From an uncultured Thermoleophilia bacterium (GTDB lineage: Bacteria; Actinomycetota; Thermoleophilia; UBA2241), in NCBI GenBank assembly GCA_903862845.1, contig CAIOZS010000068.1, positions 1-51,788 on the forward strand: a stretch of 51,788 bases of DNA, written 5' to 3'. Made by a program: the position numbers and the translations under genes. Each line of letters begins with the position of its first letter. The stretch's first letter is position 1. The notes under the pieces were generated by a model. The model saw only the letters and a list, made by a program, of their open reading frames with translations. It was not told the DNA's origin and made no database searches. Below, piece by piece: positions 1-51,788 of the stretch.

Positions 1-1
1 C

Positions 2-181
2 AAGACAGTGCACTACTACCTCATGCACGCCACCGGCGGCGACACGGCCGACCACGACCACGAGGTCAGCGAAGCGCGCTGGGTGAGCCTGCGAGAGGCG
101 CTGCGGCTCATGACGTACCCCAACGAGCGGGAGATGGTGCGACGCGCCGCCGAGGCGCTGGGCGCAGCGCTCGACGCCTGA
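2..181 (+). CDS. C-terminal fragment of a NUDIX-like hydrolase (5' truncated by window)
   Basis: Open frame from window start: KTVHYYLMHATGGDTADHDHEVSEARWVSLREALRLMTYPNEREMVRRAAEALG; resembles NUDIX C-terminus (E-V-x-E-x-x-W-V-x-L-x-E-A). Confidence 0.6.
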   Translation, partial: KTVHYYLMHATGGDTADHDHEVSEARWVSLREALRLMTYPNEREMVRRAAEALGAALDA

Positions 182-185
182 ATGC

Positions 186-1112
186 TCAGGACCAGTTGAG
201 GGGCTCGTGGACCGCGCGCGCGCGCTGCATGCCGTGGTCGAGCGCCTCGAGCATCTCACCGGCGTTGACGTCCACGTAGTCGTAGTGCGCCAAGGCGAAC
301 AGGAAGCTCGGGGACGCGGAGATACCGCCGGAGGCGCCCAGCTCGCGCCGCAGGCGCTCGGCGGCGCCGGCCAGACCGCGGCGGCTGATATCGGGCAGCA
401 CAAGCAGAAAGCCGCCGTCGGAGGTGAGGCCGATGCTGTCGTAGCGGCGCAGGTTCTCGCGCACGCACTCGCCCACCACGTGCAGCGCGCCCCGGTAGTC
501 GTCGCGCGCGAAGGACGAGGCGGCGACGCCGGCCGGCTCTTCCAGGACGAGCTCGAGCAGTCCCAGCGAGAGTCCCATGCGCTGACAGCGGTTCACCTCG
601 AGGGACAACTGCTCAACGATCTCGTCGGGCTTCATGGCGCCCGTCGAGAGGTCGAGCGGCGACGCATCTTCGGCGTCGCGTCGCAGGTGAACGATTGTCT
701 CTTCGAGACCGGCGGAGTAGCCGGTGGCGATGCGCGTGAGGGCCACGTTCTCGAGGCCGACGAGAAGACGGCACGCTTCGCGCGCCTCGGGCGTGCCCAG
801 TGCCTGCAAGCCGTCGCAGAGAGCCTTGCTCCCGTTGGTGAACGCATCGAGCAGAACGGCCACCGACACGCTTTGACTGAGGCCGGCGCTGCGGGCCACA
901 TCCTCGAATGCGGCGAGCAAAGGAGGCTCGTCGCCGCCGCTCACGAAGCGGGCCAGATGAGAAACGGCCGGCTCCCACAGACTGCGGCCTACCTCGCCCA
1001 GCTCAAGACTGCCATACACGATCAAGATAGGCTCGTCCACGACAAGAGCTCCCTTCGGCACGAACCCCCGGTAGCGGGTGTCTCCTATCTTGATTCTACC
1101 GATATGCTGCAC
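186..1112 (-). CDS. GGDEF-like (degenerate diguanylate cyclase-type) domain protein
   Basis: ORF with C-terminal GGDEF-like fold (DDYRGALHVVGECVRENLRRYDSIGLTSDGGFLLVLPDISRRGLAGAAERLRREL); start uncertain. Confidence 0.55.
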   Translation of the reverse strand: MQHIGRIKIGDTRYRGFVPKGALVVDEPILIVYGSLELGEVGRSLWEPAVSHLARFVSGGDEPPLLAAFEDVARSAGLSQSVSVAVLLDAFTNGSKALCDGLQALGTPEAREACRLLVGLENVALTRIATGYSAGLEETIVHLRRDAEDASPLDLSTGAMKPDEIVEQLSLEVNRCQRMGLSLGLLELVLEEPAGVAASSFARDDYRGALHVVGECVRENLRRYDSIGLTSDGGFLLVLPDISRRGLAGAAERLRRELGASGGISASPSFLFALAHYDYVDVNAGEMLEALDHGMQRARAVHEPLNWS

Positions 1113-1158
1113 ACTACACACACGTTGTGCCGGCGCCGCGGCGAAAGGTGGGCGATCT

Positions 1159-1965
1159 ATGCGCGTGACTCTCATGGGGACGAGCGGCTGGATGCCGAGT
1201 GACCAGCGCGAGACCACCTGTTTCGGTTGTTGCGCCGGTGAAAGCCTGTTCATCTTCGACGCGGGCACGGGCTTGCGCCGCCTGCGCGAACCCGCCCAGG
1301 CGGCGCTGCTCGACGGCGCCCGCGACGTGCACCTCTTTCTGACGCACTATCACCTCGACCACGTGTGCGGCCTCGCGTACCTGCCCGGCGTGCTGCCGGG
1401 CCGCGCGCTCGTGATCCACGCCCCAGCCGCCGAGCTCACCGGCGTGGACCCCGAGCGCGCCCTGGCCGGCCTGCTGCGCAGGCCCTACAACCCGCGCGAC
1501 TGGGAGGACCTTGCCGACCTGCGCCTCGAGCCCGTCGTCGCGGGTGCCAACGAGATTGCCGGCCACATCGTGCGCGTGCGCGCTCAGCGGCACTCGGATG
1601 TGAGCGTCGCCTACCGCGTGGACGACGCCTTCGTGCTCGCCACAGACACCAGGGCCGATCCGGCGACCGCCGAGCTCGCCGAGGGCGTCGGCCTTCTGCT
1701 TCACGAGACCTGGTACAACGCCGCTGACCCGCGCACCGACGAGACGCAGGAGGAGCTGCGGGCCGGCTACGCCGCGCACAGCGAAGTCGGGGCAGTCGCC
1801 GGCCTGGCCGCCGACGCGGGTGTGGGCCGGCTCGTGCTGATGCACCTCAACCCGCTGTATGACGAGAGCTACTACGCCTCCATGGAGGCCGCCGCGCGCG
1901 CCGTCTTCCCGCGCAGCGACGTGCTCCCGGACGGCGCGGTCGTCGACACGGAGGGCGTCGCTTGA
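1159..1965 (+). CDS. MBL-fold metallo-hydrolase
   Basis: MRVTLMGTSGWMPSDQRETTCF..LFIFDAGTGLRRL..LFLTHYHLDHVCGL: HxHxDH motif. Confidence 0.85.
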   Translation: MRVTLMGTSGWMPSDQRETTCFGCCAGESLFIFDAGTGLRRLREPAQAALLDGARDVHLFLTHYHLDHVCGLAYLPGVLPGRALVIHAPAAELTGVDPERALAGLLRRPYNPRDWEDLADLRLEPVVAGANEIAGHIVRVRAQRHSDVSVAYRVDDAFVLATDTRADPATAELAEGVGLLLHETWYNAADPRTDETQEELRAGYAAHSEVGAVAGLAADAGVGRLVLMHLNPLYDESYYASMEAAARAVFPRSDVLPDGAVVDTEGVA

Positions 1966-2007
1966 CACCCTTGAGCACAGCCCCAGACAGGCTCCCGGAG
2001 GTCCTGG

Positions 2008-2551
2008 CTTGATCCGCTTCCGCAGCAAGAAGCTTCTGGTCGTCGCCCTGGTGCTCGCCGCGCTCGTCGTGTTTCTGCTGCCCGCGTTCGTGGCGTTCCG
2101 CTATACCGCGTCGAGCCAGCGGGGCGACTTCGTTCGGCACCCCTGGCGCGGCTGGAGCTTTGCTTTCGCGGCCCTCGCCGTGCCCGGCGACGCCCAGCTC
2201 AAGACCTCGGGCATGGCGCTCCGCAAGGCCGACTGGGTGTTCAAGAACACCGCCATCGACCCCCGCGAGGTCCAGCTGTTGTTCGTGCCCGCAGGCAGGC
2301 CGTACCGCTTCACGCACAGCATCGACGGACGCGTGGTCACGGGCTCCGTCGTGCCGAGCTATCGGTTTATCTGGCAGGTCGAGGGCGTCATCGACACGAT
2401 CTCAGACCGCAGCGCCGCGCTCGTAGCGCTGCTCGACTACGACACCGGGCGCGTGCTCTACGACGTGCGCGACGACCTGCCGCCCTCGCAGCTCACCCCG
2501 GAGCCCACATCATCGCCGCTGCCTGAGCCTTCGCCCTCGGGCACCCCGTGA
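2008..2551 (+). CDS. Membrane-anchored protein of unknown function with Pro/Ser/Thr-rich C-terminus
   Basis: TTG start after GGAGGT; N-terminal TM (LLVVALVLAALVVFLLPAFVAF); tail PEPTSSPLPEPSPSGTP. Confidence 0.6.
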
Positions 2552-2564
2552 GGGGCAAAAAGCC

Positions 2565-3389
2565 ATGGGCTTGATCGCCGTCGCGTTCTACCAGACCTCC
2601 TGGTTCAGGGCCGTCGTCTACGTCCTCATCACGATCGTCGCGGCGCGCGTCGTCGACTTCTTCCTCGCGCGTCGCGACGCGGCGATGAACAAGCTTCTCG
2701 GCAAGACGCCCGACAGGGCCGACCGCACCCGCTACATGATGATACGCCGCCTCATCCAGGCAACGATCCTCATCATCGGCGTCGCCATGGCCCTCTTCCA
2801 GTTCCCCTTCTTCCAGGCCCTCAGCGGTGCCATCCTCGCCTCGGCGGCCATTATCTCGGGCGTCATCGGAATCGCCGCGCGAGCACCACTCGCCAACCTC
2901 GTCAGTGGCGTCATGATCGCCTTCTCACAGCCTGTGCGCCTCGGCGACTACATCAGCGTCGAAGACGTGTTCGGCACCGTCGAGGAGATCCGCTTCACGT
3001 ACACCTATATCCGCACGCCCGACAATCGCAGGGTCGTCATCCCCAACGAAGCTTTCGCCAGCCAGGTCGTGAACAACTACTCGCTGGGATCGCCCGGCAG
3101 CATGGTCGCCGTGGACTTCGTGGTGCCTCTCGCGGCCGACATCGCAGCGGCGCGCAGCGCAGCGCTGGAGATCGCCGCCGACCTGGCCCCGGCACCCGAG
3201 GGCAAGAGCAACAGCGTGACCGTGGAAGAGCTGGGCGCCTCCGACGTCGGCTTGAGGCTGCACGCCTGGGTGCACGACCCTCAGGCGCGGCGCGACGTCA
3301 CCAGCGACCTGCGCGCCGCGATCGTGTGCCGGCTTCGCGACGACGGCGTGCTGGGCGCCGCGCGGGAGGCGAGCGGCGCTGCCGACTGA
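2565..3389 (+). CDS. MscS-family mechanosensitive channel
   Basis: TM segments then GVIGIAARAPLANLVSGVMIAFSQPVRLGDYISVEDVFGTVEEIRFTYTYIRTPDNRRVVIPNE, typical MscS beta domain. Confidence 0.9.
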   Translation: MGLIAVAFYQTSWFRAVVYVLITIVAARVVDFFLARRDAAMNKLLGKTPDRADRTRYMMIRRLIQATILIIGVAMALFQFPFFQALSGAILASAAIISGVIGIAARAPLANLVSGVMIAFSQPVRLGDYISVEDVFGTVEEIRFTYTYIRTPDNRRVVIPNEAFASQVVNNYSLGSPGSMVAVDFVVPLAADIAAARSAALEIAADLAPAPEGKSNSVTVEELGASDVGLRLHAWVHDPQARRDVTSDLRAAIVCRLRDDGVLGAAREASGAAD

Positions 3390-3399
3390 CGTCGAGCGG

Positions 3400-4626
3400 G
3401 TGGCTGCCGGCACGGCCACGACGCGCCCGCTGGCCCGGGCCGTCGCCGTCGCCGCCGGCAGTCGCGTGCTCATCTTCGCCGCCGCCTTCGCCACCGCGAC
3501 CTTCGTCGGCATCCAGGGACTGCCCATCGGCTGGCGCTTCCCGGTGCGCGCCGAGGTGTTCCATGGGGTGCTCGGCCATCTGATGAATCCATGGGCCCAC
3601 TGGGACGGCGTCTGGTACATCAAGATCGCCACCGGCGGCTACGCCGACGGCGACGGCAGCACCGCGTTCTTCCCGCTGTTCCCCATGCTGCTCCGCTACG
3701 TCGGCCTGGTCTTCCGCGGCAATCTCGTGACCACCGGCATTGTCATCTCGCTGGTCTGCTACGCCGGCTGCGTGTGGCTTCTCTACCGGCTCGTGCGGTC
3801 GGACTTCGGCGACGAAGTGGCGTCGCGGGCGGTCGTCTACCTCGCCATCGGCCCGCTGTCCTTCTTCCTGCAGGCGGTGTACACGGAGTCGCTCTTTCTC
3901 CTCCTCACTCTGGCCTGCTTCGTCTTCGCCCGCGAAGGCCGCTGGCGCCTCGCGGGCATCATGGGGCTGCTGGCCACCCTGACCCGCAGCACGGGGGTGC
4001 TGCTGCTCGTCCCCATGGTGTACTACTACTACGAGCGCCGCGGATGGAAGCTGCGGCGCACCGATTCTCACGTCGCGAACCTCCTCATGGTGGTGGAGGG
4101 CATCCTCGTGTGGATGACGTATCTGAGCCTTGCTTTCGGCAAGCCTTTGCTCTTCTCGTCGGCTCAGGCGCAGTGGGAGCGTGGGTTCGCCTTCCCCAAC
4201 TACACCGTGGCCCGCGCTGTCGTCAGCGCCTTGTGGGGCCTCAGAAGGATGATCTCGGCCGAGTTCTACCGCGTCTTCTGGGAGGTCCCTCGGCCGGGGT
4301 CTGCGTACGGTAACGTCGGCACGAACCTGCTTAATTTGGCGTTCTTCACCGGCGCCGCACTGCTGCTCTGGTACGGCGCCCGGCGGCTGCCGCGCGCGTA
4401 CTCCTGGTATGCCTTGGCCGCGCTTGCGTATCCGCTCTTCTTCCCTTCGCAGTACGTGCCGCTGATGTCGTACCCGCGCTTCACGCTCACCGTGTTTCCG
4501 CTGTACGTTGCCTTGGCCCTGTACACCCGCGAAAGGCCGCGTGCGCACACCGTGGTGGTGATCGTCGGCCTCGTGCTGCTGGTAGCGCTCACCGCCAAGT
4601 TCGCGGCGTTCAGCTGGGTGGCCTGA
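3400..4626 (+). CDS. PIG-V-like mannosyltransferase family membrane protein
   Basis: Polytopic; MNPWAHWDGVWYIKIATGGY..TAFFPLFPMLLRYV motif of PIG-V-like enzymes; GTG start. Confidence 0.75.
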   Translation: MAAGTATTRPLARAVAVAAGSRVLIFAAAFATATFVGIQGLPIGWRFPVRAEVFHGVLGHLMNPWAHWDGVWYIKIATGGYADGDGSTAFFPLFPMLLRYVGLVFRGNLVTTGIVISLVCYAGCVWLLYRLVRSDFGDEVASRAVVYLAIGPLSFFLQAVYTESLFLLLTLACFVFAREGRWRLAGIMGLLATLTRSTGVLLLVPMVYYYYERRGWKLRRTDSHVANLLMVVEGILVWMTYLSLAFGKPLLFSSAQAQWERGFAFPNYTVARAVVSALWGLRRMISAEFYRVFWEVPRPGSAYGNVGTNLLNLAFFTGAALLLWYGARRLPRAYSWYALAALAYPLFFPSQYVPLMSYPRFTLTVFPLYVALALYTRERPRAHTVVVIVGLVLLVALTAKFAAFSWVA

Positions 4627-4639
4627 GCGCCCTCGACGG

Positions 4640-6298
4640 CTAGGGCGTCGGGGAGACCCCCGGCGTGGGCGTCGCTCGAGGCACGCCGCCGCCCTGCGTC
4701 GCTGCCGGGCTGGCTGCGACTCGCTTGAAGACGTACACGCCATCCTTGGCGAAGACCGAGACGAAGCGGTTGTCGAGCACCAGTCTGCCGAGCGCGAGTT
4801 GATGCATCCTCGCGTCTTCCTTGTCGTAGAAGAACGGGTGCTGCTCGTCCACCAGCACCCAGTCGGCGCCGGCGAAGTACGGGAACACGTAGGCGACCCG
4901 CCGCGCCGCAAGCTGCGCGCCGGCGTTGTTGTTGGCGGAGACTTTGGCGCCCGCCGGGATCATCCGTACTGCCTCATCGAGCACGGCGTCGTGCGCAGTC
5001 TTCGCGTAGTACTTGCCTCCGTAGGCGGCGCCGGGCAGCGAGAACGGCAGCGGCCCCATGAAGTAGTTGCCGGCGAGCGCCGCGAGCAGCACCAGCAGAG
5101 CCAGGGTCTCGCGGCGCGCGCGCTGCCCGGCCATCGCCTTCTCGGCGCGCCGGAAGCCGCCGCCCAGCCAGCGCCAGAGGCGCATCACGCCGAGCACCGC
5201 GGCGGCAAAGAGGAAGGGGATTTCCAGCGCCGTGTAATGGAACTCAATGCGGCGCTGGAACGTCGTCGCCGAGAGCGCATTGAGCAGGAGCTCGGGGGCC
5301 GCGATGAGCACCGTGAGTGGGCTGAGCAGAGACGCGAAGCCGAGCGGCCACAGGAGCCTGAGCCAGTAGCGGAGATTGTCCTGTGCGGCGAGATCCGTGA
5401 CGGTCTGGGCCGGATGCGTGAGCGCCGTCTTGACCACCTCGCCGGCACCCTGCCCGTAGTCGCCGTAGCGGGAAATGAAGGCGCTCTGGTCGCCGTTGTA
5501 GTGCGGGATGATCCCCCACACCGCGATCGCGAAGTAGGCGGCCGCGGCAGCCGTGAGGATGAGCGGCCGCCACGAGCGTCTACGGATCGCGAAGTACACG
5601 CCCATCATGCCGATCACCAGCGGCACGGTCTCTTTGCAGGCCGCCGCCAGCAGGAGAAACGGCAGCGCCCACAGCCAGCGGCTCTCCTCGACGTACAGAA
5701 ATGCCCAGAGCAGGAGCGGCGTGGCGAGAGCCACCGGATGGAACTCGTTGAGCACGAGGAAACCCAGGGCCGGGTAGAGCAGGTAGGCGCCGGCGAGCAG
5801 CGCCGCGGCGCGCGGGTCGCGGGTGACCCGCGTGCCCAGGCGATAAGCCGGCCAGGCGCCCGTGGCGACGATGACGGCCTGGAGCACGAGGAGCATTGTG
5901 GGGCTCGGCCACACGAGCCAGGGGAGCGCGAAGAGCGCCAAGATCGGGTCGACGTGCGAGCCGAGCCGCGACATCTGCCGCGGCTTGAGCTCGCCGCTCG
6001 TAATCTCGAGAAAGTGCCCGTGAGCGGTGTTGTACACCGCCTGGACCATGTTGCCCAGGTCAAAACGGGCATCCATGTAGGCGCGGTACTTGAGCCACGA
6101 GAGCAGGGCGTAGATCGCCGCGAACAACACCGCGCCGACGACGACGTAGACGGCGTTGCGGCGGAATAGCCGGGCGCGCTCGGCGTCGTCAAGCTCGGTG
6201 AGCGGCGCGAGTGCCCAGAGCCGGGCGGCGCGGCGCCCTGCCGCGGCCGTACCGGCCGCGGATCGCCGCCGCGCCGCCTTCTCGCGGCGTCCACTCAC
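4640..6298 (-). CDS. DUF2079 polytopic membrane protein
   Basis: RFDLGNMVQAVYNTAHGHFLEITSGELKPRQMSRLGSHVDPILALFALPWLVWPSPTMLLVLQAV; GTG start overlaps stop of upstream gene; C-terminal ATPTPGVSPTP. Confidence 0.8.
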   Translation of the reverse strand: MSGRREKAARRRSAAGTAAAGRRAARLWALAPLTELDDAERARLFRRNAVYVVVGAVLFAAIYALLSWLKYRAYMDARFDLGNMVQAVYNTAHGHFLEITSGELKPRQMSRLGSHVDPILALFALPWLVWPSPTMLLVLQAVIVATGAWPAYRLGTRVTRDPRAAALLAGAYLLYPALGFLVLNEFHPVALATPLLLWAFLYVEESRWLWALPFLLLAAACKETVPLVIGMMGVYFAIRRRSWRPLILTAAAAAYFAIAVWGIIPHYNGDQSAFISRYGDYGQGAGEVVKTALTHPAQTVTDLAAQDNLRYWLRLLWPLGFASLLSPLTVLIAAPELLLNALSATTFQRRIEFHYTALEIPFLFAAAVLGVMRLWRWLGGGFRRAEKAMAGQRARRETLALLVLLAALAGNYFMGPLPFSLPGAAYGGKYYAKTAHDAVLDEAVRMIPAGAKVSANNNAGAQLAARRVAYVFPYFAGADWVLVDEQHPFFYDKEDARMHQLALGRLVLDNRFVSVFAKDGVYVFKRVAASPAATQGGGVPRATPTPGVSPTP

Positions 6299-7293
6299 GC
6301 CGTGCCCTTTCTCCGCTGCAGGAGCCCCGCGCCAGCCACGACCAGACCCACGAAGACGAGCTCGATCACAATCACCCACACCCGCAGAAGAAGCGCCCAG
6401 GCCAGCGCGACGCCGCCGGGGAGCAGCCTCGAGAGGGACGCGGTGAACACGGCCTCGCGCACGCCGATGCCGCTGGGGAAGACGAACGCCACCATGCCCA
6501 CAACGTAGGCTAGGGCGTTGGTGACGATGACCAGCGGCATCGCGTCAACGGCCAGACCGGTCACGGCCCGCGCCAGCAGCCATGCGCCGGCGCCGGCCAC
6601 AAACCAGCTGACCACGAAACCGCCGAGTAGCGCGAGCACCGCAGCGAAGCCCAGAGTGACGTCAAGCGGAGGGCGCCGGAGCAGCCGCAGAGCCCACGCC
6701 GAGAGCGGCGCGAAGACCCGAGGGTGCAGAAGCGCCATGAGGACGGGGATGGCAACGAGGCTCAGCGCGGTCGCGCCGGGATGGTACTCCCAAAACGGGA
6801 ACAGGAGTGCCATGGCGACCAGCGCCGAGCACACCCCAAGGGCCTGCTCGTACACCATGGCCGCGGTCACCCGGTCCACGGGTAACCCCTGGGCGTGGCA
6901 CAGCCAGGCGCGGCTCAGGTACATGAAGACGTTGCCGGGGATGTAACGCGCGAGGATCGACTTGGCCCACGTGGCGGCGGCTGTCGGGAACGGGCTGTGC
7001 AGGGCGAACCCGCGAAGCAGTAGCCACCAGAAGACGGCTTGCATGAAGTAGAACAGCAGAAACGCCACGGCGGAGAGCGCGAGCCAGCCGGGGCGCAACG
7101 TCCAGTCGTAGTCCTTGACGCTCGCCCACGAGCGCACCAGATAGGCCCCGAGGAAGTACACGGCGGCCGCCACCAGGAGGACCTGGGCGACGCGCAGCAG
7201 CGGCCGGAGCCACGGGCGCGCCGCGCGCGGCGACGCGTCAGGCCGCGTGGTCGGCGACGGACCGGCAGACGACGGCTCCGGGACGTCGCTCAC
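6295..7293 (-). CDS. Lysylphosphatidylglycerol synthase TM / flippase-like protein
   Basis: Polytopic UPF0104-type: SILARYIPGNVFMYLSRAW..YVVGMVAFVFPSGIGVREAVF. Confidence 0.8.
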   Translation of the reverse strand: MSDVPEPSSAGPSPTTRPDASPRAARPWLRPLLRVAQVLLVAAAVYFLGAYLVRSWASVKDYDWTLRPGWLALSAVAFLLFYFMQAVFWWLLLRGFALHSPFPTAAATWAKSILARYIPGNVFMYLSRAWLCHAQGLPVDRVTAAMVYEQALGVCSALVAMALLFPFWEYHPGATALSLVAIPVLMALLHPRVFAPLSAWALRLLRRPPLDVTLGFAAVLALLGGFVVSWFVAGAGAWLLARAVTGLAVDAMPLVIVTNALAYVVGMVAFVFPSGIGVREAVFTASLSRLLPGGVALAWALLLRVWVIVIELVFVGLVVAGAGLLQRRKGTA

Positions 7294-8408
7294 ATCGTCT
7301 CCAGCGCGGCAAGCAGCTCGCCGGCGACGAGTGGCGGCGTGAGCGCCCGCCGGTAGAGTGCGAGCGCGGCGGCGCCGAGCCGGCGGCGCTCGTCGAGGAC
7401 GAGCAGGCGCCGCAGCGCCGCCGCCAGGGCGGCGCCGTCGGCGGCCGGCACCAGAAGCGCGTCCTCGCCGTTGTGCAGTAGCTCACGGGAGCCCCGCGTG
7501 CCGGCCGTCACCACCGGGCGGCCGCAAGCCAGCGCTTCGTACACCTTGTTCGGGACTACCCGCGCGGCCTTGTCGGAACCGCCGAAGACGCCGAGGCAGA
7601 TGTCGGCGGCCAGAGTGTGAGCGCGGAGCGCGGCCGGCGACACCGCGCCGAGCCACTCCACGTTTGTGAGGCCGCGACGCGCGATCCTGGCGCGAAGCGC
7701 GGCCGAGAGCTGCCCTTCGCCGGCGAGCACGAAGCGGAAAGGCTCCGCGCGGAGCAGCTCCGCCGCCGCGAGGACGGCGTCGACGCCGTGGAGCGGGCTC
7801 CACTTGCCGTACTGAAACACGGTGAGCGGCTTGCCGCGCTCGAGGGCGCGAGCGCCGCCGGTGGCCTGCGGCGCCGGGAGCGCCCCCACAGGCACCACGG
7901 CGAGCTTGCGACGAGGGAGCGCGAACTCGGCTTCGTAGTAGGACGCGTGCGCCCACGTGTCGGCGAGCACGAGGTCGGGAAAGGCGAAGGCGGCGCCGTC
8001 CACGGCGCGCGCCGCCGCCGCTTTCCAGCCGCCGGCTGCCACCAGGCCACGGTCGCCGGCAAAGGTGTCCCAGAGCGACACCAGTGGGTCGAACACCAGC
8101 CGCGCGTGCCGCAGGGCGGCCAGCAGGCGGCCGAACGGCACCAGAAAGTGCCCCGGGTAGCCGACCACAACCGCGTCGCACTCGAGGCGGCGACGGTGCT
8201 GCGCGAGCAGCCGGACATGAGCCTCGACGACCCCGGCCGCCAGCCGCGCGGCGCCGCGGGGAGTCGCCATCTGCGCGGCCGTGAGCGCCGGCAGCGGCGC
8301 CCGGAGCTCGAGCACCGAGACGCCCAGCTCTCGCAGTCCGGCGATGAGCACGGCGTTGCGCGGATAGACGGGGTCGTACGTGCCGAAGTAGGCGACGGTG
8401 CGGGTCAC
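7290..8408 (-). CDS. Glycosyltransferase family 4
   Basis: C-terminal LGVFGGSDKAARVVPNKVYEALACGRPVVTAGTRGSRELL; overlaps neighbour by 4 nt. Confidence 0.85.
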   Translation of the reverse strand: MTRTVAYFGTYDPVYPRNAVLIAGLRELGVSVLELRAPLPALTAAQMATPRGAARLAAGVVEAHVRLLAQHRRRLECDAVVVGYPGHFLVPFGRLLAALRHARLVFDPLVSLWDTFAGDRGLVAAGGWKAAAARAVDGAAFAFPDLVLADTWAHASYYEAEFALPRRKLAVVPVGALPAPQATGGARALERGKPLTVFQYGKWSPLHGVDAVLAAAELLRAEPFRFVLAGEGQLSAALRARIARRGLTNVEWLGAVSPAALRAHTLAADICLGVFGGSDKAARVVPNKVYEALACGRPVVTAGTRGSRELLHNGEDALLVPAADGAALAAALRRLLVLDERRRLGAAALALYRRALTPPLVAGELLAALETM

Positions 8409-9454
8409 GGCTTGTCGGCGGCCCCCGGGACGAGAGCCGCGGCGACCGCGGCGCCTCCCGTGGTGCCGGCCTCGCGAGCGGCCGGAGGCGCGGGCGCGCC
8501 GGCGCCCGCCCCACCGGCCCCCACCATGAGCGCCACCTGGGCGTCGTCGGGCCCGCCGCGAGCCCGCGAGTTGGCGATGAGCTCGCCGATCAAGCCCAGC
8601 GAGAGCAGCTGCACGCCCACGATGATGAGCAGCGCGCCCAGCAACAGGAGCGGGCGCTGCCCAATGGGGCTGCCAAAAGCGAGCTTGTCGATGGTGAGAT
8701 ACAGCTCGACCAGCACGCCGATGAGGATCAGCAGGGTGCCGATACCTCCGAAGAGATGCTGCGGACGGTGCTGGTAGCGACCGAGAAAGAGCACCGTCAT
8801 GAGGTCGAGATAGCCGCGCAAGTAGCGCTGCCAGCCGTACTTGGACTTGCCGGCGGTGCGCCGCCTGTGACCGACCGGCATCTCGGTGACGCGAAAGCCG
8901 GCCTGCGCGGCCACGACGGGGATGTAGCGGTGCTGCTCTCCGTAGATGTAGATGGTCTCGACCACGTCGCGGCGGTAGGCCTTGAGGCCGCAGTTGAAGT
9001 CGTGCAGAGGGATCCCCGAGGTGCGCCGCACGGTCCAGTTGAAGAAGCGCGAGGGAATGGTCTTGTTGAGGGGATCCTGGCGGCTCTGCTTCCAGCCCGA
9101 GACCAGGTCGTAGCCCTCGTCCAGGCGCGCGAGAAGACCGGGGATCTCGGCGGGATCGTCCTGGCGGTCACCGTCGAGCGTGACCACGTAGTCGCCGCGC
9201 ACGGCCTCGAAGCCGTGCGCGAGCGCCGCCGCCTTGCCGAAGTTGCGCCGCAGCTTGACGACGCGCACGTCGTCACGGGCGGCGGCGAGCCGCTCCATGG
9301 CGGCGAACGAGCCGTCGGTGGACCCGTCGTCGACGAAGACGATCTCGAAGGCCACGCCGGCAGCCACGAGCGCCGCGTCGATCTCCGCGACGAGCGGCTC
9401 GATGCTGTCGGCCTCGTTGAAGACCGGTATGACGAGTGAGGTCAGGGCAGGCAT
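8405..9454 (-). CDS. Glycosyltransferase family 2 (polyprenyl-phosphate hexose synthase-like, C-terminal TMs)
   Basis: SLVIPVFNEADSIEPLVAEI..EIVFVDDGSTDGSF..GDYVVTLDGDRQDDPAEI plus two C-terminal TM helices. Confidence 0.9.
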   Translation of the reverse strand: MPALTSLVIPVFNEADSIEPLVAEIDAALVAAGVAFEIVFVDDGSTDGSFAAMERLAAARDDVRVVKLRRNFGKAAALAHGFEAVRGDYVVTLDGDRQDDPAEIPGLLARLDEGYDLVSGWKQSRQDPLNKTIPSRFFNWTVRRTSGIPLHDFNCGLKAYRRDVVETIYIYGEQHRYIPVVAAQAGFRVTEMPVGHRRRTAGKSKYGWQRYLRGYLDLMTVLFLGRYQHRPQHLFGGIGTLLILIGVLVELYLTIDKLAFGSPIGQRPLLLLGALLIIVGVQLLSLGLIGELIANSRARGGPDDAQVALMVGAGGAGAGAPAPPAAREAGTTGGAAVAAALVPGAADKP

Positions 9455-9487
9455 GTCGGCTCACAAGGATACAACGTCACGGCGTAC

Positions 9488-9525
9488 GGCGATGGGCCGG
9501 GGCGCACGCGCCCCGGCCCATCGCC
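9488..9525. terminator. GC-rich hairpin (17-bp perfect stem, CACG loop)
   Basis: ggcgatgggccggggcg-cacg-cgccccggcccatcgcc, just past the stop of the 9551-9817 minus-strand gene. Confidence 0.6.
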
Positions 9526-9550
9526 CCAGAGAAACGTCTTTTCGCCGGGC

Positions 9551-9817
9551 TCACTCGTCCAGGCCCTCGTCATCTCTGATCACGCGCACGGTGCTTCCGT
9601 CGGCGCTCAACGCGCGGCCGTGAACGCCCCTGCGTGCGCCGCGACCGTCGCCGGTGAACGCGACGCGGGCGCGCTGTCCTACCACCTGTACGTCGTCGCT
9701 CACGCTGCTGTTGAGCAGAGCCGCCAGACGCGGGTTGTTGACCTTGAGCTTGACGCCGAAGAACTCGACGCTGCTGGGCCCATCGCTTGTCTCGTCGACC
9801 GCCATCATGTTCACCAT
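9551..9817 (-). CDS. Small conserved-looking hypothetical protein
   Basis: MVNMMAVDETSDGPSSVEFFGVKLKVNNPRLAALLNSSVSDDVQVVGQRARV.. followed by terminator hairpin. Confidence 0.5.
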   Translation of the reverse strand: MVNMMAVDETSDGPSSVEFFGVKLKVNNPRLAALLNSSVSDDVQVVGQRARVAFTGDGRGARRGVHGRALSADGSTVRVIRDDEGLDE

Positions 9818-10029
9818 GCCTTCGGTATCGGCGCGCAGGGCTCCCCCACGTAGGCCCGGTAGACATATGTACCTATCGCGTGAGCGTGAACGGGGGTCGC
9901 GCGGCTCGCGTCCCCTGAGCAGCGTAGACACGCCGTCACGCATCCGTTCCCACGGTGGCCGTTAGAACAGGGGCTTGGTACGATGAAGCACAGCCTCCCG
10001 CACCGGCGCGGGCGAGTTGGAGGATGAGG

Positions 10030-11874
10030 ATGAGCAGGAAGATCTGGCTGGCGCTCGCGCTCGCCGTCATCGTGGCAGCCAGCTTCGCCGCGGGCGCCGT
10101 CGCAGCGAAACAGAAGGTGGCGTCGGATCCCCGGCCGAAAACGGTCACCAAAGGCCTCGACTATTTCCACGCCCGCCAGAAGGCCGACGGCGGCTTCGGC
10201 ACCATGTCCGCCACGGCTTGGGTCATCATCGGCGCCGTGGCCAGCGGCGAGCGCATCGGCTCCACTGCATGGACGCTCGGCGGCAATAACCCCTTCAGCT
10301 ACCTGCAGGCGCACAGCCACGAGGACGCCGCCACCGGCCCCGACGTAGACAACGCGCCCGTCTACTACGCGCAGGCGATCATGTCCTACGTCGCGGCCGA
10401 CCGCGCCGAGCGCGTGTTCGTCGCCGGGACTCCGCGCATCGACCTTCTGGCCAAGCTCTACGGCTACCAGGACCTCGTCGACGGCTCGCCCACCAAGGGC
10501 AGCTTCTCGCCGTCCACGTCGACGCGCACGTTCCAGGCCGTCCACACCACCGCGTGGGCCGTTCTCGCCATGCAGGCTCTCGGCGAGAACGCGAAGGATC
10601 GTTTCGCGTTCGCCGAGCAGTGGCTCGCCACCCAGCAGCTTGCGGACGGCGGCTTCCCAGCGCAGCCCGGTGATCCCTCCAACTGCGAGGACACGGCCGT
10701 GGCGATCCAGGCTCTTGTGCTCGCGGCCGACGGCACCCTCGACCCGGCGATCGTCCCCGCAGCCCGTCAGTACCTCAAGACCAACCAGCGCGCCGACGGC
10801 GGCTTCCCGCACACGCCCGGCACGGGCACGGATGCGTGGGCCACGGCGGCCGCCGTCCAGGCCATCCTCGCCATGGGCGAGCAGCCCGACGGCGCCGACT
10901 GGATGATCGGCGCGAGCACGCCCAAGTCCGCGCTCGCCACCCTCCAGTTGAAGACCGGCGCCTACGTCAAGAAGCGGGGCGACGCCACGGGGCCGCTGCC
11001 GACCACCAGCTGGGCCCTGGCGGCGCTGCGCGACAAGCCCTTCACGACGTTCCCCAAGACGCGCCCCACGGCCCTCAAGGCATTTGTGTTTCGTCCCCAG
11101 ATGAAGTCGGTTTGGCCGAAGGAGGGCACCCGGTACACCAGCACCCACTCGGTGCTCATCCACGCCACGTACACGGACGGCGCCAAAGGGACAGGCGTCG
11201 ACCCCAAGGCTTGCCGCGTCTACGTCGACGACGCGAACAAGACGAAGCCGGCCGACATCGGGCGCTTCGGCCTCCACCTGCAGCTTACGAACGTCTCCGA
11301 CGGTGAGCACACCTACAGGCTCGAGATCATTGACCACGCCGGCAACGTCAAGAGGGTGGAGCGTCGGTTCACGGTAGCCACGCCGGCGCCGACGCCCACG
11401 CCGGTGCCCACGTACACGCCCACGCCGAACCCCACCTACATACCGCCCGCCACGATCTACCCCACGCCCAAGCCGACGTCCACGCCGACGCCGTTCACCA
11501 CGCTGACGCCCACCGCCTACCCCTCGAGCGAGACGACGGTCACTCCAGGGCCGTATCAGACGGTCACCCCGACGCCGTCGCAGAGCGACGGCTACCCCGT
11601 GACCGGAGTGCCGGTCGCGTCACCGAGCCCGTCCGGCAGCCCGGGCGCCGCAAGCGGCGGCGACTCGGGTAGTGCCGCAGGCTTCCTCGGTGGTACTCTC
11701 CTCGCCATGCTGCCCATCGGCGCCGCGATCTCGTACCTAGCCTTGCGCCGCCGCGAGCAGGCGCTCAGCGCCGCCGGCGAGGGCAAGGTGCTGAGTGGCG
11801 GAGGCAGCGCCTGGGAGCGCCTCAAAGGCGTCCTCGGCAGGTCCAAGGACATCGTGAAACCGGCCGGGAGGTAA
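10030..11874 (+). CDS. Secreted prenyltransferase/squalene-oxidase-repeat (alpha/alpha-barrel) protein with Ig-like domain, Pro/Thr linker and C-terminal TM
   Basis: Signal peptide; repeats DYFHARQKADGGFGTMSATAW.., WLATQQLADGGFPAQPGDPSNCEDTAVAIQAL, YLKTNQRADGGFPHTPGTGTDAWATAAAVQAI; Ig-like LTNVSDGEHTYRLEIIDHAGNVKRVERRFTV; TPTPxP linker; terminal TM. Confidence 0.85.
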   Translation: MSRKIWLALALAVIVAASFAAGAVAAKQKVASDPRPKTVTKGLDYFHARQKADGGFGTMSATAWVIIGAVASGERIGSTAWTLGGNNPFSYLQAHSHEDAATGPDVDNAPVYYAQAIMSYVAADRAERVFVAGTPRIDLLAKLYGYQDLVDGSPTKGSFSPSTSTRTFQAVHTTAWAVLAMQALGENAKDRFAFAEQWLATQQLADGGFPAQPGDPSNCEDTAVAIQALVLAADGTLDPAIVPAARQYLKTNQRADGGFPHTPGTGTDAWATAAAVQAILAMGEQPDGADWMIGASTPKSALATLQLKTGAYVKKRGDATGPLPTTSWALAALRDKPFTTFPKTRPTALKAFVFRPQMKSVWPKEGTRYTSTHSVLIHATYTDGAKGTGVDPKACRVYVDDANKTKPADIGRFGLHLQLTNVSDGEHTYRLEIIDHAGNVKRVERRFTVATPAPTPTPVPTYTPTPNPTYIPPATIYPTPKPTSTPTPFTTLTPTAYPSSETTVTPGPYQTVTPTPSQSDGYPVTGVPVASPSPSGSPGAASGGDSGSAAGFLGGTLLAMLPIGAAISYLALRRREQALSAAGEGKVLSGGGSAWERLKGVLGRSKDIVKPAGR

Positions 11875-11881
11875 GCACAGC

Positions 11882-12931
11882 GTGAACGGGCTTCAGCAGG
11901 TGATCTACGATGCTTCTCGCGTGCTCCTTTGGCCCGTGCTCATCGCGGCGCTCGCCTGCCTCGTCTGGGTGCTCATCGAGTTTGGCTTCTTCCTCTACGA
12001 GCTGTACCTGCGGTTCCGGTACAGGGACCTCGACGCGCTCGAGGCGCGCACCCTGCGTGCGCGGAGGGCGTTTCAGGAGGGCAAGCCGCGCACCGCGTAC
12101 CGCTATCTCCAGGAGAACAACTACTCGATCGTCGTCGCACGCTTCCTGTTCGACCTCATTCGCAACTACCAGACCGAGCGCCTGGCGGCCAAGCCTCTCA
12201 AGCTGCTGCAGGAGTACGAGTTCTTCACGGTGAAGCGCCTTGAGCGCACGCGCATCCTCGTGCGCGTGGGCCCGATGCTCGGCCTCATGGGCACGCTCAT
12301 CCCGCTGTCGCCGGCGCTGATCGGCCTGGCGAGCGGCAACACCACCCAGCTCGCCGACAACCTCACCACGGCTTTCTCGGTCACCGTCATCGGCCTGCTC
12401 ATCGGCGGCATCGCCTTCGTCATCAGCATCGTCCGCGACCGCATGTACTCGCAGGACATCTCCGACATGGAGTACCTGCTCGAGCTGCTCGAAGGCGGCA
12501 GCGAACGCCTTCAGTCGGGCCGCCGGCGCAACAGGAAGGGCATCTGGGACGCCGACCCGGTCGTCGAGTACGAGGCCGCCGCGGAAGACATGGAGAAGAC
12601 GGCGGTGATCCCCGTGCTGCTCGAAACTCCCCGGGAGGCACTCATCCCGTTCGCCGCCGGCAATGGCGACGAGGCGCCCGGCGCCGCTGGGCCGGCCGTG
12701 GTGTCGTCGCCCGAGCCGGCACTGCCGCTGGTCGACCCGCTGGCCGCCGACGCCAAGCCGATGGTCGTGGTGCCCGCTCCGGCGGCCGGCGAAGCGCCGC
12801 CGCTCACCTTCGACGATCCCGCCATGGACTGGCGCGGCGACGAGGACCCCTTCGCGGACCTCGGGCCCGTGGATCCCAGGCCGCCGGCCGGGAGCGCGCC
12901 CGGCGCCGGCGCACCGCCCGCACGTTACTGA
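11882..12931 (+). CDS. MotA/TolQ/ExbB proton-channel family protein with long Ala/Pro-rich cytoplasmic tail
   Basis: LVRVGPMLGLMGTLIPLSPALIGLASGNTTQLADNLTTAFSVTVIGLLIGGIAFVISIVRDR; GTG start 7 nt after upstream stop. Confidence 0.85.
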   Translation: MNGLQQVIYDASRVLLWPVLIAALACLVWVLIEFGFFLYELYLRFRYRDLDALEARTLRARRAFQEGKPRTAYRYLQENNYSIVVARFLFDLIRNYQTERLAAKPLKLLQEYEFFTVKRLERTRILVRVGPMLGLMGTLIPLSPALIGLASGNTTQLADNLTTAFSVTVIGLLIGGIAFVISIVRDRMYSQDISDMEYLLELLEGGSERLQSGRRRNRKGIWDADPVVEYEAAAEDMEKTAVIPVLLETPREALIPFAAGNGDEAPGAAGPAVVSSPEPALPLVDPLAADAKPMVVVPAPAAGEAPPLTFDDPAMDWRGDEDPFADLGPVDPRPPAGSAPGAGAPPARY

Positions 12932-12938
12932 GGCCGCC

Positions 12939-13547
12939 ATGCCGGCGTCCGACGACCACTCCACCATCAAGAACCTCGGGACCGTCTACGAACCCCGCGG
13001 CGAGGGTCTGCGCTACATGCGACGTCGCCGCATCGGCACGGCCGATCGCAACGGCGACCCGCTCGACGGCATCGTCAATCTGTTCTATGTAGCGGTTGTC
13101 CTGGCCGTCGGGTTCCTGGTCGCGGCGCTCTCGGCGGCCGGCGTGAGCGGCCTCCTGACTCACCAGAACATGACCATCGTCACGAATCCCGGCACGCCGC
13201 AGATGCAGGTCATCGTGAAGGAGGGCGACCAGATCGTGAAGCTCGACACGGCCAACGGCGCCCAGGTCCAGGGGCTTGGCACGCTCGTCGGCTCCTTCTA
13301 CAAGCTCGCCGACGGCACCGTGGTCTACGTGCCGGCAGGGTCGCTGCCGCCGGCCAACGCGACGCCGGTCCCGGGGGCGTCGCCCACGCCCGGCGCGACC
13401 ACGACGCCGGCGCCGACCACAACCGACTACCCCACCACGAACCCCTACGCGACGCCGACGCCGCTGCCCACGGCACCGCCGACCACTCAACCGACGCCGG
13501 GTGTGACGCTCACGCCCGGCTCCTTGACGCCGCTCAGCGGCGGGTGA
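12939..13547 (+). CDS. DUF2149-like single-TM protein with Pro/Thr-rich C-terminus
   Basis: RRRRIGTADRNGDPLDGIVNLFYVAVVLAVGFLVAALSAAG..GTLVGSFYKLADGTVVYVPAG; coupled to ExbB-like gene. Confidence 0.7.
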   Translation: MPASDDHSTIKNLGTVYEPRGEGLRYMRRRRIGTADRNGDPLDGIVNLFYVAVVLAVGFLVAALSAAGVSGLLTHQNMTIVTNPGTPQMQVIVKEGDQIVKLDTANGAQVQGLGTLVGSFYKLADGTVVYVPAGSLPPANATPVPGASPTPGATTTPAPTTTDYPTTNPYATPTPLPTAPPTTQPTPGVTLTPGSLTPLSGG

Positions 13548-13595
13548 CCGCGTTCGTCACGCCGCAAGAGGGCGCGGGCGAAGGCGCCGCGTATC

Positions 13596-14564
13596 TCAGT
13601 CCCCCAGCGAACGCAGCAGGCCGACGAGGCGTTCCAGCTCCACCCTGCTCCTGAAGGCGATTTGGATGGTCCCGCCGCGCTTGCCGCTGCGAATGTGCAC
13701 AGGCGTCTCGAGCAGGCCGTACAGTTCGTCGACGAGATCGGCGAAGTCGGCGGCGGCGGCGGACGGCCGCGCCGCAGGCGCGGCCCCTCCCGGCGCCTCC
13801 TCGTTCAGTTTCTTGACCAGCGCCTCCGTCTGCCGCACCGAGAGGCCTTGCGAGACGACGAGGCGCGCCGCCTTGCGGCGCTGCCCGTGGTCGGGCAGCG
13901 CCAGCAGGGCGCGCCCGTGCCCCTCGCTGAGCGCGCCCTGCTCGATCGTCAGCTTGACGTCGTCGGGCAGCTCAAGGAGACGCAGCAGATTCGTGACCGC
14001 GACCCGGCTACGGCCCACCAGCTCGGCGACGCGTTCGTGCGTGAGCCCGAACTCGTCCACAAGGGACGCATAGGCCTGCGCCTCCTCGATGCTGTTGAGG
14101 TCCTCGCGAGCGACGTTCTCGGCGAGGGCGATCTCGAGGGACGCGACGTCGTCGGCGGGCCGCACCAGCGCCGGGATGTGCTCGAGGCCCGCGAGCCCGG
14201 CTGCGCGAAGCCGGCGCTCTCCGGCGATAAGCTCGTAGCGGTGTCCTGAAGAATCCGCGGGAGCAAGCGCCCGCCCGAGCGTGGCGGGCTGTGCATCGCC
14301 GGCAGCCGTTGACGGCGCCGCCGGCTGCAGCGGCCGCACCACCACCGGCTGCACGACGCCGAGCGCCCGGATGGACGCCGCCAGCTCCTCGAGCTCGGCG
14401 CCGGCGAAGCTGCGTCGCGGCTGGCGGCGGCTGACGGCGATCTCCGCCAGCGGAAGCTCGCGCAGGCGGCCCTCGCCGCCGGCGCCGCCGACCCGGCCGA
14501 GGGCCGATCTGCCCTCGCCGATCAGCGCGCCCAGGCCCTTGCCCAGGGCTTTCTTCTCAGGCAC
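13596..14564 (-). CDS. parB: Chromosome partitioning protein ParB
   Basis: VPEKKALGKGLGALIGEG..LPLAEIAVSRRQPRRSF..YELIAGERRLRAAGLAGLEHIPALV..EEAQAYASLVDEFGLTHERVAELVGRSRVAVTNLLRLLELP. Confidence 0.95.
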   Translation of the reverse strand: MPEKKALGKGLGALIGEGRSALGRVGGAGGEGRLRELPLAEIAVSRRQPRRSFAGAELEELAASIRALGVVQPVVVRPLQPAAPSTAAGDAQPATLGRALAPADSSGHRYELIAGERRLRAAGLAGLEHIPALVRPADDVASLEIALAENVAREDLNSIEEAQAYASLVDEFGLTHERVAELVGRSRVAVTNLLRLLELPDDVKLTIEQGALSEGHGRALLALPDHGQRRKAARLVVSQGLSVRQTEALVKKLNEEAPGGAAPAARPSAAAADFADLVDELYGLLETPVHIRSGKRGGTIQIAFRSRVELERLVGLLRSLGD

Positions 14565-15318
14565 GGGACACGACCTCCTTGGCGAGATCGAAGTAGGCGT
14601 CGCTGCCGGCGCAGGTCGCATCGTAGCGTGAGATGGGCAGCCCGTGGCTGGGTGCCTCGCCGAGGCGCACGTTGCGCGGCACCACGGTGTCGAAGACGTC
14701 GGCGGCAAAATGCTCGCGGACCTCGCCGGCTACCTCGCGCCCCAGGCGCGTGCGGCCGTCGTACATGGTCAGGAGAACGCCGAGGACGGCGAGCTCCGGG
14801 TTCAGATGTTCCTGCACGAGCCCCACCGTCTCGAGCAACTGCGCCAAGCCCTCGAGGGCGTAGTACTCGGCCTGCACCGGAATAAGGACCTCTCGCGCCG
14901 CCACCAGCGAGTTGACCGTGAGCACGCCCAGCGACGGCGGGCAGTCGATGAACACGAAGTCGAACTGGCCTATGTGGCCCGTGAGCGCGTAGTCGAGCAC
15001 GTACTCGTTGCCGTCGGCGTGGGCCAGCTCGACGACGGCGCCGGCGAGGTCCGGGCAGGATGGGAGGAGCCAGAGATGGTCGAGGGCGGTGCCTACCGTG
15101 GCCTCAGAGACGCCCGCCGCTCCACCAAGCACCCCGTAGGTGCTGAGGCGGGCGTCGGCAGCGCGCCCGGACAGGCCGGCCGAGGCGTTGGCCTGGGGGT
15201 CCATGTCGAGGAGGAGCACGTCGAAGCCGGCCTCGGCCAGGCACGCGGCGAGGTTGACGGCGGTGGTGGTCTTGCCGACCCCGCCCTTCTGGTTGGTAAC
15301 GGCGATGACGCGGGTCAC
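14557..15318 (-). CDS. parA: Chromosome partitioning ATPase ParA
   Basis: VTRVIAVTNQKGGVGKTTTAVNLAACLAEAGFDVLLLDMDPQANASAGLSG; overlaps parB start. Confidence 0.95.
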   Translation of the reverse strand: MTRVIAVTNQKGGVGKTTTAVNLAACLAEAGFDVLLLDMDPQANASAGLSGRAADARLSTYGVLGGAAGVSEATVGTALDHLWLLPSCPDLAGAVVELAHADGNEYVLDYALTGHIGQFDFVFIDCPPSLGVLTVNSLVAAREVLIPVQAEYYALEGLAQLLETVGLVQEHLNPELAVLGVLLTMYDGRTRLGREVAGEVREHFAADVFDTVVPRNVRLGEAPSHGLPISRYDATCAGSDAYFDLAKEVVSRA

Positions 15319-15367
15319 CGGGCTCCTTTCGCGGGGCACCGATACTAGCAGATGACGCGGCGGAGCC

Positions 15368-16114
15368 TCAGCGGGCCAGCGGGTGTCTGGCGGCCTGGCC
15401 CTCCCGTCGCGGCAGACGCTTCGGCGTGACCGCGACCTTCTCGTACACGGCGCACACGGCGTCGTCGAGGGACGAGCGGGGTAGCGGCACGACAGGCCCG
15501 GCGGCGAGGCCGCAGAGCCGCGCCGCAGCCGCGCCGCCGGGCCCCTCCCCCTGCACCGCCCGCCGCGTCTTGCTGGCCAGCAGTACGCCGCCGCGCGCGA
15601 GCAGAGGCGCCGCCAGTTCCACGAGCGCCGGGAGGGGCGCCACGGCTCTGGCCAGCACAAGCGCGTATGCCTCGCGCCCCGGCTGCCCTGCGGCGGCGTG
15701 ACGCTCGCTGCGCGCGCAGACCACGGCGGCGCGCGCGCCCAGCCCGGCCGCCTCGACCGCCGCATCAAGAAAGGCTCCCTTCTTGGCCGCCGCATCGAGC
15801 AGCGTCAGCCTGGCGGCAGGCAGCGCCACGGCCAAGGGGATGCCAGGGATGCCTGCGCCGGCGCCCAGATCGAGCCAGCAGGCGCGCGCGCGCGCCTGCA
15901 GTTGAGGCACGTCGAGCAGCGCCAGCGCGTCGCCGAAGAGCGTGCTCACGACCTCCTCGCGGGTACGCAGCGCGGTGACGTTTCCACGCCGCCAGGCGAG
16001 CATCAGGTCCGCGTACCTCGACAAGGCATCGGCTTGGGCCTTGTGGAGGCCAAACGCCGCGGTCAGCTCCTCGAGCGTCGCATAGGCGGCCCTGCCGCCG
16101 GCGTCCCCCATCAT
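15368..16114 (-). CDS. rsmG: 16S rRNA (guanine527-N7)-methyltransferase RsmG
   Basis: LMLAWRRGNVTALRTREEVVSTLFGDALALLDVPQ..WLDLGAGAGIPGIPLAVALPAARLTLLDAAAKKGAFL; upstream of parAB. Confidence 0.9.
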   Translation of the reverse strand: MMGDAGGRAAYATLEELTAAFGLHKAQADALSRYADLMLAWRRGNVTALRTREEVVSTLFGDALALLDVPQLQARARACWLDLGAGAGIPGIPLAVALPAARLTLLDAAAKKGAFLDAAVEAAGLGARAAVVCARSERHAAAGQPGREAYALVLARAVAPLPALVELAAPLLARGGVLLASKTRRAVQGEGPGGAAAARLCGLAAGPVVPLPRSSLDDAVCAVYEKVAVTPKRLPRREGQAARHPLAR

Positions 16115-16509
16115 CCCGCAGCCGCGGCTTGACGCAGTGCGACGACGAACCTGTCGACGTCCCCGGGCGTTGTCTTCCGCGAGCACATCAGGCGAAGCGC
16201 TCTGGCGCCCCGCACTCGCCCACGTTGAGGTGTGCGGTCTGGGCGCAGATGACGGCCTGGAGGGGCCACATCACCGCGGCCAGCACCGTCACGTTCCCGC
16301 CGGTGCCGTTGAAAGCCGGAAAGACGGCGACATCGCCAAGGACCTCGCGCATGCGCTCCATGCAGCGCCGAGGTCCAGTCGTCGCCGAAGGCGGGTGCGA
16401 AGCCGCCGTTGGCCGCGGCTATCGCCGCCAGATCGGCAGCGTGCACGCCGGCGTGGTTGTCGCTGGCGGATAGCACCTGGCGGCGCTCGCGAGCCAGTTC
16501 GTCAGACAC
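16111..16509 (-). pseudogene. Frameshifted, internally deleted remnant of a low-specificity threonine aldolase
   Basis: N-terminus SASDNHAGVHAADLAAIAAANGGFAPAFGDDWTSALH, then a shifted frame ERMREVLGDVAVFPAFNGTGGNVTVLAAVMWPLQAVICAQTAHLNVGECGAPERFA*, then C-terminal LMCSRKTTPGDVDRFVVALRQ. Confidence 0.8.
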
Positions 16510-16723
16510 GCGCCGGCCCTCGTGAGGGCTTGCTCCGATGTAGCAGGGTCACCATCTGTGCCCTCCTCTCGCAGGCCGCGGCGAAGCGAGCTTGGCCGGA
16601 CCGCAGAATCACGTGCGACGTCCCCGTTGTTCCGTGGCCCACGCCGCAGTCAAACCCCGGGCGCTGCGCGGGCGCAAGTACGCCCGTCGTCGGCCCGAGT
16701 GGCTTGGGCGCGGCGTAGCGCCG

Positions 16724-17194
16724 TCAGGCGTCGAGCATCTTGGTGAGGACAAGCACCGTGCCGCCACCGTCCGGCCTGCGGAGGTCGAAGTCGTCGACCA
16801 CGGCGCGGATGATCGAGATGCCCATGCCGCCGTCGCTCATCTTGATCTCGGGCATGTTCTGGCAATCGGGGCAGTCGACGTCGTCCTCGTGAAACCCGCC
16901 GCCCTCGTCGCGGATCTCGATGGTCACGCGGTCGCGATGCACGGTGAAGTGGAGATGGACCTGGCCTTCGTCGTGGTCGTAGGCGTGCCTCACGGAGTTG
17001 GAGCACGCCTCGGTGAGCGCCAGTTTGAGGTCGGCGACCGCGTCCTCCGAGTAGCCGCGCCCGCGCATCAGGCCCGACAACGCAAGGCGCCCGAGCACGA
17101 CGTATTCGGCCTTGGCGGGGATGTCGAGCTTCACGTAGTCGTTCACGACGCTGTTCCAATCGGCTATGGGACCGGCGGGCTCTGCGGTTTTCAC
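16724..17194 (-). CDS. RsbW/SpoIIAB-like anti-sigma regulatory factor (HATPase)
   Basis: DLKLALTEACSNSVRHAYDHDEGQVHLHFTVHRDRVTIEIRDEGGGF..SDGGMGISIIRAVVDDFDL; GTG overlaps amrS stop. Confidence 0.85.
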   Translation of the reverse strand: MKTAEPAGPIADWNSVVNDYVKLDIPAKAEYVVLGRLALSGLMRGRGYSEDAVADLKLALTEACSNSVRHAYDHDEGQVHLHFTVHRDRVTIEIRDEGGGFHEDDVDCPDCQNMPEIKMSDGGMGISIIRAVVDDFDLRRPDGGGTVLVLTKMLDA

Positions 17195-18228
17195 TTGAGG
17201 GTCATGCGGACGTACACGTTCTCCCCACACATCGCACAGAGTGTTCCCCGCAGCGCGACATCCTCAACCGCGTAGCCGGTGCGCCGTACGAGAAGCCGTT
17301 TGCAGTTCGGACAGACCGTGTTCTCGCCTTCATGACCGGGCACGTTGCCGAGATACACGAAGCGCAGACCGGCATTGCGACCGATGCGCATGGCGCGCTC
17401 CAATGTAGGGATCGGCGTCGCCGAAAGGTGAGCGTACTCGAGGTACGGCGTGAAACGCGTGACGTGCCAGGGCGTGTCCGGCCCCAGCTCGGCGGCGATC
17501 CACGCAGCGATGCTACCGAGGGTCTCGTCGTCGTCGTTGAAGCCCGGGATGACGTTGGTAACGATCTCCACGTGACACCCGTGCACATGCTTGGCGCGCG
17601 CCGCAGCGGCGAGCACCGGCGACATGTCGCGGATGCGGCACAGCTCCTGGTACTGATCATCGCTGAATCCCTTCACGTCGACGCGGTACGCATCGATGTG
17701 GGGCGCCAGCACATCAAGGGCCTCTGCGGTGATGTAGCCGTTGGTGACCATCGCCGTGTACAGGCCGTGCTCATGGGCAAGCTGGGCGCCGTCGAGGATG
17801 TATTCGAGCCAGATCGTGGGCTCGTTGTACGTCCAGGCGACGCCCTGGCAGCCGTTATGGTCGGCCAGCACCGGCAGGTTGCGGATGGGTAGCTCGCGAA
17901 GGTCGCGGGCCACCTCGCCCGGGTCTGCGTGGGCGATCTGCCAGTTCTGGCAGTGACGGCAGGTGAAGTTGCAGCCCACGCTGCCCAGCGACAGCACGGT
18001 GGTACCGGGGAAGAAATGGTACAGCGGCTTCTTCTCGATGGGGTCGGCAGCCACGCTGCAGACGCGCCCGTAGGTGATGGCGTAGAGCGTGCCGTCGCGG
18101 TTGGCGCGCGCCCGGCACACGCCGCTCTTGCCGGGCGCGATATGACAGCGGCGTGGGCAGACGTGACAGTCGACCACCCCTCCTTCGACACGCTCGTAGA
18201 GCATCGCCTCGTGCTCGGGGAGCGTCAT
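17191..18228 (-). CDS. amrS: AmmeMemoRadiSam-system radical SAM enzyme AmrS
   Basis: VDCHVCPRRCHIAPGKSGVCRARANRDGTLYAITYGRVCSVAADPIEKKPLYHFFPGTTVLSLGSVGCNFTCRHCQNWQIA. Confidence 0.9.
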   Translation of the reverse strand: MTLPEHEAMLYERVEGGVVDCHVCPRRCHIAPGKSGVCRARANRDGTLYAITYGRVCSVAADPIEKKPLYHFFPGTTVLSLGSVGCNFTCRHCQNWQIAHADPGEVARDLRELPIRNLPVLADHNGCQGVAWTYNEPTIWLEYILDGAQLAHEHGLYTAMVTNGYITAEALDVLAPHIDAYRVDVKGFSDDQYQELCRIRDMSPVLAAAARAKHVHGCHVEIVTNVIPGFNDDDETLGSIAAWIAAELGPDTPWHVTRFTPYLEYAHLSATPIPTLERAMRIGRNAGLRFVYLGNVPGHEGENTVCPNCKRLLVRRTGYAVEDVALRGTLCAMCGENVYVRMTLK

Positions 18229-18551
18229 GCCGAACGCCGATCGCGCAGGTCACGGACGCAGCGCTGGACGACCTCGCTGAGGCTGTCCTGGAGCTCCCGG
18301 TCGCCCGCCGCGATGCACGCGAGCCGGTGCGCGGCGCTGGAGCCCAGCACCGGTCTGGCGTCGAGCGGCCGGGCGGCGGCGTCTGACGGTGCGCCGGCTT
18401 CCCTGCAGGCCATCTCGAAGCCGGCTGCGGCCATGCGTGTGCCGTCAATGGGGTCGACGAGGACCGGTTCAGGTTTCGAGGCGCCCTGCAGGCCGTCGTC
18501 CGAGTAGAACGCCCAGGTGGGCGGCTCGTCTCTGTCGGTCGTGTCATTCAC
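18225..18551 (-). CDS. 108-aa hypothetical protein translationally coupled to amrS
   Basis: MNDTTDRDEPPTWAFYSDDGLQGASKPEPVLVDPIDGTRMAAAGFEMACREAG..; ATGA overlap with amrS. Confidence 0.55.
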   Translation of the reverse strand: MNDTTDRDEPPTWAFYSDDGLQGASKPEPVLVDPIDGTRMAAAGFEMACREAGAPSDAAARPLDARPVLGSSAAHRLACIAAGDRELQDSLSEVVQRCVRDLRDRRSA

Positions 18552-18569
18552 GGGGCGTCCATTCTACCC

Positions 18570-18578
18570 TGCTATACT
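18570..18578 (+). promoter_or_regulatory. Extended -10 promoter element (TGcTATACT)
   Basis: cctgcTATACTcgg 50 nt upstream of the radical SAM start; no clear -35. Confidence 0.4.
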
Positions 18579-18628
18579 CGGGCTGCCGACCGTCGACCCA
18601 CGCCCGGGCAGGCTCCCGGCCACACGCC

Positions 18629-19288
18629 ATGACACAACCTCTCACGCGTTTCGATACCATCGCCTACCGTGGCAGCGGCAGCGCCGTCTATCTAAACCTC
18701 ACCAACCGCTGCTCGTGCGCCTGCCTGTTCTGTTTGCGAAAGTGGACCGACGGCGTCTATGGCGAGGTGCTCACCCTTGCGCACGAACCAGAGCCCGACG
18801 AGGTCACCCGGGCCATCGAGCTCGAGCTCCTCGAAGTTCCGGCGGGAGAAGTCGTCTTCTGCGGGTTCGGAGAGCCGACCATGCGGCTCGACGTCGTTCT
18901 CGCCGTCACCGAGTGGCTGCGGCTGCGGCGCATCCCTGCCCGCCTCGACACCAACGGGCACGGGCAGCTCTTGCATCCGGGCGTGGATGTGCCGGCGGCC
19001 CTCGCGGCGGCCGGCCTCGGCGCCGTCACCGTAAGTCTCAACGCCGCGGACCCGGAGAGCTACGACCGTATCTGCCGGCCGCTGTTCGGCAAAGCGTACA
19101 GGGCTGTCATCCAGTTTGCCGAACAGTGTGTGAGGCACGACATGGAGACGACACTGACGGCTGTCGACTATCCCGGCGCCGACCTCGCCGGGTGCGAGGC
19201 TATCGCCGCGGCTGTGGGCGCCGGTTTCCGCGCCCGCGGTCTGGCTGCGCCGCGCGGGCGCGACTATGCCGAGAACGGGGAGGCGTGA
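18629..19288 (+). CDS. TatD-associated-type radical SAM protein
   Basis: AVYLNLTNRCSCACLFCLRKWTDGVYGEVLTL (CX3CX2C); GEVVFCGFGEPTMRLDVVL. Confidence 0.75.
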   Translation: MTQPLTRFDTIAYRGSGSAVYLNLTNRCSCACLFCLRKWTDGVYGEVLTLAHEPEPDEVTRAIELELLEVPAGEVVFCGFGEPTMRLDVVLAVTEWLRLRRIPARLDTNGHGQLLHPGVDVPAALAAAGLGAVTVSLNAADPESYDRICRPLFGKAYRAVIQFAEQCVRHDMETTLTAVDYPGADLAGCEAIAAAVGAGFRARGLAAPRGRDYAENGEA

Positions 19289-19995
19289 TGGCAGACAACG
19301 GGGCCCGCATTCTGGTGGTCGACGACGAGGAGGCCATCCTCAAACTCCTGCGCTTCCCGCTCGAGAAAGAGGGCTATCAGGTCGTCACCGCGCGCGACGG
19401 CCAGGAAGCTCTCGAGAGCTTCGCCCGCGAGAGCTTCGACCTGGTCATCCTCGACCTCATGCTGCCACACGTGGACGGCATGGAGGTCTGCCGGCGCATC
19501 CGCGCCCAGAGCATCGTCCCCATCATCATGCTCACTGCCAAGTCGGACGAGTTCGACAAGGTGCTGGGCCTTGAGATCGGCGCCGACGACTACATCACCA
19601 AAGACAAGTTCAGCCTGCGCGAGTTTCGCAGCCGCGTGCGCGCCCAGCTGCGCCGCGCCGGGATGAGCCGCAGCGCCGAGGCGGCCAAGAAAGAGGTCGT
19701 CAAGGTCGACGAGCTCGAAGTGGACCTGCTCAAGCGCAACGTGATCCTGCGCGGCGCCAAGATCGACCTCACGTACATCGAGTTCGAGATCCTCAAGACC
19801 CTCATCTCTCACCCGGGCCGCGTCTACAGCCGCCAGCTGCTGCTGCAGCTGGTCTGGGGCGACTCAGACTATCGCGACGCGCGCACCGTGGACGTGCACA
19901 TCCGCCACTTGCGCGAGAAGCTCGAGAGCGACGCCAAGGACCCGGAGTTCATCTTCACGGTCCGCAACATCGGCTACAAGTTCCGCGAGTTCTAG
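19288..19995 (+). CDS. OmpR/PhoB-family response regulator
   Basis: ARILVVDDEEAILKLLRFPLEKEGYQVVTARDG..DLVILDLMLPHVDGMEVCRRIR and winged-helix C-terminus (DARTVDVHIRHLREKLE). Confidence 0.95.
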   Translation: MADNGARILVVDDEEAILKLLRFPLEKEGYQVVTARDGQEALESFARESFDLVILDLMLPHVDGMEVCRRIRAQSIVPIIMLTAKSDEFDKVLGLEIGADDYITKDKFSLREFRSRVRAQLRRAGMSRSAEAAKKEVVKVDELEVDLLKRNVILRGAKIDLTYIEFEILKTLISHPGRVYSRQLLLQLVWGDSDYRDARTVDVHIRHLREKLESDAKDPEFIFTVRNIGYKFREF

Positions 19996-20028
19996 GAGGC
20001 ACGGGCGCGCCCGGCGCGCCCGACCTGC

Positions 20029-21810
20029 ATGTTTCGCTCTGTCAAGAACTGGCTCACGATCCTCATCCTCGCTCTCGTGGCGCTAGCCATGCTGGTGGCA
20101 TATATCTACGTGGTTCCACCTCTCACCCACCGGCTCGACCAGCAGAAGCTGCGCGACCAGCAGCTCAATGCCGCGCTGATCAGCAATACCATTGTCGGGA
20201 GCGGCGTGTACTACCTCGGCAACGGCTTGATGGGCGTGCAAGACGAGACCGGTCTGCAACACACGGTCACTCTTCTGGGAATGCGCTTCAATGCCCGCGT
20301 CGTCGTGGTCACCGACAACTTCGCCAAGCGGCTCGACTCAGGCGGAGTGGATTCGTTCGATGTGGGCGACTACCCCATGATACAGAGGTCGCTCGCCACA
20401 GGCCGCCCGGCACAGGGGGTGGTCACCACGGGGTCTGGCCGGTACGCCGCCACCGCCGTGCCGCTCGTGGACACGTCAAGCGGCGTCGTGTTCGGCACCG
20501 TGCTCGTCGCTGCGTCTCTCAAGGATGTCGACAAGGCCGTGGCGGCCGTGCAGCGCCAGTTGCTGTTCGCCACAGTGCTCGCGCTCGGCGTAAGCCTCCT
20601 GCTCGGCTACATGGCCTCGTATTTCATCGCGAGGCGCCTGAAACGCATCGAGCGCAGCGCCGAGGCCATCGCCGGCGGCGACCTCACGGCCACGGTGGCG
20701 GTCACCGTCGAGGATGAGATCGGGCAGCTCGCCGCGACCTTCAACGTCATGGCCGTGCGGCTGCGAGGCGCCTTCGCCCAGGTCGAGTACGAACGCGACC
20801 GCGTCGAAGTGCTGCTCAACGACCTGAGTGAGGGCGTCATCGGCCTCTCCGAGGAGGGCGCGGTCACGATCGCCAACCCGGCCTCCGCCGAACTGCTGGA
20901 TGAGCCCGTCCGCGTCGGCGCCGGGCTCGACGAGACCTTCCCCGCCGATGTAGCCGAGGCGTGGCACGAGTCACGCCGCGAAGACGAGACGCAGGCCGTG
21001 GTGTTCGTCCACGGGGAGCGCACGCTGGAGGCCACCACGTACCCGGTCGCCGGGGCCGCCGATTTCACCTCCATCGTCGTGCTGCGCGACGTCACCGCCC
21101 AAGCACGCCTCGAACGCGCCCGCCGCGACCTCATCGCCAACGCCTCGCACGAGTTCAAGACGCCGCTCTTTTCGCTGGCCGGCTTCCTGGAGCTCATCGA
21201 CGAAGGCAACGTGAACGCCGAGGAGCAGCGGGAGTTCCTGCAGCTCATGCGTCAGCAGGTCGACCGCTTGCGCAACCTCGCCGTGAGCATGCTCGACCTC
21301 TCGACGGTGGAGGCGGGCTCGATCGAGATGGAGCCCGCAGACGTCGATCTCGAGACGGTGGCCCGCTCCGTGCTCGACGAGTTCCAAGTACAGGCGCAGG
21401 CCAAGGACCTCACGCTCACTGTGGACGACGGCGACGCCGTGACGGCGTGGTGCGACGAGCAGCGCCTGGCGCAAGTGCTGCGCGCGCTCGTCGATAACGC
21501 CGTCAAGTTCTCGCCGCGGGGCAGCAACGTGCGCGTGGCCGCCCACGCGGAGGCCTCATGGGCGACCATTGTCGTGAGCGACGACGGGCCGGGGATCCAG
21601 GCGGCCGAGCTGCCGCACGTCTTCGAGCGCTTCCACCGCGGCAGCGAGGAGCGTGCCACCACCTCGGGTGCCGGGCTGGGACTGTCGATCGCCCGCGAGC
21701 TCACGGAGATGATGGGAGGCAGCATCCGCGCCGACTCGGGCGGCGGCGCGAGCTTCTCTGTGCGGCTGCCGCGCGCCGCTCGGCGGCGCGCCCCAAGCGG
21801 CGATTCATAA
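20029..21810 (+). CDS. Sensor histidine kinase (HAMP, PAS-like, HisKA, HATPase)
   Basis: Two TMs, HAMP, H-box RRDLIANASHEFKTPLFSLAGFLELI, N/G boxes LVDNAVKFSPRGSNVRV..GAGLGLSIARELTEMMGG. Confidence 0.95.
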   Translation: MFRSVKNWLTILILALVALAMLVAYIYVVPPLTHRLDQQKLRDQQLNAALISNTIVGSGVYYLGNGLMGVQDETGLQHTVTLLGMRFNARVVVVTDNFAKRLDSGGVDSFDVGDYPMIQRSLATGRPAQGVVTTGSGRYAATAVPLVDTSSGVVFGTVLVAASLKDVDKAVAAVQRQLLFATVLALGVSLLLGYMASYFIARRLKRIERSAEAIAGGDLTATVAVTVEDEIGQLAATFNVMAVRLRGAFAQVEYERDRVEVLLNDLSEGVIGLSEEGAVTIANPASAELLDEPVRVGAGLDETFPADVAEAWHESRREDETQAVVFVHGERTLEATTYPVAGAADFTSIVVLRDVTAQARLERARRDLIANASHEFKTPLFSLAGFLELIDEGNVNAEEQREFLQLMRQQVDRLRNLAVSMLDLSTVEAGSIEMEPADVDLETVARSVLDEFQVQAQAKDLTLTVDDGDAVTAWCDEQRLAQVLRALVDNAVKFSPRGSNVRVAAHAEASWATIVVSDDGPGIQAAELPHVFERFHRGSEERATTSGAGLGLSIARELTEMMGGSIRADSGGGASFSVRLPRAARRRAPSGDS

Positions 21811-21953
21811 TCCTTAATCACCGCGGAGGCGTTACTCAACACGCGCCCGTGAGCAGTTAACACCCAGCAGGCATCATCGTGGGCAAGGGGAGAGCGGCGC
21901 GCGCCTGCGGCCACGCCGCTTCCGCACCCACCGGCTGTGACGAAGGGAAAGCA

Positions 21954-23135
<1,182 letters not shown>

Positions 23136-23165
23136 CAGACGCGCCGGCACCTGCGTGCCGAGCTC

Positions 23166-23201
23166 AGCGGGCGGGCGGCGCGAATGCGCCGCCCGCCCGC
23201 T
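23166..23201. terminator. GC-rich hairpin (16-bp perfect stem, GAAT loop)
   Basis: agcgggcgggcggcgc-gaat-gcgccgcccgcccgct downstream of htrA-like gene. Confidence 0.65.
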
Positions 23202-23248
23202 CGCGCGTACGGCCGGTCCCACTAAACCGGGTAGGAACCCCACCTTTT

Positions 23249-23278
23249 TTGACAAACGCCCACGCGCCGGTGTATACC
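23249..23278 (+). promoter_or_regulatory. Sigma70-type promoter TTGACA-18-TATACC
   Basis: tttttTTGACAaacgcccacgcgccggtgTATACCtg upstream of the lysine-cluster regulator. Confidence 0.65.
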
Positions 23279-23351
23279 TGTCCTCCAGAGACGCACCCGC
23301 GCCTTGGGGAGCCGCAGTGCCACGCCGCCGCGACCGGAGGATCTCTTGCCC

Positions 23352-24083
23352 ATGCAGCCGCTCGACGCCCGCCTGCGGACGCTGCTTCCCATCGTTCAGG
23401 GTCTGGCCGGGATGTTCGGTCCGGATTGCGAGGTCGTCCTTCATGACGTGGGCCGGCTCCCCCGCTCCATCGTCGCCATCGAAAACGGTGCCGTGACGGG
23501 GCGCACTGTGGGCGACGTGCCCACCGACCGCATGCTGCGCAGCCTTCGCAACCCCGACCAGACGCAGGACGTCCGTCTGTACGTCTCGTCGCATGACGGC
23601 AAGATCCTCAAGTCGCTCGCCGTGACGCTGCGCGACGAAGACGGCGAGCCGTTCGGCCTGCTCGGCCTCAACTTCGACATCTCCGAGATCGTCCAGGCGC
23701 AACGCGCCCTCGCCAACGTCACGGACGTCGGCCGCCTCGGCAGCAGCGCCGCCCCCGAGGCGGACGAGATCTTCGCCGGCGACATCCGCGAAGTGGTCGC
23801 TGGCATGATCGCCAAGATCCTCACGGAGATGGGCAAGACGCCCGCCGCCATGTCGCGCGAAGAGAAGATGGAGGTCGTAAAGCGTCTCGAGGAGCGCGGC
23901 GCATTCCTTGTCAAGCGCTCGGCCGAGCAGGTCGCCGAGGCTCTCGACCTCTCTCGCTACACGATCTTCAGCTACCTCAAGGAGATCCGGCACGGCGACG
24001 TTGCCGGCGCAGGGCAGCCGCCCGCCGACCGGCCGCAGAGCGCGGTCCGCGTCGCCGACCGACCGTCCGGAGGCAAGAAGTGA
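23352..24083 (+). CDS. YheO/DauR-like PAS-HTH transcriptional regulator
   Basis: GLAGMFGPDCEVVLHDVGRLPRSIVAIENGAVTGRTVGDVPTD..; C-terminal helix-turn-helix AEALDLSRYTIFSYLKEIR. Confidence 0.85.
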   Translation: MQPLDARLRTLLPIVQGLAGMFGPDCEVVLHDVGRLPRSIVAIENGAVTGRTVGDVPTDRMLRSLRNPDQTQDVRLYVSSHDGKILKSLAVTLRDEDGEPFGLLGLNFDISEIVQAQRALANVTDVGRLGSSAAPEADEIFAGDIREVVAGMIAKILTEMGKTPAAMSREEKMEVVKRLEERGAFLVKRSAEQVAEALDLSRYTIFSYLKEIRHGDVAGAGQPPADRPQSAVRVADRPSGGKK

Positions 24084-25213
24084 CCGGCGGCGCCAGCGCG
24101 ACCGAGGCGCGTCCCGACGCAGCCACAGTCGACGCCCTCTACGACATCGTCGCCGACTCCGGCAGCCGTTCGCTGGCCGTCATCGGCTTGGTCAAGAACG
24201 CCGGCAAGACCACTGTCGTCAATGCACTCATGGCGAACTGCCCCCACCTTTTCGGCCTCACCTCGCTGGGCCTGGACGGCGAACGCACCGACCACCTCAC
24301 CGGCCTGGCGAAGCCGCGCATCTCGCCGCCGCCCGGGACCCTCGTGGCCACCACTCAGGGCTCGCTCGACCGCTCCCGCTACGCTATGGACGTGCTCGAG
24401 GTGCTACCGTTCCTCACGCCCTTGGGACGCGTGGTCATCGGTCGCGCCGGCGCCGCGGGCCACGTCGAGGTCAGCGGACCCACGACGCTCGCCGAGCTTC
24501 GCGCCACGATCGAGCGGCTTCAGGCGCACGGCGCCGAACAGGTGCTCGTCGACGGCGCCATCAATCGCATCGGCAGCGCCTCACCGCGCGTGAGCGACGG
24601 AGTCGTGGTGGCCAGCGGCGGCATGGTCGGCGACACGCTCGGCGACGTGCTCGAGACGACGGCGGCGACCCTGGACATGCTGCTGCTGCCCGCGGTGTCG
24701 GACGAGACGCGCGCGCAGTTGGCGCCATTCCTGGCGCAGGGCGCGCGCGCCCTGTCCTTCAACGATCGCGGGGAGGTCACGCCGCTGGCGCTCGAAAGCG
24801 TCGTCGGAGAGGGCGTCACCGTGGCCCGTGAGGTTGAGCGGCTGAACACGCACACGCTCTTCATCGGCGGCGCCCTCACGCAGGAGTTCGTCGACGACTT
24901 CACGCGCGTGCTGCCGCCGCGCCGCGAGCTGCGCGTCGTCGTCCGCGACGCCACGGTGCTGGTGCTGCCGGCGGCGTCAGTGCGCCGCTTCCTCAAGCGT
25001 GGCCTCGCCCTCGAGGTGCTCGCGCCGCTGCGCGTGCTAGCCGTCACCGCGAACCCGTTTCGGCTGCCGCAGCCCTACCAGCCCAAGATCTTCTTCGACG
25101 CGCTCGCCGGCGCTGTGGGCGACCGCGTGCCTGTCTTTGACGTCGTCAACGGCCGCGCCTCGCTGCCGGGCGCGCCGATCCAACGCGGTCTCTTCCCGAC
25201 GGAAAGAGGGTGA
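24080..25213 (+). CDS. P-loop NTPase-like protein of the lysine aminomutase cluster (possible KamB-like accessory/reactivation factor)
   Basis: Walker A VIGLVKNAGKTTVVNAL; between regulator and kamD with overlapping start. Confidence 0.6.
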   Translation: MTGGASATEARPDAATVDALYDIVADSGSRSLAVIGLVKNAGKTTVVNALMANCPHLFGLTSLGLDGERTDHLTGLAKPRISPPPGTLVATTQGSLDRSRYAMDVLEVLPFLTPLGRVVIGRAGAAGHVEVSGPTTLAELRATIERLQAHGAEQVLVDGAINRIGSASPRVSDGVVVASGGMVGDTLGDVLETTAATLDMLLLPAVSDETRAQLAPFLAQGARALSFNDRGEVTPLALESVVGEGVTVAREVERLNTHTLFIGGALTQEFVDDFTRVLPPRRELRVVVRDATVLVLPAASVRRFLKRGLALEVLAPLRVLAVTANPFRLPQPYQPKIFFDALAGAVGDRVPVFDVVNGRASLPGAPIQRGLFPTERG

Positions 25214-25217
25214 TGCA

Positions 25218-26828
25218 GTGAACGATGCGCTCCGCTTGAACGGCGCCTTGGTCGACCGCGCCCGTGCGGCGGCCGACGCCATCGCCGACGACATCCAGCA
25301 GCACATCGACGAGCACACGACCGACACTACCGAGCGCGCCACGCTGCGCCTGCTCGGCATCGCCGGCGTCAACGAGATCGACGTGCCGCTGGTCAACGTC
25401 GTCGTGGAGCAGGGGCGCGAGCTACTCTCTGGCGGCATCATGCGGCCCTTCGTCGACCTCATGCTGCGGGCGGGCAAGAGCGCCCAGCAGGCCGCTGAAG
25501 GCGTGGCCGCCGGCGAGCTCGCGCTGGCTGAGGTGCCGGGCGAGCGGCGCGCCGCCGCAGAGGCGCGCGCCGAGGAGCTCGCCCGCGAGGGCGTGGCGCG
25601 CATCGACGCCGTCCGCCGGCGCCGCAACGAGCTCGTGGCTCAGACCGGCGAGGCTGTCAAGCCATATGTGTACGTGATCGTCGCCACCGGCAACATCTAC
25701 GAAGACGCTGTCCAGGCCAAGGCCGCGGCGCGCGCCGGCGCCGACGTGATCGCCGTGATCCGCACGACGGCGCAGAGCCTGCTCGACTACGTGCCCTACG
25801 GCGAGACCACCGAGGGCTTCGGCGGCACCTACGCGACCCAGGAGAACTTCCGCCTCATGCGCGCCGCCCTCGACGACGTCGGCGCCGAGCTCGGCCGCTA
25901 CGTCCGCCTCTGCAACTACGCGAGCGGCCTGTGTATGCCCGAGATCGCCACCATGGGCGCCCTGGAGCGCCTCGACATGATGCTCAACGACTCCATGTAC
26001 GGCATCATCTTCCGCAACATCAACATGGAGCGCACGTTCGTCGACCAGTACCTCTCACGACTGATCAACGCCCGTGCCGGCATCATCATCAACACCGGCG
26101 AGGACAACTACCTCACCACCGCCGACGCCTTCGAGAAGGGCTTCACGGTGGTCAGCTCCGATTTCATCAACGAGGCCTTCGCGTTGCGCGCCAACCTGGA
26201 GCCCTGGCAGATCGGGCTCGGGCACGCCTTCGAGATCGACCCGGCCAAGCCCGACCAGGTGGTGTACCAGATCGCCGACGCGCAGCTCGTCCGCGAGCTC
26301 TTCCCGGGCTACCCCCTCAAGTACATGCCGCCCACCAAGTACATGCCCGGCGACATCTTTCACGGCCACATCATCGACGGCATGTTCAACTTCACCGGCA
26401 TCTTCACCGGGCAGGAGATCATGCTGCTCGGCATGCCCACCGAGGCCCTGCACACGCCTCTCCTGCAAGATCGCTACCTCAGCATCAAGAACGCCAAATA
26501 CGTCTTTGAAGCCTGCCGCGACCTGGCGAGCGAAGTCACGTTCAAGCCCGGCGGCATGATCGAGCGGCGCGCAAATGAGCAGCTACAGAAGGCCGCCGAG
26601 CAGCTCGAGGAGGTTCGCGAGATCGGGCTTTTCGAGGCACTCTCGCGCGGCATGTTTGCCGACGTCAAGCGGGATCCCAAGGGCGGACGTGGCGGCGAGG
26701 GCGTCTTCCATATCGCCGCCGACTACTTCAATCCGTTCTTTGCAGCGCTGCGCGAGGGCCGCCTGAGCGGCGCGCCCGTCGGCCCGCCGCCCGGCGCCTC
26801 AGTCTCGGGCGAGGAAGGGGGGCACTGA
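25218..26828 (+). CDS. kamD: Lysine 5,6-aminomutase alpha subunit
   Basis: GVNEIDVPLVNVVVEQGRELLSGGIMRPFVDLML..SMYGIIFRNINMERTFVDQYLSRLINARAGIIINTGEDNYLTTADAFE; next to KamE. Confidence 0.9.
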   Translation: MNDALRLNGALVDRARAAADAIADDIQQHIDEHTTDTTERATLRLLGIAGVNEIDVPLVNVVVEQGRELLSGGIMRPFVDLMLRAGKSAQQAAEGVAAGELALAEVPGERRAAAEARAEELAREGVARIDAVRRRRNELVAQTGEAVKPYVYVIVATGNIYEDAVQAKAAARAGADVIAVIRTTAQSLLDYVPYGETTEGFGGTYATQENFRLMRAALDDVGAELGRYVRLCNYASGLCMPEIATMGALERLDMMLNDSMYGIIFRNINMERTFVDQYLSRLINARAGIIINTGEDNYLTTADAFEKGFTVVSSDFINEAFALRANLEPWQIGLGHAFEIDPAKPDQVVYQIADAQLVRELFPGYPLKYMPPTKYMPGDIFHGHIIDGMFNFTGIFTGQEIMLLGMPTEALHTPLLQDRYLSIKNAKYVFEACRDLASEVTFKPGGMIERRANEQLQKAAEQLEEVREIGLFEALSRGMFADVKRDPKGGRGGEGVFHIAADYFNPFFAALREGRLSGAPVGPPPGASVSGEEGGH

Positions 26829-27562
26829 TGCTGGTCCGACCGTACGGCGATACCCGTGATGACGGAGTCATCCAGTTCTCCTTCACGCTTCCAATCGCGT
26901 ACTCGATCAAGGCCGCCGACGTCGGCAAGCAGTTCCTCGAGAGGCTCGGTTTTCACACCGTAGGCATCGCCGAGTGCAAGGCCATCGACCCCGAGTACAC
27001 CTTCTACGTGGCCTACGGTCGCACCGACAGCGGCATCGATCCTGACGCGGTCAAGGGCGACTACCTCGAGGTCGAGGAGATGGACTACTATTCGATCAAC
27101 GCCCTGATCAAGGAGAAGCTCGGGCGCAAGCTCAGCGTCGTCGGCGCAGCTATCGAGAGCGACGCGCATACGGTGGGCATCGACGCGATCATGAACATGA
27201 AGGGCTTCGCCGGGAACTACGGCCTGGAGCGCTATCCCGAGATGGACGCGCTCAACCTGGGCTCACAGATTCCCTGCGCGCAGCTCCTCAAGACGGCGCT
27301 CGAACGCGACGCCGACGCCATCCTGGTGAGCCAGATCGTCACGCAGAAGAACATTCACGTCCAGCACCTCACCCAGCTCATCGAACTGCTTGAGGCCGAG
27401 GGCGTGCGCGAACGCTTCGTGATCGTGGTCGGAGGACCACGCATCAACAACGCGTTTGCCAAGGAGCTCGGCTACGATGCCGGCTTCGGGCCGCGCACCA
27501 CGCCGCTCGAGGTCGCCGCGTTCCTGGCGCAAGAGGTCGTGCGTCGCCACGAAGAGGCGTGA
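26828..27562 (+). CDS. kamE: Lysine 5,6-aminomutase beta (B12-binding) subunit
   Basis: B12 motif DAHTVGIDAIMNMKGFAG (DxHxxG)..VVGGPRINNAFAKELGYDAGFG. Confidence 0.92.
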   Translation: MLVRPYGDTRDDGVIQFSFTLPIAYSIKAADVGKQFLERLGFHTVGIAECKAIDPEYTFYVAYGRTDSGIDPDAVKGDYLEVEEMDYYSINALIKEKLGRKLSVVGAAIESDAHTVGIDAIMNMKGFAGNYGLERYPEMDALNLGSQIPCAQLLKTALERDADAILVSQIVTQKNIHVQHLTQLIELLEAEGVRERFVIVVGGPRINNAFAKELGYDAGFGPRTTPLEVAAFLAQEVVRRHEEA

Positions 27563-27668
27563 GGAAGCACCATTCTTAGGTCGACCATCAATCAATGTGT
27601 CGGGAAGCGGGGCGTGGATCTCGCGGCAGAGGCCGCGGCCACACGCGCCACGACACGAGGAGGAAACC

Positions 27669-28865
27669 GTGTCTGACAACGACGTCGTCATTCTCTCTGC
27701 GGTACGCACCGCGCAAGGCCGTTTCATGGGCGGGCTCGCCAAGACGCCCGCCGTCGATCTGGGCGCCCTGGTCATGAAAGAGGCGCTGGGCCGCGCCGGC
27801 GTCAAGGGCGAGCAGCTTGAAGAGGTCATCTTCGGCAACGTCATCCAGGCGGGCCTGGGCCAGAACTCCGCCCGCCAGGCCGAGATCAAGGCCGGCATCC
27901 CCGTCGAGGTGCCGGCCATCACCGTCAACCGCGTCTGCGTCTCCAGCGCCTCCGCCATGGCAATGGCGGCCAACGCCATCAAGGCCGGCGACGGCGACAT
28001 CTTCCTGGTCGGCGGCATGGAGAACATGACCCGCGCGCCGTGGGTGCTGCAGAACGGTCGCAGCGGCTATCGCATGGGCATGCCCACCGACAAGATGTAC
28101 GACACCATGGTGTGGGACGGCCTCTGGGACGCCTTTGGCAACTACCACATGGGCATGACCGCCGAGAATCTCAGCGAGCAGTTCGGCATCACCCGCGAGC
28201 AGCAAGACGAGGTCGCCTACAAGAGCCACGTCAACGCCGTGGCGGCGATCGACGCCGGCCGCTTCAAGGACGAGATCGTCCCCGTCGTCATACCGCAACG
28301 CAAGGGCGACCCTGTGGTCATCGACACCGACGAGTGCCCGCGCCGCGACGCCAGCCTCGCGTCGATGGCGAAGCTCAAGCCGTTCTTCAAAGAAGGCGGC
28401 GTCGTGACCGCCGGCAACGCCTCGGCCCTGAGCGACGGCGCGAGCGCCGTCGTCGTGACCTCGCGCAAGAAGGCCGCGGAGCTGGGCCTCAAGCCGATCG
28501 CGACACTCGTGAGCTACGCTACGGCAGCCGTCGAACCCGCGATCATGGGCCTCGGTGAGACCAAGGCCGCCCAGCTCGCTCTCAAGAAGGCCGGCCTCAC
28601 GGCCCAGGACGTCGACCTCGCCGAGTTCAACGAGGCGTTCGCCTGCGTCGCCGCTCTGGCCATCCGCGAGGTCGGCGTCGACCCCGCCATCGTGAACGTC
28701 AACGGCGGCGCCGTGGCCCTCGGCCATCCGCTCGGCAACACCGGCACGCGCATGGTCGTGACGCTCATCCACGAGCTGCAGAAGCGTGGCAAGACGATCG
28801 GCCTCACCGGCGCCTGTGTGGGCGGCGGCCAGGGCGCCGGCTCGGTCATCAGAGTAGAAGGCTAA
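27669..28865 (+). CDS. Thiolase / acetyl-CoA C-acetyltransferase
   Basis: [77 protein letters not shown]. Confidence 0.92.
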
Positions 28866-28949
28866 GCGAACCAACGGAGCACGATCCCGCGCGCGACGGC
28901 TGCTCGCGCTTTCGCGCGCGGGCACGTGCCTCGAGGGGAGGGAGAAGGA

Positions 28950-30023
28950 ATGAAGGAAGGCAACAAGTTCGGCGCCCACCGGGTCATCGAGCCCAAGGGA
29001 GTGCTGCCGCAGCCGGCGAAGCGCATCGACAACACGATGGAGATCTACGACAACGAGATCCTCATCGACGTCGACACGCTGAACGTCGACGCGGCGAGCT
29101 TCACGCAGATTGAAGACGCCGAGGGCGGCGACGTGCAGAAGATGGCGCGTCACAGCCTCGACATCATCGCCAGCCGCGGCAAGCACCACAACCCGGATAC
29201 GGGCTCCGGCGGCATGCTGCTCGGCACGATCAGGGAGATCGGCCCCAAGCTCCAGGATCGCGATCTCAAGGTCGGCGATCGCATCGCCACGCTGGTCTCG
29301 CTGTCGCTCACGCCACTCAAGGTCGATGAGGTCATCTCCATCAACAAGGACACCTGCCAGGTCAAGGTGAAGGGTCAGGCCATCCTCTTCGAGACCGGCA
29401 TCTACGCCAAGATGCCCGCCGACATGGACGAGGCACTCGCCCTCGCGATCCTCGACGTGGCCGGCGCTCCCGCGCAGGCCGCCAAGCTCTGCAGGCCGGG
29501 TCAGACCGTGTTCATCATCGGCGCCGGCGGCAAGAGCGGCCTCCTGTGCGCCTACGAGGCCCGCAACCGCGTCGGCGTCACCGGCAAGGTCATCGGCCTC
29601 GTGCATGGCGATGCCGGCAAGAAGCGCCTGGAGAAGACCGGGTTCTGCGACTACATCTTCCAGGGCAGCGCCACCGACCAGCTCTTCGTGTACGAAGAGG
29701 TCAAGAAAGCGACCGACGGGGAGATGGCCGACCTCACCATCAACTGCGTCGACATCCCGGACACCGAGATGGCCTCGGTCCTCGCAACCAAGGACGATGG
29801 CACCGTCTACTTCTTCAGCATGGCGACGAGCTTCACGTCGGCCGCGCTGGGCGCCGAGGGCATCGGCGCCGACACCACCATGCTCATCGGCAATGGCTAT
29901 ACCAAGCATCACGCCGAGATCTCTCTGGCCGACGTGCGCCAGAGCCCGATCCTCATGGAGATCTTCCAGCAGACCTACGCCACCGGCGCCGGCAATGCCG
30001 AGCCGGTCAACATGAAGGCGTAG
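28950..30023 (+). CDS. kdd: L-erythro-3,5-diaminohexanoate dehydrogenase
   Basis: GAHRVIEPKGVLPQPAKRIDNTMEIYDNEILIDVDTLNVDAASFTQI; cluster context. Confidence 0.88.
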   Translation: MKEGNKFGAHRVIEPKGVLPQPAKRIDNTMEIYDNEILIDVDTLNVDAASFTQIEDAEGGDVQKMARHSLDIIASRGKHHNPDTGSGGMLLGTIREIGPKLQDRDLKVGDRIATLVSLSLTPLKVDEVISINKDTCQVKVKGQAILFETGIYAKMPADMDEALALAILDVAGAPAQAAKLCRPGQTVFIIGAGGKSGLLCAYEARNRVGVTGKVIGLVHGDAGKKRLEKTGFCDYIFQGSATDQLFVYEEVKKATDGEMADLTINCVDIPDTEMASVLATKDDGTVYFFSMATSFTSAALGAEGIGADTTMLIGNGYTKHHAEISLADVRQSPILMEIFQQTYATGAGNAEPVNMKA

Positions 30024-30349
30024 CACGCTAGGGCCGAGAGTGACGGCGGACGAGCGTCAGGCGGCATGCCACGCGAGACGAGGCGTGGATTGCGGAGAAG
30101 ACCGTGGGATGCGCTCCGGCGGACGCTCGACGTGGGTGCGACCAGCGACGCTCGTCCGCGCGTTGCGACGCGCGGCAAGGCTCCAGGGCCGGCGCTGGCG
30201 GCCTGAGAGCCGGGCCGGCCTGAGCGTCGCCGAAGCAGCAATGGGTGATCGGCCGCGAGCCGCCGGCAACGCGAGATCGGAGCGCCGGCCGGGGTCGCCG
30301 ATCGGCGTGAGAGTCAGGACCCTGTCGTGCTCCTGCTCGTGCAGTCGAG

Positions 30350-30365
30350 TGTTTCACGTGAAACG
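30350..30365. promoter_or_regulatory. parS: parS-like ParB-binding site (15/16 match)
   Basis: tgtttcacgtgaaacg vs consensus TGTTTCACGTGAAACA. Confidence 0.88.
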
Positions 30366-30437
30366 CCCGCCCGCGGCTCGCCGTGACGCCGAACCGAGAG
30401 CCGCCCCGGACGGATCGGCAAACGCGTTGGGCGCCTG

Positions 30438-30453
30438 TGTTTCACGTGAAACA
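30438..30453. promoter_or_regulatory. parS: parS ParB-binding site (perfect 16/16)
   Basis: tgtttcacgtgaaaca, embedded in a 36-nt perfect palindrome (30428-30463). Confidence 0.95.
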
Positions 30454-30481
30454 CAGGCGCCCACAAGGCAGCCGAGCAAGA

Positions 30482-30529
30482 GTGAGGCAGCGGGGCGGGC
30501 GCCTTCTTGCGCCCGCCCCGCTGCCTCAC
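30482..30529. terminator. 21-bp perfect hairpin (6-nt loop)
   Basis: gtgaggcagcggggcgggcgc-cttctt-gcgcccgccccgctgcctcac, 30 nt past the stop of the minus-strand gene at 30559. Confidence 0.65.
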
Positions 30530-30558
30530 AGCTCGGCGCTGTGCTCTTCGCATCGCAC

Positions 30559-31053
30559 TCAGTAGCCGGCGCCGCCCATCATCCCGCCACCGTTGCCGGA
30601 GCCCTGGGTGACGGTGCCCGAACCCGGGCCGGCGCACCCTGCAGCGCCGCTGCCGCCGCCGCAAGGCCCATTGCCGCCGTTGCCCATCATGCCGCCCTGG
30701 GCGCCACAGATACCCGGCCCGGCACCCTGGGGCACCTCGATGCCGAACTGCTTGAAGAGCGCCTTCATGTCGTTCCAGTGCTCCTGGCGCAGCGTCACGA
30801 GAGCTGCCTGCGCCTCGGCGCTGTTCGGGTCCGCGCTGTACTTGTCATACCACGCTTGCATCTCCTGGCGGTGCTCGTCCCTCAAGGCCTGCATTGCTGC
30901 CACGGCCTTCGGGTTGCTCATGAGCTGGCCGCACCCTCCCTGGCCACGGAACGGGTTCTGGACCTTCGCAGCGCCCGACGCGACGGCCACGACAGACAGG
31001 CCGACAACGGCCACCACGGCCACCATCACGATCGCTTTCCAGTTCTTCTTCAC
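30559..31053 (-). CDS. Secreted protein with Gly/Met-rich C-terminus
   Basis: GTG start; signal peptide (VKKNWKAIVMVAVVAVVGLSVVAVASGA); helical QALRDEHRQEMQAWYDKY; CGAQGGMMGNGGNGPCGGGSGAAGCAGPGSG tail. Confidence 0.65.
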   Translation of the reverse strand: MKKNWKAIVMVAVVAVVGLSVVAVASGAAKVQNPFRGQGGCGQLMSNPKAVAAMQALRDEHRQEMQAWYDKYSADPNSAEAQAALVTLRQEHWNDMKALFKQFGIEVPQGAGPGICGAQGGMMGNGGNGPCGGGSGAAGCAGPGSGTVTQGSGNGGGMMGGAGY

Positions 31054-31213
31054 GAGCGAGCTCCTTGCGTCAGACGCGCCGCCGGCGCGCGATTTGCGGT
31101 GCCGGGGCGTCCGCTGGCGGGCGCCGAGGCCGATTTCGCTTACCAGCGTACACGCCACTTGTGAAGAACCTCTGAACTGCCTCTGCCGGACTTGTGAACG
31201 GGGGGGGTCACGG

Positions 31214-31459
31214 TCAGCGTAGTCTCTGGAAGGGCTCCACGTAGTCCCCATGCTTGATGTCGCCGCGGCGATTGACGTCCTTCAGTGTGGCGAGCGCCGC
31301 GCCGCGAGTGGGCCGCCGGCTTCGCAGCGCGGCGCGCGCCGGACGACGCCGGATCGTGGCCTCGCCGATCGTCAAGACCAGGGTAGCCGCCCCAAGAGTC
31401 AGCGCGACGAGCACCGGTCTGTGCGCGACAGGGTCGATCCCGAACAGGCTCCCCGTCAC
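31214..31459 (-). CDS. Small single-TM hypothetical protein
   Basis: VTGSLFGIDPVAHRPVLVALTLGAATLVLTIGEATIRRRPARAAL.. Confidence 0.4.
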   Translation of the reverse strand: MTGSLFGIDPVAHRPVLVALTLGAATLVLTIGEATIRRRPARAALRSRRPTRGAALATLKDVNRRGDIKHGDYVEPFQRLR

Positions 31460-31668
31460 GTCTGCTCCTGCCTCTTACCCTCGGACGGCCGCCGTTCGCT
31501 AGAGGTGTATCCTGACCCCCGTTTCCTGAGATGATGTCGAGGTGCGCGCGCCGCATGTGAAGCCTCGCCGGGCCGCGCGGCACGAGCCCACGCCGGCCGA
31601 CTGGCGCGCGAGCGCCCCGGGTGCGCACGCACGCACCATCCATAAGATCGATACGCGGAGGCCCACAC

Positions 31669-32763
31669 GTGACACAGGAAGACGTCCGGCGGGCTCTGAC
31701 CGCCGTCAAGGATCCCGAGCTGCAGCGCAGCATCGTGGAGCTCGGCATGGTGCGCGACATCGTTGCCGACGCAGAGCGTGTCGGCGCCACCATCGTCCTC
31801 ACGACCGCAGGTTGCCCGTTGCGGAACCAGATCCGCGCCGACGCGGAGCAGGCCCTTGCCGCGATCGCCGACGGCCGCACCGTCGAGGTGAGGCTCGACG
31901 CCATGTCGGCCGAGGAACGCGACGCGATGGCGACGCGCCTCAGGGACCGTCACGAGCTGACGCAGAGCCTTTTCGGCCCCGGCTCGAAGACTCGCACGAT
32001 CGCGATCGCGAGCGGCAAAGGCGGCGTCGGCAAGTCGACGGTAACGACGAATCTCGCCGTCGCTTTGGCCGGCCAGGGGCATGCGGTCGCGCTTATCGAC
32101 GCCGACGTATACGGCCCCACCATTCCGCTAATGATGGGGCTGGCGGCCGTGCCTCCGGAGATGCACGAGGGCAAGCTCATCCCGCCCGAGGCCCATGGCG
32201 TCAAGGTCATCTCCATGGGCTTCTTCCTGCCGGACAACGAGCCCGTGATCTGGCGCGGGCCGATGCTGGGCCGCGCCATCGAGCAGTTCCTCGGGGACGT
32301 GCTGTGGGGCAGCCCCGACTTCCTGCTCATCGATCTCCCGCCGGGGACCGGCGATATCGCCCTCACGATCGCGCAGATGATCCCAGGCGCGGACATGATC
32401 ATCGTCACGACCCCTCAGGAGGCGGCCGCCAAGACGGCAATCAAGGCGGCCAAGATGGCGCGGATGACCAAGCAGCGCGTGCTCGGCGTGATCGAGAACA
32501 TGGCCTACTACATCTGCCCCGATTGCGGCAGCCGCCACTACATCTTCGGGCGCGGCGGAGCTTACGAGATCGCTCGCCTGATGGACTCGCGCCTGCTCGG
32601 ACGCATCCCTCTTGATGAAGCGACCAGACGGGGCGGCGACGCGGGCGCGCCGGCCGCTCTCGATCCGTCGACGCCGGTCGGCGCGGCATTCGCCGACCTC
32701 GCCGGCGGGCTCGCTACGCCGGGCGGCGAGCCTGCCGGCCAACCGGACACCGAGCAGGAATGA
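31669..32763 (+). CDS. Mrp/NBP35-family P-loop ATPase with N-terminal MIP18/DUF59 domain
   Basis: DVRRALTAVKDPELQRSIVELGMV..IAIASGKGGVGKSTVTTNLAVALAGQGHAVALIDADVYGPTIPLMMG. Confidence 0.93.
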   Translation: MTQEDVRRALTAVKDPELQRSIVELGMVRDIVADAERVGATIVLTTAGCPLRNQIRADAEQALAAIADGRTVEVRLDAMSAEERDAMATRLRDRHELTQSLFGPGSKTRTIAIASGKGGVGKSTVTTNLAVALAGQGHAVALIDADVYGPTIPLMMGLAAVPPEMHEGKLIPPEAHGVKVISMGFFLPDNEPVIWRGPMLGRAIEQFLGDVLWGSPDFLLIDLPPGTGDIALTIAQMIPGADMIIVTTPQEAAAKTAIKAAKMARMTKQRVLGVIENMAYYICPDCGSRHYIFGRGGAYEIARLMDSRLLGRIPLDEATRRGGDAGAPAALDPSTPVGAAFADLAGGLATPGGEPAGQPDTEQE

Positions 32764-32942
32764 GGAACGTCGTGGCTTCGCGGACTCAGTCAGATCGCCG
32801 CTCAGACGATCGCGACCGCGCCGTGTGAAACCAAGAGGAAGGCCCCGGCGGTCCCGTGCGGCGATCGATCGCCTTTCGGGCCCACCACCGGGGCCAAGCC
32901 TGTCATCCCACCGTCCGGCCGCCGCGCCTTGCGGCAAAGCCC

Positions 32943-33116
32943 CTAGACGGTCAGAAAGGAGCAGAGGTACTCACCGACGGTCTTGTCGGTGTCTGAGCAC
33001 CCAAGGGTCTGCAGGAGCCGGCAGAGCGTGCTTTCGTCGCTGACGACTGTCGCACCGAGGTGCTCGTATCGTGCGAGCACCGAATCAACTGCCTGCTCCT
33101 TCTCCTCGCGAGTCAC
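32943..33116 (-). CDS. 57-aa small hypothetical protein
   Basis: GTG with upstream GGGAGGA: VTREEKEQAVDSVLARYEHLGATVVSDESTLCRLLQTLGCSDTDKTVGEYLCSFLTV*; absent from the ORF track. Confidence 0.45.
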   Translation of the reverse strand: MTREEKEQAVDSVLARYEHLGATVVSDESTLCRLLQTLGCSDTDKTVGEYLCSFLTV

Positions 33117-33258
33117 CTTGAGTCCTCCCAGGGGGTTCCTATCGCTCCACCCCTAGTGTCGGCCGTGAGCCCATCCGCCACGATGGAACTCGCGTCTAGG
33201 GATGGATACCCAAGGCCTGCGGGAAGAGCGCCGAAGCGCAGCGCGAGGCGCAGGTGGC

Positions 33259-34188
33259 TCAGGCGCGCTGACCCGCCACGGCAGCGACCACGTCCGCAGC
33301 CAGGCGGGCGGCCAGCGCCACCGACGGGACGCCGCCGTCCCCGCCGGGAGCGACACCGCAGAAGTCCGCGCCGACCAGCCGGGACGCGCTCACGATGCCC
33401 AGCGCCACGCTGAGATCGCTGGCGCTCAGCCCCACGGGGTCGTCGACACCCGCGACCACAGCGAGATCGACCGAGACATACAGCGCCTCGGTGCCGGCGC
33501 TCGCCGCCGCGAGCGCTTCGCGGGCGACGGTGACGATGCCGGCTTCGGCGACGTCCGCCACCGAGGAGCGCCGCGCCTCGAGGGCATCGCAGACGCGGCG
33601 CGCACCAACCCCCTCGGGGGCGCCGCGCTCACCGACAACGACGAAGTTGCGCGGGTCGACCACGCCAAGCTCGAGCGCCTGCGCCCAGCGCGAGGTGGCG
33701 GCACGCGCGGGCTCCATCTCGAGGTCGAGGCGCGGAGAGAAAGCGACCACGCCGAGGCGCCCCCGAAGCTTGCCGAAGAGCACCTGCAGGGCGGGCACCG
33801 TGATCGACGCATCACCGCCCAACAGTAGCGGCGCGGCGCCGGCAGCCACAACGTCGGCGAGATGCTCGTGAGCGCGCACGAACGTGACGGCCAGGTTGCC
33901 GGCATCCACCGCGACGTCGCCGTAGTCCACAACGCGGACGCCCGTCTCGCGCGCGGCTGCCGCCAGCCAGCCGGCGTATCGCTGAGAGGCTTCGCGCACC
34001 GCCCCCGGAGCGTCGCTCCACCCGCCGAGCGGCAGACCCACGACGGCGAGATCGGCGCCCAGAAGAGAGTCAGCCGTACCCGCGGGCGCCGCCATGAACG
34101 TGGCGGCCGGCGGCGCGGCGGGCGCCGGCAGAGCGGCGCGGGCCGCGCCCGCTTCGCGCCAGAGTCGCCGGAGCTCGTCGTGGTCCAT
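33259..34188 (-). CDS. Arginase/agmatinase (ureohydrolase)-fold protein lacking most metal ligands
   Basis: GGDASITVPAL (GGDHS), GVVAFSPRLDLE (HFDAHTD), YVSVDLAVVAGVDDP (SxDxDxxDP). Confidence 0.75.
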   Translation of the reverse strand: MDHDELRRLWREAGAARAALPAPAAPPAATFMAAPAGTADSLLGADLAVVGLPLGGWSDAPGAVREASQRYAGWLAAAARETGVRVVDYGDVAVDAGNLAVTFVRAHEHLADVVAAGAAPLLLGGDASITVPALQVLFGKLRGRLGVVAFSPRLDLEMEPARAATSRWAQALELGVVDPRNFVVVGERGAPEGVGARRVCDALEARRSSVADVAEAGIVTVAREALAAASAGTEALYVSVDLAVVAGVDDPVGLSASDLSVALGIVSASRLVGADFCGVAPGGDGGVPSVALAARLAADVVAAVAGQRA

Positions 34189-34199
34189 AGGAGCGCCCG

Positions 34200-35333
34200 T
34201 CACCAGCGGCGCGTGACGCGCTGCGCGGCGATGGCGTCCTCGTCCAGCGCGATGCCCAGCCCCGGCGCACGGGGCACGATCACGGTGGACACGCCGTCGC
34301 GGAGCTCGGTGCAGAGACCGCTCCCGATGTCGCGTGCGTACCCGCCGGGCCGCGACGGCAGGTCGGCGTCGCAGTGCGTAGCATTGGCCAGCGCCACGCC
34401 GAGCTGGAAATGCGCCGCGAGGCCCAGCGAGCTCTCGCCCATGTTGCCCATCATGACGCTGATGCCGGCGGCTTCGGCGATAGCGTTCACCTTGAGCGCG
34501 CCCAGGATGCCGCCGGTCTTCATGAGCTTGACCACAAAGATGTCGCAGGCACCGGCCTTGGCGGCGGCCAGCGCCTCGCGCGGGCCGCGCACCGTCTCGT
34601 CGAGAGCAATCGGCACGTCGACGTGGCTGCGCACGAAGCGCGCCGCCTCGAGGTCGTCCATGCGCACGGGCTGCTCCGCGAGCTCGATTCGATATGGCTC
34701 GAGCAGCTTGATGGCGCGCACAGCCGTCCTCGCGTCCAGCCACCCCTGGTTGGCGTCGACGGTCAGGTGCGCGTCCGGGCCGGCCGCTTCGCGCACGGCG
34801 GCAACGCGCTGCTCGTCGCGCTCAGGCCGGTCGCCGACCTTGATCTTGAACACGGTGATGCCCTCGGCGCGCATCCGTCGCGTCTTCCCGGCCAAAGCTT
34901 CAGGCTCGTCCCAGCCCCAGGCGATGACCTCCACCAGGCCGTCTCGGGTGCGGCCGCCGACGAGATCGCAGAGCGGCCGCCCAAGCGCCTTGCCCTGCAG
35001 ATCCCAGAGCGCCATCTCAAGGGCGGCGCAGGCAGCCTGATTGCCCACCGTCCACAGCTTACGCTCCCAGCAGTGGACGATGGCCTCGAGCTGGAACGGA
35101 TCCTTGCCGATCACCGCCGGACCGAGGTATTCGCCGATCACGTCCTGGACCGTCCAGAGGGTATCGCCGGTGAACTCGTACGCCGGGCAGGCCTCTCCGA
35201 AACCAACGAGGCCCTCGTCGGTCTCCACGCGCACGAGGTCGCAGGGGCTCACGGCCAGCGCCGACGAGGCGATGACGAAGGGCTCCTCCATCTGGAGCTC
35301 GAGCGTCTCCACGTGCACGGCGGTGATCTTCAC
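34200..35333 (-). CDS. Mandelate racemase/muconate lactonizing enzyme family protein
   Basis: Enolase superfamily: ITVFKIKVG (KxK), LTVDANQGW, ELAEQPV, IALDETV, VVKLMKTGG; GTG start after GGAGGG. Confidence 0.88.
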   Translation of the reverse strand: MKITAVHVETLELQMEEPFVIASSALAVSPCDLVRVETDEGLVGFGEACPAYEFTGDTLWTVQDVIGEYLGPAVIGKDPFQLEAIVHCWERKLWTVGNQAACAALEMALWDLQGKALGRPLCDLVGGRTRDGLVEVIAWGWDEPEALAGKTRRMRAEGITVFKIKVGDRPERDEQRVAAVREAAGPDAHLTVDANQGWLDARTAVRAIKLLEPYRIELAEQPVRMDDLEAARFVRSHVDVPIALDETVRGPREALAAAKAGACDIFVVKLMKTGGILGALKVNAIAEAAGISVMMGNMGESSLGLAAHFQLGVALANATHCDADLPSRPGGYARDIGSGLCTELRDGVSTVIVPRAPGLGIALDEDAIAAQRVTRRW

Positions 35334-35493
35334 GAAGCACCCTCCAAGGGACCGACTCAAGGTCGGGCACAGTCTACGTCATGGCCGTGACCGGCCGGAA
35401 GGGGCGGCTGGGCGCGCCCTGCCGGGCACGCGCAGGCCGCGCCACGCACACGACCACCGGGGCGACGCGCGCGAGGGCCGGTGAGCGTTCGGC

Positions 35494-35522
35494 TTGCCCG
35501 CCGGCGGGGAATGCCGTATAAG
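35494..35522 (+). promoter_or_regulatory. tRNA promoter TTGCCC-17-TATAAG
   Basis: ttgcccgccggcggggaatgccgtataag 28 nt upstream of the tRNA. Confidence 0.55.
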
Positions 35523-35550
35523 ATGTGGTCCCCGCAAGGGGCTCATTCGT

Positions 35551-35626
35551 GGGGCATTAGCTCAGCTGGGAGAGCGCCTGGATCGCACCCAGGAGGTCAG
35601 CGGTTCGATTCCGCTATGCTCCACCA
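35551..35626 (+). tRNA. tRNA-Ala (anticodon CGC), CCA encoded
   Basis: GGGGCAT-TA-GCTC..GAGC-G-CCTGG-ATCGCAC-CCAGG-AGGTC-AGCGG-TTCGATT-CCGCT-ATGCTCC-ACCA; G3:U70 alanine identity pair. Confidence 0.95.
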
Positions 35627-35676
35627 CCCGCTGCTTCCAACGGCCGAGGCGCGGCGCCCGCTGCGCTGGCCACGCC

Positions 35677-36039
35677 TCACTCCCCCGAGCCGTCGTCGAT
35701 ACCCACATCGGTGAGTTGCACCATCGGTGCGTCGGGGTCGAGCTGCACCAGGAGCGACCCGCACTGCGGGCACACCGGCTGCGGCGCGTCTGTGCTGAAC
35801 TCGTCGCTGCAGCTCAGGCAGGTTGCCGCCACCCGCTGGTGGTCGAAGTGCAAGGTGGCGCCCCGAAAGAGCTCGTCCTCGCCGGCCAGCATCTCGAAGT
35901 ACATCTCGATGGAGTCCTGGCTGAAGTCGGCGGCGGGCGTCATGGTGAGATAGAGGTCGGTGACGCGCATCGCTGCGTTGGCCTGCGCGGCTTCGCGGGC
36001 ACGGTCGATGATCCCTTGCGTGATGCCCAGCTCGTGCAC
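35677..36039 (-). CDS. hypA: HypA-like nickel/zinc metallochaperone
   Basis: VHELGITQGIIDRAREAA..; zinc site CLSCSDEFSTDAPQPVCPQCGS. Confidence 0.85.
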   Translation of the reverse strand: MHELGITQGIIDRAREAAQANAAMRVTDLYLTMTPAADFSQDSIEMYFEMLAGEDELFRGATLHFDHQRVAATCLSCSDEFSTDAPQPVCPQCGSLLVQLDPDAPMVQLTDVGIDDGSGE

Positions 36040-36176
36040 GGTGCGGCCTCCCTGCCTCGCAGTTTCTCCGGCGCCACGCGGCCGGCCTCCTAGTTCTACC
36101 ACGCCCGGCGTATACTCGTGCGCAGGTCAGGCACGTGGAGACGGCCGGCGCGGCCCTGGATCGGAGGCTTTCGCAG

Positions 36177-36824
36177 ATGGCAGGCGATATCGAGTTCACC
36201 AACAACTACAAAGACCTGAGCACCGAAAACGGCTTCCAGTTTGAATTCACCTGCAACCGCTGCGGCAACGGATACCGCACCGAGTTCGATACCTCGGGGA
36301 TCAGCGTCGCGACCTCCGTGCTCGACAGCGCCGGTGGCCTGCTGGGGGGGTTTTTCGGGCAGGCTGCCAACGTGGCCCAGCGGGCCAAGTCAGCCGCCTG
36401 GGAGAAGGGCAGCGACAAGGCCTTCCGCGAGGCCACCCAGCAGATCCGCCCCAAGTTCGTGCAGTGCCCGCGCTGCAGCGCCTGGATGTGCCGCGAGCAG
36501 TGCTGGAACGAGAAGAAGGGCCTCTGCAAGCAATGCGCCCCCGATCTCGGCGTGGAGATGGCGGCGGCGCAGGCCGACAAGTCGGTCGAGGAGGTGTGGG
36601 CGCACGCCAAGATGAGCGCGGAAGACAAGCACCTCACCGAGAAGGACTGGCGCGAAGGCATCGTCGCCTCATGCCCCGCCTGCGGGGCGCCGCAGGCGAC
36701 GAACGCGAAGTTCTGCGCCGCGTGCGGCACCGACCTGAAGACCGGCAAGCACTGCGCTCAGTGCGGAGCCAAGCTGCAGCCGGAGGCCAAATTCTGCGCC
36801 GAGTGCGGCGCCAAGGCCGGCTGA
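36177..36824 (+). CDS. Multi-zinc-ribbon protein
   Basis: CNRCGNGYRTEFD.., CPRCSAWMCREQCWNEKKGLCKQC, CPACGAPQATNAKFCAACG, CAQCGAKLQPEAKFCAECG. Confidence 0.8.
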   Translation: MAGDIEFTNNYKDLSTENGFQFEFTCNRCGNGYRTEFDTSGISVATSVLDSAGGLLGGFFGQAANVAQRAKSAAWEKGSDKAFREATQQIRPKFVQCPRCSAWMCREQCWNEKKGLCKQCAPDLGVEMAAAQADKSVEEVWAHAKMSAEDKHLTEKDWREGIVASCPACGAPQATNAKFCAACGTDLKTGKHCAQCGAKLQPEAKFCAECGAKAG

Positions 36825-37083
36825 CTCAGAGGGCGGCGCCGAGACTGACGCGGGCCGCGAATATCGGGCAGCGGCACGATCAGGTCAACGATTCTCAAGG
36901 CCGCGATGCGGACTGTTTGCGATAATCGTTGTGATGTTGGTTGCCCTTCTTCACTGCTTCTGAGAGAATCGGAGGGCACTTCTGGCCGCGGCCGCCCCGC
37001 AGGGGTCGCGCGGCCCCTCACCGATTCGGCCATTCGCCCACGGCGCCCAGCGCTGTGACGAAGGCCACGAGAAGGAGAAGAGG

Positions 37084-38322
37084 ATGAAGGTCCTTATCGT
37101 CGGCGCCGGCATGCAGGGCCAGGTCATCACCTGGAACCTCGGCCGCAACCCGGCCGTCACCGAGATCATCGTCGCCGACTACGACGAGAAGCGCGCCCGC
37201 TTCGTCGCCGGCCAGGTCGGCAACGGCAAAGCGCAAGCGATGTTCATCAACGCCTCCGACAGCGACGCCGTAGCCAAGGCAGGCGAGGGCGCCAAGCTCA
37301 TCGTCAACGCCGTCATCCCGCAGTTCAACAAGTCGCTGATGACTGCGTGCCTCAAGGCCGGCGCTGCCTACATGGACATGGCGCAAGGCCAGACGCAGAC
37401 TCAGACCATCGACGAGGCCTACCTCGACCAGATGACCCTCGCTCCCGATTTCGCCAAGGCCGGGCTCACCGCGCTTCTCAGCACCGGCATGGACCCCGGC
37501 GTTACCAACACGTTCGCCGCCAACGGCTACGAGGACCTCGACAAGTGCTTCGAGATCCGCATCAAGGACTACGCGATCTTCGACAGCCCCGTGCCCCTCC
37601 AGGTCTGGTCGCAGGAGACGTTCTACACCGACTGCGCGCAGCCGCCGCTGCTCTACGAGGACGGCGAGTTCAAGCGCGTCGAGATCTTCGGCCGCCGCGA
37701 GCACTACGAGTTCCCCGAGCCCTTCGGCCTCGGCGCCGTGATCTGTCACGACCACGAAGAGGTCAGCACCCTGCCCCGCCTGCTGCCCAAGAAGTTCGGC
37801 GACAAGGGCCTGCGCTACGTGGACTTCAAGATGGGCGGGCCCGAGGACGGCATCGACGCCGACCTCGCCTTCGTGAGCTCTGGCATGGCCAGCAAGGAGC
37901 CGGTGATACTTAGGGACGGCAGCAAGGTGCGGCCCATCGACGTCTTCGTCGCCACTCTGCCGCCGAACCCGCCGGCGGAAGAGCTCGCCCGGCTCGCCTT
38001 GGCCGGCGAGATCACCGACGTGGGCGTCGTTACCGTCGACTGCATCGGCGAGAAAGACGGCAAGCCCGCCAGCGTCGGCTACAACATCTTCCCGCCGGAC
38101 ATCAAGTACGTGAACAGCGTGGTCCCCGGCGGCACGAGCGTGAGCTACGGTACCAGCACGCCGTCCAGCATCTACGCCGAATTCATCGTCGAGGGCAGGA
38201 TCAGCGACATCGGCATGATCTGCCCCGAGGAGCTCCCGCGCTCCGTGCGCGATGCCTTCATCGCCGAGCTCGGCGTGCGCAACATGCCGGTCACGCGCAA
38301 GGACGTCGTGACGGCGAACTGA
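37084..38322 (+). CDS. Saccharopine dehydrogenase-like NAD(P)-binding oxidoreductase
   Basis: MKVLIVGAGMQGQVITWNL..LIVNAVIPQFNKSLMTACLKAGAAYMDMA..TALLSTGMDPGVTNTFA. Confidence 0.82.
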   Translation: MKVLIVGAGMQGQVITWNLGRNPAVTEIIVADYDEKRARFVAGQVGNGKAQAMFINASDSDAVAKAGEGAKLIVNAVIPQFNKSLMTACLKAGAAYMDMAQGQTQTQTIDEAYLDQMTLAPDFAKAGLTALLSTGMDPGVTNTFAANGYEDLDKCFEIRIKDYAIFDSPVPLQVWSQETFYTDCAQPPLLYEDGEFKRVEIFGRREHYEFPEPFGLGAVICHDHEEVSTLPRLLPKKFGDKGLRYVDFKMGGPEDGIDADLAFVSSGMASKEPVILRDGSKVRPIDVFVATLPPNPPAEELARLALAGEITDVGVVTVDCIGEKDGKPASVGYNIFPPDIKYVNSVVPGGTSVSYGTSTPSSIYAEFIVEGRISDIGMICPEELPRSVRDAFIAELGVRNMPVTRKDVVTAN

Positions 38323-38385
38323 GGTCGGGGCCGGGCAAAGCCCAGCTCGCAGGGCCCCCTGGGGCGCTTCCGGAACCGCAGATGC

Positions 38386-38421
38386 GAAGGGCCGGGACGG
38401 CGCAAGCCGCCCCGGCCCTTC
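38386..38421. terminator. Hairpin (16-bp stem, one non-Watson-Crick pair)
   Basis: gaagggccgggacggc-gcaa-gccgccccggcccttc. Confidence 0.6.
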
Positions 38422-38488
38422 TGCTCGTGCAACACGCTTCATTGAGGCGCCGGCCATCGACGCACCGCGCGGGCCACCGGCGAAGGAC

Positions 38489-38509
38489 GCTCGGCGCCCG
38501 GCGCCGAGC
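38489..38509. terminator. Palindromic hairpin near the acetamidase/formamidase stop
   Basis: gctcggcgcc-c-ggcgccgagc. Confidence 0.4.
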
Positions 38510-38517
38510 CGGCCGGT

Positions 38518-39414
38518 TCAGATCAGGTCGCAGCCGAACTGTGCGAGGATCCCCTTGGACAACGCGTACCGCGCCGTCTTGAGCGGGTCCACGACCTGCG
38601 ACACCTGCAGATGACCGGCGGCGCTCATCAACATGGTGGCCTCGGCGGCCGACAGGCCCAGCCGCTGCATCAGAAGGTCCGCCATGTCACGCGTCGCCCG
38701 ATCGGCCGCCTCGTCCAGCGTCTCGGCTGAGGCGATGGTCGCCACCACCTCGGAGGTCTCGACGACCGGGTTGGCGAGCGAGAGGTCATGCCGCACGTCG
38801 ATCCGCAGCTGGATGCTCCCGGCGACCTCCACACCGGTACCGCAGATCTCGCCGTCGCCCATCGCCGCGTGCAGGTCGCCTGCGGCCAGCAACGCTCCCG
38901 GCGCGAAGACGGGCAGGTACACCGTTGCGCCCTCGCCGATTAGGCGGGTGTCCATGTTGCCGCCGTGCGACCCCGGGGAACCGCACGGCACGGGAGCTCC
39001 CTCCGGAGCGACGCCGATCACGCCGATCATCGGGCGTACGGGCACGCGGGCGCCGGCAACCTGGGCCGAGCCACCCTCGATCGCGATCATCTCAAACGAT
39101 GTGCCCCTGAACCGGTCGCGCAGGACGCCGAAGTCCCCGCTGACAGCCATTACCCCACGGTGCCCCACAGCGATGCGCTCGATGAGCACAGCGAGCACGT
39201 CGCCGGGCTCTGCGCCCTCGATAAAGACCGGACCGGTGGCAGGGTTGATGTGCTCCCAGTCGACAGCGTCCGGGGCGTCTTCGGCGGACTGCACCTGATC
39301 ACTGAAGCAGTCCGTCGTGTCGAGCACCAAGGCGTCGCCGGGTCTGATGCGCACGACGGGGGCAGCCTCGGCCGAGAGGCTGAAAATGCTTTGGTCGCGG
39401 GCCACATGGATCAC
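38518..39414 (-). CDS. Acetamidase/formamidase family protein
   Basis: INPATGPVFIEGAEPGDVLAVLIERI..GSHGGNMDTRLIGEGATVYLPVFAPGALLAAGDLHAAMGDGEICGTGVE. Confidence 0.9.
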   Translation of the reverse strand: MIHVARDQSIFSLSAEAAPVVRIRPGDALVLDTTDCFSDQVQSAEDAPDAVDWEHINPATGPVFIEGAEPGDVLAVLIERIAVGHRGVMAVSGDFGVLRDRFRGTSFEMIAIEGGSAQVAGARVPVRPMIGVIGVAPEGAPVPCGSPGSHGGNMDTRLIGEGATVYLPVFAPGALLAAGDLHAAMGDGEICGTGVEVAGSIQLRIDVRHDLSLANPVVETSEVVATIASAETLDEAADRATRDMADLLMQRLGLSAAEATMLMSAAGHLQVSQVVDPLKTARYALSKGILAQFGCDLI

Positions 39415-39441
39415 GCAGGCCCTCCGTTCGCGTGAAGGCGC

Positions 39442-39846
39442 TCAGTCGCCGTGGATCTTGCGCCGCCAGGGCGCCCACGACGTGGGCCGGTTCATGTCGG
39501 CGTACTGGTGCACGGGGACGCCGACGCGCTCCTTGAGCACCAGGAGCCCATCGGCGTCGAGCACGTCGAGGCCGTCGGCCTGCATCAGGGCGAAGATACT
39601 GACGATGCCGACGGCGTCGTGACCGCCGCCGAGCTCGTCGACGGTGAGCGTGTGGTTGGACAGCAGGCGCTTCCAAGTCACGGTGAGCCGGTCCCACGTG
39701 TAGTCAGCCCTCATGCCGCGGACCAGCAGCGACAGACCGCCCTCACCTGCGGCCACGATGCGGCCTTTGCCGCGCCAGAAGACGAGCGGGAACATCTCAC
39801 CGAGCATCTGCTCGGTGCGGAACTTCATCGTCTCGATGGAGATCAT
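39442..39846 (-). CDS. 134-aa hypothetical protein
   Basis: MISIETMKFRTEQMLGEMFPLVFWRGKGRIVAAGEGGLSLLVRGMRADYTWDRLTVTWKRLLSNHTLTVDELGGGHDAVGIVSIF. Confidence 0.55.
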   Translation of the reverse strand: MISIETMKFRTEQMLGEMFPLVFWRGKGRIVAAGEGGLSLLVRGMRADYTWDRLTVTWKRLLSNHTLTVDELGGGHDAVGIVSIFALMQADGLDVLDADGLLVLKERVGVPVHQYADMNRPTSWAPWRRKIHGD

Positions 39847-39926
39847 GGTGCCTCCCCGGAGGAACGCTGCTCGCAGTAGTCTACCTCGCCGCGTCGAGGA
39901 GCGGCCACTCGCCCGACGCGAAGACG

Positions 39927-40973
39927 CTACGGGCGCGGGACGAGCCCGACACGCTCGCGGACCTTGGCGAGCGTGCGTGCGGCGATGGCCTCAGCGCGCT
40001 CGGCTCCGGTCTTGAGCACCCCGAGCGTGTAGCTCTTGTCGGCTTCAAGCTCGCGGATGCGCGCCTGGATGGGCGCGAGGGCGCTGGCGACGACCTCGCC
40101 GAGGTCAGCCTTGAGGCCGGCGTAACCCTTGCCCTCGTAGCGCCTCACGATCTCGTCGACCGGCTCGTCGGCGAGCGCGCTGTAGATGTCGAGGAGATTG
40201 GTGAGCGCGGGCTTGTCGGGGCCGACGCGCACCTCGCTGCCCGAGTCGGTGACCGCCCGCCGGATCTTTCTGCGAATGACGTCCGGCGGGTCCATGAGAG
40301 CGATGTAGCTGTTCTCGGAGCCGGCGCTCTTGCTCATCTTCTTCGCGGGGTCGTCCAGGCTCATCACGCGGGCGCCCTCGGTGCGGATGATGGGCTCGGG
40401 CACCACGAACGCCTTGCCGAAGGCGTTGTTGAAGCGCTCGGCCACGTCGCGCGTGAGCTCGACGTGCTGCTTCTGGTCCTCGCCGACGGGCACGGCGTCT
40501 GCGCGGTAAAGCAGGATGTCGGCGGCCATGAGCACCGGGTAGTCGAACAGGCCGACGGAGATGCTCTCGCCTTCGGCCCCGGCGGTCTTGTCTTTGAACT
40601 GGGTCATGCGCCGCAGTTCGCCCATGTAGGTGATCGTGTTGAGGATCCACATGAGCTCGGCGTGCGCGGGCACGTGGCTCTGCACGAAAACGATGGAGCG
40701 CTCGGGGTCGACGCCGCAGGCAAGATACGCGTTCGCGACGTCGATCGTGTTGCGGCGCAGCTCCGCCCGCTGCTGCCGCACGGTGATGGCGTGCAGGTCG
40801 ACAACGCAGTAGATGCAGTCGTGTGTCGCCTGCATGGCGACGTAGTTGCGGATGGCGCCCAGGTAATTGCCCAGGTGCAAGGTTCCGGATGGTTGGCTGC
40901 CACTGAAGACGCGCGGGCGGCGCTCCGGCTTCGGAGCCTCGTTCTGCGAGGGTATGTCGGTGGCCGCGCTCAC
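39927..40973 (-). CDS. trpS: Tryptophanyl-tRNA synthetase
   Basis: RVFSGSQPSGTLHLGNYLGAIRNYV..VGLFDYPVLMAADILLYRADAVPVGEDQKQHVELTRD..KKMSKSAGSENSYI. Confidence 0.95.
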   Translation of the reverse strand: MSAATDIPSQNEAPKPERRPRVFSGSQPSGTLHLGNYLGAIRNYVAMQATHDCIYCVVDLHAITVRQQRAELRRNTIDVANAYLACGVDPERSIVFVQSHVPAHAELMWILNTITYMGELRRMTQFKDKTAGAEGESISVGLFDYPVLMAADILLYRADAVPVGEDQKQHVELTRDVAERFNNAFGKAFVVPEPIIRTEGARVMSLDDPAKKMSKSAGSENSYIALMDPPDVIRRKIRRAVTDSGSEVRVGPDKPALTNLLDIYSALADEPVDEIVRRYEGKGYAGLKADLGEVVASALAPIQARIRELEADKSYTLGVLKTGAERAEAIAARTLAKVRERVGLVPRP

Positions 40974-41007
40974 GGAAGTGCAGTCTACCGAAGCGCAGGC
41001 GAGCGGG

Positions 41008-41490
41008 CTACCGCGGCGCGGCCGACCCATCCGCCGCGCCGCCGGCATCGCGGCTGCGGCGTTCGTCCTCAAGTCGCGAGATCGCGCCTTCGAGGGCGAC
41101 TCCGCGACGCTGCGCGTCGGGGTCGCCGGGGCCGCTGCGCTGCTGCGTCAAGAGGCGGATGAAGTAGTAGAGCCAGAGGGCGAAAAGCCATAGCAGCTCG
41201 ATGATCAAGAGCCAGACGGGCCAGAGGACGACCCCGAGGAGGGCCTGACCGAGCACCACTTGCAGGACGAGAAAGACGCCGAGCGCCACGACGGCCCCCC
41301 GGACGTAGCGACGCGCGGGGCCGTCGTCCCAGTCACGCACTACGCGCGTGAACACGAGCACGGCAAGGCCGGCGTAAAGGGCCGCGACAGCGGCCTGCAC
41401 CGGCCACGACGTCAGGAAGTCCCTGAGAGCGCGCGCGGCTTCGGCATTCGCGTCTGCGGCGACGGCAAACAGAATCGCGACCGCGTGCAT
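41008..41490 (-). CDS. Hypothetical membrane protein
   Basis: Four hydrophobic segments; MHAVAILFAVAADANAEAARALRDFLTSWPVQAAVAALYAGLAVLVFTRV. Confidence 0.6.
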   Translation of the reverse strand: MHAVAILFAVAADANAEAARALRDFLTSWPVQAAVAALYAGLAVLVFTRVVRDWDDGPARRYVRGAVVALGVFLVLQVVLGQALLGVVLWPVWLLIIELLWLFALWLYYFIRLLTQQRSGPGDPDAQRRGVALEGAISRLEDERRSRDAGGAADGSAAPR

Positions 41491-41725
41491 GTCGACTCCC
41501 GGAAGTGGGGCGAGCACCTGACTGCCTCGACGATACCACGACGGGCAGCTCGGCCGCGGCCGAGCTGCCCCGTGCGGGGCCTGGCCGGCCGCGGCCCGCC
41601 GGCGCCGCACGACGCCGGCGCACCTGAAGGTACAGAGGCTCCGCGGGCGAACACAACGAACGAGGGCCACCGTTGCGGCGGCCCCGGCAACTCGTCGGCG
41701 AGGTACCGCCATCAGCAATCTCAGC

Positions 41726-42265
41726 GTGGACCTGCGGCTCAGGACCATCGAGCACTTCTTCAAGTCCCCGGACGTCGATCCGCTTTCGGACTGGTTTGAG
41801 GTCTACAGTCTCACGTCCGGCATCGAGTTCGTGGTCGACGAAATCGGCGACGAACCTCGCGTGAGCCACGTGGACTTGACCATCCATCTGCCGCCGGTTG
41901 CAATCACGGAGGGCCTGGAGGGAAGGGTCAGGGTCGGCATAGACAAGTACTGCGATGCCCACCTCCGCGCCGTGGAGCAGCGCGCTCGCGAAGACCGCTC
42001 ACGTGGCTGGTTGATGATGGCGTTCTCGGTCGTCGCGGTGTTCGTGCTGATCTGGTCGTCGCAGCAGCTCACCGGCACCGGCGAGAGCCTGCTGAGCGTC
42101 GCCGCTGAGGGCCTGAGCATCGCCGCCTGGGTGCTCCTCTGGCACCCGCTCCAGGAGCTCGTGTTCGACCGCTGGGATCATCGCCTCGACCGGAGGGCTC
42201 TGCGCACCCTCCGCGACAGAAGCAGAGTGCGCATCAAACCGATCGAGGCCGACGCCACCATCTGA
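41726..42265 (+). CDS. Hypothetical two-TM protein
   Basis: GTG start; VDLRLRTIEHFFKSPDVDPLSDWFEVYSLTSGIEFVVDEIGDEPRVSHVDLTIHLPP..; TMs near the C-terminus. Confidence 0.55.
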   Translation: MDLRLRTIEHFFKSPDVDPLSDWFEVYSLTSGIEFVVDEIGDEPRVSHVDLTIHLPPVAITEGLEGRVRVGIDKYCDAHLRAVEQRAREDRSRGWLMMAFSVVAVFVLIWSSQQLTGTGESLLSVAAEGLSIAAWVLLWHPLQELVFDRWDHRLDRRALRTLRDRSRVRIKPIEADATI

Positions 42266-42383
42266 GGCTGCCCGGCGAATGGGCTCCAATTGCCCCGGAT
42301 GGACTCCCCCGAGCGGCCCGACGTTGCGGCGCGCGCGAGGCGGTGCTACCCTGCGGACAACCAAGGACGCCCGGCAGATGGCC

Positions 42384-42495
42384 GCGTGAGAGTCCGCGAC
42401 GCTTCGGCGTCGACGGACGCCGAAGGGGCAAGGTGGGCACCGGACGTGCCGCCGAAACTCTCAGGCAACCGGAACGCGGCCGGACGGGCCCCTGA
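42384..42495 (+). ncRNA. Glycine riboswitch (apparently single aptamer)
   Basis: GTGAGAGTCCG..CGCCGAAGGGGCAAG..CCGAAACTCTCAGGCAACCGGAACGCGGCCGGACGGG matches conserved aptamer segments (CCGAAGGnGCAA, AAnCTCTCAGGCAA). Confidence 0.9.
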
Positions 42496-42576
42496 AGCAC
42501 GCAGGGCGCCCCGCGCCCGCCGTCGGACAGGGTGATGGCGACATCGCTCTGTCCTTCGTCAGTTAAGGGGGCCGGC

Positions 42577-43764
42577 GTGACCCAAAGGGACTGGAAGATC
42601 GTGAACCCCGGCGGCTCGCGGCGCGTGGTGGTCACCAAAGAGCTGCCGGGCGACCGCTGGTTGCAGTTCCTCACCGCCACTGATTGCCGTGTTGAGATCG
42701 CGCTGGGCGACGAAATCCTCAGCGGGGCCGAGATCGTGGCGGCCCTCGGAGACCACTGCGACGCCGCCATCGGGCAGCTCACGGAGAGCTGGTCGGCGGA
42801 GACGCTCGGCGCCCTGGCCGCCGCCGGCGCGTCCCTCTACAGCCAGTGCGCCGTGGGCTACGACAACGTCGACGTGGCGGCGGCCACGCGCTGCGGCCTG
42901 CCCGTGGGCAACACGCCCGGCGTCCTCACCGAGACGACGGCGCAGCTCGCCGTAGCCCTGACCTTCGCCGCTGCGCGGCGCATCGCCGAAGGCGACCGCA
43001 TGATGCGCGCCGGCGAGTATCACGGCTGGCTGCCGCGCCTGCTGCTCGGCACTCTGCTCTACCGCGGCACTCTCGGCATCGTCGGCGCCGGGCGCATCGG
43101 CGCCGCCTACGCGCGCATGATGGTCGAGGGCCACAAGATGGACCTCGTCTACTTCGATGTGCGCGCCAACGAAGAGCTCGAGAAGTACATCTCCGACTAC
43201 GGCGCCTTCCTCGCAGCCCACGGCGAGCGGCGCGTGACCTGCCGCCGTGCGCAGGCCCTGCGCGAGCTGCTCGACGCCTGCAACGTGGTCAGCATCCACG
43301 CGGCGCTCACCGGCGAGACCCACCACCTCATCGGCGCCCCCGAGCTGGCGGCCATGAGGGAGGAGGCCGTCCTGGTGAACGCCAGCCGCGGCCCGCTCGT
43401 CGATGAGGCCGCGCTCGTCACCCACTGCCGTGCGCACCCGCGCTTCCGCGCCGGCCTCGACGTCTACGAGAACGAGCCGGACATGGCCCCCGGCCTGTCA
43501 GAGCTCGACAACGTCGTTGTTGTCCCCCATCTCGGCTCGGCCACCACGTGGACCCGTGAGGGCATGGCGACGCTGGCGGCCGCCAATGTCGCCGGCATCC
43601 TGAACGACTGGCCGGTGTGGCGCGCGGTCGGCGGCCTCGAGGACGTCCTTCCATTCCTCGAGGGCGAGGAGCCGCCGCGCGCCGCCCCGAGCATCGTGAA
43701 CGCCGACGCCCTGGGCCTGCCGCGCCTCGCCGCGCAGGCCGCGGCCGAGAGGGGCCACCCGTGA
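42577..43764 (+). CDS. D-2-hydroxyacid dehydrogenase resembling plant peroxisomal hydroxypyruvate reductase (HPR1)
   Basis: VVVTKELPGDRWLQFLTATDCRVEI..GQLTESW..VGNTPGVLTETTAQLAVALTFAAARRIAEGDRMMRAGEYHGWLPRLLLGTLLYRGTLGIVGAGRIGAAYARMMVEGHKMDLVYFD; start may be 42535. Confidence 0.85.
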   Translation: MTQRDWKIVNPGGSRRVVVTKELPGDRWLQFLTATDCRVEIALGDEILSGAEIVAALGDHCDAAIGQLTESWSAETLGALAAAGASLYSQCAVGYDNVDVAAATRCGLPVGNTPGVLTETTAQLAVALTFAAARRIAEGDRMMRAGEYHGWLPRLLLGTLLYRGTLGIVGAGRIGAAYARMMVEGHKMDLVYFDVRANEELEKYISDYGAFLAAHGERRVTCRRAQALRELLDACNVVSIHAALTGETHHLIGAPELAAMREEAVLVNASRGPLVDEAALVTHCRAHPRFRAGLDVYENEPDMAPGLSELDNVVVVPHLGSATTWTREGMATLAAANVAGILNDWPVWRAVGGLEDVLPFLEGEEPPRAAPSIVNADALGLPRLAAQAAAERGHP

Positions 43765-44969
43765 CCGTCTCATCACCCCCCATCGCCGAGCGCATCAGGC
43801 GCCTCGGGACCGAGACGGCGTTCGCCGTCTCCGTCGAGGCCGCCGCCTGGCAGGCACAGGGCCACACCGTCTATCCCTTCCACCTCGGCGACATGGACCT
43901 GCCGACGCCGGACAACATCGTGGAGGCCGCCTTCAAGGCGCTGCGCGACGGCAAGACCGGCTACTGCCCGCCCGCCGGAGTCCCGGCCCTGCGCGAGGCT
44001 CTGGCCACCGCCGTCGGCGCCTCGCACGGCCTTCATCTGGGACCGCAGAACGTGACCGTCGAGCCCGGCGGCAAGCCGGTGATCGGCAAGTTCATCCTCG
44101 CCCTCATGAATCCCGGCGACGAGGTCCTCTACCCGAGCCCCGGCTACCCGATCTACGAGAGCCAGATCGAGTTCCACGGCGGCGTGGCCCTGCCCTACGG
44201 CTACGTCGAGGGCGCAGCGAACTTCGAGCTCGACTTCGAGGCCCTGGAAGCGCAGGTGAGCCCGCGCACGCGCCTTCTCATCTTCAACAACCTGCAGAAC
44301 CCAACCGGCGCCGAGAGCAGCCCGGCCGAGCTCGAACGGGTCGCCGAGCTCGCTCTGCGCCACGACCTCTACGTGCTGTGCGACGAGGCCTACTGGGACA
44401 TCCGCTACTCGGGGAGGAGCCAGTCGCTGGCCGCCCTGCCCGGCATGGCCGAGCGCTGCCTCATCCTGTACACCTTCAGCAAGAAGTTCGCGATGACGGG
44501 CTGGCGGCTCGGCGCCGCCGTGGGCCCGGCCGCCATTGTCGAAGTCATCGCCAAGCTCAACGTCAACGACGAGTCGTGCTCGAACCACTTCGTTCAATAC
44601 GGCGCCCTCGAGGGCCTCATCGGCGACGAGTCCGGATCACGGGAGATCGTCCGCATTCTCAGGGAGCGCCGTGACGTCTGCGTGGCGCTGCTGAACCAGA
44701 TCACCGGCGTCTCCTGCTTCACGCCCGAGGCGACGTTCTATCTGTTCCCCAACGTCACGGAGCTCATGAGGCGCAAAGGCCTCTCGACCTACGACGAGCT
44801 GCGGCGCGCGGCGCTGGAGGAGACGGGCGTCAGCTTCTGCACCCGTCTCCACTTCGGCCGCGCGCTGCCCGGCGAAAAGGAGTCCTACGTGCGCTTCGCC
44901 TACTCGGGCATCCCCGTGCCCCTCATCGAAGAAGGCCTCGGCAGGTTGAAGGCGTGGGCAGAGGCATGA
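43761..44969 (+). CDS. Class I/II PLP-dependent aminotransferase
   Basis: FHLGDMDLPTPDNIVEAAFKALRDGKTGYCPPAGVPALREALA..NNLQNPTGAESSPAEL..LYTFSKKFAMTGWRLGAAVG; GTG overlaps previous stop. Confidence 0.92.
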   Translation: MTVSSPPIAERIRRLGTETAFAVSVEAAAWQAQGHTVYPFHLGDMDLPTPDNIVEAAFKALRDGKTGYCPPAGVPALREALATAVGASHGLHLGPQNVTVEPGGKPVIGKFILALMNPGDEVLYPSPGYPIYESQIEFHGGVALPYGYVEGAANFELDFEALEAQVSPRTRLLIFNNLQNPTGAESSPAELERVAELALRHDLYVLCDEAYWDIRYSGRSQSLAALPGMAERCLILYTFSKKFAMTGWRLGAAVGPAAIVEVIAKLNVNDESCSNHFVQYGALEGLIGDESGSREIVRILRERRDVCVALLNQITGVSCFTPEATFYLFPNVTELMRRKGLSTYDELRRAALEETGVSFCTRLHFGRALPGEKESYVRFAYSGIPVPLIEEGLGRLKAWAEA

Positions 44970-47668
44970 GCGAGCGGACGGAGGCCACGAGCGCGCTCAA
45001 GCGCACACCGCTCCACGGGCGTCACGTGGCGCTCGGCGCCCGCATGGTCGACTTCGGCGGCTGGGACATGCCGGTCCAGTACCCCACGGGCATCATCGCC
45101 GAGCACCTGGCCACGCGCAGCGGGGCGGGCCTCTTCGATGTGAGCCACATGGGGCGCTTCGTCTTCCGCGGCCCCGGCGCCGTGCCCTTCCTCCAGCGCG
45201 TGCTCTCGAGCAACGTCGACGCGCTCGACCTTCTGCAGGCCCAGTACACCATGGTGCCCACGCCCACAGGCGGCGCGGTGGACGATGCCTATCTCTACCG
45301 CTTCGAGGAGGCCGCCTACCTGCTCGTGGTCAATGCCTCCAACCGGGTCAAGGATTGGGAGCACTTTCACGACCACCTCCCCGGGGTCCCCAACGTCGAG
45401 CTCACCGACGAGACTGGCGAGATCGCGATGCTGGCCCTGCAAGGCAAGGATGCTCGGGACATCCTCGCCGGTCTCATCGAAGCCGGCGGCCTGCCTCAGC
45501 CGTTCCGCAACGAGCTCAGCATCGTGACCCTGCGCCTGCCCGATCCGCACGGCGGCAAGCCGCTGGCCGTCGAGACGCGCGTCGGCCGCACCGGCTACAC
45601 CGGCGAGCCAATCTGCTTCGAGCTCTTTGTCGACGCCGAGCCAGGGCCGGCCCTCTGGGACGCGCTCGTTGCCGCAGGCGCCGCGCCGGTCGGGCTCGGC
45701 GCCCGCGACACGCTGCGTCTCGAGGCCGGCCTGCCGCTGTACGGCCACGAGCTCGGCCTGGACCCCGAGGGCCACGAGATCCCCATCATGAGCTGCCCGC
45801 TGGCGGCGTTCGCGGTCAGCTTCAGCCCGCGCAAGGGCGAGTACGTCGGCCGCGCCGCGCTGGAGCGTCAGCACGCGGCCTACGCACGCATCCTCAGTCG
45901 CGACTACTCTTTGATCGCGGACCTGCCGCGGCTCACGCGGCCGGTGGCCGTGACCGGCCGCGGCATCGCCCGTGAGGGCGCCCAGGTGCGCCGCCCGGGC
46001 GGCGACGACCTCATCGGCTGGGTGACCAGCGGCACGGCCGTGCCTTACTGGGGGATTCAGGGCGAGGGGCTGTGCTCCACGCAGACTGAGGACCACGAGC
46101 TGCGCTCCATCGCCCTCGCCTACCTGGACAGCCGCGTGCTCGAAGACGACGAAGTGGAGGTCGACGTCCGCGGCAAGCGCGTCCCCGGCCTCGTCGTGCC
46201 CTTCCATCTGCGCAGCGACGCGCCGCCGTCCGCGCGCGCAATCGTGTGGGACCACACGCCGCAGCTCACCGAGCTGGAGGGCGGAGAGGCCGGCGAGAAG
46301 GCCTTGCGGCTCCTCGCCGGTGCCGTCGACAACCACGTCTGGCGGCAGGAGCGGTGCATCGATCTCATCCCTTCGGAGATGACGGCCTCGCCGATGGCGC
46401 GGCTGCTCTCGATCATGGACCCATCGTTCCGCTACGCCGAGCACAAGAAGACCGAAGCCTTCTACGACCTCGAGGTCTTCTACTACCAGGGCACCGGCTT
46501 CATCCACGAGGTCGAGCGCATGCTGGCCGGCGAGCTGCGCGCCTATCTGGGCTGCCCCGCGGTCGAGACCCGGGTGATCAGCGGCCAGATGGCCAACACG
46601 GCGGTGTTCAGCGCCCTCGTCGACTACCTCAACCGCGCCGACCGCAAGGCGGAGCCGCGCCGCATCGGCAAGGTCGTGAACAACCACATCGCCAAGGGCG
46701 GCCACCTCAGCGCCCAACCCATGGGGGCCTTGCGCGACTACGTGGCCCGCGACCCGCGCACCGAGATGCCCGCCGTGGTGGACATCCCGGTACTGGTCGA
46801 CAACCCGTACAAAGCCGACGTGCCGGCGCTCCTGGACCTCATCGAAAAGGAGCGCCCGGAGCTGATCATCCTCGGCAAGAGCATGGTGCTGCACCCCGAG
46901 CCGGTCTATGAGGTCCGCACCTTCCTCGACGCGGCCGACATCGACTGCGTGCTGCTGTACGACATGGCGCACGTGCTCGGCCTCGTGGGGCCGCACTTTC
47001 AGCAACCGTTCCACGAGGGTGCCGACCTCGTCACAGGTTCCACCCACAAAACGTTCTTCGGCACCCAGCGCGGCCTCATCGGCGGACGCTGGCAGGAGCC
47101 GGACGAGAAGTGGGAGCTCTGGGAGGCCATCGAGCGGCGCGCCTTCCCCGGCTCCGTCAGCAACCACCACCTCGGCACCTTGCTGGGTCTGCTCATGGCG
47201 GCCTTCGAGATGAACCACTTCAGGGACGCTTATCAGCAGGCCGTGCTGTGCAACGCCAAGGCCTTCGCCGTAGCGCTCAAAGAGGCCGGGCTGGACGTGG
47301 CCGGCGACCCTGCGGTCGGCTTCACGCAGACGCACCAGGTCATCGTCAACGTCGGCTACGGCCGGGGCGCCGAGCTCGCGGGCCGGCTTGAGGACAACGG
47401 CATCATCTGCAACTACCAGGCGGCGCCTGACGAAGAGGGCTTCACCGCCTCCGGCGCCCTGCGCCTCGGGGTCGCCGAGATGACGCGCTTCGGCATGGAG
47501 CCCGCGGACTTCGCCGAGGTGGCCGTTCTGCTGGCGGCGGTCGTGAACGACGGCGCCGCCGTCTCGGCGGAGGTGAGCAGGCTGCGCTCACGGTTCACCG
47601 AGCTCAGGTACTGCTTCGAGGGCCCCGACTTCGACCCCCTCGTGCAGCGGCTGCACGAGCTGGTCTGA
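44966..47668 (+). CDS. GcvT (aminomethyltransferase)-serine hydroxymethyltransferase fusion
   Basis: N-half TPLHGRHVALGARMVDFGGWDMPVQYPTGIIAEHLATRSGAGLFDVSHMG; C-half SEMTASPMARLLSIMDPSF..VISGQMANTAVFSALVDYL..STHKTFFGTQRGLIGG. Confidence 0.9.
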   Translation: MSERTEATSALKRTPLHGRHVALGARMVDFGGWDMPVQYPTGIIAEHLATRSGAGLFDVSHMGRFVFRGPGAVPFLQRVLSSNVDALDLLQAQYTMVPTPTGGAVDDAYLYRFEEAAYLLVVNASNRVKDWEHFHDHLPGVPNVELTDETGEIAMLALQGKDARDILAGLIEAGGLPQPFRNELSIVTLRLPDPHGGKPLAVETRVGRTGYTGEPICFELFVDAEPGPALWDALVAAGAAPVGLGARDTLRLEAGLPLYGHELGLDPEGHEIPIMSCPLAAFAVSFSPRKGEYVGRAALERQHAAYARILSRDYSLIADLPRLTRPVAVTGRGIAREGAQVRRPGGDDLIGWVTSGTAVPYWGIQGEGLCSTQTEDHELRSIALAYLDSRVLEDDEVEVDVRGKRVPGLVVPFHLRSDAPPSARAIVWDHTPQLTELEGGEAGEKALRLLAGAVDNHVWRQERCIDLIPSEMTASPMARLLSIMDPSFRYAEHKKTEAFYDLEVFYYQGTGFIHEVERMLAGELRAYLGCPAVETRVISGQMANTAVFSALVDYLNRADRKAEPRRIGKVVNNHIAKGGHLSAQPMGALRDYVARDPRTEMPAVVDIPVLVDNPYKADVPALLDLIEKERPELIILGKSMVLHPEPVYEVRTFLDAADIDCVLLYDMAHVLGLVGPHFQQPFHEGADLVTGSTHKTFFGTQRGLIGGRWQEPDEKWELWEAIERRAFPGSVSNHHLGTLLGLLMAAFEMNHFRDAYQQAVLCNAKAFAVALKEAGLDVAGDPAVGFTQTHQVIVNVGYGRGAELAGRLEDNGIICNYQAAPDEEGFTASGALRLGVAEMTRFGMEPADFAEVAVLLAAVVNDGAAVSAEVSRLRSRFTELRYCFEGPDFDPLVQRLHELV

Positions 47669-47678
47669 GGCTTTGACA

Positions 47679-48491
47679 ATGCGCGCGCCGGCGATGAACA
47701 ACGCAACGGGCAAGGATCTGCTCGCGCTCGTGCGCGAGGGCGACTACGCGCACCCCGGCGAGGAGGAGGCCATCCGGCTGCTCCTCACCGGAGTGCGGCC
47801 CGACGGGCACCGCCGCATCCTCGACGCGGGCTGCGGCGGCGCGGGCACCGCCGCCTGGGTGCAGGCTCACGGCTATGGCGCGGTGACCGGCATCGAGATA
47901 GATGCCGAGACCGTCCGCCTGGCGCGCGAGCGGCACCCGGAGGTGAAGATCGTCAGCGGCGATCTGCGGCGAGCCGGCGACGCTGTCGACGGACCTTTCG
48001 ACCTCGTCTACGCGATGACGGTCCTCTACGCGGTACCCGATCAGCGCGCCGCCCTCGCGCAGCTTGGCGCGCTGGCTGCGCCCGGCGCCGAGCTGCGCCT
48101 GCTCGAGTACGCCGACCCTCACGGCCGCTTCGCCGCCGCGACGAGCGGCCGCTCCAGCTATGCCTGGTGGCGGCCACTCGAGCCGGGCCGTCTCCACGAG
48201 CTGCTTTCCGGCACCGGCTGGGCGCTCGCGGAGAGTCGTGACCTCGGGGCCCAGTTCGAGCGCTGGTACGTCGAGCTGTGCACTCGCATCGCCGCGAGGC
48301 GCGAGGCGATCGTCGAGAGGTTCGGCGCAGAGTGGCTCGCGTTCGCGAGCGCCGAGTACGCCGGCATCCTCGAGATGGTGCGCGCCGGCGAGCTCGGCGG
48401 CATCTTCGTGCGGGCGCGGGCGACGGAGCGTGTCCCTCTACCCCCTGCCACGCGCATCGTGACACGCAGCGACGGCGGGACCGAGCCGTGA
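47679..48491 (+). CDS. Class I SAM-dependent methyltransferase
   Basis: HRRILDAGCGGAGTAAWVQAHGYGAVTGIEIDAETVRLARERHPEVKIVSGDL; start may be 47694. Confidence 0.85.
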   Translation: MRAPAMNNATGKDLLALVREGDYAHPGEEEAIRLLLTGVRPDGHRRILDAGCGGAGTAAWVQAHGYGAVTGIEIDAETVRLARERHPEVKIVSGDLRRAGDAVDGPFDLVYAMTVLYAVPDQRAALAQLGALAAPGAELRLLEYADPHGRFAAATSGRSSYAWWRPLEPGRLHELLSGTGWALAESRDLGAQFERWYVELCTRIAARREAIVERFGAEWLAFASAEYAGILEMVRAGELGGIFVRARATERVPLPPATRIVTRSDGGTEP

Positions 48492-49900
48492 GGCACACGG
48501 ATGGCGGCGCCTCGCCCGGCTTGGGGCAGGAGCCGCGCGCCCTGCTTCTGGCGCTCTTCACTGCGGCGGTCGCGGCAGCCGACCCGGCCCGGCTGCTGCC
48601 GGGCCGCCTGCCGCCGCCGCCCCCCGGCCGCGCACTCGTCGTCGGCGCCGGCAAGGCCGCAGCCAGCATGGCGGCGGCCGTCGAGCGCGAGTGGCACGGC
48701 CCGCTCTCGGGCCTGGTCGTCACGCGGTACGGCCACGGCCTGCCCTGCAGGCGCCTCGATGTCGTGGAGGCCGCGCACCCGGTGCCGGATGCGGCCGGCC
48801 GCGCCGCGGCCGGCCGCATCCTCGATCTCGCCGGCGGCTTGGGCGCCGACGACCTGCTGATCTGCCTCATCTCCGGCGGCGGCTCGGCGCTCCTCGCCCT
48901 GCCGGCGCCGGGCGTCACGCTCGAGGACAAGCAGGCCGTGAACAAGGCGCTGCTGCGCAGCGGCGCGACGATCGCCGAGATCAACTGCGTACGCAAGCAC
49001 CTCTCGGCGATCAAGGGCGGCCGCCTGGCGGCGGCCGCCCACCCTGCCCGAGTCGTCACGTATCTCATCAGCGACGTGCCCGGCGACGACCCTTCGGTGA
49101 TCGCCTCCGGGCCTACCGTGCCCGACCCGACGACGTACGGCGAGGCTCTCGCAGTGCTTGCGCGCTACGGCATCGATCGTCCCGCGGGCGCGCTGGAGCA
49201 CCTGCGCGCCGGGGCGGCCGCCCCGGCCGGGTCTGCTGCGCTCGCGCTGCCCGGTGCGGCTCAAGCCGAGACTCCCAAGCCCGGCGATCCGGCGTTCGCC
49301 GGCGACGAGCTCGTGATGCTGGCAACAGCCGCCGACGCCCTTGAAGCGGCGGCCCGCTGCGCCCGCGCCGCCGGCGTCACCCCCCTGATTCTCGGTGACG
49401 ACCTCGAAGCCGAGGCCCGCGATCTCGGCGGCGCCCACGCCGCCCTGGCCATCGCCTGCGCCAAGGGCGGCGAGACGGCGCTCGTCGGGCTCCGCGAGGC
49501 GGTCGCCCGCGGCGCCGCGCACCTCGCGGGCCACATTCTCTTCGTACCGCAGCCGCCCCTCGTCCTGCTGTCGGGCGGCGAAACCACCGTCACGGTGCGC
49601 GGCTCCGGCCGCGGCGGCCGGGACACCGAGTACCTTCTCGGCCTCGCGTTCGCCCTCGACGGCCACCCGGCGATCAGCGCGCTCGCCGGAGACACCGACG
49701 GCGTCGACGGCAGTGAGGACAACGCCGGAGCCTTCGTGACGCCGGACACGCTCGCGCGAGCACGGCAGACCGGTGTGAACCCGGTCGCCGCCTTGGCCGC
49801 GAACGACGCCTACGGCCTGTTCGCGGCCCTCGGCGACCTCGTGGTCACCGGCCCCACGCGCACCAACGTCAACGACTTCCGCGCGGTCCTCATCCTCTGA
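48488..49900 (+). CDS. Glycerate 2-kinase (MOFRL/GckA family)
   Basis: RALVVGAGKAAASMAAAVE..LLICLISGGGSALLALPAPGVTLEDKQAVNKALLRSGATIAEINCVRKHLSAIKGGRLA; C-terminal LALDGHPAISALAGDTDGVDGSEDNAGAFV. Confidence 0.93.
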   Translation: MRHTDGGASPGLGQEPRALLLALFTAAVAAADPARLLPGRLPPPPPGRALVVGAGKAAASMAAAVEREWHGPLSGLVVTRYGHGLPCRRLDVVEAAHPVPDAAGRAAAGRILDLAGGLGADDLLICLISGGGSALLALPAPGVTLEDKQAVNKALLRSGATIAEINCVRKHLSAIKGGRLAAAAHPARVVTYLISDVPGDDPSVIASGPTVPDPTTYGEALAVLARYGIDRPAGALEHLRAGAAAPAGSAALALPGAAQAETPKPGDPAFAGDELVMLATAADALEAAARCARAAGVTPLILGDDLEAEARDLGGAHAALAIACAKGGETALVGLREAVARGAAHLAGHILFVPQPPLVLLSGGETTVTVRGSGRGGRDTEYLLGLAFALDGHPAISALAGDTDGVDGSEDNAGAFVTPDTLARARQTGVNPVAALAANDAYGLFAALGDLVVTGPTRTNVNDFRAVLIL

Positions 49901-50317
49901 CCACCGCGTGGCCTCGGGATCCCACGCCGCGCTCCGTCTGTGGCGGCGTCGCTGCGGGCACGCACGTGCCGTCCCCGTGAGGCGGCCCATGGATCGAGAC
50001 GCGCCCGAAAGCGGCTTTGATTTCGCGATGCTTGCCGACCCGATGAAGGCCGTGCTCACCTGCGAACACGGCCGGCATGTGCGTGCTTTCGGCGTTCGCG
50101 ATGTTGCTGAAGACTCGCAGTGAGTGCTCGGCGCCCAGCAGGCGGGAGACATCGCGGATGCACGAGGCCGTCCTTCTCAGCCGGCGAGAGGGGCGTGACG
50201 GCATCGCCGCGCTGGGCTCAGGACGCAGAGGACTGTGTGTGGGGCGCGGCGTTGACGCAGCGTCCTTGGCTGCTAGTGTTGCAGCGGAAGAAGCGCGCCC
50301 CGTTCAAGGAGGTCGAG

Positions 50318-51568
50318 ATGGATCGTCCGGAGCCTTGCAGCGGGACGCAGGTGGCGCGGCGCCGCAGACCGGGCGCGAGCACCCAGCTCGTGGCCGGCCT
50401 CACTCTCTTCGTGCTTCTGCTGACCGCCGCCGGCGCCTCGGCGGCCGGCGCTTCGGCGCCGGCGTGGACGGCTCAGACGTCGGGCACGACGGCCGATCTG
50501 AACAGCGTCTGCTTCGCCGATGCGGCGCACGGCTGGGCGACCGGCGACAACGGCGTCGTCGTCGCGACCGTCAACGGGGGCTCTACCTGGGGCGCTCAGA
50601 CGTCGGGCACCACGAGCGACCTGTACGGTGTGAGCTTCGCTAGCGACTCGCAGGGATACGCCGTCGGCGCCGGCGGCACCATCGTGGCGACGACCGATGG
50701 CGGCGCCACCTGGGTCGCTCAGGATTCGGGCACGAACCTCGACCTGCTGGCCGTCAGCTGCGGCGGGCCCACAATCGCGACCGGGAACGGCCAGGTTCTC
50801 TTCCCCCTGGGGACGAACGCGTGGAGCCAGGTAAGTGGCGTGCCGACGCCTCCCTCCTCGATGTCGAGCGTGGTCATGTCCGACGATACCGGCTTCACGT
50901 GCGGGCCTGTGGGTGTCGTCTACGACACCGGCGGGATGAGCACATCCGGGTGGGGACCCTGCAGCGATCCGCTCGGTGTCCAGCTGAGCTGCGTGACCTG
51001 GTCCTTCGCCGGCGGCGGCGGATGGGTCGTGGGCGGCGGCGGGGCGGTCTTCGCCGGGTACAACCTCGGCCAGATCTACTGGCAGAGCCAGCCGTCCGGG
51101 ACGACCGCCGACCTGAACGGCGTCTCCTGCATCGACACGACCAACTGCTGGGTGGTCGGGGATGGAGGCTTCACCTCCGCGACCTGGACCGGCGGCAGCT
51201 ACGGCGGGTGGAACACGGCGACCTCGGGCACGAGCCAGGACCTGAACGCCGTCACCTACCTCAACAACCCGCAGGTGGCGTGGGTGGTCGGCGACGGCGG
51301 GACGATCCTCCAGTGGCAGTCCGCGGCCACGCTCGCCTACGTGACGCGAAGCGATGGGGGGCATGGGGACGTCGCGATCCAGCTCTGCGCCACCCGCGGC
51401 ACGCTACCGGCGTGGCAGACCCGCTGGCGCGTGGACGGCGGACGCTGGCAGGTCGGCAATCTGCTCACCCTGCGCCGCCCCGGCACCAGCCATGTGCAGT
51501 ACTACTCGGTGGACACTGCTGGTCTGCACGAGATCGTCAGGAAGCTGGCCGTGCGCATCGTGCGGTAA
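50318..51568 (+). CDS. Secreted YCF48/BNR-like beta-propeller repeat protein
   Basis: AAGGAGG-ATG; signal peptide; repeats SGTTADLNSVCFADAAHGWATGDNGVVVATVNGGSTWGAQTSGTTSDLYGVSFASDSQGYAVGAGGTIVATTDGGATW. Confidence 0.8.
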   Translation: MDRPEPCSGTQVARRRRPGASTQLVAGLTLFVLLLTAAGASAAGASAPAWTAQTSGTTADLNSVCFADAAHGWATGDNGVVVATVNGGSTWGAQTSGTTSDLYGVSFASDSQGYAVGAGGTIVATTDGGATWVAQDSGTNLDLLAVSCGGPTIATGNGQVLFPLGTNAWSQVSGVPTPPSSMSSVVMSDDTGFTCGPVGVVYDTGGMSTSGWGPCSDPLGVQLSCVTWSFAGGGGWVVGGGGAVFAGYNLGQIYWQSQPSGTTADLNGVSCIDTTNCWVVGDGGFTSATWTGGSYGGWNTATSGTSQDLNAVTYLNNPQVAWVVGDGGTILQWQSAATLAYVTRSDGGHGDVAIQLCATRGTLPAWQTRWRVDGGRWQVGNLLTLRRPGTSHVQYYSVDTAGLHEIVRKLAVRIVR

Positions 51569-51669
51569 CGGCGGCGCAGCCAACGGCTGCCCCGCCCGGA
51601 TCTCCCCCCCTGCGGCGGTCAGTGTCGGGTGTCGCTGCGCCACACCCGACGTTAGCCCCGCTACGCCGG

Positions 51670-51788
51670 CTAATCCGCGTCGATCTCTTCGTCGGTGGCA
51701 CCGCTCTCGCTGACGACCATGCGGGCCACAGCGCTCACGACGTCGTGCTCGCGCAGATTCATGACGCGCACGCCGGTGGCGGTGCGGC
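51670..51788 (-). CDS. gyrA: C-terminal fragment of DNA gyrase subunit A (truncated by window)
   Basis: RTATGVRVMNLREHDVVSAVARMVVSESGATDEEIDAD*: GyrA C-terminal blade signature. Confidence 0.75.
   Translation of the reverse strand, partial: RTATGVRVMNLREHDVVSAVARMVVSESGATDEEIDAD

What the first reader, a model, noticed from the sequence alone, without database searches (positions are those of the whole stretch)
10030..13547. Three-gene ExbB/DUF2149/terpene-cyclase-fold surface module with matching Pro/Thr stalks
Three tightly packed genes (gaps of 7 nt) encode: a secreted, C-terminally anchored protein with squalene-cyclase-type repeats plus an Ig-like domain; an ExbB/TolQ/MotA-type channel; and a single-TM DUF2149-like protein. 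The first and third carry TPTP-type extracytoplasmic stalks. ExbB-type channels normally pair with ExbD/TolR to transmit proton-motive force to TonB or Tol. Here the likely partner is DUF2149, and the likely client is an alpha/alpha-barrel protein. Vertebrate transcobalamin/intrinsic factor bind B12 with an alpha6/alpha6 barrel of this general fold. From memory, DUF2149/ExbB pairs occur beside cobN-like genes in methanogens. Hypothesis: an energised surface capture system for cobalamin or another ligand. Need for B12 is plausible because kamDE lies about 12 kb away. The ligand is pure inference.
Basis: partly seen in the sequence, partly recalled or inferred. Interest (0 to 1): 0.72.

Follow-up and report, generated by a model that had tools for sequence, protein, structure and literature searches.

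The report
Orphaned vitamin B12 capture-and-energising gene trio
Three neighbouring genes in a soil or sediment actinobacterium make a surface protein and a membrane motor-like pair; in close relatives the same trio sits at the end of a vitamin-B12-controlled import operon, so this looks like the capture part of a B12 importer that stayed behind after the pump itself was lost.

Summary
A secreted, C-terminally anchored alpha/alpha-toroid + Ig protein (10030-11874), an ExbB-like channel (11882-12931) and a DUF2149 protein (12939-13547; PF09919, 6e-21) lie in tandem with 7-nt gaps. The host group is monoderm Thermoleophilia. In relatives, including the same family, the trio ends an operon: cobalamin riboswitch, two DUF4430 (transcobalamin C-domain) proteins, EcfT, double EcfA, EcfS, toroid, ExbB, DUF2149. 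This EcfS occurs in 170/299 class genomes; a cobalamin riboswitch lies upstream in 30/35 sampled. In several lineages EcfS and toroid are one protein. In the window's genus, however, the riboswitch, DUF4430 and ECF genes are gone from this spot, and DUF4430/EcfS are not found genome-wide in six of seven members. The trio survives under purifying selection, but the conserved DUF2149 membrane Asp is Tyr here. Outside this clade, ExbB-DUF2149 pairs accompany TupABC-like, HtaA/FecCD haem, and CobN/Hmu-type uptake loci, so the pair looks like a general importer accessory. A PMF-driven mechanism and any current ligand are inference. New variant of a known kind.

The parts
9554..9817 (-). small conserved protein, divergent from the trio; marks the left border of the locus in relatives
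   Evidence: tblastn: the same gene lies just upstream of the cobalamin riboswitch in L041, L045 and L088, but directly upstream of the toroid gene here and in L035-L039
10030..11874 (+). secreted alpha/alpha-toroid + Ig-like protein with Pro/Thr stalk and C-terminal TM (client / corrinoid-presenting candidate)
   Evidence: Pfam SQHop_cyclase_N 3.7e-10; NCBIfam SCO2321_fam 1e-19 (below cut-off); AF2 model; Foldseek to alpha/alpha toroids
11882..12931 (+). ExbB/TolQ/MotA-like channel with long cytoplasmic Pro/Ala tail
   Evidence: PF01618 4e-8; aligned with E. coli ExbB: equivalents of Thr148 and Thr181 kept, Glu176 not; dN/dS 0.07-0.18 in core
12939..13547 (+). DUF2149 (HmuV/ExbD-like) single-TM protein with Pro/Thr tail
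   Evidence: PF09919 6.1e-21; TM motif NLF[D]V..VLAV.FL.AAL; conserved Asp is Tyr50 here

Best explanation
The trio is the downstream half of an ancestral cobalamin (B12) uptake operon of Thermoleophilia. Shown by comparison: in relatives the same three genes follow, in one riboswitch-led operon, two secreted DUF4430 proteins and a complete ECF importer; in the window's genus the upstream half is gone from exactly this spot while the trio stays under purifying selection. Inferred: DUF4430 proteins and the membrane-anchored toroid act together outside the membrane as a split, transcobalamin-like corrinoid binder that hands its ligand to EcfS, since EcfS and toroid are fused in other lineages. 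ExbB-DUF2149 is an ExbB-ExbD-like stator that works on a client anchored in the same membrane (here the toroid) to load or discharge ligand or to move it through the wall, so it does a TonB-type job without an outer membrane. In the window's organism the trio has lost its dedicated ECF partner and probably serves another corrinoid route (the genome keeps one FecCD/BtuC-type importer) or a changed ligand, possibly without proton coupling.
For: Operon context in L041, L045, L047, L088 and others. Cobalamin riboswitch upstream of every complete operon first examined (6/6: L041, L045, L047, L088, L089, L090) and in 30/35 genomes sampled across families. EcfS-toroid fusion in L090 and L158-L164, none of which has ExbB/DUF2149 nearby, against ExbB in 6 of 7 unfused cases (Fisher p = 0.0014; not corrected for kinship). 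Precise absence of the ECF block between a conserved left-flank gene and the toroid gene. dN/dS of 0.07-0.25 for ExbB and DUF2149 cores among genus members. DUF4430 is the C-terminal domain of vertebrate transcobalamins (PMC4350170). ExbB-DUF2149 lies beside unrelated importers: TupABC-like in 10 loci, HtaA/FecCD in 4, CobN-type in L074 and L182-L184.
Against: The window genome has no DUF4430 protein, no matching EcfS and no riboswitch at this locus. The DUF2149 TM Asp, kept in all 29 loci outside the window's family, is replaced in 4 of 7 genus members and in G008 (Thr), and G008 does have the ECF operon, so loss of the Asp does not track loss of ECF. DUF2149 resembles ExbD only over the TM. 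The toroid domain itself shows no specific similarity to transcobalamin. No physical interaction or binding was tested. G010 has unfused toroid + ECF but no DUF2149.
Confidence: 0.55

Rival explanations
1. Repurposed trio: after loss of the ECF half, toroid-ExbB-DUF2149 serves a different ligand or envelope task (for example wall or surface mechanics) unrelated to cobalamin.
For: No DUF4430 or EcfS in six of seven genus members and no riboswitch at the locus; Asp lost repeatedly; toroid evolves faster (dN/dS 0.17-0.49) than ExbB; the ExbB-DUF2149 pair evidently accepts different clients.
Against: The client gene is still the orthologous toroid with the same architecture; no new genes have joined the trio; synteny is unchanged apart from the missing block.
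Confidence: 0.27
2. ExbB-DUF2149 here is a passive scaffold or ion-independent complex, not a proton-driven stator; the PMF idea is wrong for this branch.
For: TM Asp replaced by Tyr (window), Thr, Val or Tyr in four genus members and Thr in G008 while the rest of the protein stays conserved; ExbB Glu176 equivalent absent family-wide.
Against: All 29 loci outside the window's family and all ECF-bearing members but one keep the Asp; ExbB Thr148/Thr181 equivalents are conserved.
Confidence: 0.3
3. The toroid protein is an enzyme (terpene or squalene cyclase-like) and the trio makes or modifies a lipid.
For: Pfam and Foldseek rank squalene-hopene and drimenyl-diphosphate cyclases high.
Against: The DXDD acid motif is degenerate in most members (NCED in the window, other non-matching residues elsewhere); secreted and membrane-anchored; fused to EcfS in relatives; riboswitch-controlled B12 operon.
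Confidence: 0.04
4. Decaying relic with no current function.
For: Loss of partner genes and of the TM Asp.
Against: Intact ORFs, 7-nt spacing kept in close genus members, low dN/dS across divergent genus members.
Confidence: 0.08

Closest known systems
HmuU-HmuV (ExbB-like + DUF2149) of the Bacteroidota hmu haem operon
   Same: Same adjacent pair of families, exbB then DUF2149, in a tetrapyrrole uptake operon (PMC10434189, PMC10100974)
   Different: Hmu is in diderms with a TonB-dependent receptor and CobN-like HmuS; here the host group is monoderm, the client is a toroid, and the parent operon is a riboswitch-led ECF importer
ECF-CbrT, the characterised ECF-type cobalamin transporter (PMC5997447)
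   Same: ECF importer for cobalamin is the proposed parent system
   Different: The EcfS here matches DUF6580/ECF-ribofla_trS/FolT-family models, has a double EcfA and DUF4430 and toroid partners; the window genome lacks it
Vertebrate transcobalamin / intrinsic factor
   Same: Alpha-toroid plus DUF4430 beta domain as the two halves of a corrinoid binder
   Different: In relatives the halves are separate genes; the toroid has no specific similarity to transcobalamin in sequence or in the top 50 fold matches; the window genome has no DUF4430
ExbB-ExbD / TolQ-TolR stators
   Same: ExbB homology and an ExbD-like TM motif (F-D-V..VL...F..AA)
   Different: DUF2149 lacks a recognisable ExbD periplasmic domain; TM Asp lost in the window; no outer membrane target
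SCO2321 family membrane protein (NF053823)
   Same: Toroid membrane protein; 70.7 bits
   Different: Far below the 300-bit family cut-off; I know of no established function for that family

Membership tests
DUF2149 (PF09919) / HmuV | match over Pfam gathering score | tested here: met
   75.0 bits against 27.1
MotA/TolQ/ExbB (PF01618) | match over Pfam gathering score | tested here: met
   33.5 bits against 22.9
ExbD/TolR | TM Asp needed for proton coupling | tested here: not met
   Tyr50 in the window; Asp in 37 of 42 aligned sequences
ExbD/TolR | sequence homology including the periplasmic domain | tested here: not met
   hhalign to E. coli ExbD: 31 columns, TM only, probability 25.8; none in PDB profile search
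Hmu haem uptake system | HmuY/HmuR/CobN-like HmuS beside the pair | tested here: not met
   no CobN, receptor or HmuY gene adjacent to the trio; neighbours are ParB/ParA-like and glycosyltransferase-like genes
Cobalamin-riboswitch ECF operon of Thermoleophilia | orthologous trio downstream of DUF4430 x2, EcfT, EcfAA, EcfS with RF00174 | tested here: not met
   met in L041, L045, L047, L088; not at the window locus, and DUF4430 and EcfS not found genome-wide
Transcobalamin family | toroid and DUF4430 domain binding corrinoid | tested here: inconclusive
   toroid fold yes, DUF4430 only in relatives; toroid matches other toroids first; binding not testable
Squalene/terpene cyclases | conserved DXDD catalytic motif | tested here: not met
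   motif degenerate in most members, including the window

The most novel reading that the evidence does not exclude
Monoderm bacteria use ExbB-DUF2149 stators as TonB-like motors for nutrient import with no outer membrane: the pair mechanically drives a membrane-anchored surface client that loads tightly held trace ligands (corrinoids through a split transcobalamin, haem, oxyanions) onto otherwise complete ATP-driven importers.
Probability: 0.35. Interest if true: 0.85.

Novelty: new variant of a known kind. Interest (0 to 1): 0.62.

Why it matters
ExbB/ExbD-type stators are understood as devices that carry inner-membrane energy to an outer membrane; a 2025 survey calls incomplete Ton parts in monoderm Actinobacteria 'likely non-functional' (PMC12204202), and HmuV/DUF2149 has been called diagnostic of haem transport (PMC10100974). 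The loci here speak against both statements at the level of gene context: ExbB-DUF2149 pairs sit inside or beside at least four kinds of importer in Actinobacteriota, one under a cobalamin riboswitch with what looks like a bacterial split transcobalamin. That gives a testable question: why would an ATP-driven importer need a second motor?

Tried and rejected
Cobalamin riboswitch at the window locus: none at gathering or relaxed threshold. ECF partner elsewhere in the genome: the two EcfT genes belong to the ribosomal-locus EcfA1A2T and a CbiM-type metal importer. DUF2149 as an ExbD by PDB profile search: nothing; its AF2 model is too weak for a fold search (pLDDT 63.9). Solved structures by DUF4430 profile: no transcobalamin reached E <= 1. 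Viral fold library: uninformative. Enzyme hypothesis: rejected on the degenerate DXDD motif. My parB dN/dS control was computed in the wrong frame and is not used. L052's large downstream gene, first taken for CobN, is an FtsK/SpoIIIE-type ATPase.

Full report
What is there. The three genes are as described: toroid protein 10030-11874, ExbB-like 11882-12931, DUF2149 12939-13547, all on +, with 7-nt gaps. Family assignments are over curated cut-offs for SQHop_cyclase_N, MotA_ExbB and DUF2149; the Ig domain is below cut-off by sequence but appears as a beta domain in the AF2 model. DUF2149 is single-copy in the genome. The toroid has no other full-length copy; a second, cyclase-like gene (G000:C236) matches only part of the profile. 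The window genome (4.38 Mb, 352 contigs, 94% complete) groups with metagenome-assembled Thermoleophilia.

Neighbourhood in relatives. The order toroid-exbB-DUF2149 is conserved throughout the family wherever the contigs reach; one family member, G010, has no DUF2149. In L041 (G009), L045 (G011), L088 (G008) and, from another family, L047 (G042), the trio is the end of a longer operon: DUF4430 protein, DUF4430 lipoprotein-like protein (PF14478 4e-12), CbiQ-type EcfT (PF02361 1.9e-20, in L088), double ABC ATPase, and a membrane protein matching ECF S-component models. A cobalamin riboswitch (RF00174, 75-90 bits) lies immediately upstream of the first gene in each, and in two related operons without ExbB/DUF2149 (L089, L090). 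A profile of this EcfS finds it in 170 of 299 class genomes and in none of the window's genus. In 35 genomes with the gene, 30 have an RF00174 riboswitch on the same contig and strand a few kb upstream; of the five others, G013, G058 and G023 are cut by contig ends (G023 has a riboswitch on another contig that also holds an EcfT fragment) and G291 and G201 are unresolved. In many of these genomes it is the only cobalamin riboswitch. This ties the system to cobalamin far better than any argument from the window alone.

Fusion and the ExbB correlation. In L090 and L158-L164 EcfS and the toroid are one polypeptide; none of these eight has ExbB or DUF2149 nearby. Where the toroid is a separate, stalked membrane protein, ExbB follows in six of seven cases (G010 is the exception; in G032/L157 the contig ends inside ExbB). 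Fisher p = 0.0014, not corrected for kinship. The fusion argues that the toroid works directly with EcfS; the correlation suggests that ExbB-DUF2149 matters when the toroid is not covalently tied to the transporter. DUF4430 is the C-terminal domain of vertebrate B12 binders (PMC4350170), so DUF4430 + toroid looks like a split transcobalamin; one DUF4430 protein (L047) carries S-layer homology domains, fitting a surface location. This is inference: neither part's ligand was tested, and the toroid's best fold matches are cyclases and prenyltransferases.

What happened in the window's lineage. A small divergent gene lies just outside the riboswitch in L041, L045 and L088. In the window and L035-L039 the same gene lies directly next to the toroid gene. 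So riboswitch, both DUF4430 genes, EcfT, EcfAA and EcfS are missing from exactly this interval, and genome-wide searches do not find DUF4430 or EcfS in G000, G001, G002, G004, G005 or G006. G003 of the same genus keeps a DUF4430/EcfT/EcfAA block on another contig. The direction (loss, not gain) is inferred from the wide distribution of the full operon. These are draft genomes, so a single absence is weak; agreement of six genomes is the argument. The trio remains under purifying selection: dN/dS 0.07-0.18 in the ExbB core, 0.07-0.25 in the DUF2149 core, 0.17-0.49 in the toroid domain. The genome does retain cobU/cobT-like genes under a cobalamin riboswitch, a CbiM-type metal ECF importer and one FecCD-type importer.

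Is it energised? DUF2149 has the motif DPLDG(V/L)VN(L/M)FD(V/L)..VLAV.FL.AAL, matching ExbD's TM; the Asp lines up with the ExbD Asp required for proton coupling (established for ExbD, not tested for DUF2149). It is kept in all 29 loci outside the window's family (including L047 and the planctomycete L074) but is Tyr in the window, Thr in L036, Val in L037, Tyr in L039 and Thr in L046, apparently through several separate changes. ExbB keeps the Thr148 and Thr181 equivalents but not Glu176. Proton coupling is therefore plausible for the family and doubtful for the window's copy.

The pair is a general accessory. In the 41 named loci, exbB directly precedes DUF2149 wherever sequence reaches. Beyond toroid clients, the gene before exbB is usually a secreted PKD-type protein. 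Ten loci place the pair within a TupA-like binding protein / permease / ATPase operon (TupB model 5.7e-40, TupA 2.2e-15, both below equivalog cut-offs; in L054 the binding-protein end is cut off), four beside HtaA + FecCD + ATPase haem-type genes, one (L074) next to CobN (PF02514 1.5e-292). Other actinobacterial clades (L182-L184) have CobN-like, a 233-aa membrane protein, ExbB and DUF2149 in a row, as in hmuSTUV. Bacteroidota hmuU/hmuV are this pair (PMC10434189, PMC10100974). Many loci are near relatives of each other, so counts are not independent.

Conclusion. The mechanism (stator acting on a surface client to serve an ATP-driven importer) is the best reading, at 0.55, and is inference from gene context.

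Noticed in passing
L048, L051, L053, L054, L058, L061-L064, L073: ExbB-DUF2149 inserted between a TupA-like binding protein + PKD client and the permease/ATPase genes of a tungstate/molybdate-type ABC importer in Solirubrobacteraceae, Nocardioides and others.
   Followed up: partly
L065, L068, L069, L071: ExbB-DUF2149 beside HtaA, FecCD and ATPase genes (haem-type importer), often divergently arranged.
   Followed up: partly
L182-L184; L186-L189: Other actinobacterial clades: CobN-like protein (1640-1810 aa), 233-aa membrane protein, ExbB, DUF2149 in a row (Hmu-like); in L188 the pair lies between a 703-aa and a 2744-aa ORF, close to FecCD genes.
   Followed up: partly
L090 7916-9952; L158-L164: ECF S component fused to an alpha/alpha toroid in one protein, in cobalamin-riboswitch operons.
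   Followed up: yes
window 9554-9817 (-): Small conserved protein of unknown function divergent from the locus in many Thermoleophilia; useful synteny marker.
   Followed up: partly
window 42375-42486 (+): Glycine riboswitch (RF00504, 58.9 bits) in the window.
   Followed up: no
L034 8492-8673 and 13631-13753 (G000:C238): The genome's two cobalamin riboswitches precede an alcohol-dehydrogenase-like/TrpD-like gene pair and cobU/cobT-like genes.
   Followed up: no
L190 4587-8599 (G000:C270): Only clear FecCD/BtuC-type importer of the genome, next to a Dph6-like ATP-pyrophosphatase gene; possible alternative corrinoid or iron route.
   Followed up: no
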